Assembly: GCA_003131315.1 (NCBI GenBank)
Contig: PKUV01000167.1
Location: 104,061-150,031, forward strand
DNA: 45,971 bases
DNA from: Acidobacteriaceae bacterium
GTDB taxonomy: Bacteria > Acidobacteriota > Terriglobia > Terriglobales > Acidobacteriaceae
Direction of reading: 5' to 3'
A program made the translations under genes and the position numbers. Positions 1 through 45,971 of this stretch are shown one piece after another (position 1 is the first letter of the stretch; every line of letters starts with the position of its first letter). Under the pieces are notes generated by a model, which had not been told where the DNA came from, searched no databases, and worked only from the letters and a program-made list of their open reading frames with translations.

Positions 1-16
1 CGGGCGGGGACGCCCG
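1..16. repeat. Palindromic repeat fragment at window edge
   Basis: The first bases form a small hairpin: CGGGCG at 1-6 pairs with CGCCCG at 11-16. It lies just downstream of the stop codon of the large minus-strand gene. It resembles dispersed intergenic palindromes seen elsewhere in the window, but is cut by the window edge, so its family cannot be fixed. Confidence 0.4.
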
Positions 17-70
17 GCTCTCCACAAGCAAGCTTGGATCGACAGCAGTAACAATCACGCGGTCGCGGCA

Positions 71-3000
71 CTAGCGTCCCAACTGCTCCATCATCTTCTG
101 CGCCTGCTCATGCGCGGGATGCTGCTTAAGCAGTTCGCGTAGCACGGCCCGAGCTTTGTCCGGCGCGCCCTCCACGGCGTAGACTCGGGCCAGGTTCAGG
201 TAAGACTGATCGAAAGCAGGGGCCACGCGGATGCACTCCTCGAAGCTTGCCACGGCCTCATCCCGCCGCTCGGTGCGCAGATATAGAATGCCCAGGTTGT
301 TCAGCGCCTCAGGGTAAACCGGACGCAGTTTCAGCGCCCTCTGCAGAGAATGGAACGCTCGCGCGGTGTCGTCATTCTGCGCAAACACCATTCCCAGACC
401 GTAGTTCGCCTCGGCATCGTTGGGGCTGACTTCCAGCGCTCGCTCATAGGTTTTGCGAGCATCATCCCAGCGCTTCTGCTGGCGATAGGCACTGCCCAGG
501 TTATCCAGCGCAATCAGATGATCGGGACTTAGCTTGAGGGCCTCTTGAAAGAGGCCGATTGCTTCGCCCGTGCGCCCTTCGCGCGCGGCCAGCAAGCCCA
601 GGTTGTTCCAGGAATTTGCCAAAGTGTCGGGATAGCTCGCACGAAGTTTGAGGGCGCGTTCAAAGCTCTCCCGGGCTTCGGCGGTCTTCTGCTGGTTCAG
701 ATACACGCTTCCAATGCCGTAGAGAGCCTCGGCGCTTGCAGGATCGTCGCGCAGGGCAATGCGGAATGAAGCCGCGGCCTGATGCATATAGCCGCGCTGA
801 AAAAACACCGAACCGTAGGAGAGATAGTTGCGTCCAAACTCGATCGTGTCGGTCACGCCGGGAAAGGGAAGTGCTCTGGCCAATCGTTCTGCACTGGTTT
901 GGGGGATATGCCGAAAGTCGTGTTCCACGTGCTCCGGGTCCACCGGCCCTTGATAAACCTTGACGATTTCTCCCTTGGCGTCGATCAGAAAAGATGCGGG
1001 GAGATCGAGATCGCGATGCCGGTCAAACAGGTAACGATAAATAATGTTGTAGATGCCGGCCACGTCCTCGGAGCCGCGCAGGATCGGAAACGAAAGACGA
1101 TGCTCCCGCACCAGCGCCTGGACGCCTTCCGCATCGGCTGGGGTGTCGAGATTCACCGAAAGCAATTGAAGACTCTGAGCCGACCAAGCCGCGTGGCGCT
1201 GATTGAAAGCGATCCAATCTTCCTTGCATCGCTCTGCTCCGGCGGCCCAAAAGTTAAGCAGCACCGGTTTTCCGCGCAGCGAAGATAGCGTTCGCATCTG
1301 CCCAGCGAAATCGAGAAGAGAAAAATCGGGCGCTTCGACCGGCGCCAGCAACCAGGTCTCAGCCGTGGTGGGCAGTGTTTCAACTTCTTGTGGCTTAGCG
1401 TCAGCGAGATGGCCTCGCCCCGCCGGCGTTCTGAAGGCCTCCATTCGAGACGGTGCGGAGCCTTCTTCAACCCACACCCGGTGGTTGATTGGCAGACCGT
1501 GAAGTTCCTGCACCAGCCCGCTCGGCCAGCGAATCGACGCGCGCACCGGGTCTTTCGCCGCTCCCAGGCCAAAGAAGACATCCTTGCTGTGCTGCGAAAG
1601 AAATCCCGATCCAGCTTTCAGCGAGCGGGTCTGGCGGCCCAGTTCAGTTTCCACCGTGACGACCGCGCCAACGGCGTCACGATTGCTCTTCGTGCCGCGC
1701 AGGTGGAAGGCGATGGATGGAGGCAGGTTCTCCATGATGTTCTTCAAAAGCCGCAACTGTGGACCGTTGCGGTTCTTCAGAAACACTTCCTGACGGCCAT
1801 CGTGATCGAAATCGGCGAGCGCAAACGCCCGTCCATCTTCCAGAAAGTCCAGCCCCACCGCGCCCGAAACATCGGAAAACGTTCCGTCGCCGTTGTTCGC
1901 GTAGAAAACATTTCGCTCATACCCGCTCCACGTGCCATCCGCCCGGATCAACTCGTTAATCGCGCTCCATCCCTGTTCGTAGTCGTGAGACGGCTTAGCC
2001 TCCTCAGGCGAATAGGCAACCACCTGCCGCCAGAAAAAGCTGTTCAGGTCTTCGCGCGAGGGGCCGGTGACCATGCCGTTGGCGATGTAGAGATCGGGAA
2101 AACCGTCATGATCAAAATCCCAGGCGTCGCTCGACCACGCCCAGCGCCCGATCCCGACTCCGGCAGCGCCGGTTGTATCTTCGAAAGCACCGCCGCCATT
2201 GCGAAATAGCGAGTTGCCCATGGCGTGTTTGTGATAGAGCGCTCGCGTTTCCTGGGGAGCGCCTTTCTTGAACATATCCTGCATCGAAATGCGTTCGCCC
2301 ACCGCCGTCCACATGTCCGCCACGTAGAGGTCTTCCGCACCGTCATTGTCGTAGTCAAGCCAGCAGACGCTCATCCCCGCGCCGACATCTTCAACCCCAG
2401 CCTCCGAAGCAATGTCAGTAAACGTTCCGTTGCCATTATTGCGGTAAAGATTCTTCCGGCCAAAATCATTCACCACATAAAGATCGGGCCAGCCATCACG
2501 GTTGAAGTCGCTCCACCCACAACAAAAGCTGTAGCGCGTGTTGTTCTGGTTGAGACCGGTCTCAGCAGTTACGTCGCGAAACGTGCCATCGCGGTTGTTG
2601 CGCATCATGAAGTTAGGAGGCCCGTTTTCGGCGTCATAGTAAGGAGACGGATACTTGTACTGGTCCGTGCCCTGGTAATAGACGTAGAGGCAGAAGTAGA
2701 TATCCAGCCAGCCGTCGCGGTCATAGTCTGCAACCGCCGCTCCCGTGAAGGTCCCCTGCGGTGGAGTGGCGAACTGAAACGCGTCCGCCTTCTGGCGAAA
2801 CTTGCCGCCACCTTCGTTCAGGAACAACATCGGGCCGGTTGCCCGCACGACGATCAAATCCTGCCGGCCGTCATTGTCGACGTCGACAAAAAGCGCGCAC
2901 GCCGTGTTTTCGATAACGCCGACGCCCGACGCTTCCGTAATGTCCTCGAATGTTCCGTCGCCTCGATTTCGATAAAGCCGGTTCGGAAGACCACCCGGTT

Positions 3001-3937
3001 GGCACACATAGAGGTCGTCAAATCCATCGCCGTCGATGTCCCCAATCGAAACGCCGTTGTGCCCGTAGATATCGATTCCGCAAGCGCCGTCGAGCACCGT
3101 CCGCCAGTAGTCGGTTCCGCGCAGAAGCTGCGAAGAGTAGGACGCATTGCCACCAAGGGCCGCGGCCGTGATGTCGACATAGGCTGGCCCGGATGAGCGG
3201 CTCTGTGTTTCATCCAGGGCCTGCCAATTCCGCACTCGGAACTCATCCGACGCAGACCGTTCCCAGGCAAGCTGCCAGTACCCGACACGTTGTTCACGGT
3301 AGAAGTCGTGGCCGGTGGCCACCAATTCATATCGGATGCGCGTCTGTAGCTGTCCGGGAGGTAGCGCCGCCGCTGGCATGGAACCAGCGTCAATATTCGT
3401 CACCTGAAATTCAGCCGTAAGAATCTTCGAAAAGCCACTCAGGGCAGATCGCAGTTCCAGTAGAAATGCGTCCCGCCCAACTGCAGTCTCCCGCTTGAAT
3501 GTATTGTGACGGACCTCGATCGCCGGGCCCGGGCGCACCACTCGGGATTCAGCGGGCCGCGGAGAAGATCCCGAGAAATTCGGCGGAAGAACTTTCTCGA
3601 GCGCTCTTACATCTTGCGGAGACTGCAGCAGGCCAGAACTCCACTGCGCAAGGATGGCCGCGATCTGGTCAGCGTATGTTTCCGTGACAAAATCGTCGAG
3701 GCCGGCCTGTGTTTTAAGGAGTAAGGCATCGAGGGGCCTGGGCATCCGATAGTGAGGATGCAGGTGGAATTCACTATTCGATGAGGCTGCGTCTGCAGAG
3801 TCAAAACCGTAGAGGGAGGGCCAGCCGAGACCGCGCAGACTTGCGGGAATCAGCGCCGCCGAGGCTCCCTGGCAGCACCGAAGCAGAAAGTCGCGCCGAC
3901 GAAGGTCCACGGAGCCCGGGGCGGATGAATTCCGCAT
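71..3937 (-). CDS. Exported FG-GAP/ASPIC-UnbV protein with redoxin and TPR domains
   Basis: A 1288-residue, probably secreted or periplasmic protein of CRTAC1-like architecture. A twin-arginine signal (RRRDFLLR, residues 13-20) is followed by a hydrophobic stretch. FG-GAP/VCBS repeats (about residues 275-740) carry many calcium-loop-like DxDxDG motifs such as DIDGDGFDD, DFNRDGWPD and DYDNDGAED. An ASPIC/UnbV domain follows (about 750-830), then a thioredoxin-like AhpC/TSA domain (about 865-1020), then at least six TPR units to the C-terminus. The redoxin active site reads FWAAGAERC, so the first cysteine of the usual WCxxC is missing and ordinary disulfide exchange is unlikely. The family is expanded in Acidobacteria and Planctomycetes and its function is unknown; a scaffold or adhesion role is inferred from the propeller-like and TPR domains. 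It is divergent from the TPR gene at 4047. Confidence 0.85.
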   Translation of the reverse strand: MRNSSAPGSVDLRRRDFLLRCCQGASAALIPASLRGLGWPSLYGFDSADAASSNSEFHLHPHYRMPRPLDALLLKTQAGLDDFVTETYADQIAAILAQWSSGLLQSPQDVRALEKVLPPNFSGSSPRPAESRVVRPGPAIEVRHNTFKRETAVGRDAFLLELRSALSGFSKILTAEFQVTNIDAGSMPAAALPPGQLQTRIRYELVATGHDFYREQRVGYWQLAWERSASDEFRVRNWQALDETQSRSSGPAYVDITAAALGGNASYSSQLLRGTDYWRTVLDGACGIDIYGHNGVSIGDIDGDGFDDLYVCQPGGLPNRLYRNRGDGTFEDITEASGVGVIENTACALFVDVDNDGRQDLIVVRATGPMLFLNEGGGKFRQKADAFQFATPPQGTFTGAAVADYDRDGWLDIYFCLYVYYQGTDQYKYPSPYYDAENGPPNFMMRNNRDGTFRDVTAETGLNQNNTRYSFCCGWSDFNRDGWPDLYVVNDFGRKNLYRNNGNGTFTDIASEAGVEDVGAGMSVCWLDYDNDGAEDLYVADMWTAVGERISMQDMFKKGAPQETRALYHKHAMGNSLFRNGGGAFEDTTGAAGVGIGRWAWSSDAWDFDHDGFPDLYIANGMVTGPSREDLNSFFWRQVVAYSPEEAKPSHDYEQGWSAINELIRADGTWSGYERNVFYANNGDGTFSDVSGAVGLDFLEDGRAFALADFDHDGRQEVFLKNRNGPQLRLLKNIMENLPPSIAFHLRGTKSNRDAVGAVVTVETELGRQTRSLKAGSGFLSQHSKDVFFGLGAAKDPVRASIRWPSGLVQELHGLPINHRVWVEEGSAPSRMEAFRTPAGRGHLADAKPQEVETLPTTAETWLLAPVEAPDFSLLDFAGQMRTLSSLRGKPVLLNFWAAGAERCKEDWIAFNQRHAAWSAQSLQLLSVNLDTPADAEGVQALVREHRLSFPILRGSEDVAGIYNIIYRYLFDRHRDLDLPASFLIDAKGEIVKVYQGPVDPEHVEHDFRHIPQTSAERLARALPFPGVTDTIEFGRNYLSYGSVFFQRGYMHQAAASFRIALRDDPASAEALYGIGSVYLNQQKTAEARESFERALKLRASYPDTLANSWNNLGLLAAREGRTGEAIGLFQEALKLSPDHLIALDNLGSAYRQQKRWDDARKTYERALEVSPNDAEANYGLGMVFAQNDDTARAFHSLQRALKLRPVYPEALNNLGILYLRTERRDEAVASFEECIRVAPAFDQSYLNLARVYAVEGAPDKARAVLRELLKQHPAHEQAQKMMEQLGR

Positions 3938-4028
3938 CTTCTCTGGTCGACTCAGAACGGTGTCTCCCGGATTCCCACGTGTGGCCTGAAATTAACACCC
4001 GCACACACGACCGTCAAGATTGGACCGC

Positions 4029-4034
4029 TATAAT
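4029..4034 (+). promoter_or_regulatory. Perfect TATAAT -10 box just before a start codon
   Basis: TATAAT lies 12 bases before the ATG at 4047. No good -35 box is visible at the 17-base position. A transcript starting about 7 bases after this box would have a leader of only about six bases, and no Shine-Dalgarno sequence is visible before the ATG. Confidence 0.45.
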
Positions 4035-4046
4035 AGTCGGTCATCC

Positions 4047-5330
4047 ATGAACCAGTCATTGCCATTGACGTGGATTCTGAGTGTTCTGGTCGCATTGGCG
4101 CTCGTCACTTTGAGCGGCCCTAATGCGGCATCTCAAGCCGCGCCTGCCGCACAACCAACGCTCCCGGACTCGCCGGACGCTCACCTGGGCCGAGGCTACG
4201 ACGCCCTAAGAGACGATAAATACGAAGTGGCCGCAGCTGAATTCCGAGCCGCTCTCAAGCTTGATTCCAAGCTAACCCTCAGGGCGCGATTCCCTCTGGC
4301 GGTCGCGCTCTTCGAGATGAAGAAGCCCGACGAAGCGCGCCAGGAATTTGAAACCGTCCGCCGCGAAACTGGAGATCATCCCAACATTTCGTATTATCTT
4401 GGCCGTCTTGATTTAGATGAGCTGCACTTTGAAAGCGCGATCCGGAATTTAAATCAGGCGATTGAGAAGCCGCCTTTTCCCGACACCGCCTATTATCTCG
4501 GCTTCGCATACTTCAAGCAGGGCGATCTGGCGGCCGCGGAAAAGTGGTTGAAGGAGGCGGCCCAGTCGATCCCGCACGACGCCCGCGTCCAATATCAGCT
4601 CGGCCTGGTGTATCGCAAGCAAGGGCGCGAGCAGGAGGCAAAACAAGCGGTTGCTCTGTCGGGAGAGCAACGCCAGCGCGATTCCAGCGAAAGTCAGATG
4701 CGGATCGAATGCGCGCAAAAGCTCGATCAGGCTCCGCGCGAGGATGCCCACGCAGTTTGCGAGCGGCTCTATGATGCGGACGACGCTGAAAAACTGACGG
4801 AACTCGGCACCATCTACGGGCAACACGGCGATGTCGAGGCCGCTCTGAAACCATTGCGCCGAGCCGCGGAACTCGCCCCGCAATCGCCCCAGATGCAATA
4901 CAACCTCGCGCTCGCTTACTACCAGCTCAATCAATTTGAAGAGGCTCGCGCGCCTCTCAGCAAGGCGGTTACGCGCTGGTCCGACATATTTCGACTGGCA
5001 ACGCTCTATGGAGCCGTCCTGTCAAAGCTGGGTGAAGATCTGGCTGCATATCAGGCACTCCAGCACGCACACGAACTCAATGCGCAGGATGCTGCGACCG
5101 CCGATCTACTCTACCTCGCGACTCTCTCGGTTGCCCGGAAAGCTCAGAGCGCTCGCCAATATCCCGATGCGCTTCGCTATTTCCATGAGGCGGCAAAACT
5201 GAAATCGCAGGAGCCCGGGCCTCACCGCGGCCTCGCGGACGTCTACAAGCTCACCGGTCGTTCGGCGCAGGCAACCACTGAGCAAAGGGAAGCCGACCGG
5301 CTGGCCAGCGGTTTCGAGAAAACTCAATAG
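4047..5330 (+). CDS. Exported TPR-repeat protein
   Basis: A 427-residue protein with an N-terminal signal peptide (MNQSLPLTWILSVLVALALV, then an AxA-type site near residues 26-31) followed by TPR units nearly to the C-terminus. Motifs such as AHLGRGYDALRDDKYEVAAA and YYLGFAYFKQGDLAAAEKWL are typical. It is probably a periplasmic or lipid-free exported scaffold; no enzymatic domain is seen. The ATG at 4047 is chosen over an upstream in-frame TTG at 4020, because the latter would put charged residues before the signal peptide and lies upstream of the TATAAT box. It is divergent from the large FG-GAP/TPR protein, and the two may act together, which is inference only. The next gene starts 36 bases downstream. 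Confidence 0.8.
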   Translation: MNQSLPLTWILSVLVALALVTLSGPNAASQAAPAAQPTLPDSPDAHLGRGYDALRDDKYEVAAAEFRAALKLDSKLTLRARFPLAVALFEMKKPDEARQEFETVRRETGDHPNISYYLGRLDLDELHFESAIRNLNQAIEKPPFPDTAYYLGFAYFKQGDLAAAEKWLKEAAQSIPHDARVQYQLGLVYRKQGREQEAKQAVALSGEQRQRDSSESQMRIECAQKLDQAPREDAHAVCERLYDADDAEKLTELGTIYGQHGDVEAALKPLRRAAELAPQSPQMQYNLALAYYQLNQFEEARAPLSKAVTRWSDIFRLATLYGAVLSKLGEDLAAYQALQHAHELNAQDAATADLLYLATLSVARKAQSARQYPDALRYFHEAAKLKSQEPGPHRGLADVYKLTGRSAQATTEQREADRLASGFEKTQ

Positions 5331-5366
5331 GCATCAATCGGCTCATCAAACTCACCACAGGGAACC

Positions 5367-6383
5367 ATGCGAACAAATCACGACGTGCGTTGGCCGAAAT
5401 TGACAGGCAGTCCGGTGCTCGACAGTATTCATCCCGTTATCGAGCGCTCCCGCGACGTGCAAACGCACGTCGACAAAATCGTCGAAGTCGCCCGCTGGAT
5501 GGCGTACGAAGAGCTACCCATTCCCGACTACGCTCTGCCCTTCGGGATCGCCGCGGGCGACGTCCACGAAACCATCGATTTCATCCTCACCGCCGCCTGC
5601 GTCGACACCGCCTTCACCGATTTTTCCAGCCACATAAAGTTCCAGGCGGATTACGCCGGCCGCAACTGGTCAGACTCCGATGCGCTGTTTGCCTGCATGA
5701 AGCGGGCCATCGACAAAGGCATCCCCATCCTCGACGGTGCGTTTCTCGCGAAAGTTACGCGCGTTGAAATGGAAACGCTGTTCGCCGGCAATATCGAACT
5801 GCCCATGCTTGACGAAAAGACGCAGATATTGCACCAGGTTGGAGCCGTGCTCGCCCGGCAGTACAACGGCCGTTTTCACAACTTCGTTGCGTCCTGCTCA
5901 CCGAAGCTCTACGACCACGGCAAGGGCCTGGTAGATCGGCTCGTAAACGACTTTCCGCGCTTCCGCGATGTTAGCCTCTACGACGGCCACACCATCAAGT
6001 TCTACAAGCTGCCGCAACTGGCCATCTGGTTCCTGTACACGAGCCTCAGGAAGACTGAAAAGTTCCGTCTCCAAGATCTGGAAACAATGTCCGCTTTTGC
6101 CGACTATATCGTCCCGGTCGCGCTCAGGCTGCTTGGAATCAGCAGCTATTCCGCCGAGCTCGAAAACGCGATCAACACCTACCAGATGATTCCCCGTGAC
6201 AGCCCATGGGAAGTCGAGATTCGCGCTCATTGCATCTATGCCAGCGCCTTATTAGCCGAGGAGATCAACCAACTCCGCCCGTCCGATCGGCAAATCATCA
6301 TCCCGCAGATTGACGCACGCCTCTGGACCCACTATCACACCACCTGGTGGCCTCATCATCTTACGGAGACCATCATGTACTGA
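5367..6383 (+). CDS. Queuosine-salvage protein, Qng1/DUF2419 family (queuosine 5'-phosphate N-glycosylase)
   Basis: This 338-residue protein matches the Q_salvage (DUF2419, human QNG1/C9orf64) family along its length. Telling blocks are a VDTAFTDFS segment near residue 70, then PMLDEKTQILHQVG, then FPRFRDVSLYDGHTIKFYK followed by PQLAIW, and a late ADYIVP then VEIRAHCIYA segment. Family members release queuine base from queuosine 5'-monophosphate so that it can be reinserted into tRNA by TGT. Length is usual for the family. The ATG at 5367 has an AGGGA ribosome site. It opens a plus-strand run with cytidine deaminase, pyrimidine-nucleoside phosphorylase and a nucleoside transporter, so queuosine may enter by that transporter (inference). 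No queuosine-biosynthesis gene (queCDEF, queA, queG) is in the window. Confidence 0.82.
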   Translation: MRTNHDVRWPKLTGSPVLDSIHPVIERSRDVQTHVDKIVEVARWMAYEELPIPDYALPFGIAAGDVHETIDFILTAACVDTAFTDFSSHIKFQADYAGRNWSDSDALFACMKRAIDKGIPILDGAFLAKVTRVEMETLFAGNIELPMLDEKTQILHQVGAVLARQYNGRFHNFVASCSPKLYDHGKGLVDRLVNDFPRFRDVSLYDGHTIKFYKLPQLAIWFLYTSLRKTEKFRLQDLETMSAFADYIVPVALRLLGISSYSAELENAINTYQMIPRDSPWEVEIRAHCIYASALLAEEINQLRPSDRQIIIPQIDARLWTHYHTTWWPHHLTETIMY

Positions 6384-6432
6384 CGCTTGCGACCGCGAAA
6401 ATCTCTACTGTCCAAGCCGGTCAGGCGTTACA

Positions 6433-6882
6433 ATGACCCACCATCGATTCTTCAGCGAAATTGGTTTGGGTATGCAAAGAACAAAAGTGCCAGTTGCCAT
6501 GCGCGAACGCCTGCTCCGTTCGGCGCGCAAAGTAATGAAGAACGCGTACGCGCCCTTCTCCAACTTTAGAGTGGGCGCAGCCATCCTCACGTCGAAAGGC
6601 CAAGTCTTCGTGGGATGCAACGTCGAGAACTCTTCTTACGGAATGACCAACTGCGCCGAGCGTACGGCGATCTTTTCTGCGATTGCTAAGCATGGTCCAG
6701 AACTTGAGATTCACGCCGTCGCCGTCGCCAACGATCACGGAGTTCCATGCTCGCCCTGCGGCGCCTGCCGCCAGGTCATCTATGAATTCGGGCCGCGCGC
6801 TGTCATCTTCTACCAGGGCGAAAAAGGCCCGAAGCAAAGTCTCATCACCGATCTTCTGCCGGAGGGTTTCCGCCTCAAGTGA
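6433..6882 (+). CDS. cdd: Cytidine deaminase
   Basis: Cytosolic zinc enzyme converting cytidine and deoxycytidine to uridine and deoxyuridine in pyrimidine salvage. The sequence shows the proton-shuttle/zinc motif CAERTAIF and the second zinc motif PCSPCGACR, plus the usual NAYAPFSNFRVGAA opening and a GCNVENSSYG substrate loop. The ATG at 6433 is preceded by a weak AGG and gives 149 residues. ATGs at 6472 (136 residues) and 6499 would give lengths closer to the family's usual 130 or so and cannot be excluded. A still longer reading from 6310 would overlap the upstream gene and is unlikely. The stop overlaps the GTG start of the next gene by four bases (GTGA), indicating translational coupling. 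Confidence 0.9.
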   Translation: MTHHRFFSEIGLGMQRTKVPVAMRERLLRSARKVMKNAYAPFSNFRVGAAILTSKGQVFVGCNVENSSYGMTNCAERTAIFSAIAKHGPELEIHAVAVANDHGVPCSPCGACRQVIYEFGPRAVIFYQGEKGPKQSLITDLLPEGFRLK

Positions 6883-8228
6883 GCCAACCGAATATTTCCC
6901 AGACCCCGTTCCGCGTCATTGATCTCATTCGCAAAAAGCGCGATGGAGGCGCACTATCCACCGCTGAAATCGGATATCTCGTCGATGGCTGCACGCAAGG
7001 CAGCATTCCCGATTACCAGGTGGCCGCGTGGCTCATGGCAGTCGTGCTGCGCGGAATGACTCGCGAGGAAACCGCTGCCCTCACGCACGCCATGCTGCAT
7101 TCGGGCGAAGTTCTCGATCTCAGCTTACTTCCCGCAAAAAAAGTGGACAAGCACTCCACCGGCGGCGTCGGCGACAAGACTTCGCTCGTCCTTGCCCCGC
7201 TGGTTGCTGCCGGCGGCCTCTTCGTCCCAATGATTAGCGGCCGCGGACTGGGCCACACCGGAGGCACACTCGACAAGCTCGAATCCATCCCCGGATTTCG
7301 CGTAGGCCTGCCGGTGCCCGAATTCCATCGTGTTCTCAAAGCCTGCGGATGTTCCATGATCGGCCAGACCGACAAAATCGCTCCCGCCGACCGCAAGTTA
7401 TACGCGCTGCGCGACGTTACCGGCACCGTCGAGAGTCCGTATCTCATCTGCGCCTCCATCATGAGCAAGAAACTCGCCGAAGGCACCGACGCGCTCGTGC
7501 TCGACGTGAAGACCGGCTCAGGCGCGTTCATGAAGAAAGAGGAAGATGCCGTCTTCCTCGCCGAACTCATGGTCGAAACTGGCGAACGCATGGGCAAGCA
7601 GATGGTCGCGCTCATCACCAACATGGACCAGCCGCTCGGCCGCATGGTTGGCAACGCGCTCGAAGTGCAGGAGTGCATCGAGGTATTGCACGGCGGCGGA
7701 CCCCAGGATTTGCGCGATCTCTGCCTCGAGTTGGCGGCTTGGATGTTCTATCTCGGCGGCGCGTGCAAGACGGTGGCGCAGGGCAAGCAACTCTCCGAGC
7801 AAATCATCGCCTCCGGCAAAGCCTTCGAGAGGTTCCGCCAGATGGTCGAGTTACAGGGAGGCGATATCAGCGTGATCGACGATCCGACCCGTCTCCCGGG
7901 CACCGATCACCGCGTCGAGGTGCCCAGTCCCCAAGCCGGATATGTGACGGCCATCCTGTGCGAACAGGTGGGTACTGCCTGCGTCATCCTCGGCGGAGGA
8001 CGCGAACGCAAAGAAGATTCCGTCGATCCCGCCGTGGGCATCGTCGTTCACAAGAAGATCGGCGACAGAGTCTCCGTCGGCGAGTCGCTGTGCACGATTC
8101 ACTGCCACTCCGACGCACAGGCCGTGCGCGCAAAAACGTTGCTGCAAGAGAGCTATCAAATCGGAGCCACCGCGCCGGCACACAAAACATCCTTGGTTCA
8201 TCGCGCGATCTATAAAGGGGAACACTAG
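6879..8228 (+). CDS. pdp: Pyrimidine-nucleoside (thymidine) phosphorylase
   Basis: A 449-residue enzyme splitting uridine, thymidine or deoxyuridine with phosphate into base and (deoxy)ribose 1-phosphate. The phosphate-binding signature KVDKHSTGGVGDKTS, the family block SGRGLGHTGGTLDKLES and the LDVKTGSGAFM segment are all intact, and the C-terminal domain is present. Whether it prefers thymidine (deoA) or is the broad pyrimidine type (pdp) cannot be decided from the reading alone. It starts at GTG 6879 inside the end of cdd (GTGA overlap) and its stop directly abuts the transporter ATG at 8229. The three genes therefore look like one translational unit for uptake, deamination and phosphorolysis. 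Confidence 0.92.
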   Translation: MSQPNISQTPFRVIDLIRKKRDGGALSTAEIGYLVDGCTQGSIPDYQVAAWLMAVVLRGMTREETAALTHAMLHSGEVLDLSLLPAKKVDKHSTGGVGDKTSLVLAPLVAAGGLFVPMISGRGLGHTGGTLDKLESIPGFRVGLPVPEFHRVLKACGCSMIGQTDKIAPADRKLYALRDVTGTVESPYLICASIMSKKLAEGTDALVLDVKTGSGAFMKKEEDAVFLAELMVETGERMGKQMVALITNMDQPLGRMVGNALEVQECIEVLHGGGPQDLRDLCLELAAWMFYLGGACKTVAQGKQLSEQIIASGKAFERFRQMVELQGGDISVIDDPTRLPGTDHRVEVPSPQAGYVTAILCEQVGTACVILGGGRERKEDSVDPAVGIVVHKKIGDRVSVGESLCTIHCHSDAQAVRAKTLLQESYQIGATAPAHKTSLVHRAIYKGEH

Positions 8229-9464
8229 ATGGGACGTTTCACTGGCATTCTCGGTCTGCTCACGATGTTGGGCCTCGCCTACGCCTTCTCCACCAACCGT
8301 CGCGCGATAAATAAAAAGACGGTTGTCTGGGGCTTGGGACTGCAAATTGTGTTCGCCATCTTCGTCCTGAAAATTCAGATTGGCCAAATACTCTTCCAGA
8401 AAGCAGGAGACGCCGTCAACCGCTTGCTTAGCTATTCATTTGAGGGATCGAAGTTTGTCTTCGGTGGGCTCGGTGCGCAGGGCTCGCCGATGGGATTCTT
8501 TTTCGCCTTCCAGGTGCTGCCGACCGTCATTTTTATCGCAGCGTTCTTCGCCGTGCTCTATCACTACGGGATCATGCAATTCGTCATCAAACTCGCCGCG
8601 AAGGTGATGACCCGTTTCATGGGCGCCAGCGGCGCCGAGTCTCTGAACGTGGCGGCGAGTATCTTCATGGGCCAGACCGAAGCTCCGCTCACCATCCGCC
8701 CGTTCCTTCCCGAACTCACTCGCTCCGAACTGATGACGGTGATGACCAGCGGCATGGCCCACGTCTCCGGTGGTATCATGGCCGCCTATATCGCCTTCGG
8801 CATAGAACCCAAACATCTCCTGAGCGCGGTCATCATGACCGCCCCCGGCACCATCCTGATGTCAAAAATGCTCGTGCCTGAGACGGAGGTTCCGAAGACC
8901 GCCGGCCGTGTCGTCATGAGCGAGGAAGAAGAGGGTGCCGAGAAGAGTGAAAACCTGCTGGGCGCGATTGCGCGCGGCACCACGGACGGTTTAGGCCTGG
9001 CGCTTAATATCGCCGCCATGCTGATTGCATTCCTCGCGCTGATCGCCCTTGCCAACGGCATCCTCGGCGGCGTTCACAACCGGCTTGGAATAATGTGGTT
9101 TCCCTCCAGCTTGCAGCAGATATTCGGCGTATTGTTTGCTCCCGTTGCCTGGGTCATCGGAATCCCCTGGCATGACTGCCGCGCCATCGGCAATCTTCTC
9201 GGCACGCGCATGGTGTTGAACGAACTCGTAGCATTTTCCATGCTTGGACCGCAGAGAGCCGTGCTTGACCCCCGTTCGTTTACAATCGCGACCTTCGCGC
9301 TCTGCGGTTTCGCCAATCTGAGCTCGATCGGAATTCAGTTGGGCGGCATCGGAGCGCTCGCTCCCAACAAGCGAGGCGAACTAGCCCGTCTCGGAATTCG
9401 CGCCATGCTGGCCGGCACCATGGCCAACCTGATGTCGGCTTCGATCGCCGGCATGTTGCTGTGA
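8229..9464 (+). CDS. nupC: Concentrative nucleoside transporter (NupC/CNT family)
   Basis: A 411-residue polytopic inner-membrane protein that imports nucleosides with a cation. Family blocks include GFFFAFQVLPTVIFIAAFFA, the substrate/cation site SIFMGQTEAPLTIRPFL, MAHVSGGIMAAYIAFG, and the terminal ALCGFANLSSIGIQLGG followed by APNKRGELARLG. Length and N-terminal helices are normal for CNT proteins. Its ATG follows the phosphorylase stop codon without a gap. Since the first gene of the run is a queuosine-salvage enzyme, queuosine is a possible extra substrate; that is inference, as CNT proteins are known for pyrimidine and purine nucleosides. Confidence 0.93.
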   Translation: MGRFTGILGLLTMLGLAYAFSTNRRAINKKTVVWGLGLQIVFAIFVLKIQIGQILFQKAGDAVNRLLSYSFEGSKFVFGGLGAQGSPMGFFFAFQVLPTVIFIAAFFAVLYHYGIMQFVIKLAAKVMTRFMGASGAESLNVAASIFMGQTEAPLTIRPFLPELTRSELMTVMTSGMAHVSGGIMAAYIAFGIEPKHLLSAVIMTAPGTILMSKMLVPETEVPKTAGRVVMSEEEEGAEKSENLLGAIARGTTDGLGLALNIAAMLIAFLALIALANGILGGVHNRLGIMWFPSSLQQIFGVLFAPVAWVIGIPWHDCRAIGNLLGTRMVLNELVAFSMLGPQRAVLDPRSFTIATFALCGFANLSSIGIQLGGIGALAPNKRGELARLGIRAMLAGTMANLMSASIAGMLL

Positions 9465-9473
9465 CCGTGGCGA

Positions 9474-10097
9474 TCAGGAGCGTGTTTGAGCTACTCTTGC
9501 GAGGATTTCGTCAGTTGTAACCAGCGTTGCTCCCAGACTCTGCAATTCAGTAAGTGTTTTGTTCCCAACTTCCGGGGCCAAAGTCTCAATCGCATCGCGG
9601 ACCACCGCTACCCGCCGCTTTCGTTCCAGCAACCCCTTAACCGCGCAACTGACGCAGTATTCCGTCACGACTCCAAACACCACAAATTCGGCATCGTTTC
9701 CCAAACGTTCCACCAAACCGTCCGCATGGTGAGTCTCAAAAATATCCAGCGTCTGCTTCTCCAGGATGATCTGCTGATACTTGGAGAGATCCTCAGGCAG
9801 CTTCAGGGCCGGGTCATTCTCAATTCTGACGTAGTTGTCTGTCAGAGCTTGCGGCAGAAGTTCCGCTCCGGGCGACCCTTTCAAGCAATGTGGCGGAAAC
9901 TGCTTGAACTCAGGATCGTTTGCCGGATGAAAGTCTCCATGCGAAACCAGGAAGACGTCGCCCAGCCGCGCCGCGTCCGTCAGCTTGCGGATGTTGGGCA
10001 GAAGCCTCTCGGCTCCGGGAACGTAGAGCTTGCCACCGGGCAGCATGAAATCAGCTTGCACATCCACTTCCCAAAAAATGAAGTCGCGAGATCGCAT
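9474..10097 (-). CDS. pncA: Nicotinamidase (isochorismatase-like cysteine hydrolase)
   Basis: A 207-residue cytosolic hydrolase converting nicotinamide to nicotinate and ammonia. The catalytic Asp is in WEVDVQADF (Asp12), the Lys in ILEKQTLDIF and the nucleophilic Cys in VVTEYCVSCA. The metal-binding pattern HGDFHPAND followed by PPHC fits nicotinamidases rather than generic isochorismatases. The ATG at 10097 has a GGAGAG site upstream. It lies tail to tail with nupC (9 bases apart) and head to head with the enamidase, sharing a 138-base control region. Besides NAD recycling, the context suggests it feeds nicotinate into the catabolic operon further right. Confidence 0.88.
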   Translation of the reverse strand: MRSRDFIFWEVDVQADFMLPGGKLYVPGAERLLPNIRKLTDAARLGDVFLVSHGDFHPANDPEFKQFPPHCLKGSPGAELLPQALTDNYVRIENDPALKLPEDLSKYQQIILEKQTLDIFETHHADGLVERLGNDAEFVVFGVVTEYCVSCAVKGLLERKRRVAVVRDAIETLAPEVGNKTLTELQSLGATLVTTDEILARVAQTRS

Positions 10098-10235
10098 TCC
10101 ACTCTCCGTTGTCTCGATGCTTGTAACACATTCCTTCCGCCGCTGGTAAAACTCAGCTCACAGTTGCTCTCGCCCCATTCATTTGTATACTAGCGGCCAC
10201 TGAGTTCGCAGCAAATCCGCGCCCGGAAGGGAACC

Positions 10236-11435
10236 ATGGCCTACGACGAACCATCGAAATCCGCACTTCAAGCCAAGCTGGTCATCCGCAACATCGGCCT
10301 CCTGCTCAGCGGAGACCTCAACAATCCCATCCTCGACGCCGACACCGTAGTCGCTATCGGCGATCGCATCGTTGCCGTGGGTAAAGAAAAAGATGTCGAC
10401 ACTTCGGGAGCTACCCTCACCATCGACGCCAAAGGCACGGCCCTCGCACCTGGTCTCATCGACAGCCACGTTCATCCCGTATGCGGCGACTGGACGCCCC
10501 GCCAGAACCAAGTGGGCTGGATCGATAGCTATCTGCACGGCGGCGTCACCACCATGGTCTCGGCCGGCGAAGTGCACACACCCGGCCGTCCCAAGGACAT
10601 CGTCGGCCTGAAGGCGATGGCGATCTTCGCCCAGCGCGCCTTTCACGCCTTCCGTCCGGGTGGAGTGAAGATCTATGCCGGAGCTCCAGTCCTCGAGCAT
10701 GGCATGGTAGAGGACGACTTCAAAGAGCTCGCCGCCGCCGGAGTCGGAATCCTTGGCGAAGTAGGCTTGGGCAGCGTGAAAGACGGCAAGACCGCGCGCC
10801 AGATGGTCGCATGGGCGCGCAAATACGGCATCCAGAGTACGATTCACACCGGAGGGCCGTCGATCCCCGGTTCCAGCCTGATCGACAAAGACATGGTGCT
10901 CGAAACCGACGCCGATGTCATTGGTCACGTCAACGGCGGCCACACCGCTCTCCCTGACGATCAGATTACGGCGCTGTGCGAACGTTCCACCCGTGCTCTC
11001 GAAATCGTGCATAACGGAAACGAACGCGCCGCACTGCTCACGCTCCGCACGGCAATGGAATTGAAACAGCTCGGCCGCGTGATTCTAGGCACCGACTCGC
11101 CCGCCGGATCGGGCGTCCAGCCGCTCGGCATCGTGCGCATGATTTCCATGCTGGCGTCTCTAGGCGAGATCCCTGCCGAAGTGGCCATCTGCCTCGCCAC
11201 AGGAAACACCGCAAAAATACGCAACCTCGATTGCGGCCTGATCGCCCCCTGCCGCGAAGCCTCGTTCGTCCTGATGGACAAAGCCCAGCACTCAGCCGGC
11301 AAGAACCTGCTCGATAGCATTCAGAAAGGAGATCTGCCCGGAATCGGCATGGTCATCATCGACGGAGCGGTCAGCGCCCACCGTAGCCGCAACACGCCGC
11401 CAGCAACGGCGGTGCCTGAGGTGGTGAAGCGGTGA
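10236..11435 (+). CDS. ena: Enamidase-like amidohydrolase (6-oxo-1,4,5,6-tetrahydronicotinate hydrolase)
   Basis: A 399-residue amidohydrolase resembling Eubacterium barkeri enamidase, which opens 1,4,5,6-tetrahydro-6-oxonicotinate to 2-formylglutarate plus ammonia. As I recall that protein, similarity runs end to end, including the LHGGVTTMVSAGEVHTPGRP block, GEVGLG, HTGGPSIPGSS, HVNGGHTA, GTDSPAGSG and a terminal SRNTPPA. Metal ligands are visible as DSHVHP, the Glu of GEVGLG, the two later His motifs and the Asp of GTD. The ATG at 10236 has a GGAAGGG ribosome site. It is divergent from nicotinamidase and sits near the hydroxylase/reductase operon, which supplies the two preceding steps. 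Another cyclic amide substrate is possible, but the neighbourhood argues for nicotinate. Confidence 0.82.
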   Translation: MAYDEPSKSALQAKLVIRNIGLLLSGDLNNPILDADTVVAIGDRIVAVGKEKDVDTSGATLTIDAKGTALAPGLIDSHVHPVCGDWTPRQNQVGWIDSYLHGGVTTMVSAGEVHTPGRPKDIVGLKAMAIFAQRAFHAFRPGGVKIYAGAPVLEHGMVEDDFKELAAAGVGILGEVGLGSVKDGKTARQMVAWARKYGIQSTIHTGGPSIPGSSLIDKDMVLETDADVIGHVNGGHTALPDDQITALCERSTRALEIVHNGNERAALLTLRTAMELKQLGRVILGTDSPAGSGVQPLGIVRMISMLASLGEIPAEVAICLATGNTAKIRNLDCGLIAPCREASFVLMDKAQHSAGKNLLDSIQKGDLPGIGMVIIDGAVSAHRSRNTPPATAVPEVVKR

Positions 11436-11442
11436 AAAAAGA

Positions 11443-11480
11443 GGGTGCCCCACGTCTCGCGCTTTTCGAGACGTGGGTGC
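11443..11480. repeat. Dispersed hairpin repeat, copy 1
   Basis: An 11-base perfect stem (CCCACGTCTCG at 11449-11459, CGAGACGTGGG at 11467-11477) with a 7-base loop. A near-identical copy lies at 14628-14662, with matched changes in both stem arms. On the minus strand the hairpin is followed by a run of six T (11437-11442), so it may also end transcription of the amidohydrolase gene at 11499. Confidence 0.75.
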
Positions 11481-11498
11481 TGACAGACAGAGTTTGCT

Positions 11499-12905
11499 TC
11501 ACTGCATTCCCATCGACGCGGCAATTGTCTTCTTGTACTCACGCGCCTTGGCCATCGCTTCCTGCTCGTTGACGGTCAGCAACTTGCGGTCGCGCATGAC
11601 GACTCGTCCACCGATCATGACGGTCTGCACATCGCTGGCCTTCAATGCATACGCAATCTGCGCATAAACGTCATACATCGGCACGGCGTTTGGCTCATCC
11701 AGGCCGATCACAATCAGGTCCGCCTTTTTCCCTTTTTCGAGCGATCCGATCTCTTGCTCCATGTGCAATGCCCTGGCGCCGTCGATGGTTGCCATTTCTA
11801 CGACGGCGAGAGCATTCAGCGCCAGGGGGTTCATTTTTGTAATCTTAGCCAGCTTCGCGGCCAGATCGATCTCTTCCATCAGGTCCAGGTCGTTGTTGCT
11901 GCCTGCCGGTCCGTCGGTTCCCAGACCGACTGCGATTCCGGCAGCTCGCATCTCGGGCACGGGCGCAACGCCGCTCGCAATCATCATGTTGCTCGACGGG
12001 TTGTGCACGCAGCCCACGTTGTGCTGCGCGAGAATCTTGCGGTCTGCCTCGTCGACAAAGATACAGTGCGCGGCAACGACATCGGGGCCAAGCACTCCGA
12101 TTCGCTCCAGATATTGCACCGGCGATGCCCCGTTCTGCTTCTCGCTGTCTTCCCACTCCTTTTTCATCTCGGCCGTGTGAATCAGGATCGGCGCATGATA
12201 CTTCCGTGCCAGAGCGGAAGCATCCTGCAACGTCTTTTGTGAGCAGGTGTAAATCGAATGCGGCGCCGCTGCCGCGTGAATGAGCGGGTCGCCTTGCCAC
12301 TTCTTCAAGAACTTCTCCGTGTACTCGAGCATCGCGGCTTTGTTTTTATTATCGGGCGCAGGAAAATCGATAAACGTTTCGCCCAGCACGCCGCGCATAC
12401 CCGCTGCTTTGGTTTCTTCCGCCACCGCGTCTTCGAAGTAGTACATGTCCGCGAAGGTGGTCACCCCGGAGCGAATCTGTTCGGCCGCCGCGAGCCGTGT
12501 TCCCCATCGAACGAACGACTCCGTAACGTTCTTTGCTTCGGCGGGGAAAATGTATTTGTAAAGCCAGTCAGTCAGGGTCACATCGTCGTGCAGGCCGCGG
12601 AACAGGGTCATCGGGACGTGGGTATGACCGTTGATGAATCCCGGGAGCACCAGTTTGTTTTTCGCATCGATGGTCTGCCGGCTTTCGTACCTCGCATCGA
12701 GTTCGGCGCGTGGGCCGACTGCGACAATCGTGTCCCCTGTGACGACGACTCCTCCGTCGTCGTAGATGTGCCGCTGGCCGTCCATGGTGACAACCATGCC
12801 GGTGACGATCGTATCGGCACGCTCTTTTGTCGTTTGCCCGTAGAGAAGAATTGAGAAGCAAACGTGAAACGCGCAGAACAGCCAGTAACCGCTTCTATTT
12901 TTCAT
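11499..12905 (-). CDS. Exported amidohydrolase, S-adenosylhomocysteine/5'-methylthioadenosine deaminase-like
   Basis: A 468-residue metal-dependent deaminase of the MtaD/TRZ-ATZ group. Metal and substrate motifs are INGHTHVPMTLFRGLHDD, HTAEMKKEWEDSE, AAHCIFVDE and GTDGPAGSNNDLDL. Relatives deaminate S-adenosylhomocysteine, methylthioadenosine, guanine or triazines; the exact substrate cannot be read here. Unusually, residues 1-23 form a signal peptide (MKNRSGYWLFCAFHVCFSIL), suggesting a periplasmic location for an enzyme class that is normally cytosolic. The start at 12905 has an AAGGA site. It follows the DUF1185 pair by 102 bases on the same strand, so it may be a late gene of that operon or have its own promoter. 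Confidence 0.78.
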   Translation of the reverse strand: MKNRSGYWLFCAFHVCFSILLYGQTTKERADTIVTGMVVTMDGQRHIYDDGGVVVTGDTIVAVGPRAELDARYESRQTIDAKNKLVLPGFINGHTHVPMTLFRGLHDDVTLTDWLYKYIFPAEAKNVTESFVRWGTRLAAAEQIRSGVTTFADMYYFEDAVAEETKAAGMRGVLGETFIDFPAPDNKNKAAMLEYTEKFLKKWQGDPLIHAAAAPHSIYTCSQKTLQDASALARKYHAPILIHTAEMKKEWEDSEKQNGASPVQYLERIGVLGPDVVAAHCIFVDEADRKILAQHNVGCVHNPSSNMMIASGVAPVPEMRAAGIAVGLGTDGPAGSNNDLDLMEEIDLAAKLAKITKMNPLALNALAVVEMATIDGARALHMEQEIGSLEKGKKADLIVIGLDEPNAVPMYDVYAQIAYALKASDVQTVMIGGRVVMRDRKLLTVNEQEAMAKAREYKKTIAASMGMQ

Positions 12906-13007
12906 GCATGGTCCTTATATAAAGTTGCCGTACTTACGGTGCGCGCAGCCCAGCGGCGCCCCGTGCATTCCCCTGTGATCCTCTGTGACCTCTGTGGTTG
13001 CGGGTTT

Positions 13008-13592
13008 TTACCGCAGTCCATCTTCGTCCTTGATCTGCTCTTTGGTAAGCCCGCCGACGCGTGCCAAAGGCCGCCCGCTATCCGTGACCGCAACCGCAAC
13101 CATGATCTCATTCGCGCGCGGAGCATCATTGATTCGAACTTCCATGCCGTCAAAATGGCTGCGAACAAATGCGGCATCCTTATGCCCCAACGGAATATCG
13201 AGCACCACTCCGAGGCCGCCGCGCTTCTTGGACGAAGGAATCAGCGCAGCACCCTTTCCCAGCACGCGCCGCACCGGTGTTCCAAGCTTCGGATGCAGAA
13301 TCGCTGCGGCATGCTCGATCTCGCCGTTCTCTCCCACTGCAGCCGCCTTGCCATAGCTCTCCACCGCCGGTCCCGCAATTCCCAGCGCCGCAACCGCGCG
13401 CTGCGTCAGCAACTCGCCGAGCTCTTCGCCAATCGTCATCAACTCGGAGAGATCCTCAACATACTTTCCCGCATACGGATTCTCAATCACCGCAACCGCA
13501 GCCGCCCGCCGCGTCGGCGGATCGACCTTCCGTCCCATCTCCGTCGAAGTCTCCTCGACAAACGTCGCGATCTTCCGGATCTTTGCCTTCAT
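13008..13592 (-). CDS. DUF1185 / AA_synth family protein, second copy
   Basis: A 194-residue protein of the AA_synth (PF06684, formerly DUF1185) family, for which a chorismate-mutase-like fold has been described; no reaction is established. Visible blocks are KIATFVEETSTEMGRKVDPP, IENPYAGKYVEDLSEL, VESYGKAAAVGENGELE-like text and HFDGMEVRINDAPRANEI. Its ATG overlaps the stop of the first copy by four bases (ATGA), so translation is coupled. The two copies are clearly paralogous but far from identical, which suggests a heteromer or two related reactions. Relatives often neighbour hydroxynicotinate-reductase-like and UPF0280 genes, as here (recalled, not checked). Confidence 0.8.
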   Translation of the reverse strand: MKAKIRKIATFVEETSTEMGRKVDPPTRRAAAVAVIENPYAGKYVEDLSELMTIGEELGELLTQRAVAALGIAGPAVESYGKAAAVGENGEIEHAAAILHPKLGTPVRRVLGKGAALIPSSKKRGGLGVVLDIPLGHKDAAFVRSHFDGMEVRINDAPRANEIMVAVAVTDSGRPLARVGGLTKEQIKDEDGLR

Positions 13593-14173
13593 CGCAGCCC
13601 GTCCTCTCCCTTGATCTCCGACGCTTTCAATCCGCCGACGCGGGCATGAATCCGCGCCCCGGTGGTCATCACGAGCGCCAGCAAAATCTCATCCGCGCGC
13701 GGAGCATCCGCAATGCCCACTTCCATCGCATCAAAATGACTGCGCACGTAGGAGGCGTTGATATGGGTGATGGGAATGTCGAGGCGGGTCCCCGGCCCAC
13801 CCACTTTCTTGGTTGACGCCACAATCGCCTTTGCGTCCCCAAGCACTTCGCGCATCGCGTAGCCGCCAGGAACGTGCCACAGCGCGCCGTGTTCAAGCTC
13901 TCCGGCTGAGCCCACAATTGCCCCCTTGCCGTAGGCCTGCACCACTTTCTGATCGCCGCCCAACGCCGCCACCAGCGACCGCGCCATCTCCAACCCAAGG
14001 GGTTTCAGGTCATCCATAAAGTCTTCGATCTTTTCGACGTAGCCGCCGGCATAAGGGTTCCGGATCACCACCAGCGCCGCCGCCCGACGCAACGGCTTGT
14101 GTGCGACTGGGCCGCCTTCGTGGAAAATCTCCTCGACCAAGACAAGTCGCTTGCGAATCTGAACCTCAGGCAT
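13589..14173 (-). CDS. DUF1185 / AA_synth family protein, first copy
   Basis: A 194-residue member of the same family as the gene that follows it. Shared blocks include VLVEEIFHEGGPVAHKPLRR, IRNPYAGGYVE, VQAYGKGAIVGSAGELEHGA, SYVRSHFDAMEVGIADAPRA and the terminal RVGGLKASEIKGEDGLR. The start MPEVQIRKR at 14173 overlaps the end of the UPF0280 reading frame by eight bases. The role is unknown; position between the ring-reductase-like gene and an amidohydrolase suggests work on an intermediate of the same pathway, for example an oxo- or enol-acid, which is inference. Confidence 0.8.
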   Translation of the reverse strand: MPEVQIRKRLVLVEEIFHEGGPVAHKPLRRAAALVVIRNPYAGGYVEKIEDFMDDLKPLGLEMARSLVAALGGDQKVVQAYGKGAIVGSAGELEHGALWHVPGGYAMREVLGDAKAIVASTKKVGGPGTRLDIPITHINASYVRSHFDAMEVGIADAPRADEILLALVMTTGARIHARVGGLKASEIKGEDGLR

Positions 14174-15115
14174 GAATCAGGCTCCTGTCAGGTACCGAAA
14201 TGTCTACCAACTGCGTCCAATCTTGAGCGCCGATCACTCGCGTCTCTCCCTGTAAGTTGAGGGCGGCCGCGCGAATCAGCCCCGAGCCACAGAGCGGTTC
14301 GGCAACCCGGATTCCCGCTTCCAGCGCTTCGCGAATCTCGCCCGGTGCCAGTTCACCGACCGATTGCGTTACCAAGCGCTCGCCCAGGTCGCTATCCGGT
14401 GCAAGGTCGAATGCCCCCACGCGCCCAACTCTCGGATGTCCCGGCAGATCCACTGCATTTGCCACTACCGTCGCTGCAGCGTCGGCCATCGCAGCCGTAT
14501 CGGCCAGTACTGTGACCGCATCCGCAATGCCCAGCGAAAAACTACGCCCGCGCCAGCCGCTCGTAGCGATGCCGCGAATCGGCTGTGCAAAATGAATTGT
14601 CGTCGTGCCAACGTTGTACCAAACAATGGGTGCCCCACGTTTCGCGGTTTTCGAAACGTGGGATTCGTCGGTCGATCTGGAAGCTCCACCATCCCAGCAA
14701 CAAACTTCTCGCCTGCCGTCAGGTGCAAAGCGATGTCGCCCCCATCATTCACATATGCTCGCGCCAGTTCCGCAGCATCGGTCATCGCTTCGAGGATCTC
14801 CTCCGCCACCGCACCCGCTACCGCCGCCATGGGCGTAATGAAGGTCTGCGATGCATAGGGCCTCACCGCCGCCACCATCCGGCGCGCGATTGCACCCGAT
14901 GGAAGATCTCCACCCTCTCGGGCAGACCGTCGCAGAAACTTAAGCTCACCGCACAACTCATCCAGAACCCCGACGAACCGTGCGGCCGCAGCGCGATAGG
15001 CAACTTCGATTTCGCGTACCTCACCGAAAGCTTCCACGATCACATCGATCGGTCCATCCTGCATGTGCAGGCGGCGCCCATCGGGAAGCATGCGGATTTG
15101 CGCGCGCTCGTTCAT
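14166..15115 (-). pseudogene. UPF0280 family gene, frameshifted by a hairpin-repeat insertion
   Basis: Two overlapping frames together spell one UPF0280 (ApbE-like fold) protein. The first frame (15115 down to about 14665) holds the N-terminal part, with LLPDGRRLHMQDGPIDVI-like text, ITPMAAVAGAVAEEIL and AYVNDGGDIALHL. The continuation VGTTTIHFAQPIRGIATSGW then SFSLGIADAVTVLADTAAMA lies in another frame from about 14617 and runs to the stop at 14166. Between them sits the hairpin repeat of 14628-14662, also present at 11443-11480. The net inserted length is not a multiple of three. The first frame alone reads on into unrelated sequence. The gene starts inside the reductase stop (ATGA). Its partner role is unknown; a flavin-related function could be guessed from the fold only. 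Confidence 0.82.
14628..14662. repeat. Dispersed hairpin repeat, copy 2, inside UPF0280
   Basis: Stem CCCACGTTTCG at 14634-14644 pairs with CGAAACGTGGG at 14652-14662 across a 7-base loop. Compared with the copy at 11443-11480, the changed stem base is matched by a change in the opposite arm, so the hairpin is kept. It interrupts the UPF0280 reading frame. Confidence 0.8.
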
Positions 15116-16578
15116 TTCCCGCTCTTCTCCGAATCCAGCGGCCAGGGATTGTCCGGATGTGCCGCCAGCCGCCGGAGGCTCTCCTCATCCCGGTCGATCG
15201 AACTGAGCGGCCGCACGTGATCCATATATCCGCCGAGCGTTTCGTAATCCGACAGTTTCAGCGAGAACTCGATCGGCGCCACCAGCGCCGGCGTCGGCAC
15301 GTAGCCGAATGCGTTTCCCGGCATGCGGCTCACATCGACCATAATCGTAATTCCACCGCCCGGCCAAACATAAACTGGCGCGCCGCCGCAGGTCACGCGC
15401 GTGAGCGCGTCGCGCACCGAATGTGTCAGCTTCACCGGATTCTCCGTCACCCCCGCTCGCAACGATCCTCCCGCACCCGCCATGAACAGCACCGCGCAAA
15501 GCGCCGGCTCGCAGTTTTCCCGAATGCGCGCCACCGACTCCCGCAGAGTGGCCGGCAATTCTTTCTCCACCGGACGAAGCGCCTCGTCCAGTTCAAAATA
15601 CGCGTGGTGCTCGCCCGTAGTGCTCACCATCAGCAAACGCAAGCCCGGCCTGGCAACTTTGGGATCAAACGGACCGAGAATCGAAAGCGGATCGGTAATA
15701 TTGGTCCCTCCCCATGACGTGCCCGGCTCCGCGACGCGGAAGTACCGCCCCGGCGTGGACCGCCGCCCCTTCAGCGCGATGCCGGACTCCGGTACGCCGA
15801 GCAGCTTTCCCGCCTGGTGTTCTGACAACACGCCCGTGATGTGATCGTCCACCACCACGACCTCATCGACTTTCCCAAACCACTGTTTCGCAAACATTCC
15901 GATCGTGGCCGACCCGCATCCCACGCGCATGCGCTCTTCCTGCACGCCATCTACAATCGGTGCTTTGTCCGCCTGCACAATAATGGTGGCGCCGCCGTCA
16001 ATCTTCAACTCCACCGCTTTACCATTACACAGATTCAGCAGCGTGTCGCAGGTGGCCGTGCCTTCGTGCCGGCTTCCGCCGGTAAGGTGCCGCACGCCGC
16101 CGAGCGATAGCATCTGCGATCCATATTCGTTCGTCGTGACGTGTCCCACGGCCTCGCCCTGCGCTCGCACCGTGCTGCACTCCGCTCCCAGGTATCGATC
16201 AGTGTCGATCTTCAGCTTCACGCCGCAATAACTGAAAATCCCTTCGGTCACCACCGTGACCATATCTACGCCCGCGACTTCCGACGAAATGATAAAAGGC
16301 GCAGGCTTGTAATCCGGATACGTCGTACCCGCGCCAATCGCGGTCACAAACGTTTCCTCGCCGCTCACGAGCGCGCCGTCCCACTCGCGGGACTTTTCAA
16401 GAAAGGGTACAACCGTGTCGCCACGCGATACTGTGCGATCCAGCAGCACATGCGGATCAAGGCGCACCAGTTGCCCGCCGGCATTCGCATACCGGTCGCA
16501 CGATCCCGTTCGTCCCGGCGTGATGTAGCACAGCACCGGACAGGCGTCGCAGCGAATCGCGTCGTCAGCCACGCGCAT
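15112..16578 (-). CDS. hnr: 6-hydroxynicotinate reductase-like protein
   Basis: A protein of about 488 residues of the family annotated as 6-hydroxynicotinate reductase; in Eubacterium barkeri that enzyme reduces 6-hydroxynicotinate to 1,4,5,6-tetrahydro-6-oxonicotinate with ferredoxin. Near the N-terminus lies CDACPVLCYITPGRTGSCDR, four cysteines suited to a [4Fe-4S] cluster. Further blocks are AGVDMVTVVTEGIFSYCGVK, VGHVTTNEYGSQML, VGCGSATIGMF and a glycine-rich GTSWGGTNITDP. The ATG at 16578 follows GGAAGGGG; a GTG at 16572 is an alternative, while the longer reading from 16659 adds basic residues encoded within the upstream gene. It overlaps the hydroxylase gene by 14 bases. Assignment rests on remembered family resemblance and on context (hydroxylase upstream, enamidase nearby). 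Confidence 0.78.
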   Translation of the reverse strand: MRVADDAIRCDACPVLCYITPGRTGSCDRYANAGGQLVRLDPHVLLDRTVSRGDTVVPFLEKSREWDGALVSGEETFVTAIGAGTTYPDYKPAPFIISSEVAGVDMVTVVTEGIFSYCGVKLKIDTDRYLGAECSTVRAQGEAVGHVTTNEYGSQMLSLGGVRHLTGGSRHEGTATCDTLLNLCNGKAVELKIDGGATIIVQADKAPIVDGVQEERMRVGCGSATIGMFAKQWFGKVDEVVVVDDHITGVLSEHQAGKLLGVPESGIALKGRRSTPGRYFRVAEPGTSWGGTNITDPLSILGPFDPKVARPGLRLLMVSTTGEHHAYFELDEALRPVEKELPATLRESVARIRENCEPALCAVLFMAGAGGSLRAGVTENPVKLTHSVRDALTRVTCGGAPVYVWPGGGITIMVDVSRMPGNAFGYVPTPALVAPIEFSLKLSDYETLGGYMDHVRPLSSIDRDEESLRRLAAHPDNPWPLDSEKSGK

Positions 16579-19384
16579 TCCCCTTCCGCGCCGCCAGAAT
16601 CGCGGCCCGCACCCGGTCGGGAGTCGCCGGGATTTTCCGCAAACGAATCCCGATCGCATCGTGCAGCGCGTTCAAAATCGCCGGCGCCGTCGGAATTACC
16701 GCTTGCTCACCAATCCCTTTCGCTCCAAACGGGCCAATCGGCGAAGGATTCTCGATCAGAATCGATTCCACCGGAGGAACATCCCCGGCCGATGGGATCA
16801 AGTAATCGTGTAGATTCTCGCCCTTCCCCGGAAAGAATTCCTCCATCAAAACCATGCCAAGTCCCTGCGCGACGCCACCTTCAATCTGCCCCTCAATCAA
16901 CGTCGGATTGATCGCGCGTCCCACATCATGCGCCGCCGTGACCTTCAACACCCGCACAGTGCCCAGTTCTGTGTCTACCTCGATCTCCGCCATGTGCGCG
17001 CCAAACCCGAACACTGCATACGGAACTCCCTGCCCATTCTCGTCGAGCGGACTCGTCGGCGGATCAAACGTCGCCTCGCTCGTGATGACGTAACCATGGT
17101 CATCAAGAGGCAAATCTGCGAGCGCGAGCACGAGCGACTTATCGCCGTCTCGCACCGTCAAGCCGCCATCGTCAAAATGAATACTCGCACAGTCACAGGC
17201 GCCCGCGAGCTTGAGAATTGCGCTCCGCAGCTTCTCTCCCGCCATCTGCGCAGCTTTTCCGGTCACCAGCGTCTGACGCGACGCCGAAGTCTTGCCGCAA
17301 TCCGGCGTGATGGCAGTGTCGCCGGAAAGCAGGTCGAAGCGCTCAATCGGCGCGCCCAGCGCATCGGCGCAAATCTGGGTCACGATCGTGTTTGATCCCT
17401 GTCCAATATCCACCGCGCCCTGGTGCAGCGCAATTCGGCCGTCGCGCTTCAGTCCGATTCGCACCGTCGATGGATTGGGCAGGGAAGTGTTCCCACACCC
17501 ATACCACATTCCCGCGACTCCCACGCCGCGCCGCATCGCGCCAGCCGCATTCAAGTTGAATTTCGCAGCCTCGCGCCGCGCCGTTTGCCATCTCGGACGC
17601 AACGCCTCCAAGCAAGCGCGAATGCCCACGCCCTCGCCAATAACTTGCCCAGTGACTGTGGGAGTGTGATCGTCAAGCGCGTTCAGGATGCGGAACTCCA
17701 ATCGGTCCATCCCAACGCGATCTGCCAGTTCGTCATAGAGTTGTTCTTGCGCAATCGCAGCCTGAGGAACTCCGAAGCCACGAAACGCCCCCGCCGGCAC
17801 CAGGTTGGTGTGCACCGCGCGCGTTAACGCCCGGTAATGTGGCACATAATAAGGACCGGACGCATGCACCGGCACCCGAGCCGACACCGTTGGCCCCCAC
17901 GACGAATATGCCCCAGTATTAAAATCCGCCGCAAAGTCGAGCGCCAAGAGTTTGCCATCTTTGGTGCAGCCTCCGCGAAGCCGCATGCGCGCCGGATGCC
18001 TCTTCGTGGTCGACACAATCGACTCGGTCCGCGAATAAACCATGCGCACCGGTTTCCCCAGATGCCACGCCGCTACCGCCAGAAACGGCTGCACCGAAAG
18101 ATCCAGCTTAGAGCCAAAGCCCCCGCCCACTGCCGTCGGAATGATGCGAACGCGCTCTGGCGCGATGCCCAGGATCGCGGCGATGTCGCTTCGATCCATA
18201 TAAGGAGACTGCGTACACGCCTGAATCTCGATCTGGTCGCCGACGCGCCGTGCGAATCCTGCCTCGGGCTCGATGCAGGCGTGCTCAACAAATCCCGTGT
18301 CGTATTCGCCTTCCACCACCACCACGTCGGCGGCCTCCAATGCCTTGTCGACGTCGCCCCGCACCACCCGTCCCCGCACCAGAACATTCCCTGGGCGGTT
18401 CTCATGGACCAGCATTGCTCCCGTCGCAAGCGCAGCGTTGAGATCCGTGATTGGCGGCAGTTCTTCCCAACTCACCGGAAAGTCCGCAACGTCCAACGCC
18501 TCCACGATTGCCGGTTCGCCAACCACCGCCGCTACCGCTTCTCCACGATACCGAGCCTCATTCTCCGCAAACACCGGCTGATCCGCGAAGGCGCCAATCA
18601 CACCGTAGCAATTCTTTCCAGGCACATCCTTCGCAATAAAGACGGCTTCAATCGCCGGATGATCTCGAACAAACGCTCGCAGATCGCCGAAGCGAAATCG
18701 CGCCCGGTGATAAGGGCTGCGAATCGCCCGCACCGCCAGCGCTCTAGCCGGACTCTCATCCGCGCCAAAAATCTCGCTGCCGTCGACCTTCCGCTTTCCA
18801 TCCAGCCGGACCAACCTCTTTCCCACCGCAGCGCCCGCTTCGGGTGAAATCGCGGCCCCACTCGGGGAACCAGCATCCTTCACCGCAGCATCAAGAATTG
18901 CCGCGATGATCTTCCGATATCCCGTACACCGGCAAAGCACGCCGCCAATCGCATCCATCACCTCGTGCTCGTCCGGCGCAGGGTTTCTCTCCAGCAAAGC
19001 CGTCGCCGCCACTAGCATGCCCGGAGTGCAGGCTCCGCACTGGGCGGCGCCATGCGCAAGAAACGATTGCTGCAATCTCGCGCCCACCGACTCGCCCGAA
19101 GACGTCCGACTCGCCAGCCCTTCTACCGTCGTAACCTCGCATCCCTCTACCTGCCCCGTCGCCACTAGGCACGCGCAAACGGGATCTCCATCCAGCAGGA
19201 CAGTGCAAGCCCCGCAATCTCCCGCGTCGCATCCCACCTTGGTCCCAGTCAGTCCAAGTTCCTCCCGCAACACGCGAGAAAGCCGTTGCAACGGCGAACT
19301 GGAAACGACCACAGCCCGCCCGTTCACACGGAACGCGATGGACTGCTCGCCCGCCTGTGCCCTCGGCTCTCGAGTCCCAGCCAT
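16565..19384 (-). CDS. Xanthine-dehydrogenase-family hydroxylase, fused [2Fe-2S] and molybdenum subunits (nicotinate dehydrogenase-like)
   Basis: About 939 residues. The N-terminal ferredoxin part has CDAGDCGACTVLLDG and the second cluster motif CGACTPGM with CRCTGYRKI (to about residue 165). The rest is the molybdopterin subunit, with GGFGSKLDLSVQPFLA, GAFRGFGVPQA, a GQGSN motif and the catalytic glutamate in GAKGIGEQAV. Such enzymes hydroxylate N-heterocycles using water; with the FAD protein upstream it should pass electrons to NAD or ferredoxin. In Eubacterium barkeri nicotinate dehydrogenase the Mo part is split into two proteins; here it is fused, also to the Fe-S part. The ATG at 19384 overlaps the upstream stop (TGATG) and has GGAG upstream; a GTG at 19402 is a weaker choice. 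Substrate nicotinate is inferred from neighbours; purines or other rings are possible. Confidence 0.85.
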   Translation of the reverse strand: MAGTREPRAQAGEQSIAFRVNGRAVVVSSSPLQRLSRVLREELGLTGTKVGCDAGDCGACTVLLDGDPVCACLVATGQVEGCEVTTVEGLASRTSSGESVGARLQQSFLAHGAAQCGACTPGMLVAATALLERNPAPDEHEVMDAIGGVLCRCTGYRKIIAAILDAAVKDAGSPSGAAISPEAGAAVGKRLVRLDGKRKVDGSEIFGADESPARALAVRAIRSPYHRARFRFGDLRAFVRDHPAIEAVFIAKDVPGKNCYGVIGAFADQPVFAENEARYRGEAVAAVVGEPAIVEALDVADFPVSWEELPPITDLNAALATGAMLVHENRPGNVLVRGRVVRGDVDKALEAADVVVVEGEYDTGFVEHACIEPEAGFARRVGDQIEIQACTQSPYMDRSDIAAILGIAPERVRIIPTAVGGGFGSKLDLSVQPFLAVAAWHLGKPVRMVYSRTESIVSTTKRHPARMRLRGGCTKDGKLLALDFAADFNTGAYSSWGPTVSARVPVHASGPYYVPHYRALTRAVHTNLVPAGAFRGFGVPQAAIAQEQLYDELADRVGMDRLEFRILNALDDHTPTVTGQVIGEGVGIRACLEALRPRWQTARREAAKFNLNAAGAMRRGVGVAGMWYGCGNTSLPNPSTVRIGLKRDGRIALHQGAVDIGQGSNTIVTQICADALGAPIERFDLLSGDTAITPDCGKTSASRQTLVTGKAAQMAGEKLRSAILKLAGACDCASIHFDDGGLTVRDGDKSLVLALADLPLDDHGYVITSEATFDPPTSPLDENGQGVPYAVFGFGAHMAEIEVDTELGTVRVLKVTAAHDVGRAINPTLIEGQIEGGVAQGLGMVLMEEFFPGKGENLHDYLIPSAGDVPPVESILIENPSPIGPFGAKGIGEQAVIPTAPAILNALHDAIGIRLRKIPATPDRVRAAILAARKGNARG

Positions 19385-20250
19385 CAGCCGTTCTCCAGGC
19401 ACGAGTTCAGCGCCCGCTGCACTAGCCGCAGCGAAGCATCCATCCGATATTCCGCCGTAGCCCGCACATCGTCAATCGGCGACAGCGGAGCCAGATGCTC
19501 CCGCCTCACCATCCGGCCCAGCCCGTTGCCCACCGAGGCCCCCACTAACTCACCCTCAAGCGCACGCAAGCGCCGAGCCACCGCCGAGCAGGATCCCACT
19601 GCGATCCGCGCCTCCAGGACCTGCCGATCGAAGACTTGCCCATCGTCGGTCACCTGCACCACCACCGCTACCATCGCAATCGATATCACCAGGTAACGCC
19701 GCGCGCCCAACTTTACAAACGCCGACGCCGCATTCTCCAGTTCGCGCGGAACGAGCACTGCCGTTAGCAACTCATCCGCCTTTCGCTGCGTCTTCCGATT
19801 TCCCACGATAAAATCCGCCAGCGGCATCCTCCGCACGCCCAGCTGCGAAACCAACTCCACTTCCGCATCCAGCGCCAGCAGCGGAGGCACACCGTCGGCT
19901 GCCGGCGATGCATTACACAAATTCCCCGCGACCGTTCCGCGATTCTGTATCTGCACGGAACCAATCTCGCGCGCCGCGCTCTTCAACGCATCAAAGCAGC
20001 GGGGAAGTGGCGTTCGTATGATCTCGCTCCACGTCGTCAGCCCGCCAATGCGGAAGCGGTCCGCTTCACTTGAAACGCCCCGCAGTTCCCCCAGTCCTGA
20101 AACATCCACGACCGTTTCGCGCACCACCCGATCGCCGAGCGCAGGATAAAAATCTGTGCCTCCCGACAGAATCCGAGCTTCTCCCGCTGCCAGCAGGGCT
20201 ACCGCTTCATCCAGTGTTCTGGGCTTGATGTAGGACGCTTTGATGGACAA
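19384..20250 (-). CDS. FAD-binding subunit of molybdenum hydroxylase (CoxM/NdhF-like)
   Basis: A 288-residue flavin subunit of the xanthine dehydrogenase family, the electron exit of the hydroxylase encoded next. The FAD loops are visible as RILSGGTDFYPALGD and NRGTVAGNLCNASPAADG, with IGGLTTWSEI between them and the C-terminal CO-dehydrogenase flavoprotein domain after about residue 175. The start MSIKASYIKPRTLDEAVALL at 20250 is standard for the family. It is the first gene of a chain of six overlapping minus-strand genes down to 13008. The 247 bases upstream, shared with the DUF3617 gene, hold a direct repeat that may bind a regulator. Confidence 0.9.
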   Translation of the reverse strand: MSIKASYIKPRTLDEAVALLAAGEARILSGGTDFYPALGDRVVRETVVDVSGLGELRGVSSEADRFRIGGLTTWSEIIRTPLPRCFDALKSAAREIGSVQIQNRGTVAGNLCNASPAADGVPPLLALDAEVELVSQLGVRRMPLADFIVGNRKTQRKADELLTAVLVPRELENAASAFVKLGARRYLVISIAMVAVVVQVTDDGQVFDRQVLEARIAVGSCSAVARRLRALEGELVGASVGNGLGRMVRREHLAPLSPIDDVRATAEYRMDASLRLVQRALNSCLENG

Positions 20251-20305
20251 CGATTAAGTCCCCGGAGTGAGGTTCCTTGCGCCGTTAGAGTGCAGGACGT
20301 TCGCT

Positions 20306-20338
20306 ATTTGTATAGCAATCACCCCGATTTGTACAGCA
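20306..20338. promoter_or_regulatory. Candidate operator: direct repeat ATTTGTAYAGCA
   Basis: ATTTGTATAGCA at 20306-20317 and ATTTGTACAGCA at 20327-20338 match in 11 of 12 bases and are spaced 21 bases, two helical turns. They lie 56-88 bases upstream of the first gene of the hydroxylase operon. TTGTATAGCAA resembles GntR-type half sites. No regulator gene is in the window. Confidence 0.4.
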
Positions 20339-20497
20339 CTTGCCGACCGCGCCGGCCGCGCTCAGAATCGCGTCCACGTACCAGTGGGCGTCGCACCACT
20401 CCCGACAATGATTCGCCTCACAATTGATTTGCTCCACAACTCGCAGTGTGTAATCCTGTTCAACGCAACCCGATCAAACAACACTGGGAGAGTGCCG

Positions 20498-21034
20498 ATG
20501 CGAACGAAAGTGCTTCTTGCCCTGATCCTCTTTTCCTCGCTAACACTTTGGGCCGCCGACAAAATCACGCCCCTGAACATCAAGGAGGGTCTCTGGGAAA
20601 TGACCATGACCCATTCCATGACTGGAATGCCAGCCGCTGCCATCCCTCCCGACACTCTCGCCAAGATGACTCCGGAGCAGCGCGCCCGCATGGAAGCCGC
20701 GATGAAGCAGAGCGGCATCGGTGGGACAGCCACCGACGTCCGCAAAGAATGCATCACCAAAGAGAAACTCGAAAAACACTCCGCTTTCAGTGACAACCGC
20801 AAGGAATGCACTCGCACAGTCCTGAATTCCACGGGCAGCAAGCTCGAAATGAAGATTCACTGCGAAGAAAAGCAGCAGGCGTCCACCGATGGAACTTTCC
20901 TACTGGAGGCCGTCAGTTCCGATAACGTGAAGGGCACGATGCAGTTTGTCACCAACACCAACGGTCGAACCATGAACATGAACTTCACCTTCAGCTCCAG
21001 ATACCTCGGCCCCGCCTGCGGAGACGTCAGGTAG
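20498..21034 (+). CDS. Exported DUF3617 family protein
   Basis: A 178-residue protein with a signal peptide (MRTKVLLALILFSSLTLWAA, cleavage after Ala19-Ala20) and the DUF3617 hallmark KEGLWEMTMT just after it. Paired cysteines (ECITKEKL, ECTRTVL, KIHCEE, GPACGDV) could form disulfides in the periplasm. Function of the family is unknown. The ATG at 20498 follows GGGAGAG; an in-frame reading from 20267 upstream would place unrelated residues before the signal peptide. It is divergent from the hydroxylase operon and followed by 207 bases before the next gene. Confidence 0.82.
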   Translation: MRTKVLLALILFSSLTLWAADKITPLNIKEGLWEMTMTHSMTGMPAAAIPPDTLAKMTPEQRARMEAAMKQSGIGGTATDVRKECITKEKLEKHSAFSDNRKECTRTVLNSTGSKLEMKIHCEEKQQASTDGTFLLEAVSSDNVKGTMQFVTNTNGRTMNMNFTFSSRYLGPACGDVR

Positions 21035-21241
21035 AGTCCGCGGCCATGCCTCGACCTCGTAGCGAACCGGTGGCACGTCGCGCGATTGAAATCATCCCCG
21101 CGATCCTCCTCGTCCTCCACTTATGGAAGGGAGAGCGAGCGTGAATTTGTAGTCCCGTGCGGCATGCCCGCCGTCACTGCAGCCACTCTAGGGAAAAGGC
21201 ATAGAATATCTATATGAAGTTGGAAGCGCTGAGGTGGGCTT

Positions 21242-22513
21242 ATGCCGAATACCCCGAACGCCACCCACGCCCTGTGCCACTCCTTGCTACAGGGTTTTCA
21301 CCAAGAGCGTGAGTCGATTGACCGTGTTTCCGAGTTGGGATTTTCCATCCCACTATTGGCGATCGCTACCGCGCCAACGGATCGCAGAACGTTCTTGAAG
21401 GCAGCGACTCTCCCCTGCCTGGCAGCTTGCGCCGCAGCCTGCCTTCACAGCAGCCCGGCGGTTGCTCTCGGAGCGCCCTCCCTGGCAGAAGATGATGCAC
21501 ATTTTCGCGTGGAGGCCAGATTCTACGAAAAGCTGCCGGGAAAGAACGTCCGGTGCAAGCTGTGTCCCCGCGGCTGTGTGGTTGGAGATCGAGCGCGCGG
21601 GCATTGTCGTGTCCGCGAAAACCGGGGAGGGACGTACTATTCGCTGGTCCACTCGCGGGTGTGTGCGGCTCATATCGACCCGATCGAGAAGAAACCCTTC
21701 TTCCATTTCCATCCAGGCATTCTGGCGTTCTCCCTGGCCACGGCCGGATGCAACGTGAACTGCAAGTTTTGCCAGAACTGGGAAATCTCACAGGCCAATC
21801 CCGAAGATCTGCCGGCCCGGTATATGCCGCCCGCAGACGTGGCGGCGTTGGCCAAACAGAACCAGTGTCCGGCGGTGGCTTTCACGTACAGCGAACCGAC
21901 CGTGTTCAACGAGTTTGTCACCGACGCCGCCGATGCGGCACGGGCGCAAGGAACGAAAGCCGTGGTGGTGTCGAACGGCTTTATTCAGCAAGAGCCGCTG
22001 AAGCGGCTCTGCCAGCACGTGGATGCCATCAAGATCGATCTGAAGGCGTTCTCCGCGAAGTACTACCGCGAGGTGGTGAATGCCGAGCTTCAGCCCGTGC
22101 TGGATACGCTGGTCACAACCCGGAAGGAAGCCAAGTGGATGGAGATCGTGCACCTTGTCGTTCCGACGCTGAATGACAGCGATACCGAATTTCGCGATCT
22201 CGTGCGGTGGATCAAAGCCAATCTGGGAACTGACGTTCCGATCCACTTCACGCGCTTTCAGCCCTTGTACTTGCTGAAAAACCTGCCTCCGACGCCGGTC
22301 GAAACCCTGGAACGAGCCAAGGCGATCGCCGACGCCGAAGGTTTGCAGTACGCGTATATCGGGAATGTCCCCGGGCATCCCGCCGAGAACACTCGCTGCC
22401 CGAAGTGCCGCCGTCTGCTCATCGAGCGCGCTGGGTTCACGGTCACGCAGAACCATATTCGCAAAGGAAAGTGTGAGTATTGCCAACATGTGATTCCGGG
22501 CGTTTGGAGTTGA
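21242..22513 (+). CDS. amrS: AmmeMemoRadiSam system radical SAM enzyme, with export-type N-terminus
   Basis: A 423-residue radical SAM protein, related to pyruvate-formate-lyase activases, of the type found with MEMO1 and AMMECR1 proteins. The SAM-cluster motif GCNVNCKFCQNWEIS is near residue 165-180. An N-terminal cysteine set (CKLCPRGC, then GHCRVREN) and a C-terminal zinc-ribbon pattern (CPKC and CEYC) are typical of the group. Ahead of these, residues 45-77 read DRRTFLKAATLPCLAACAA, a twin-arginine-like export signal starting some 45 residues in. The ATG at 21242 has GAGGTGGG upstream; a later start just before the signal cannot be excluded. The reaction is unknown. The partner fusion gene begins 24 bases downstream. 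Confidence 0.88.
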   Translation: MPNTPNATHALCHSLLQGFHQERESIDRVSELGFSIPLLAIATAPTDRRTFLKAATLPCLAACAAACLHSSPAVALGAPSLAEDDAHFRVEARFYEKLPGKNVRCKLCPRGCVVGDRARGHCRVRENRGGTYYSLVHSRVCAAHIDPIEKKPFFHFHPGILAFSLATAGCNVNCKFCQNWEISQANPEDLPARYMPPADVAALAKQNQCPAVAFTYSEPTVFNEFVTDAADAARAQGTKAVVVSNGFIQQEPLKRLCQHVDAIKIDLKAFSAKYYREVVNAELQPVLDTLVTTRKEAKWMEIVHLVVPTLNDSDTEFRDLVRWIKANLGTDVPIHFTRFQPLYLLKNLPPTPVETLERAKAIADAEGLQYAYIGNVPGHPAENTRCPKCRRLLIERAGFTVTQNHIRKGKCEYCQHVIPGVWS

Positions 22514-22537
22514 GGCGGCGAGAGAATTGGAGTTCCT

Positions 22538-24130
22538 ATGAGTGCCAGAATCAGAGTCACGCTGCCGATCGCAATTTTCCTAGTTGTGGCATGGTCAGTG
22601 ATTGCGAGGAGCCCGTCCGCCGGACCGCGGGAGCAGGTCCGGCAAGCGGCCGTGGCGGGAGCTTTTTATCCTGGCGACCCCAAGGAACTGGCAGCGACCG
22701 TGGACGGGTTCCTTGCCCATGCCAGTGTGCCCGCGCAGAAAGGGCAGATCATTGCGCTGGTCGCGCCCCACGCGGGCTACCAATTTTCTGGGGCCGTAGC
22801 GGCGCATAGCTATGCATTATTGAAAGGGCGACCGACGCATCGGGTCGTCGTGATCGCGCCCTCCCACTATGAGTCATTTCCGTTTGCCTCGGTTTACGAG
22901 GGCGACGCCTATGCCACTCCTCTCGGGACGATCGCCGTCGACAAGGAGTTCGCCCGGAAACTGGCACGCTCGAGCCCAGAGATCAAACTCTCCAGCCGCG
23001 GCCATGTTCCTTCTCCAGATGGCGCGGAACACGCTCTCGAAGTGCAACTGCCGTTTCTGCAGCGGACGCTCTCGGATTTCGAACTGGTGCCCATCATTAT
23101 GGGCGAGCAGAGCTATGAAGGGAGCCGCGCCCTGGGGGTCGCGCTCGCAGAGCTCATTCGAGGGACGGATACGCTGATTGTTGCCAGCTCCGATCTTTCG
23201 CATTACCACCCCTACGAACAGGCCGTCGCTCTGGATGGAAAAACCCTGAACGCGATTGAGGAATGGGATTACCTCACGCTCTCCGACAACTTCCAGAGCC
23301 GGACGTGGGAAGCTTGCGGGGGAGGCCCCATCGTGGCCGCGATGATTGCCGCCGAGCGGCTGGGGGCTACGCGCGCCAAGGTGATCAAGTATGCAAACTC
23401 GGGCGACGTGACGGGCGACCGGAGCCGCGTTGTCGGTTACGGTGCGGTGGCGTTGTTTCAGGACGAGGGTCGGAGTGCAGAAACTCCGAAGTTCTCCTTG
23501 ACCTCGGCCGAGAAGCGGCAACTGTTGGAGATCGCCAGGAAATCCGTCGAGTATGCGGTGAAGAACGATAAACTCTATGAGCTTCCAGCGAACCTGCCTC
23601 CGAGCTTGATGCAAGACCGCGGGGCCTTCGTCACGATTAAGGAAAATGGCGAGCTTCGCGGTTGCATCGGGTACACAACAGCCATGCAGCCTCTGGCACT
23701 GACGGTTCGAGATGTTGCCGGGTTTGCCGCGTTACGGGACACGCGCTTCCGGCCGGTGACGGCCGGCGAACTGCCACAGCTGAAGTACGAGATCTCCGTC
23801 CTGTCGCCGCTGCGGCGAGTCATGGACCTGAATCAGGTCAAGGTAGGAGAGCACGGGCTCATGATCAAGAAGGGCCGCTACCGCGGGTTGTTGCTTCCTC
23901 AGGTCGCACCTGAGCAGCATTGGGATCGAAGCACATTTCTGGACGAGACAGCGATGAAGGCAGGGCTGCCTGCCAAAGCCTGGCGCGACAAAGACGCGGA
24001 CCTTTTCATGTTTACGGCTGTGGTGTTCGGGGAATCCGAAACCTCGCGCGTTTTCACGCCTGACGTTCCAATTTGGACCGACTTACCCAGACGGCCAGGA
24101 GAGTGGGCACCAGGTTCACCACCGCAATGA
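22538..24130 (+). CDS. AmmeMemoRadiSam proteins B and A fused (MEMO1-AMMECR1)
   Basis: A 530-residue fusion. After an N-terminal hydrophobic segment (VTLPIAIFLVVAWSVIA) that looks like a signal or anchor, residues about 30-310 are a MEMO1 domain: AVAGAFYPGDP, the histidine of APHAGYQFSG, APSHYESFPF, HALEVQLPFLQ and the cysteine of ACGGGPIVAAM, matching the candidate metal site of MEMO. Residues about 325-520 are AMMECR1: GAFVTIKENGELRGCIGY, then FRPVTAGELPQLKYEISVLS and a HGLMIKKGRYRGLLLPQVAP block. Both families are conserved up to humans but lack a settled bacterial function. The gene pairs with the radical SAM gene and its 3' end overlaps the convergent gene by 77 bases. Confidence 0.9.
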   Translation: MSARIRVTLPIAIFLVVAWSVIARSPSAGPREQVRQAAVAGAFYPGDPKELAATVDGFLAHASVPAQKGQIIALVAPHAGYQFSGAVAAHSYALLKGRPTHRVVVIAPSHYESFPFASVYEGDAYATPLGTIAVDKEFARKLARSSPEIKLSSRGHVPSPDGAEHALEVQLPFLQRTLSDFELVPIIMGEQSYEGSRALGVALAELIRGTDTLIVASSDLSHYHPYEQAVALDGKTLNAIEEWDYLTLSDNFQSRTWEACGGGPIVAAMIAAERLGATRAKVIKYANSGDVTGDRSRVVGYGAVALFQDEGRSAETPKFSLTSAEKRQLLEIARKSVEYAVKNDKLYELPANLPPSLMQDRGAFVTIKENGELRGCIGYTTAMQPLALTVRDVAGFAALRDTRFRPVTAGELPQLKYEISVLSPLRRVMDLNQVKVGEHGLMIKKGRYRGLLLPQVAPEQHWDRSTFLDETAMKAGLPAKAWRDKDADLFMFTAVVFGESETSRVFTPDVPIWTDLPRRPGEWAPGSPPQ

Positions 24131-26417
24131 ACATAGCTGCCTTGAGAAAACCGAAGAGCGGGAGCAAGAACGCGCTCAACACCAGGGTGCCCAAGCACGC
24201 TCCCAGCAGATCGATCCCGTACAACATGCCCATACTCGCCTGTGGCACTTGTGAGCTAGCAAAAAAAACTTCTGTGGCAAGCGCAAACTCATATCCTCCG
24301 AGCACTCCCGCCAGCAAAGCCATTGCCGGAAAGACAATCTGACTCACGAAGACCAGAATGCCCGAGCTTCTGATTCCAGCGAGAGAACTGAAGAACAGAT
24401 ACAGCAGAACTGGAGACATAGCAGCCAGAACCTGGAGACCCGCCAACCGCATCAGACCTGCACGAGGAGTCAGCGCGTGCGCAGAGCGGGCGACCGACCG
24501 CAAACGCCACCAGCTGCCGAGGGCCATGCCCGTCATGAAGAGTGCAATCAGAATCGCGAGTTCATGGTAAACGTATCCGTAGATGGCTTGAAAGCCCAAC
24601 AGGAGCAGTACTTCCAGGCTGATCATGGTCAGGCCTGCGAGAGCGATGCAGAGCCCCGCACTCCCGCGCACGCGGGCCGCAGGACGCGGCAAGCAGCGGA
24701 TAATTGCGGCAATGCCGATGAGTAGAACAGCTGCCAGCGCCACCAGCCGTCCCAGCCGCATTTGTGAAATGGACTCGAAGACGTATTGATACTCGCGATT
24801 GAACTGCGTGCTCCAGAGGGCAACGTCGAAATAGTAGGCGATCGGAGTCAAGTCGCGGTTGACGGGCGTGTCGGGTCGAGGCTGGATTTTCTGCTCGAGA
24901 TCAGAGACGCGGTCGGGCATCATGCGAAACGGGATGTAGTATTCGCGGACGTAGCTCGTTTGCAGGTGCCGGGATCGCAAGCGAGACAGTAATTCGATGG
25001 AATCGGCGGCCAGGACGCCCTCCCGCTTTGCTGCAAAGAAATGTACGGTGTCGCCGGGGATCGTTCGTACTACGGGAAATGCTTCCTGCAGCGATTTGAC
25101 CACGCAGCGCAGAAAGGCGCTCAGGTCGGGACTCAGGTACTCTTCCGCAGCGTGCAACTGAAACGAGAAGACTCCCCCGTCCGCAAGCTTCTCCGCTGCC
25201 TCGCGAAAGAAATCCGAGGTATAAAAGCGGTTCAACTGCGCGGTCTGCGGAGCGGGCAGATTGACGATGATTACATCAAACACCTGGCCGGTGGTTTTCA
25301 GGAATAGCCGTCCGTCCGCATGGTGAACATGCACGCGCGGGTCGGCGTGCGCGGCGACCCACTGTTCCGGGAAATATTGCTGTGCAAGCTCGAGCACAGT
25401 GGGATCGAGCTCAACGTAATCCACCCGCTCAAGACTGGGATGCTGCAGAGCTTGCAGCAGGCTTCCTCCAGCACCGCCTCCGATGAGAAGAAGACTCCGG
25501 GGAGCGGGGTGCTCGAGCAGGGCAAAGTGCACGCTTTCCTCTGCGGTAGCGAGATCCGGTGCATTGAACATCAGCAGCCCGTTCTCAAAGAGACTGCGGA
25601 TTCCGCCTGTTTCCAGGACCACCAAATTTCCGTACACGGAGTTGCGCGTGTCCACCAGGCGAAAGCCAGGCCACAGGCGAGCCAGAGAGGCGGATTCCAA
25701 GCGGCCGGCTTCCGGCAGACCGATAAGTACCCAAGCGACCAGTAAGGCTGAGATCGCGACGAACTGATGCGATCGTCTTCGCAGACTGAGAGTCGCGGCG
25801 GCCATAAAGTTCAGCGCGCTCACCAGAAATGCAATCTGAAGGGAGTTCAGGGAGCGAAGCAAGAGCAGGCTGGCTAGAATGCCCCCCAGCGCAGATCCTG
25901 CTGCCTCGAGCAGATACACCGAATTGACCGCGACCGGGGTCGAGGAGCCGGACTCGTGCGCATGGAACCGGCTTCCAGCGACAAACACCCAGCCTGAGAC
26001 AGCACAGAAGCAAATCAACGTGACCAGGCAGGTCAGGAAGATCGGCGTGGGCCCGAGGAGTTCCCCGGGAAGCGCATGAAACAAGCCGCGGCTGGCACGC
26101 ACCGCCAGGATTGTCGCGGGGAAGAGGAGGGCGAGCAGCGTCTGCAAGGTCGCCATCAGCTTCGCCGGATTCGATGCCCAAGTCGCGAACCGGCCGAGCA
26201 AGGTGCTGCCCAACGCAGTCCACAGAAGCCAACAGGCGAGCATCACCCCCAGCGAGATCTCGTTGCCATAAAAGACAATCATCAGCTCGCGCAGCAGAAC
26301 AATTTGGGCGACTGTCGCCGTGAAACCGATGAGAACAAGAACGGCCCGAAGCTTTAGGGTTGGGAAGCTCGTCGAGAGTGTCCGCGCCGCGCTCACAGCA
26401 TGATCATTAGAATTCAA
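24054..26417 (-). CDS. Polytopic membrane protein with spermidine-synthase-like domain
   Basis: A 787-residue fusion of transmembrane helices (about residues 20-240), a Rossmann-type spermidine synthase-like domain (about 255-480) and a second helical block to the C-terminus. The SAM-binding glycine loop LLIGGGAGGSLLQAL and the acidic YVELDPTVLELA are intact. The usual catalytic DS/D stretch of aminopropyltransferases reads NLPAPQTAQLNRFYT, so true spermidine synthesis is doubtful. Similar fused proteins occur widely in Acidobacteria and related phyla with unknown substrate. It converges on the MEMO1-AMMECR1 gene and overlaps it by 77 coding bases, both stops being clear. Confidence 0.82.
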   Translation of the reverse strand: MNSNDHAVSAARTLSTSFPTLKLRAVLVLIGFTATVAQIVLLRELMIVFYGNEISLGVMLACWLLWTALGSTLLGRFATWASNPAKLMATLQTLLALLFPATILAVRASRGLFHALPGELLGPTPIFLTCLVTLICFCAVSGWVFVAGSRFHAHESGSSTPVAVNSVYLLEAAGSALGGILASLLLLRSLNSLQIAFLVSALNFMAAATLSLRRRSHQFVAISALLVAWVLIGLPEAGRLESASLARLWPGFRLVDTRNSVYGNLVVLETGGIRSLFENGLLMFNAPDLATAEESVHFALLEHPAPRSLLLIGGGAGGSLLQALQHPSLERVDYVELDPTVLELAQQYFPEQWVAAHADPRVHVHHADGRLFLKTTGQVFDVIIVNLPAPQTAQLNRFYTSDFFREAAEKLADGGVFSFQLHAAEEYLSPDLSAFLRCVVKSLQEAFPVVRTIPGDTVHFFAAKREGVLAADSIELLSRLRSRHLQTSYVREYYIPFRMMPDRVSDLEQKIQPRPDTPVNRDLTPIAYYFDVALWSTQFNREYQYVFESISQMRLGRLVALAAVLLIGIAAIIRCLPRPAARVRGSAGLCIALAGLTMISLEVLLLLGFQAIYGYVYHELAILIALFMTGMALGSWWRLRSVARSAHALTPRAGLMRLAGLQVLAAMSPVLLYLFFSSLAGIRSSGILVFVSQIVFPAMALLAGVLGGYEFALATEVFFASSQVPQASMGMLYGIDLLGACLGTLVLSAFLLPLFGFLKAAMFIAVVNLVPTLLAVWVSRSKLERQA

Positions 26418-26562
26418 GCCCGGCTAAAAACAAAGCCGGTAGCGCTTCGATCAGGCTTCTCTCCCACAATGTTGATTTCGAGATTGTTTGTACGAACTGC
26501 AAATCCGGGAACCCGCCAAAACTCGTACTAACAGAGCCAAGGCCGATTTGATAACCAGGAGC

Positions 26563-26595
26563 AAAAAAATGCGCGCAGCCGGCAGGCTGCGCGCA
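26563..26595 (-). terminator. Intrinsic terminator of the protease operon
   Basis: A perfect 11-base stem (26570-26580 with 26585-26595, loop of four) is followed on the minus strand by seven T (26563-26569). It lies 19 bases after the stop of the membrane-protein gene, ending that transcript. Confidence 0.88.
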
Positions 26596-26613
26596 GGAAG
26601 AACGCTTTGCGGG

Positions 26614-27336
26614 TTATCGACCGGCAGCCATGGCCATCGCTTGGGGCTGTGTCTGTTCGGCTCGACCCACGTACATCTTGTACGACTGGTATACGGCGAA
26701 CAGCACTGCCATCAGAGCTGCCAGTGTTACCAGTCCGCTGATGGTGCTGAAGGTGGAGGCGATGGCAGTCAATCCCGCACCGATTACATAGTTCGGGAAC
26801 GACCACAGAAAGACCTTGTGCCAGAGGGCAAAAGAATTGCCGCCTTCTGTCAGACCGATGATGCCTGCTACCGGCACCGTGTTCGCCAGGAAGTATGCGG
26901 CTGCGGCCAGCACCACGGACATCGTGTGCGCGGTCGCGTGGGCCCCAAGGATCTGGCTATGGTAGGCCAGGTAGGCGAGTCCGGAGGCGTTCAGCAGTGT
27001 GCATGCGTTAAATACAAATTGGATTGGCTTCGTTTTATTCCCGCCGGATGTGTAGGATTGCGCGATCGCCGCCGTTGCTGCTACGAGCAGGCTAGCGAAC
27101 AATCCCAATTGCGCGACTGCCAGAAGAATGACGGGCAGATTTCCCGACATCGAGCTCGTCATCCCAGGCAGCTTGACCTTGAAGCGCGAACTCAGTGCGG
27201 CTGCCGCTAACAGGAGCGGCAACTGTGGCCAGGCTTGCATTTGCCATCTGACTACGCCGAACGACAGAGCGCACAGACTGGCAACGGCCACCATTCCGAT
27301 CATGACTTTGGCTTTGATTGGTAGAGTATTTGTCAT
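26614..27336 (-). CDS. Six- to seven-helix membrane protein of unknown function
   Basis: A 240-residue hydrophobic protein with about six or seven membrane helices and a short polar tail rich in Gln, Ala and Met. The block SRFKVKLPGMTSSMSGNLPV is reminiscent of the N-terminal membrane sensor part of some acidobacterial HD or GGDEF signalling proteins, but here no output domain follows. It starts 30 bases after the subtilase gene and ends at a strong terminator, so the two are probably cotranscribed. A role in anchoring, sensing or immunity toward the protease is possible but unsupported. Confidence 0.65.
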   Translation of the reverse strand: MTNTLPIKAKVMIGMVAVASLCALSFGVVRWQMQAWPQLPLLLAAAALSSRFKVKLPGMTSSMSGNLPVILLAVAQLGLFASLLVAATAAIAQSYTSGGNKTKPIQFVFNACTLLNASGLAYLAYHSQILGAHATAHTMSVVLAAAAYFLANTVPVAGIIGLTEGGNSFALWHKVFLWSFPNYVIGAGLTAIASTFSTISGLVTLAALMAVLFAVYQSYKMYVGRAEQTQPQAMAMAAGR

Positions 27337-27366
27337 GGCAGTCTCCGATAGGATTCAGTCGGTTGT

Positions 27367-29160
27367 CTAGTTTTCTCCATCGTCGCCGTCGCTGAATGCT
27401 CCCATCGGACTGACGGTCGTAGAAGTGGCGCCCCAGACTACACTGAAGCCAGAAACGGAGGTTGCACCCCAAACTACGCTGGTGCTGCCCCACACTACCG
27501 ACGTTCCTGTAATCGTGCTCGCGCCCCAAACCACTGAATTTCCCCAGACGACCGAAGTGGCTCCCCAAACAACGCTGGTGCTACCCCAAACCACGGAGGT
27601 CGTATTCACCAGAGAAACAGTGCCGTTGGTCGAGTTATAGACTGCGGTCGGGGAAAGTGCTACTCCCGTGGCGAGGTCCGTATTGTTAAGAGCGGCGTCT
27701 ATATCCAGATACCCCGCTCCATAGGTGAAGATGTCGTACTGATTGGAGTACGCGTTTCCGAGGTCATCAACTGACGACGCGTATTGATTGAAGCCTTTCC
27801 ACGCTGTCTTCATCAAGCGAGCCTTCACTTGATCGGGAGTCAACGAGGGGTCCTGCTGCAACATCAGCGCCACCGCACCGCTCACCAGCGGCGTTGCCAT
27901 GCTGGTTCCGCTCAAGCGAAAGTACTTTGCGGTTCCGCTGACCGGGGCAACTTCAAATTGGGAATAGTTTTTATCCAGTGTGCTGCCCGCAGCACGCAAG
28001 GAGACCAACCGGTTTCCCGGCGCGACCAGGTCGGGTTTTACGAGGTGATCGATCAAGGTCGGACCTTTGGAACTGTAGCTGGCAATCGCATCGTCGACCC
28101 GCGTCGCCGTATTCATGGTCCTTGTCGCTCCCACCGTAATGACGGCGGGATCGTTGGCCGGAGCGCCGATGGTGGCGAAGCCGTGCGTGCCCATCGAGTT
28201 GTCGCGCCCACGGTTGCCCGCAGCCACCACCACCACAATGCCGGCCTGCCAGGCGGATTCCACTGCCTGGCAAACCGGATCGAGCGTGTAGCTCTCGAAC
28301 ACCGGACGTCCCAGAGACATGTTGATTACGCGGATATTGTAGGTACTTTGCAGCGCGATCGCCTGCTGAATTGCAGCGATCACCTGGCTGTCCGTGCCCG
28401 ATCCGTTCTGATCCAGCACGCGCAGGTTGATGATGTTGACATTAGGCGCCACGCCGGCATACCTGGCGTGATAGCCATTGCCTGTGCCGGAACTGGCCCC
28501 CGTGCCACCGATCAAGCCTGCCACGTGCGTTCCGTGTCCGTACTTGTCCGGTGTCGTGGTGTCGCCTGCGACAAAGCTCTGGCTATACACCACGCGGCTG
28601 GCACCGCTGGAATCGTGCAGATCGGCATGATCGGCGACTCCGCTGTCGATGATTGCCACCCCGACACCAGTGCCATCCTGCGCAAACTGCGCTGCCGCAA
28701 CATCCGCCTCGACTGCTGTCGTATAGTCCTCGTTCGCGGAGGTCAGGCTTACCGGACGGTCCGGTGTGATGTAGGCGACGTTGGGATCCTTCGCCAATAC
28801 CGCCAGCATGCTGACGGGCACACGCATCGTCACCGCACGGATCGTGTGCAGCCTCGACTTGATCGCTGCGCCACCCATCTGCATCGTCCTGAAAGACGAG
28901 CTGTTGGGCATCTGGCGGTACTGAACGATGACGGTCACCATGCCGTTCGCGCCTGCCGCCCGCTGCTGGAGATCTCGGGAAAATTTGGCTGTGCGTGTGT
29001 CGTGGTCCAGAACGGGCCTGGCGCCGGCATAGGACGGCATTGCCGAAAGCACCAGCAGTGCCAGTCCGAGAACCCGGCCCCAAGCAGCGCTGAATGCTGG
29101 GGAATTGAGCGGACGGTTTTTGCGTCCGCTTGTGATCTGCGATTTATCGTTGTTGTTCAT
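27367..29160 (-). CDS. Secreted subtilisin-like serine protease with VVWG-repeat tail
   Basis: A 597-residue S8 peptidase. A long N-region and hydrophobic core (VLGLALLVLSAMPSYAGA) form a signal peptide; an inhibitor-I9-like propeptide follows. The catalytic triad is clear: Asp in VAIIDSGVADH, His in YGHGTHVAGLIGG, Ser in LSGTSMATPLVSGAVA. The C-terminal ~70 residues carry seven copies of a SVVWG motif separated by short Ser/Thr/Gly/Ala spacers, ending in an acidic DGDDGEN. Comparable xVVWGx tails occur on acidobacterial subtilases; the tail's task (surface attachment or self-assembly) is not known. It is the first gene of a two-gene unit. Confidence 0.9.
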   Translation of the reverse strand: MNNNDKSQITSGRKNRPLNSPAFSAAWGRVLGLALLVLSAMPSYAGARPVLDHDTRTAKFSRDLQQRAAGANGMVTVIVQYRQMPNSSSFRTMQMGGAAIKSRLHTIRAVTMRVPVSMLAVLAKDPNVAYITPDRPVSLTSANEDYTTAVEADVAAAQFAQDGTGVGVAIIDSGVADHADLHDSSGASRVVYSQSFVAGDTTTPDKYGHGTHVAGLIGGTGASSGTGNGYHARYAGVAPNVNIINLRVLDQNGSGTDSQVIAAIQQAIALQSTYNIRVINMSLGRPVFESYTLDPVCQAVESAWQAGIVVVVAAGNRGRDNSMGTHGFATIGAPANDPAVITVGATRTMNTATRVDDAIASYSSKGPTLIDHLVKPDLVAPGNRLVSLRAAGSTLDKNYSQFEVAPVSGTAKYFRLSGTSMATPLVSGAVALMLQQDPSLTPDQVKARLMKTAWKGFNQYASSVDDLGNAYSNQYDIFTYGAGYLDIDAALNNTDLATGVALSPTAVYNSTNGTVSLVNTTSVVWGSTSVVWGATSVVWGNSVVWGASTITGTSVVWGSTSVVWGATSVSGFSVVWGATSTTVSPMGAFSDGDDGEN

Positions 29161-29501
29161 AAGTATCTTGCTGGCGGTGTTTTCGAGGGACGTACAGCAA
29201 CGTCCTTCGTGCCTGGCCTTTAATGGGCAATCGCGAGGCCGATTGCAATGTGGTGAAGCCTATTAGTTACAATGACTTGCATATGGGCGGCGCGGGGCGC
29301 GAAGGGACAACTTGGCCCAACGGCTGGGCTCGATGCCGCCGCCGAGTCCGTAACTCATTTGAAACAAAGGCCGGGCGGGCAGGGAAGCCTGCTTTGGGAC
29401 AAAGTGGCCCGATCCAGCGCTGGCGGACTCCTTCAAACTACCGGTGCCGCCGCGATGAGTCCGGGTCACAATGACCCCAGTAGCCCGCAGCAACCTTAGT
29501 G
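29161..29501. other. 341-base intergenic region upstream of the protease
   Basis: No convincing gene or RNA was found. It should hold the protease promoter on the minus strand. A short palindrome, GGGTCACAATGACCC (29463-29477), lies near the end of the aroF gene and could be an operator or a weak hairpin; it has no T-tract. A short open frame on the plus strand (29223-29474) has no family resemblance. Confidence 0.4.
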
Positions 29502-30536
29502 TTATGCCTGCGCCGGGCCTGGGCCGCGACCGAGCACGGGACGTAAAGGGGCACTCAATCCGCGCATCACGCTCTCGAACTGTGGGATGTCGAGAGACTG
29601 AGGCCCGTCGGAGAGCGCGCGCTCCGGACAGGGATGCACCTCGACAATGATGCCGTCCGCTCCGACGGCAATCGCAGCGCGAGAAACCGCTCCGATCAGA
29701 CTCTGCTTGCCGGTGCCATGCGACGGATCGGCGACCACTGGCAGGTGCGAGAGTTCTTTGGCGAGAGCGACGGCGGCAAGATCGAAAGTGTTGCGCATGC
29801 CGGTTTCAAAAGTCTTAATTCCGCGCTCACAAAGGGCGACCTGATCGTTTCCTCCAGAAAGCAGGTATTCCGCCGCCAGCAGCCACTCCTTCACCGTGGC
29901 CGAGGGGCCGCGCTTGAGCAGAATCGGCTTTTTGACGGTCGCGAGCCTGCGCAGCAACGCAAAGTTCTGCATGTTGCGCGCGCCGACCTGGAGCATATCG
30001 GCGTACTCACAGATCAGGTCCACGTCCTCCGTACTCATAACCTCGGTCACAACCGGGAGGCCAGTGAGTTCACGAGCTTCGCGCAAAATCCTTAGCGCTT
30101 CAATTCCCAGGCCTTGGAACTCATACGGGGAGGTACGCGGTTTGTAGGCTCCGCCGCGCAGCATGGTCGCGCCCGCGCGTTTCACCGCTTGCGCAGTCTC
30201 CAGCAATTGCTCGCGCGACTCCACCGAGCAGGGGCCGGCAATCACGACCACTTCGGGGCCGCCGATCCTTACGCCGCCAACGTCGACCACCGACCGCTCG
30301 GGGCGGGTTTGAAGACTGACAAGCTTGAAGGGTTGGGCGATCGCGACCACGTTGTCCACCCCAGGCGCGACCGAAAGAGCCTCGATCTCATGGCGGCGCC
30401 CGCCGCTGCCGACTGCCGCAACGATGGTGCGCTCGGTACCACGGGTGACGTGTGGCTGGAACCCGGCTTCGCGGATGCGTTGAATAATGTGGTCGATCTG
30501 TTGTTCGGTGGCGCTGTCGGACATATTCACAATCAT
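29502..30536 (-). CDS. aroF: 3-deoxy-7-phosphoheptulonate (DAHP) synthase, AroA-I-beta type with regulatory domain
   Basis: A 344-residue enzyme condensing phosphoenolpyruvate and erythrose 4-phosphate, the first step of aromatic amino acid synthesis. Residues 1-70 form the ferredoxin-like regulatory domain known from Thermotoga DAHP synthase ([19 protein letters not shown]), which binds aromatic amino acids. The barrel follows, with [41 protein letters not shown] and DPSHGTGK. The ATG at 30536 is preceded by AAAGG. An upstream in-frame TTG at 30569 falls within a terminator stem and is rejected. A leader peptide rich in Phe, Tyr and Trp and an intrinsic terminator lie immediately upstream, suggesting attenuation in addition to allosteric control. 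Confidence 0.95.
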
Positions 30537-30560
30537 GGCGATGACCTTTCTATTTGCCGC

Positions 30561-30593
30561 CAAAAACAAAAGCCGCGATTCTATCGCGGCTTT
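30561..30593 (-). terminator. Attenuator terminator before aroF
   Basis: On the minus strand an 11-base perfect stem (30583-30593 with 30569-30579) and a 3-base loop are followed by TTTTGTTTTT. It ends 25 bases before the aroF ATG and begins 22 bases after the leader-peptide stop. CCGCC and GGCGG flank it and could extend the hairpin. Confidence 0.85.
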
Positions 30594-30614
30594 GGCGGAA
30601 TCTTTGAGCTGTCT

Positions 30615-30707
30615 CTATTGCCCTGGTGACTGGCTCCGATCCTGCACCTCCGCCGCGAATGGAAACCAATAGCGGCTAAACAGGCGGAAGGTGCTAAATC
30701 GTGTCAT
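30615..30707 (-). CDS. Aromatic-amino-acid leader peptide (candidate aroF attenuator)
   Basis: A 30-residue frame starting MTRFSTFRLFSRYWFPF: five Phe, one Tyr and one Trp in 17 residues, with Y-W-F adjacent at positions 13-15. It ends in TAG 22 bases before an intrinsic terminator that precedes the DAHP synthase gene. This arrangement matches classical ribosome-mediated attenuation. The leader's CGCGGCGGA (codons 17-20) can pair with parts of the terminator's ascending arm region (TCCG...CCGCGA), a possible antiterminator. The Shine-Dalgarno signal is weak (AAAGG, somewhat distant). Translation is inferred, not shown. Confidence 0.75.
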   Translation of the reverse strand: MTRFSTFRLFSRYWFPFAAEVQDRSQSPGQ

Positions 30708-30767
30708 AGAGATGTTGAACCGTAACCTTTGAAATACCGATTTCTTCGAAAACTGGTGGAACCGGGA

Positions 30768-30941
30768 TTACTGCGTCGTCCCTAGAGAACTGGCAACACT
30801 GGAGAACGCGTTGTTGGCATTGCCCCCGATTAGTTTCACAGTCCCGATCACCAATACCAGGATGACGGCGAGCATGACGGCATATTCAGCAATATCTTGC
30901 CCTTGGTCGTCCTTGCAAATATTGCGGAAAAACTGAACCAT
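30768..30941 (-). CDS. flp: Flp/Fap-type pilin
   Basis: A 57-residue small pilin. After a short polar leader (MVQFFRNICKDDQG) comes QDIAEYAVMLAVILVLVIG, the type IVb (Flp) prepilin pattern in which a TadV-like peptidase cuts after Gly and leaves Glu5-Tyr6, followed by one hydrophobic helix and a short polar tail. The start has an excellent GGAGG site six bases upstream. No tad genes or prepilin peptidase occur in the window, so it is an orphan here. It lies 60 bases upstream of the aromatic leader on the same strand. Confidence 0.88.
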   Translation of the reverse strand: MVQFFRNICKDDQGQDIAEYAVMLAVILVLVIGTVKLIGGNANNAFSSVASSLGTTQ

Positions 30942-30989
30942 AGATCCTCCGGCCCCAGGAATAAACTCCTCGGCAAACTTGTGTAGCTA

Positions 30990-31018
30990 ATAATGCCGAC
31001 TCGGACGGCGATTGTCAA
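30990..31018 (-). promoter_or_regulatory. Sigma-70-like promoter of flp
   Basis: On the minus strand TTGACA (31018-31013), a 17-base spacer and CATTAT (30995-30990) stand about 50 bases before the flp start codon. The -35 box is a perfect consensus. Confidence 0.65.
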
Positions 31019-31182
31019 TCGGAGCAAGAGTTGGTCTTGTCCACCGGCCGCACTCACGGCTGAAGTCGAAACTAAGCCACGGACAAGGCTTCCGAGCCTG
31101 TCACAAATCATGGGGCTTGCGTTCTACAGGGCTTCCGTGCGGAACCGTGCCAGCCTCTTTCCGTTTCTTGGGCAAACAAGAA

Positions 31183-32733
31183 CTACGGTTCTGTCGTGGG
31201 AGTACCTGACGATGCCCTCGGGGCCGCTGTATCGCTCACCAACTGGCGGGCGGATTGGGAAGCGTAGTCCAGCACGCGTCCCGGCAGCACTCCGAGGTAA
31301 AGCGTGAGCAGCACGCAAACTGCAATGGCGAGCGCTGCCGCGGTGGGCACAGGAGTAACGGGAACCTCGCCCCGTGGCTCACGCATGTACATCATGACGA
31401 TTATTCGCAGGTAATAATAGGCGCCCACGGCACTATTCAGCACCAGAATGATCGCCAAGCCAACCAGATTCGAATGCAGCGCGGCAGTCAACACGTAGAA
31501 CTTCGCGAAGAAGCCGCCAGTGATCGGAATACCGATCAAAGACATCAGGAAGAATGTGAAAGTCGCGGCCAGCACGGGGGACTTCCTGCCCAGGCCCGCG
31601 TAATCTTCGAGCGTGACGTACTTTTCGCCCGCGTTCGCGAAGTGGCTGACGACGGCAAACGCGCCTACGTTCATCGCAGCATAGGCGGCGGTGTAGAACA
31701 TCGCCGCGGACGTGCCCAGCGCCGGCTGTGCCGCAAACGCAGCGAGCAGATATCCGGCGTGGGCGATCGAAGAATACGCGAGCAGGCGCTTGACGTTGTT
31801 CTGCACCAGCGCTCCCAGATTTCCCAGCGTCATGGAAAGCGCAGCCGAGACCCAGATCAGCCAGAAGCGTCCGGGTGCGTTCGCTTCGAACATGACGCGC
31901 AGCAATACCGCGAACGCCGCCGCCTTGGGGCCGGTCGACATCAGTCCGACGACCGGCGCCGGCGCCCCTTCGTAGACGTCAGGAGTCCATACGTGGAAAG
32001 GTGCCGAGGCGACCTTGAAGCCCAAGCCCACGAACATGAGCGCCGTCGCAACATACGCCAGAACCGGTACGTTGCCGGAGTGCAGCACATGGCTGATCGC
32101 GTCAATGTTGGTGGAACCGGTCGCGCCGAACATGAGTGCGACGCCATAGAGAAAGAACGCCGTGGCGAACGATCCCAGTAGAAAGTACTTCAGCGACGAT
32201 TCGCTGCTCGATGCGTCGCGCCGCCGGAAGCCTGCCAGCACGTACGTCGAGATTGACGAGATTTCCAGGGCGATAAAAATAAGTACGAGTTCGATGGCGG
32301 ACGACATCAGGCACATGCCGACCGTGCAGAACAGGATTAGCCCGTAGTACTCCCCGGCGCGGATGCGCTGCACCGCCAAATATTCGTAAGAAGTGAGGAT
32401 GACTACGGCCGCAATCGCGATGACGAGGAAGTGAAAGAAGACGCTGAAGCCTTCCACCCGAACCATGTTCCAGAACGCGGTTCCGGGATACTGCGCCATC
32501 CAGAACGTCGACGCCAGCGCAACAAGAGTACCGATCAGTGCGATCGTGCCGAGCGACTGGTGGCTGCTTTCTTCGTCGAGCAGCGGGTCAACGACCATTA
32601 CCAGCATGCCGAAGAGCGAGAGCACCAGCTCCGGCAGGATGCGCATGTAGTCGGCGCCTTGCGGCAGCATGGAAGTCTGCACCTGCGCCAGCAGAACCGG
32701 TAATGAGTGCGAGAACGCCGTCATCATCATCAC
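31183..32733 (-). CDS. nuoN: NADH-quinone oxidoreductase subunit N
   Basis: A 516-residue antiporter-like, proton-pumping membrane subunit of complex I, last gene of the nuo operon. About 14 helices are visible. Typical text includes VLAGFRRRDASSSESSLKYF, SAPFHVWTPDVYEGAP and NNVKRLLAYSSIAHAGYLL with the pump lysines and glutamates. Four consecutive ATG codons open the gene within an ATGA overlap with the nuoM stop, so the exact first Met is uncertain by up to three residues. No convincing terminator is seen after it. Confidence 0.95.
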   Translation of the reverse strand: MMMMTAFSHSLPVLLAQVQTSMLPQGADYMRILPELVLSLFGMLVMVVDPLLDEESSHQSLGTIALIGTLVALASTFWMAQYPGTAFWNMVRVEGFSVFFHFLVIAIAAVVILTSYEYLAVQRIRAGEYYGLILFCTVGMCLMSSAIELVLIFIALEISSISTYVLAGFRRRDASSSESSLKYFLLGSFATAFFLYGVALMFGATGSTNIDAISHVLHSGNVPVLAYVATALMFVGLGFKVASAPFHVWTPDVYEGAPAPVVGLMSTGPKAAAFAVLLRVMFEANAPGRFWLIWVSAALSMTLGNLGALVQNNVKRLLAYSSIAHAGYLLAAFAAQPALGTSAAMFYTAAYAAMNVGAFAVVSHFANAGEKYVTLEDYAGLGRKSPVLAATFTFFLMSLIGIPITGGFFAKFYVLTAALHSNLVGLAIILVLNSAVGAYYYLRIIVMMYMREPRGEVPVTPVPTAAALAIAVCVLLTLYLGVLPGRVLDYASQSARQLVSDTAAPRASSGTPTTEP

Positions 32734-34262
32734 TGGCCCACCACCTTGCTGGCCAATTGGGTGAAGGGGGCGAGAGCCGCTTGCACTGCCGGATCAATCG
32801 CGCTGAGCCACACCAGGGGCGCAACACCCATCACCAGAGCGGCAACAGCAATCGGCCAAAGTGCTGCCTTCTCACGGAGGTTGAGGTCGGGCAACGCCTT
32901 GTTGACTTCGTGCGTCACTTTGCCGAAAAAAATGCGCTGATACATCCACAGCAGGTAGCAGGCGCTCCAGATCACACCGGTCGCGGCGAGGATTCCATAG
33001 ATCGGGCGCGCCTGGAACGCTCCGCTCAGCACCAGGAACTCGCCGATGAAACCGTTCAGCAGCGGCAGTCCGATTGAGGCGAGCACGGTGACCAGAAAGA
33101 AGGTGGCGTATTTTGGCATGGGTGTCGCCAGTCCGCCAAAATCGGCGATCTCGTAGGTGTGGCGGCGTTCGTAGAGGATGCCCGCCAGCATGAAGAGACC
33201 GCCGGTGGCGACACCGTGCGCCAGCATGACGAACACGGCTCCGTTCAGGCCGGCCGTGGTGAAGCTGAAGATTCCGAGGACGACGAATCCGAGGTGACTG
33301 ACCGAGGAGTAGGCGATCAGCTTTTTCATATTCGGCTGCACCAGCGAGACCAGAGCGCCGTAGATGATGCCGATCAGCGCCAAAACCATGATCCATGGCG
33401 CGTTGCGGTGCGCCTGCTCGGGAAACAGGCCGACATCGAAACGCAGCAGGCCGTAGGTGCCCATTTTCAGCAGCACGCCGGCGAGCAGCACCGATCCAGC
33501 GGTGGGCGCCTCCACGTGCGCATCGGGTAGCCAAGTGTGAAGAGGGAAGAGGGGGACCTTTACCGCAAAGGCGATGAAGAAGCCGAGGAAGAGCCAAAGC
33601 GAGGCCGTTTCGAAACCTGGCACGCTTCCACTGCGAATCGCGTTCTGAATCACGACAAAATCGAAGCTGCCAGTCTTGGCGTAGAGCCACAGAATCGCCG
33701 CCAGCATGAACATCGAGCCGATGATCGTGAACAGGAAATACTTCACCGCGGCGTAAACCCGGCGACCGTGGCCGTACATGCCGATTAGCAGCGCCATCGG
33801 GATCAGCGTCGCTTCCCAGAAGAAGTAGAACAGGAACAAGTCGAGCGAGGTGAAAACGCCGATCAGAGCCGTCTCCAGGATCAACAGCAAGATGAAGAAT
33901 TCCTTCACCCTCTCGTGAATCGAAGTCCACGAAATCAGCACGCACAGGGGCGTGAGGAACGTGGTCAGCACGACCAGCCAGACGGAAATTCCGTCAATGC
34001 CCATGTGGTAATGAATGTTGGGGGTTGTGATCCAGATTTTGTCGATCTCGAACTTGAAGGGGTTGGGATCGCGATGCAGGTGTACCGGCAAATGCAGCGA
34101 GGCTACAAATGCCAGCACGGAGATGACGAGGGCAAAGACCTTAATGTCACGATCGCGTCGGGGGATCAGCAGAATCAGCAGCCCGCCCGCTGCAGGAATG
34201 AAGGTCACCAGCGAAAGAATGATGGGACCGAGGCTTTCCATGTTCACCGAACCCATGTTCAT
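32730..34262 (-). CDS. nuoM: NADH-quinone oxidoreductase subunit M
   Basis: A 510-residue antiporter-like subunit of the complex I membrane arm. Clear blocks are HYHMGIDGISVWLVVLTTFL, FYFFWEATLIPMALLIGMYG, KVPLFPLHTWLPDAHVEAPT and MKKLIAYSSVSHLGFVVLGI. It overlaps nuoL upstream by four bases (ATGA) and nuoN downstream in the same way, showing translational coupling along the membrane-arm genes. Confidence 0.96.
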   Translation of the reverse strand: MNMGSVNMESLGPIILSLVTFIPAAGGLLILLIPRRDRDIKVFALVISVLAFVASLHLPVHLHRDPNPFKFEIDKIWITTPNIHYHMGIDGISVWLVVLTTFLTPLCVLISWTSIHERVKEFFILLLILETALIGVFTSLDLFLFYFFWEATLIPMALLIGMYGHGRRVYAAVKYFLFTIIGSMFMLAAILWLYAKTGSFDFVVIQNAIRSGSVPGFETASLWLFLGFFIAFAVKVPLFPLHTWLPDAHVEAPTAGSVLLAGVLLKMGTYGLLRFDVGLFPEQAHRNAPWIMVLALIGIIYGALVSLVQPNMKKLIAYSSVSHLGFVVLGIFSFTTAGLNGAVFVMLAHGVATGGLFMLAGILYERRHTYEIADFGGLATPMPKYATFFLVTVLASIGLPLLNGFIGEFLVLSGAFQARPIYGILAATGVIWSACYLLWMYQRIFFGKVTHEVNKALPDLNLREKAALWPIAVAALVMGVAPLVWLSAIDPAVQAALAPFTQLASKVVGQ

Positions 34263-36226
34263 CGCACTCCCATCCAGACCATGTAAGCGATCACAACTGC
34301 CCCGCCAGCGGCCACCCAGCCGGCATACGAGCGCAGATTGCCCGACTGCATGTGGCGCACGGTGTCAGACACGTGGCGCGCAGCGTCGGCTGAGTTGTTC
34401 ACCGTGGCGTCGATCACTTCCTGGTCGACGCCATGCCAGAGAATCGTGGTCGAGCCGTCGACGAGCGGTTTGACGAACAGGACGGCGTAAAGCTCATCGA
34501 TGTAGTACTTGTTGGCGACTGCCCGGTAGAGCCCGCCGAGGCTGGCGGCGATGCGCGCGGGCAGTTGCGGGCGGCGGCTGTAGAGCAGATAGGCCAGCAG
34601 CCATCCCAGTCCCGCCACGCTAATGGAAACACCCATTAACAGATGCTCGAGCGTGCTGTCACCAGCTTCGCGAGAAGTTTCTTGCGCAACTTCCGTCGCC
34701 CCCTGAAAAACGGGAGCCAGAAAATGTTCGAACCGATTTCCGTAGCCTACGAATCCCCCAACGACCGACAGTACGGCAAGGATCACCAGCGGGCCCAGCA
34801 TCACCCAAGGGCTCTCATGCGGCTCTCCGTGTCCATGACCGTGATCGTCGTGGCCATGAGCATCGTGACCGTGCGCTTCTTGCACCACGGCGCCCCGGTA
34901 GTCGCCGCCGAATGTCATGTACATCAACCGGAACATGTAGAAGGAAGTGATGAAAGCGGTAACCACGCCGATCAGCCAATACACCCAGCTTGCGCCAAAG
35001 GCCTTCCAAAGAATTTCGTCTTTGGACCAGAAGCCGGCGAACGGCGGGATGCCCGCGATTGCGAGCGTGGCAATCCCCATCGTCAAAAACGTCCAGGGCA
35101 TGTAGAGCCGCAGTCCGCCCATCTTTCGCATGTCCTGCTCGCCGCCGACGCCGTGAATTACCGAACCTGCCGCGAGGAACAAGAGTCCCTTAAAGAACGC
35201 GTGCGTCATCAGGTGGAAAATGCCCGCGGAGAACGCTCCCACGCCACACGCCATGAACATATAGCCGAGCTGCGAGATGGTGGAGTAGGCCAGCACTTTC
35301 TTGATGTCAGTCTGGGCAATGCCGATGGTCGCCGCAAACAGCGCCGTGAGCGTTCCAATGATCGCGACCACCATCAGCGCCATCGGCGCGCGGTCAAAGA
35401 TCACGGACGAGCGCGCCACCATATAAACGCCCGCCGTTACCATGGTCGCCGCATGGATCAATGCTGACACCGGAGTGGGGCCTTCCATGGCGTCCGGCAA
35501 CCAGACATAAAGAGGGATCTGCGCCGACTTGCCGGCCGCTCCGACCATCAACAGTAAACCGATTGCCGTGAGCAGCCCCGCGCCGGCAGTCTCCGTCGGC
35601 TGCTGCTGCACCGCAGCAAAAACGCGCGTGAAGTCGAGCGATCCGAAATGCTTGATCATGAGGAAGAGCGCAATCAGGAATCCAAAATCACCAATCCGGT
35701 TGACAATGAATGCTTTCTTGCCGGCCGCGGCCGCTGAGTCTTTTGTGAACCAGTAGCCGATCAGCAGGTACGACGACAGACCCACGCCCTCCCAGCCGAT
35801 GAACATGACCAGGTAGTTCTTCGCCAGCACCAGCGTCAGCATGAAGAACATGAACAGGTTCATGTAGGACATGAAGCGGTAGTATCCGTCGTCGTCCCAC
35901 ATATAGCCGACCGAATAGATATGGATGAGGAACCCGACGCCAGTGACCACGAGCAGCATGACGAGCGATAACTGGTCCAGATAGAAACTGAAGTCGACTT
36001 GAAAGCTTCCGGAGCGGAGCCAGTGTGCGACGTCGCAGTAGTAGGGAGCCGACGCCGAAGAAAAGCCCGCAGCCAGGAACAACGCCATGGCAAAGGCAGC
36101 GCCACAGAAGACGAGCGCGACCGTCGTTATCGCTTTCTTCGACGACCGCCGGCCAAAGAAGCCGTTGATCGCCGCCCCGGCGAGCGGAAGCAGCGGGACG
36201 AGCCAGAGATAAGGATTCGGCGTCAT
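34259..36226 (-). CDS. nuoL: NADH-quinone oxidoreductase subunit L
   Basis: A 655-residue distal pumping subunit, with the long lateral C-terminal helix expected of NuoL. Blocks such as [57 protein letters not shown] and [18 protein letters not shown] are standard. An unusual feature is a His/Asp-rich loop near residues 447-472 ([20 protein letters not shown]), with eight histidines, that could bind metal ions. Overlaps of four bases join it to nuoK and nuoM. Confidence 0.96.
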
Positions 36227-36528
36227 AACTTGAGCAGGTTCACCTGGTCCACATTCAAAGTTTCACGCGTGCGATAGACGGCAATGATGATCGCCAGGCC
36301 CACCGCGGCCTCAGCGGCGGCCACCACCATCACGAAGAAGACGAAGACTTGCCCGCTGAGCGCGTGCCAGTGCGCGGCGAAGGCCACGAACGAAAGGTTC
36401 ACGCCGTTCAGCATCAGCTCGATCGACATGAAAATCGTGATGATGTTGCGCTTGATCAGGAACCCGAGCACTCCACACACGAACAGGATTCCGCTCAACA
36501 GCAGATAGTAGGCAAGAGGGACCATCAT
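36223..36528 (-). CDS. nuoK: NADH-quinone oxidoreductase subunit K
   Basis: A 101-residue, three-helix subunit of complex I. The second-helix glutamate is in [17 protein letters not shown] and the third-helix one in [19 protein letters not shown], both needed for the proton path. It overlaps nuoJ and nuoL by four bases each. Confidence 0.96.
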
Positions 36529-37052
36529 GCGTCCTTTCTCGCGCCGCGGGCCACGGCTTTGGGCCGGCTGGCGAGCACCACCGCGCCCATGATGGCGATC
36601 AGGATCAGCACCGACGTGACTTCAAAGGGCAGCAGGAAATCGCGGAACAGAAGCCGGGCAATGCTCTTGGGATCACCCCATAACGCGCCGATCGACACCG
36701 ACTGCGTTGTGGACGAGCGGCCGATAAGCGTCCAGGCGACGAGCACCGCCCCGATCACCACTCCCGGAATGCCGATAAGGATCGCGACCCGGCTGCCCTT
36801 GGTGCGCTCTTCTGCGCCGGCGTTCAGTAGCATGATGGTGATCACAAACAACACCATGATCGCGCCGGCGTAGACGATCACTTGCACGGCGGCCACAAAT
36901 TCCGCGCCCAGCAGAAGATACTCGGCAGCGAGCGAGGCCATCACCACGATCAGCGATAGCGCGCTGTTGATGGGATGGCTCTGCACCAGCAGGTTGATCG
37001 CCCCCGCCACGCAGATCGCTCCGAAAAAGAGAAACAAAATTAGATGAAGCAT
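36525..37052 (-). CDS. nuoJ: NADH-quinone oxidoreductase subunit J
   Basis: A 175-residue membrane subunit with five helices; [11 protein letters not shown]-type text is present as [20 protein letters not shown], followed by [20 protein letters not shown]. It starts 24 bases after nuoH, the place where nuoI is found in most nuo operons; no nuoI is present here. Confidence 0.95.
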
Positions 37053-37076
37053 TTTTGCATTACTTCTCAGTGAAGC

Positions 37077-38171
37077 TCAGAAGAATCTACCTGGGTACTG
37101 AGCTCTCAGCGCCACAACCAGCGCCGTATACACAATATTGGCAATCGCCAGGGGCAGCAGCACCTTCCACCCGAACGCCATGAGCTGGTCATAGCGGAAG
37201 CGGGGTAAGGTCCAACGCACCCAGACGTACAGAAACATGAAAAAGAAAACCTTCAGGCAGAACCAGAACACCGGCATCACAGCTTGCAGGATGGGTGGAC
37301 CAAAGATTGGCCCGTGCCATCCGCCCAGGAACAGTAGCGTGGCCAGGCAAGCGACCGTCACCATGTTGGCGTACTCGGCCATGAAAAACATCGCGAATTT
37401 CATCGCGCTGTACTCGGTGTGATATCCGGCCACCAGTTCCGACTCGGCTTCCGGCAGATCAAAAGGCGTGCGATTGGTCTCCGCATACGCGGAAATCAGA
37501 TAGATGAAAAACCCCAGCGTCTGCCCGTGAAAGATATTCCAGCGCGGAATGAAATGCCAAAATACTCCGCCCTGCGCATCCACTATTTCCCGCAGGCTGA
37601 GGCTTCCCGCCATGATCACCACTCCCACCAGCGAAAGGCCAAGCGAAACTTCATAGCTGACCATCTGGGCGCTGGCGCGCAGTCCACCGAGCAGCGAGTA
37701 CTTGTTGTTCGAGGACCATCCGGCAAGCGCCACACCGTACACGCCCATCGACGTAATGCCGAGCACAACCAGCAGCCCGATGTTCAAGTCGGTAATCTGC
37801 AGGTACGTGCCCCAGGGACCGACGGTAACCCAGTTGCCGAACGGGATCACCGAAATGGATGTAATGGCAAACACCATCGCGATGATTGGCGCCGCGATGT
37901 AGAGCGGCTTGTAGACATGCGGCTGGGTCAAATCTTCTTTGAAGATGAATTTGACGCCGTCGGCGAGCGGCTGCAGCAGGCCGAAGGGTCCAACTCGCGT
38001 GGGGCCCCAGCGGTTCTGGATGTGCGCCGACACCTTGCGCTCCAGCCAGACGCTGTACGCCACCGCCGTCAGCAGAACACCGACAACGGCGAGGGACTTG
38101 ATGATCGAAATGATGATGAACGTCGTTATGCTCAACGAAATGTCTTTCGTGTTCCCGTGTGGCGCGGGCAC
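37077..38171 (-). CDS. nuoH: NADH-quinone oxidoreductase subunit H
   Basis: A roughly 350-364-residue membrane subunit that helps form the quinone tunnel. Blocks include ERKVSAHIQNRWGPTRVGPF, GLLQPLADGVKFIFKEDL, YAETNRTPFDLPEAESELVA and GYHTEYSAMKFAMFFMAEY. The start is uncertain: a GTG at 38171 lies in the arm of a palindromic repeat, and a TTG at 38135 directly before the first helix is an attractive alternative; no ATG precedes the conserved region. Confidence 0.93.
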   Translation of the reverse strand: MPAPHGNTKDISLSITTFIIISIIKSLAVVGVLLTAVAYSVWLERKVSAHIQNRWGPTRVGPFGLLQPLADGVKFIFKEDLTQPHVYKPLYIAAPIIAMVFAITSISVIPFGNWVTVGPWGTYLQITDLNIGLLVVLGITSMGVYGVALAGWSSNNKYSLLGGLRASAQMVSYEVSLGLSLVGVVIMAGSLSLREIVDAQGGVFWHFIPRWNIFHGQTLGFFIYLISAYAETNRTPFDLPEAESELVAGYHTEYSAMKFAMFFMAEYANMVTVACLATLLFLGGWHGPIFGPPILQAVMPVFWFCLKVFFFMFLYVWVRWTLPRFRYDQLMAFGWKVLLPLAIANIVYTALVVALRAQYPGRFF

Positions 38172-38183
38172 TCTTGCCCGCGC
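38162..38183. repeat. Palindrome at the 5' end of nuoH
   Basis: GCGCGGGCA (38162-38170) and TGCCCGCGC (38175-38183) form a perfect 9-base stem with a 4-base loop. It overlaps the GTG that may start nuoH, so the mRNA hairpin could hide that codon. Confidence 0.7.
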
Positions 38184-38222
38184 GATGTTGATCTACCTGA
38201 CTGCTAGTTAGTCCCTAGAATG

Positions 38223-38465
38223 TCACTTCCCAAACTGGTCATCCGGCTTGTCTATAAGGATTCCTATGTCATGGAGAATGGCATCCAAGGCATTAACTTT
38301 GTCTTCCGCTTTAGAAATCCGCCCGGAAATTTTCAGATACCACTTCTCCCCGCGTTTGGCTTTCAGTTCCTCCGATTTGTCCCTCAGATCGTTGAGGTAG
38401 CTACGTATCGACTCCGACTTTTGCTCAGACTCCACTAGAAACTCCATCGGGCTCTTTTTCTTCAT
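38223..38465 (-). CDS. Small coiled-coil protein within the nuo operon
   Basis: An 80-residue, highly charged, mostly helical protein (MKKKSPMEFLVESEQKSESI, then heptad-like SYLNDLRDKSEELKAK). It has no signal peptide or membrane helix and matches no family I recognise. The ATG at 38465 has a GAGC-type weak ribosome site; a longer reading from 38549 would overlap the end of nuoG. It sits between nuoG and nuoH. It could be an accessory or assembly factor for complex I, or an unrelated passenger. Confidence 0.6.
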   Translation of the reverse strand: MKKKSPMEFLVESEQKSESIRSYLNDLRDKSEELKAKRGEKWYLKISGRISKAEDKVNALDAILHDIGILIDKPDDQFGK

Positions 38466-38535
38466 GCTCTTTGCTCTTTGTTGAGTTTCAAGCAAACCCA
38501 ATCTGGCGCATATCTCAGTCCCGGTGCGCAGACCC

Positions 38536-40914
38536 TTAGTCCGCCGCAACTTCCGCGTCTGCGGATTTGTTTTCGAAAACCGAATTCAAAGTCTTTGAAT
38601 ACCGTCCGAGCGTGCCCGAGCTGAACAAATCATCGTTGGCCGGAACGATGAGCTCCGGGTTCTGAATCGCGCTCGCGCCGCTTTCGGCAATCTCGAGATG
38701 CTGATCGTTGCCCGCCAGCAGATTCACCCGCGAAACATGGTACCCGGCAACCACGCGCTGGATTTCGTCGAGAATCGCCATGGGATCGAACGGCGTCATT
38801 TTCGGTTCCAGGTTGTGCGCTTCGAGCCAGACCGCATGACTATCCGCCTCGCCCGATTGCGCGCCGCGGGTTTGGCCCATGTCGGAGTGCGTCCCGCTCC
38901 CAAAGGGCACCAAGCCGCTTACATCGCTGCCCATCGCGTCTGCAATGCGAACCATCATCTCGAAGTCCGGCTTTGTGTTCGTAACTTCGCCTGCCTTCTT
39001 CACCAGTTGCAGATCGCCGCAGGTGTTCGTATAAGTTCCCGTTTTCTCGTACGCGTTCGCTGCGGGCAAAACCACGTCGGCGATAGTCGCGGTCTCGGTC
39101 AGGAACATGTCCTGAACCACCACAAAACTTTTTGAGAAGACAAAGGGATCAATGCCCAAACGGCCAACCGGATTCGATCCCACCGCGTACAGCGCTTTCA
39201 GTTTGCCGGCCTTCGCCGCTTCCACCATTTCCGGCAGGCTCAAGCCTTTTTCGGCCGGCAGATTGCCCCATTCCTTTTGGAACTTGTCTGCGCTGGCGAT
39301 GGGTTCGTATCCCGGCAGAAGATCGGGATAAAGCCCCATTTCGCTGGCTCCGCGCGAATTCGCGTAATCGCCCAAGCAGATCAGCTTTGCTCCGGTCAAG
39401 GTTGAAGCAAAACTCACCAACTTCTCGATGTCATGTCCGCGCAGTTCGGACCCGAAGGCGATGACCATGTTCTGCTCGGCGCGAATTTTATCCCGCAGCC
39501 CGATCCAGGCGTCGCGCGTCATGCTGTCGCTGGCCTTGGAATCGAGAAGCGAATCGAGTAGGGAATCGTCGCCGGCGAGAAATGCGACCGCCTTCGCTTC
39601 CGCCCCCGCCGGGACCATTCCGAATCCCGCCGCCTGCCGCCGCAACTTGATGGGCGCGGAGTTGATGACATAAAGCTTCGCGCGCCGCAGCCGCACGTTC
39701 GTCCGAATCTGCCACGCCAGCAGCGGATGCTGATTTGTAGGGTCGTTGCCAAGCAGCAGAATCGCCGGCGCGTTTAGCACTTCGCGCATGGAAGCCGTTT
39801 TTCCCGGCTTGCCGTGCAGCGCGGCCGCCAGGGCAGGGAAGTCTGCTGTGCGGTGATGATCGACGTTATTCGTCTTCAAGACGACGCGGGCAAATTTCGA
39901 AAGCAGATAATTCTCTTCGTTGGTTGTGCGATTGGACCCGATCACGCCAATCGCGCTTCCGCCGTCGTGATCGCGAACTTCGTCGCGAATTTCTCGAAAC
40001 CGTTTGCCGATCAGTTCAAAAGCTTCTTCCCAGGTTGCAGGCGTCAGCTTGCCGTTCTTGCGAATCAGCGGCTGCGTCAGGCGCTCTTTGTGGTGCGCAA
40101 AGTCGAAAGCGTAGCGGCCCTTGATGCAGAGGAAATCATTGTTGATCCCGCTCTTGTCACGATTGTCGCCGCGGACGATCTCCATGCCGGTGTCGCAGCG
40201 GCGCACGCCCAGCGTGGTCTTGCACCCGTCCCCGCAATGCGTGCAGATCGTGCCCACATGGTTCATCTCCCAGGGACGCGTCTTGTAGCGGTAGGCGCCG
40301 GAGGTGAGCGCGCCGACCGGGCAGATGTCGATGCACATGCCGCACTCTTCGCACTCGAGATGATCCTTTTCGTTGGGCGCGATGATCGAACTCACGCCGC
40401 GGTTCTGCACGCCCAGCGCCCACACGTCCATGCCTTCGCCGCACACGCGCACGCAGCGGTAGCACAGGATGCAGCGTGGGCGGTCGAAATACACCACCGG
40501 AGACCACTGCTGTTCTTCCTTGTGGTTCTTGGCCTCGATGAACTTCGATTCGGATGCGCCGTAGGAAAACGCCATGTCCTGCAATTCGCATTCGCCGCCG
40601 GCGTCGCACACCGGGCAATCCAGCGGATGGTTGCCGAGCAGCATCTCGACCATCGCCTTGCGAGCCTGGCGCACCTCGTCGTTGTCGGTGGCAACAATCA
40701 TGCCCTCGGTCACCACCGTGGTGCAGGCGGTTTGCAGCTTGGGCATTTTCTCGATTTTCACCACGCACATGCGGCAAGCGCCCTGCAGCGACAGGCCGGG
40801 GTAGTAACAAAACGAGGGAATTTCAATGCCCACGCTCTTGCAGGCCTCGATCAGCAGCGTCCCCGCGGGAGCCGTGATCTTCTTGTCGTCGACAGTGAGT
40901 GTTACGTCAGCCAT
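38536..40914 (-). CDS. nuoG: NADH-quinone oxidoreductase subunit G
   Basis: A 792-residue Fe-S subunit of the peripheral arm. The N-terminal [2Fe-2S] cysteines (SFCYYPGLSLQGACRMC), the His/Cys cluster (HPLDCPVCDAGGECELQD), the two [4Fe-4S] sets (CILCYRCVRVC, CEECGMCIDICPVG) and a further CTHCGDGC set with a Cys about 30 residues later, the N7-type motif, are all present, followed by a molybdopterin-oxidoreductase-like domain without known cofactor. The ATG at 40914 is used, as the longer frame would run back into the AT-rich repeat upstream. Confidence 0.95.
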   Translation of the reverse strand: MADVTLTVDDKKITAPAGTLLIEACKSVGIEIPSFCYYPGLSLQGACRMCVVKIEKMPKLQTACTTVVTEGMIVATDNDEVRQARKAMVEMLLGNHPLDCPVCDAGGECELQDMAFSYGASESKFIEAKNHKEEQQWSPVVYFDRPRCILCYRCVRVCGEGMDVWALGVQNRGVSSIIAPNEKDHLECEECGMCIDICPVGALTSGAYRYKTRPWEMNHVGTICTHCGDGCKTTLGVRRCDTGMEIVRGDNRDKSGINNDFLCIKGRYAFDFAHHKERLTQPLIRKNGKLTPATWEEAFELIGKRFREIRDEVRDHDGGSAIGVIGSNRTTNEENYLLSKFARVVLKTNNVDHHRTADFPALAAALHGKPGKTASMREVLNAPAILLLGNDPTNQHPLLAWQIRTNVRLRRAKLYVINSAPIKLRRQAAGFGMVPAGAEAKAVAFLAGDDSLLDSLLDSKASDSMTRDAWIGLRDKIRAEQNMVIAFGSELRGHDIEKLVSFASTLTGAKLICLGDYANSRGASEMGLYPDLLPGYEPIASADKFQKEWGNLPAEKGLSLPEMVEAAKAGKLKALYAVGSNPVGRLGIDPFVFSKSFVVVQDMFLTETATIADVVLPAANAYEKTGTYTNTCGDLQLVKKAGEVTNTKPDFEMMVRIADAMGSDVSGLVPFGSGTHSDMGQTRGAQSGEADSHAVWLEAHNLEPKMTPFDPMAILDEIQRVVAGYHVSRVNLLAGNDQHLEIAESGASAIQNPELIVPANDDLFSSGTLGRYSKTLNSVFENKSADAEVAAD

Positions 40915-40920
40915 GGTTTC

Positions 40921-40991
40921 TAATTTGTAATTGGTAATTTGTAATTTGCAATTGAAAACCCAACGCAATTACAAATTACAAATCGCAAATT
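40921..40991. repeat. Inverted array of short AT-rich units before nuoG
   Basis: Seven-base AATTxGx units run up to about 40955 and their complement follows from about 40967, with a 12-base spacer. In mRNA this would fold as a long AT-rich hairpin directly before the nuoG start. Confidence 0.7.
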
Positions 40992-40994
40992 TCT

Positions 40995-42308
40995 CTACGC
41001 CATTACCGGCTCTGCCGCCCCCGCCTTCTCGAACGGGCACGGCTTGCCTTCCAGGTGGTCCTCAAATTCTTTTCTGAACTTCTTCACAAACGCCATCGTG
41101 GGCATTGCCGCCGCATCTCCGAGCGGACAGAATGTCTTCCCCAACATGTTCTCCGCGAGGTAATAAATGTTGTCGATGTCCTTCTTCAGCCCCGCACCGG
41201 CATGAAAGCGCGTCAGCGTTTTCTTCAGCCAGTCCGTGCCTTCACGGCACGGGATGCACCAGCCGCAGCTTTCATGCTGATAGAACTTGATGGTGCGCAG
41301 CGCGAACTTCACGATGCAGATCGTATCGTCGAGCACAACCACCCCGCCCGACCCCAACATCGTTCCCGCTTTCGCCAATGAATCGAAGTCCATCGGCACG
41401 TCAATCTCTTCGGGAAGCAGCACCGGCGTTGACGATCCGCCCGGAACCACCGCTTTCAAACTGCGTCCGTTCGGAATTCCGCCGCCAACCTCATAGATCA
41501 TCTTCTGGAGGTTATAGCCCATCGGCAGTTCGTAGACGCCCGGCTTGTTGAGATTTCCCGACAGGCAGAACAGTCGAGTTCCGCCATTCTTCGGCGTGCC
41601 AAGTTTCGCGTACCAATCCGCGCCGCCCAAAATGATGTGCGGCACAGCGGCCAGCGTCTCCGCATTATTAATGACCGTCGGGCCGCCCCACAGGCCGACA
41701 ATGGCTGGGAACGGTGGACGGATGCGCGGAATGCCGCGCTTGCCTTCGAGCGACTCCATCAGCGCCGATTCTTCGCCAACTTCGTAAGCGCCTGCTCCAC
41801 CGTGCCAATAAATATCCAGATCGTATCCGCTGCCGAAGATGTTCTTGCCGAGGAAGCCCTTGGCATAGGCATCTTTAATGGCCTTCTGCATGATCACCGA
41901 CAGGTAGCGATACTCGCCGCGGATGTAGATGTACGCGGTGTGAGAGCCGACCGCGAGCGCGGCGATCATTGCACCTTCAATCACCGTGTGCGGATCGTGT
42001 TCGAAAATCAGGCGGTCCTTGCAGGTGCCGGGCTCGCTCTCGTCCCCGTTGCAGAGTACGTATTTCGGTTTCGCCGATTGCTTCGGGACAAACGACCACT
42101 TCATTCCGGTACTGAATCCGGCGCCGCCCCGTCCGCGCAAGCCCGAGTTCTTCACTTCATTGATGATGGCGTCCGGTTGCATGGCGAGCGCCTTCTGCAC
42201 GGCCTTGTAGCCGTCCAGTTCGAGATAGCGGTCGATATTCGTAGCGCCCTGGCCAAAGCGCTTCGAGATAACGCGAACCTCGTCGGGATGGGAAACTAAA
42301 GAAGCCAT
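40995..42308 (-). CDS. nuoF: NADH-quinone oxidoreductase subunit F
   Basis: A 437-residue NADH- and FMN-binding subunit. The glycine-rich FMN/NADH site SGLRGRGGAGFSTGMKWSF, the NGDESEPGTCKDR block and the [4Fe-4S] N3 motif ESCGWCIPCREGTDW with a later Cys in GKTFCPLGDAA are visible. Together with nuoE and nuoG it forms the electron-input module. Confidence 0.96.
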   Translation of the reverse strand: MASLVSHPDEVRVISKRFGQGATNIDRYLELDGYKAVQKALAMQPDAIINEVKNSGLRGRGGAGFSTGMKWSFVPKQSAKPKYVLCNGDESEPGTCKDRLIFEHDPHTVIEGAMIAALAVGSHTAYIYIRGEYRYLSVIMQKAIKDAYAKGFLGKNIFGSGYDLDIYWHGGAGAYEVGEESALMESLEGKRGIPRIRPPFPAIVGLWGGPTVINNAETLAAVPHIILGGADWYAKLGTPKNGGTRLFCLSGNLNKPGVYELPMGYNLQKMIYEVGGGIPNGRSLKAVVPGGSSTPVLLPEEIDVPMDFDSLAKAGTMLGSGGVVVLDDTICIVKFALRTIKFYQHESCGWCIPCREGTDWLKKTLTRFHAGAGLKKDIDNIYYLAENMLGKTFCPLGDAAAMPTMAFVKKFRKEFEDHLEGKPCPFEKAGAAEPVMA

Positions 42309-42313
42309 TTGTT

Positions 42314-42382
42314 GATTTAGTCATTGAGGCATTGAGTCATTGCCGAATGATTCAATGCCTCAATGACTCAATGATTCAATTT
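42314..42382. repeat. Inverted array of ATTGAGKC-type units between nuoE and nuoF
   Basis: Tandem eight-base units (ATTGAGGC, ATTGAGTC) are followed by their reverse complements; at least 13 bases (CATTGAGGCATTG with CAATGCCTCAATG) pair perfectly. The last two codons and the stop of nuoE lie inside the array. Confidence 0.75.
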
Positions 42383-42850
42383 CTTCTTATACTCGTCCAA
42401 AACCTGGTCCATCTTCTCTTTCGTCAGGTTCTCATGAAAATCGTAATTCACCTGCACTGCCGGAGCCCAACTGCACGCGCCAATGCATTCCACTTCTTCC
42501 AGCGAGAACAAGCCATCTTGCGTAGTGCCCTTGTGGCCGACGCCAAGCTTCTTCTTGCAGTGGTCGAGCAGTTCTTCGCCACCGCGGAGCATGCACGCAA
42601 TGTTGGTGCACACCTGCACGTTGTACTTCCCGCGCGGCTTGGTGGTCAGCATCGAGTAGTAACTGATCACGTTGCGGACTTCCAGTTCAGTAAGATCGAG
42701 TCGCCGCGCCAGTTCCTCGATCACCTCATCGCTCAAGCTGCCGACCTCATCCTGCGCGTAGAGCAGCGTAGGCACAAGCGCCGAGCGCCTGGTGGGATAG
42801 TGCGTTAGCATCTCGGTGAAACGCGCTTCGAATTCGTCGGAAAACTTCAT
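42368..42850 (-). CDS. nuoE: NADH-quinone oxidoreductase subunit E
   Basis: A 160-residue thioredoxin-fold subunit carrying the N1a [2Fe-2S] cluster: VCTNIACMLRGG supplies the first two cysteines, ECIGACSWAPAVQVN the last two. The C-terminal Asn-His and the stop codon are encoded by the inverted repeat that separates it from nuoF. Confidence 0.95.
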   Translation of the reverse strand: MKFSDEFEARFTEMLTHYPTRRSALVPTLLYAQDEVGSLSDEVIEELARRLDLTELEVRNVISYYSMLTTKPRGKYNVQVCTNIACMLRGGEELLDHCKKKLGVGHKGTTQDGLFSLEEVECIGACSWAPAVQVNYDFHENLTKEKMDQVLDEYKKKLNH

Positions 42851-42859
42851 AAGTCAAAG

Positions 42860-42959
42860 AAATTTGGTAATTTTGTAATCGGGTAATTTGGTAATTTAAA
42901 ACCCCAAACCCACGCGACTCTTAGATTACAAAATTATCCGATTACAAAATTGCAAAATC
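42860..42959. repeat. Inverted array of GTAATTTK units between nuoD and nuoE
   Basis: Eight-base units (GTAATTTT, GTAATCGG, GTAATTTG, GTAATTTA) at about 42868-42899 are mirrored by complementary units at about 42922-42955, with about 25 of 28 bases able to pair. It lies directly before the nuoE start. Confidence 0.75.
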
Positions 42960-42960
42960 C

Positions 42961-44163
42961 CTACCGGTCTATATCTCCCAGTACCACATCAATGCTCCCG
43001 ATGGCCGCGACCACGTCGGCAATAAGGCCCCCTTCGCACATCTTGGCCAGCGTCTGCAGATTCGCGAAGGACGGCCCGCGCATGTGCACTCGATACGGCT
43101 TGGCCGTTCCGTCACTGACGATGTAGTATCCCATCTCGCCGCGCGGCGATTCGATCGCCTGGTAAACCTCGCCCGCCGGAACCGTGAAGCCCTCGGTGAT
43201 GATTTTGAAATGGTAGATGAGGGCTTCCATCTGGGTCTTCATTTTTTCGCGGTCGGGCAGCACGATCTTGGGCGCGTCGGCTTTTATGGGTCCTTCCGGC
43301 ATTCCCGCCAGCGCCTGCTGCACCATGCCGATCGATTCCCGCAACTCCTGCACCCGGCAAAGGTATCGCGCGAACACGTCGCCTTCGGTTCGGACCGGCA
43401 CGTTGAACTTAAAGTTTTCGTAGCCCGTGTAGGGAGCATCGCGGCGAAGGTCCATGTCGACACCGCTGCCGCGCAACGTTGGACCGCATGCGCCCAGAGC
43501 TATCGCGTCTTCCGCGCTCAAATAGGCGACGCCCTTGGTGCGCATCATGAAAATCGGATTTCCGGTCAGCAAGCCTTCATATTCATCGACGTTTCCGGGG
43601 AAGCGGTCGGCGAACTTCTTGACCTTCTCGAAGAATCCCAGCGGTGGCTCCAGCGCCAACCCGCCAATGCGGAAATAGGACGTCATCATCCGCTGCCCGC
43701 TGACCATCTCGAAGAAGCGCAGAACGTCTTCGCGCTCGCGGAAGCAATAGAGAAAGACCGTCATCGCGCCGAGGTCCATGGCATGGGTTCCGAGCCAGAC
43801 CAGGTGCGAATTGATGCGGGTCAACTCATTCATCAGAACCCGCATCCACTGCGCTTTCGGCGGAATCTCCAGCCCCAGCAACTTCTCCACTGCCAGGCAG
43901 TAGGCGAGGTTGTTGGTCATGGGACAGAGGTAATCGATGCGATCCGTTAGCGGCACAACTTGCTGGTAGAACTTGGCTTCGCAGGTTTTCTCGATGCCCG
44001 TGTGCAGGAAGCCGACCTCCGGCTTAAGCCGCACCACAGTCTCCCCGTCAATCTCCAGCACTAACCGCAGAACCCCGTGCGTCGAGGGGTGTTGCGGCCC
44101 CATGTTCAGGACCAGGGTACGATCCTGACCGGGCTCAGCGACAGTAGCGGGAAATTGCGTCAT
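42961..44163 (-). CDS. nuoD: NADH-quinone oxidoreductase subunit D
   Basis: A 400-residue quinone-site subunit, separate from nuoC. MGPQHPSTHGVLRLVLEIDG contains the quinone-near histidine; GFLHTGIEKTCEAKFYQQVV, DRIDYLCPMTNNLAY and the terminal GSIDVVLGDIDR are standard. It begins 3 bases after the nuoC stop. Confidence 0.97.
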   Translation of the reverse strand: MTQFPATVAEPGQDRTLVLNMGPQHPSTHGVLRLVLEIDGETVVRLKPEVGFLHTGIEKTCEAKFYQQVVPLTDRIDYLCPMTNNLAYCLAVEKLLGLEIPPKAQWMRVLMNELTRINSHLVWLGTHAMDLGAMTVFLYCFREREDVLRFFEMVSGQRMMTSYFRIGGLALEPPLGFFEKVKKFADRFPGNVDEYEGLLTGNPIFMMRTKGVAYLSAEDAIALGACGPTLRGSGVDMDLRRDAPYTGYENFKFNVPVRTEGDVFARYLCRVQELRESIGMVQQALAGMPEGPIKADAPKIVLPDREKMKTQMEALIYHFKIITEGFTVPAGEVYQAIESPRGEMGYYIVSDGTAKPYRVHMRGPSFANLQTLAKMCEGGLIADVVAAIGSIDVVLGDIDR

Positions 44164-44166
44164 GAC

Positions 44167-44664
44167 CTACCGGTAACCTTCCACGGGGTAGTCCTTCCGC
44201 AGAGGGTGGCCTTCCCAGTTATCGGGCATCATGATGCGTTGCAGGTTGGGATGTCCGGTGAAGCGCACGCCAAACAGATCGAACACCTCACGCTCATAGT
44301 GGTTGGCCGAGGGCCAAACCGAAGTGACCGATTCGATGGCCGGACTGGAACCGTCCAGGCGGGCTTTCAAACGCACCCGCTCTTTCTTCGGAATCGAAAG
44401 AAGATGGTAAACCACCTCAAACCGCGGCTCCGAGGGATACCAGTCCACGCAGGTGAGGTCGCAGAGATAATTGAATGGGCAATCTGTAGAGTCGCGCAAA
44501 ATGGCGCAAACTTCGCGGATTGCGCCCTTCTCGACCCAGATCGTAAGCTCGTCGCGATCGAATTTCACCGCCTGCACCACGGAGGCGTTCCACTCCACCA
44601 GGCGGGCCAAGGCGGGATGCGGCTTCAACTGCTCGATATCGGTGATGGGGGGAGCCAGCGGCAC
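44167..44664 (-). CDS. nuoC: NADH-quinone oxidoreductase subunit C
   Basis: A 165-residue peripheral-arm subunit (30-kDa family). The signature ANHYEREVFDLFGVRFTGHP and the ending MPDNWEGHPLRKDYPVEGYR are intact. Its ATG directly abuts the nuoA stop, so the nuoB gene expected at this place is absent. Confidence 0.96.
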   Translation of the reverse strand: MPLAPPITDIEQLKPHPALARLVEWNASVVQAVKFDRDELTIWVEKGAIREVCAILRDSTDCPFNYLCDLTCVDWYPSEPRFEVVYHLLSIPKKERVRLKARLDGSSPAIESVTSVWPSANHYEREVFDLFGVRFTGHPNLQRIMMPDNWEGHPLRKDYPVEGYR

Positions 44665-45060
44665 TTAGACATCTCCTCGCTTGGCGGCCGTTAGTCCCCA
44701 GTCGAGCACGCCTTTTTTCCACACATAGAAGAGGCCAACCAGCACGATCGCGATGTACACCATCATTTCCCAGAAACCAAACATCTTGAGTTCGCGCAGG
44801 ATGACCGCCCAGGGGTAGAGGAAAACGGCTTCCACGTCGAACAAAATAAAGAGCATGGCCACCAGGTAGAACTTGACGGAGAATCGTCCCTGAGCATCGC
44901 CGATGGGCTGAACCCCGCACTCGTAAGGCGACATCTTCGCCCGATTCGGTTTATGCTGGCCAACGAGCTGGGAAAGGATCACAATCACGCTCGCCAGGGC
45001 CGTGGCGATGCCGAAATGCATCAGGAGGGGCAGGTAGCGAGCGAAATAATTGTCCGGCAT
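44665..45060 (-). CDS. nuoA: NADH-quinone oxidoreductase subunit A
   Basis: A 131-residue, three-helix membrane subunit and first gene of the operon. The conserved loop MSPYECGVQPIGDAQGRFSV and FILFDVEAVFLYPWAV are present. A good promoter lies about 50-75 bases upstream. Confidence 0.95.
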   Translation of the reverse strand: MPDNYFARYLPLLMHFGIATALASVIVILSQLVGQHKPNRAKMSPYECGVQPIGDAQGRFSVKFYLVAMLFILFDVEAVFLYPWAVILRELKMFGFWEMMVYIAIVLVGLFYVWKKGVLDWGLTAAKRGDV

Positions 45061-45107
45061 AGGAAGAGCTATATATAATCTGCGCCAAGCGCAACGGGAA
45101 ACAGTCT

Positions 45108-45136
45108 AGATTAGTTTTGGCTGGCAGAAGTGTCAA
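45108..45136 (-). promoter_or_regulatory. Sigma-70-like promoter of the nuo operon
   Basis: On the minus strand a perfect TTGACA (45136-45131), a 17-base spacer and TAATCT (45113-45108) precede nuoA, giving a leader of about 40 bases. Confidence 0.7.
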
Positions 45137-45210
45137 GCTAAGTACGCGTTTTAACAGTAGTTTCATCCGGCGGAACCTATCTTGACAGGACCGGGGAAGG
45201 CCTGAACCGC

Positions 45211-45822
45211 ATGATCTTTGGCTTTAATACCGACATTCGGCACGAAGACACCGTCTACCACGTGCAGAGCGAAGCGCGCGAAGGCGAGCAGTTGCTGCAG
45301 ACGCAAGTTTTCGTTCGGGGCCGCTGCATCGGGAAGCGCGCGGTTTCCTATGGCTCCAGCGCGGCGGAAGGCAAAACCAGCGCTCAGAACAGCTCTCCGA
45401 ACAACGATCAGGATAAAGAAAAGTTGCTGCGCGAACTGCATCGCGAGGTGCTCGACGCCATCCGCGATGGCAAGCTCGATTCCATCTTCGACAAGCGGGA
45501 TACACCGGAAACGCTGGCGGCGGTGAAAGAGCTTGACCTCGAGTGGATCAACGCCAGGTCTGTGCATTCGAGCGGCGCTTTGACGATGCGCATCCGAGTC
45601 ACCGACGGAGGCGCCACGGTCGAAGGCGCTCGCCTCACACTCCGCTTCGCCCGGCCAGACGCCCCACACTATTACGCGCAGGTTCTCACCGACGCCAAGG
45701 GCAATGCCGAGATGAGCGTTCAGGTGGATGAAAAGTCACTCTCTGATTCCTCCGTGGTCGTGCAAGCGAGTTTCGCCGGACGAACTGCCACCCGCAAGTT
45801 CCAGTTGCGCGCCGCCATTTAG
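45211..45822 (+). CDS. Conserved hypothetical protein
   Basis: A 203-residue, apparently cytosolic protein divergent from nuoA. The N-terminal 45 residues (FGFNTDIRHEDTVYHVQSEA, then LLQTQVFVRG) form a small compact-looking block. A polar linker and a helical region (about 70-110) follow, then a C-terminal beta-rich domain (about 120-200) resembling an Ig-like or carboxypeptidase-regulatory fold with VTDGGATVEGARLTLRF and VLTDAKGNAEMSV. I do not recognise a named family or function. GGGGAAGG lies upstream of the ATG, slightly far. Confidence 0.7.
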   Translation: MIFGFNTDIRHEDTVYHVQSEAREGEQLLQTQVFVRGRCIGKRAVSYGSSAAEGKTSAQNSSPNNDQDKEKLLRELHREVLDAIRDGKLDSIFDKRDTPETLAAVKELDLEWINARSVHSSGALTMRIRVTDGGATVEGARLTLRFARPDAPHYYAQVLTDAKGNAEMSVQVDEKSLSDSSVVVQASFAGRTATRKFQLRAAI

Positions 45823-45849
45823 AAACCTATCGCAAATCGTTTTGGGAAG

Positions 45850-45910
45850 GGCACGGCTTCAGCCGTGCCACCCAGAGCCAATAAATACGAGGGCTTTAGC
45901 CCCTGAGGGC
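45850..45910. repeat. REP-like double palindrome
   Basis: Two hairpins in a row: GGCACGGCT (45850-45858) with AGCCGTGCC (45861-45869), then GGGCT with AGCCC around 45891-45902. This layout is typical of intergenic REP elements mobilised by Y1 (RAYT) transposases; no transposase is in the window. It may also end transcription of the preceding gene. Confidence 0.7.
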
Positions 45911-45971
45911 CCCGGCAGTTTACCCTTTGGTTCATAAGACATCGCTTCTATTTTCGGCTCTGAACGAGAAT

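Follow-up and report, generated by a model that had tools for sequence, protein, structure and literature searches.

The aroF gene of an Acidobacteriaceae bacterium (GenBank assembly GCA_003131315.1, contig PKUV01000167.1) is preceded by a short reading frame rich in aromatic codons and by an intrinsic terminator, which together probably constitute a ribosome-mediated transcription attenuator of the classic type; from the comparisons reported here, we give this reading a probability of about 0.88. The window, that is, the whole stretch of DNA that was analysed, measures 45,971 nucleotides, and the features of the locus are listed in Table 1 together with leaders from distant relatives. The comparisons show a conserved frame with its aromatic codons, the terminator, the mutually exclusive pairings and the target genes. 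What points to attenuation is the combination of an aromatic-rich upstream ORF, a terminator between leader and gene, an antiterminator that excludes the terminator (its covariation is weak), a leader hairpin with the control codons in its 5′ arm, and downstream genes that make the amino acids predicted to be sensed.

Table 1. Features of the aroF leader region in the window and aromatic leaders at distant loci
Feature	Position or locus	Strand	Basis or remark
Leader peptide ORF, 30 codons + TAG, MTRFSTFRLFSRYWFPFAAEVQDRSQSPGQ	30615..30707	-	ORF list; present upstream of 40/42 orthologues
aroF, 3-deoxy-7-phosphoheptulonate (DAHP) synthase with N-terminal ferredoxin-like domain; controlled gene	29502..30536	-	Pfam PF00793, PF18152; NF006421, TIGR01361 above cut-off
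AGAAAGG, probable aroF ribosome binding site, 8 bases 5′ of ATG	30545..30551	-	Read from sequence
Terminator hairpin, 11 pairs, AAAGCCGCGAT-AGA-ATCGCGGCTTT	30569..30593	-	Ascending arm 30593..30583 (holds segment 3); descending arm 30579..30569 = segment 4
Terminator T-tract TGTTTTT	30562..30568	-	Sequence
Leader hairpin P1, 5′ arm (segment 1), CCGCTATTGG, with Tyr13 and Trp14 codons	30666..30675	-	Alignment A2, pair counts
Leader hairpin P1, 3′ arm, CCATTCGCGG, overlapping segment 2	30653..30662	-	Alignment A2, pair counts
Outer leader stem, window clade: CACCTTCCGCC (30693..30683) with GGCGGAGGTG (30654..30645)	30645..30693	-	Minimum-energy fold
Segment 2, UCGCGGC, antiterminator strand within codons 17-19	30652..30658	-	Synonymous recoding test
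Leader before aroQ + pheA-like ORF	L215, L216		
Leader before pheA	L217, L218, L219		L218 start beyond contig end
Leader before aroQ	L220, L221		
Leader MNTGRQYFYFYYFYLK before another DAHP synthase	L224		

On the minus strand, a small gene (30941..30768), which we take to be pilin-like, is followed by the leader ORF (30707..30615), the hairpin with its T-tract (30593..30562) and aroF (30536..29502). The leader starts MTRFSTFRLFSRYWFPF, and its residues include five Phe, one Tyr and one Trp; 21 bases separate its stop codon from the terminator stem, and 25 bases separate the T-tract from the aroF ATG (30536). The initial annotation had described a 30-codon frame with this aromatic content before aroF and, 22 bases after it, a perfect 11-base hairpin with a T-tract ending 25 bases before the gene. 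Both the ORF and the hairpin agree with that description, the coordinates being right to within about a base and the gap between them being 21 bases, not 22. The presence of a leader and a terminator at aroF is confirmed. With seven aromatic residues in 30, where four window proteins have 8.6% (binomial P 0.012), the leader is only mildly unusual when taken alone, and the comparison with relatives therefore decides. Terminator-like sites in 29500-32500 are not in excess (three, against a shuffle mean of 3.1); the stem at the aroF leader is the longest of them, with 11 pairs against five in each of the others. No ribosome binding site was seen by eye 5′ of the leader ATG, and a promoter search of 29500-32500 gave no promoter-like site directly 5′ of the leader. 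The terminator is bordered on the minus strand by CCGCCAAA (30598..30591) and TTTGGCGG (30564..30557), and a longer stem over the T-tract could form after read-through.

A scan of contigs yielded 74 aroF-type loci, from taxa that include Acidobacteriaceae, Terriglobia and Candidatus Sulfotelmatobacter. Forty of these are Acidobacteriaceae-type orthologues, which with the window and L021 give 42 upstream regions; among the 74 loci, one is leaderless by eye (L072), one is cut at its start (L094) and the remaining 32 lie outside the leader count. The aromatic leader ORF and the hairpin are kept in 40 of the 42 regions, including one (L068) that was missed by the scripted start rule and added by hand. 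No leader element was found at L064, which is 81% identical, and a run of N takes out the 5′ part of the L070 region. This conservation is the decisive evidence that the observation in the window is beyond chance. The initial annotation had proposed a search for the leader frame and hairpin in close relatives as a check on its reading, and the check leaves that reading standing.

In most of the 40 leaders, an MTRF start and a core such as RYWF or YYWF are followed by Ala codons; the Tyr-Trp pair is lost in L036, L037 and L043. The terminator core consists of six successive pairs (C-G, C-G, G-C, C-G, G-C, A-U) in 40 of 40, and the next pair outward is G-C in 36 and G-U in four. Between the terminator and the aroF start, L057 and L061 carry ~100 extra bases, and those of L061 contain the inverted repeat CACCACGGAGGCAC...GTGCCTCCGTGGTG; the insertion may be a mobile palindromic repeat. 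A covariance model built from aroF leaders only (R1) matches at E < 1e-10 in 20 of the 24 genomes of the window's genus. In the genomes without such a match (G005, G011, G012 and G021), three of which are assemblies 71-85% complete, only paralogues of ~50% identity were seen and the orthologue was not.

Three competing pairings recur across the leaders: the leader hairpin P1 (CCGCUAYUGG with CCAGUAGCGG), the antiterminator (GUAGCGGCUC with GAGCCGCGAC) and the terminator. They were counted in an alignment (A2) of 46 of 77 leaders; 12 others were missed by the core/hairpin finder, 11 close relatives were untried and eight of the 54 found were omitted (L037, L048, L052, L055, L058, L059, L062 and L162). 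Of the 20 pairs of P1 and the terminator taken together, 12 have changed on both sides, and 88% of the cells are paired; none of 500 shuffles attains these values, and with the partner slid the paired share is at most 57%. P1 alone shows such changes in seven of ten pairs, on rows partly selected by the P1 core, and its conservation in A2 is biased upward because rows were dropped and partly chosen by that core. In the antiterminator, the core GCGGC/GCCGC forms its pairs in 43-46 of the 46 leaders; covariation there is weak, 12 of 500 shuffles attaining the score. Synonymous recoding was applied to a set that omits the near-duplicates L049 and L056 and holds trpB_L150 in the wrong frame (this leader is absent from the 80-leader frame count below). 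In this set, the antiterminator duplex ranks in the best 5% of 200 recodings for 30 of 47 aroF, 9 of 11 aroK, 2 of 2 aroQ, 5 of 7 distant and 1 of 14 trpB leaders, and the leader hairpin does so for 9 of 47, 3 of 11, 0 of 2, 5 of 7 and 9 of 14, respectively. For the leader hairpin, this test, with rows unselected by the P1 core, gives a weaker result (aroF 9/47) than the A2 pair counts.

The 201-nt region has a folding energy of -67.7 kcal/mol, whereas its shuffles average -53.6 (z -3.5), and none of the 200 does as well. Within it, UCGCGGC (30658..30652) complements GCCGCGA (30590..30584) of the terminator ascending arm, and the antiterminator duplex has an energy of -32.0 kcal/mol, against -20.4 +/- 3.6 in synonymous recodings, 0 of 200 being as strong. 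A possible antiterminator near codons 17-20 had been suggested by the initial annotation, and segment 2, in codons 17-19, bears this out. The leader hairpin of the window is equalled by three of 200 recodings, and the inner pairs of P1 are imperfect in the window itself. In folding without a ribosome, the ascending arm is paired with a probability of 0.43 in the window and of 0.35-0.99 across the 40 leaders, a spread that favours no single untranslated state. A stable structure in this region would also suit an RNA aptamer or a protein-bound attenuator (T-box, TRAP-like or riboswitch) beside an incidental ORF, a reading that we consider extremely improbable, given that Rfam has no match in the window at the gathering score (leaders and T-box families included) and none to 30500-30780 at E up to 1, that the consensus fold of the 40 leaders is the terminator only, and that the frame is rich in aromatic codons.

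Attenuation by a translating ribosome was simulated by folding, the edge of the ribosome being placed, by assumption, 13 bases from where the A-site codon begins. Upstream pairing of the ascending arm is more frequent with the A site on Phe, Tyr or Trp than with the A site 2-8 codons past the last of them, in 45 of 47 aroF, 11 of 12 trpB, 9 of 11 aroK, 1 of 2 aroQ and 7 of 7 distant leaders; the mean for aroF is 0.70 versus 0.45, a modest difference. We infer that the leader is translated, that ribosomes stall on it and that read-through into aroF changes in response. A ribosome would translate the leader while RNA polymerase transcribes it. When charged Phe-, Tyr- or Trp-tRNA is low, the ribosome would stall at F4, F7, F10, Y13, W14, F15 or F17 and open P1, which would leave segment 2 free to pair with segment 3; the terminator would then not form and aroF would be transcribed. 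With aromatic amino acids in good supply, the ribosome would move on over segment 2, segments 3 and 4 would pair and transcription would end before aroF.

The predicted element is not specific to aroF. The initial annotation had presented it as a control of DAHP synthase; aroF does carry it, and in relatives so do trpB, aroK and aroQ. At E <= 0.1, R1 matches 163 of 250 genomes of the family (61 of 79 genera), weak matches counted in, and some of these genomes have two full-length matches. In 40 R1 regions that were read, picked from the R1 lists in favour of two-match genomes and variety, the element stands before aroF (9), trpB (15), aroK (11) and aroQ (2, one of them followed by pheA). Because R1 was trained on aroF leaders only, the trpB, aroK and aroQ finds are independent for this model. 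Three weak or partial matches (L155, L161 and L163) were rejected on reading. Representative products matched TIGR00263 (trpB) above cut-off, PF01202 (shikimate kinase), PF01817 (chorismate mutase) and PF00800 (prephenate dehydratase); matches of L140 to the NCBIfam models of shikimate kinase stayed below cut-off, and the remaining products were named by eye or by tblastn against the representatives.

A second covariance model (R2) was built from 46 leaders of aroF, trpB, aroK and aroQ. With weak matches counted in, its hits at E <= 0.01 extend to 190 of the 298 genomes searched in the order and to 63 of 396 in the phylum. Thirty control genomes of other phyla gave five R2 matches at E <= 0.01, the best at 35.6 bits, and for this reason a match below ~36 bits was accepted only if its leader had been read. 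One of these five is a Phe-rich pheS leader (L241:1424-2770, in G723, the genome of the Anaerolineae locus L073); it ends YLFSFFFSFTGGRAPAGD and stands with a terminator hairpin before pheS (TIGR00468 above cut-off), probably a Phe attenuator in Chloroflexota. All 67 best-match loci (60 distinct by upstream sequence) precede aroF, trpB, aroK or aroQ, a figure that is not independent for R2, because its training rows were chosen knowing the downstream genes and many loci come from the same genomes. The 60 distinct loci divide into 28 before aroF, 22 before trpB, eight before aroK and two before aroQ; in six of them, the simple hairpin pattern was not found 5′ of the extrapolated gene start, and a leader is visible in each. 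The aroF gene is in pieces in L110 and is cut by the contig end in L129.

Over 80 leaders (at most the first 20 codons), Phe, Tyr and Trp account for 35.4% of codons in the leader frame, versus 6.7% and 10.3% in the other frames. The leader frame (frame 0) was in every case an open one, selected by aromatic content in the wider sets and, among the first 40 aroF leaders, by a start of the form M..RF or M..QF or by manual assignment. The lack of stops in frame 0 is no evidence, because this frame was selected as open. Phe is encoded by TTT in 128 of 166 leader codons; in four genes of the window the figure is 35 of 98. Within one 16-member clade, variability at the first, second and third codon positions is 0.121, 0.172 and 0.152; third positions vary no more than second, so this measure gives no protein-coding signature apart from RNA constraint. 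By eye, the ATG of many trpB and aroK leaders, and of many more distant aroF leaders, lies ~9-13 bases 3′ of the end of a sigma-70-like -10 element and has no visible ribosome binding site before it, which suggests near-leaderless mRNAs. A mere terminator of the pilin-like gene, with a chance frame in front of it, would suit two features: the aroF hairpin lies 3′ of that gene, also on the minus strand, and the sole promoter-like site on this strand in 29500-32500 (31018..30990) precedes the gene. Such an arrangement is highly improbable as an explanation, since homologous leader–hairpin units precede trpB, aroK and aroQ, many just below sigma-70-like promoters by eye, and since the aromatic codon enrichment is confined to the leader frame.

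The codon content of the predicted leaders fits the branch of the pathway, with Trp in aroF, trpB and aroK leaders and mostly without it in those of aroQ and pheA. Trp is present in 63 of 71 aroF, trpB and aroK leaders of the family versus two of eight aroQ or pheA leaders (L220 and L221), a comparison of related sequences that carries no P value. Nascent chains such as TnaC and those of the erm type are known to arrest the ribosome, and the leader peptide might likewise do so, sensing a bound aromatic amino acid or other small molecule and not uncharged tRNA. The recurrence of the peptide core RYW...AA among leaders of different genes is what such arrest would predict, but these residues fall on the RNA segments CGCUAYUGG and GCGGC, and this overlap accounts for them without a role for the peptide. 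Moreover, the distant leaders keep aromatic richness and not residue order (FYFYFYF, FYFYYFY), and arrest by excess product would switch on synthesis when it is unneeded; we regard this possibility as very unlikely.

Twenty further regions of the phylum were read, and eight of them, in families other than that of the window, have an aromatic leader (Table 1). The products of L216, L217 and L224 were confirmed by Pfam, and the other distant ones were named by eye. The remaining 12, all weak R2 matches (L222, L223 and L225-L234), were rejected on reading as unrelated. The distant DAHP synthase leader, L224, lacks a Trp codon; two tandem terminator-like hairpins follow its FYFYYFY leader, 5′ of the gene (L224:110-310, by eye). 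In the window's own genome, the element is known before aroF only, as judged from L002, L003 and trpB: the DAHP synthase paralogues L002 and L003 have no short ORF with at least three aromatic residues within 330 bases upstream, and trpB lies behind a trpF-like ORF with no leader immediately 5′. Two more loci (L004 and L005), for which the start was not placed, were left out of the paralogue check. The match to the genome's own trpB (G000:C140:136507-138216; L243 and L244) is split into two neighbouring pieces whose query ranges (14-361 and 181-401) overlap, as could arise from a partial tandem duplication or an assembly join. In L235 of this genome (G000:C140:132900-135000), a trpA-like ORF, a chorismate mutase-like ORF (both named by eye) and a second DAHP synthase stand consecutively.

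Acidobacteriota are abundant soil bacteria in which gene control has been little studied. A joint reading of the data, for and against which we see even odds, is that a single homologous family of Phe-Tyr-Trp attenuators was duplicated onto aroF, aroK, trpB and aroQ-pheA and now makes up an aromatic regulon that acts in cis in Acidobacteriota. It would act on near-leaderless mRNAs, do the work of the TyrR and TrpR repressors in enterobacteria and have codons tuned to the branch (Trp for the common pathway and trpB, mostly none for aroQ-pheA). An acidobacterial attenuator with a clear proposed input, output and mechanism could be checked by ordinary reporter tests, and the comparisons show a single family of such elements at several genes of one pathway.

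The frame, aromatic codons and terminator kept across genus and family, and the homologues before other pathway genes, support the initial annotation in its reading of an aromatic-leader attenuator. It also knew of no such case in Acidobacteriota, which holds for the literature searched: no paper on aromatic leaders in Acidobacteria is among the matches listed, in a coverage that leaves most subscription journals outside. Its placing of classic leader attenuation in Proteobacteria is too narrow for DAHP synthase, whose control by a leader peptide has been reported in Corynebacterium glutamicum (AroR) and proposed in Acholeplasma (uORFC-13-1). Within that literature, what is new is the phylum, the combination of Phe, Tyr and Trp and the set of homologous attenuators. 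Among sources available in part, one predicts an element before aroF of Shewanella (PMC2659441); the text seen of a paper on Actinobacteria names no DAHP synthase leader (PMC1262725), that of another describes leader genes at short distances in Acidobacteria and leaves aroF and DAHP unmentioned (PMC4833913), and that of a third mentions trpL only (PMC12125101). The title of a reference in PMC4046766 describes a leader peptide of C. glutamicum ilvBNC formed without a ribosome binding site.

The element can be set beside three known systems. The leader attenuators of Escherichia coli have a four-segment architecture. Those of trp, pheA and pheST (excerpted in PMC11802643) resemble the acidobacterial element in having regulatory codons in a leader ORF, competing pairings and an intrinsic terminator; the acidobacterial element differs in having no Rfam match, three amino acids in one leader, and other genes and another phylum. 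The Acholeplasma uORFC-13-1 motif, proposed from 24 representatives in Acholeplasma and environmental sequences, is, in the text available, a uORF with at least one Phe codon beside an apparent intrinsic terminator, exclusively upstream of aroF, and an older E. coli hypothesis is mentioned alongside it (PMC8632094). It shares with the present element an aromatic-codon uORF and a terminator before aroF; in that text, Phe is the sole residue named and other genes are not mentioned (PMC8632094). In C. glutamicum, aroF has a leader with Phe-Tyr-Phe (AroR) and is subject to attenuation, according to excerpts of PMC4046766 and of PMC11802643, the latter citing Neshat et al. 2014, and this review states that the attenuator responds to Phe limitation and not to Tyr (PMC11802643). 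Compared by description only, AroR-aroF is like the present case in that a short leader with aromatic codons attenuates a DAHP synthase, and differs in belonging to Actinobacteria and in having no Trp among the described codons. Unlike AroR-aroF, the acidobacterial leader joins Phe, Tyr and Trp codons and has homologues before other genes of the pathway.
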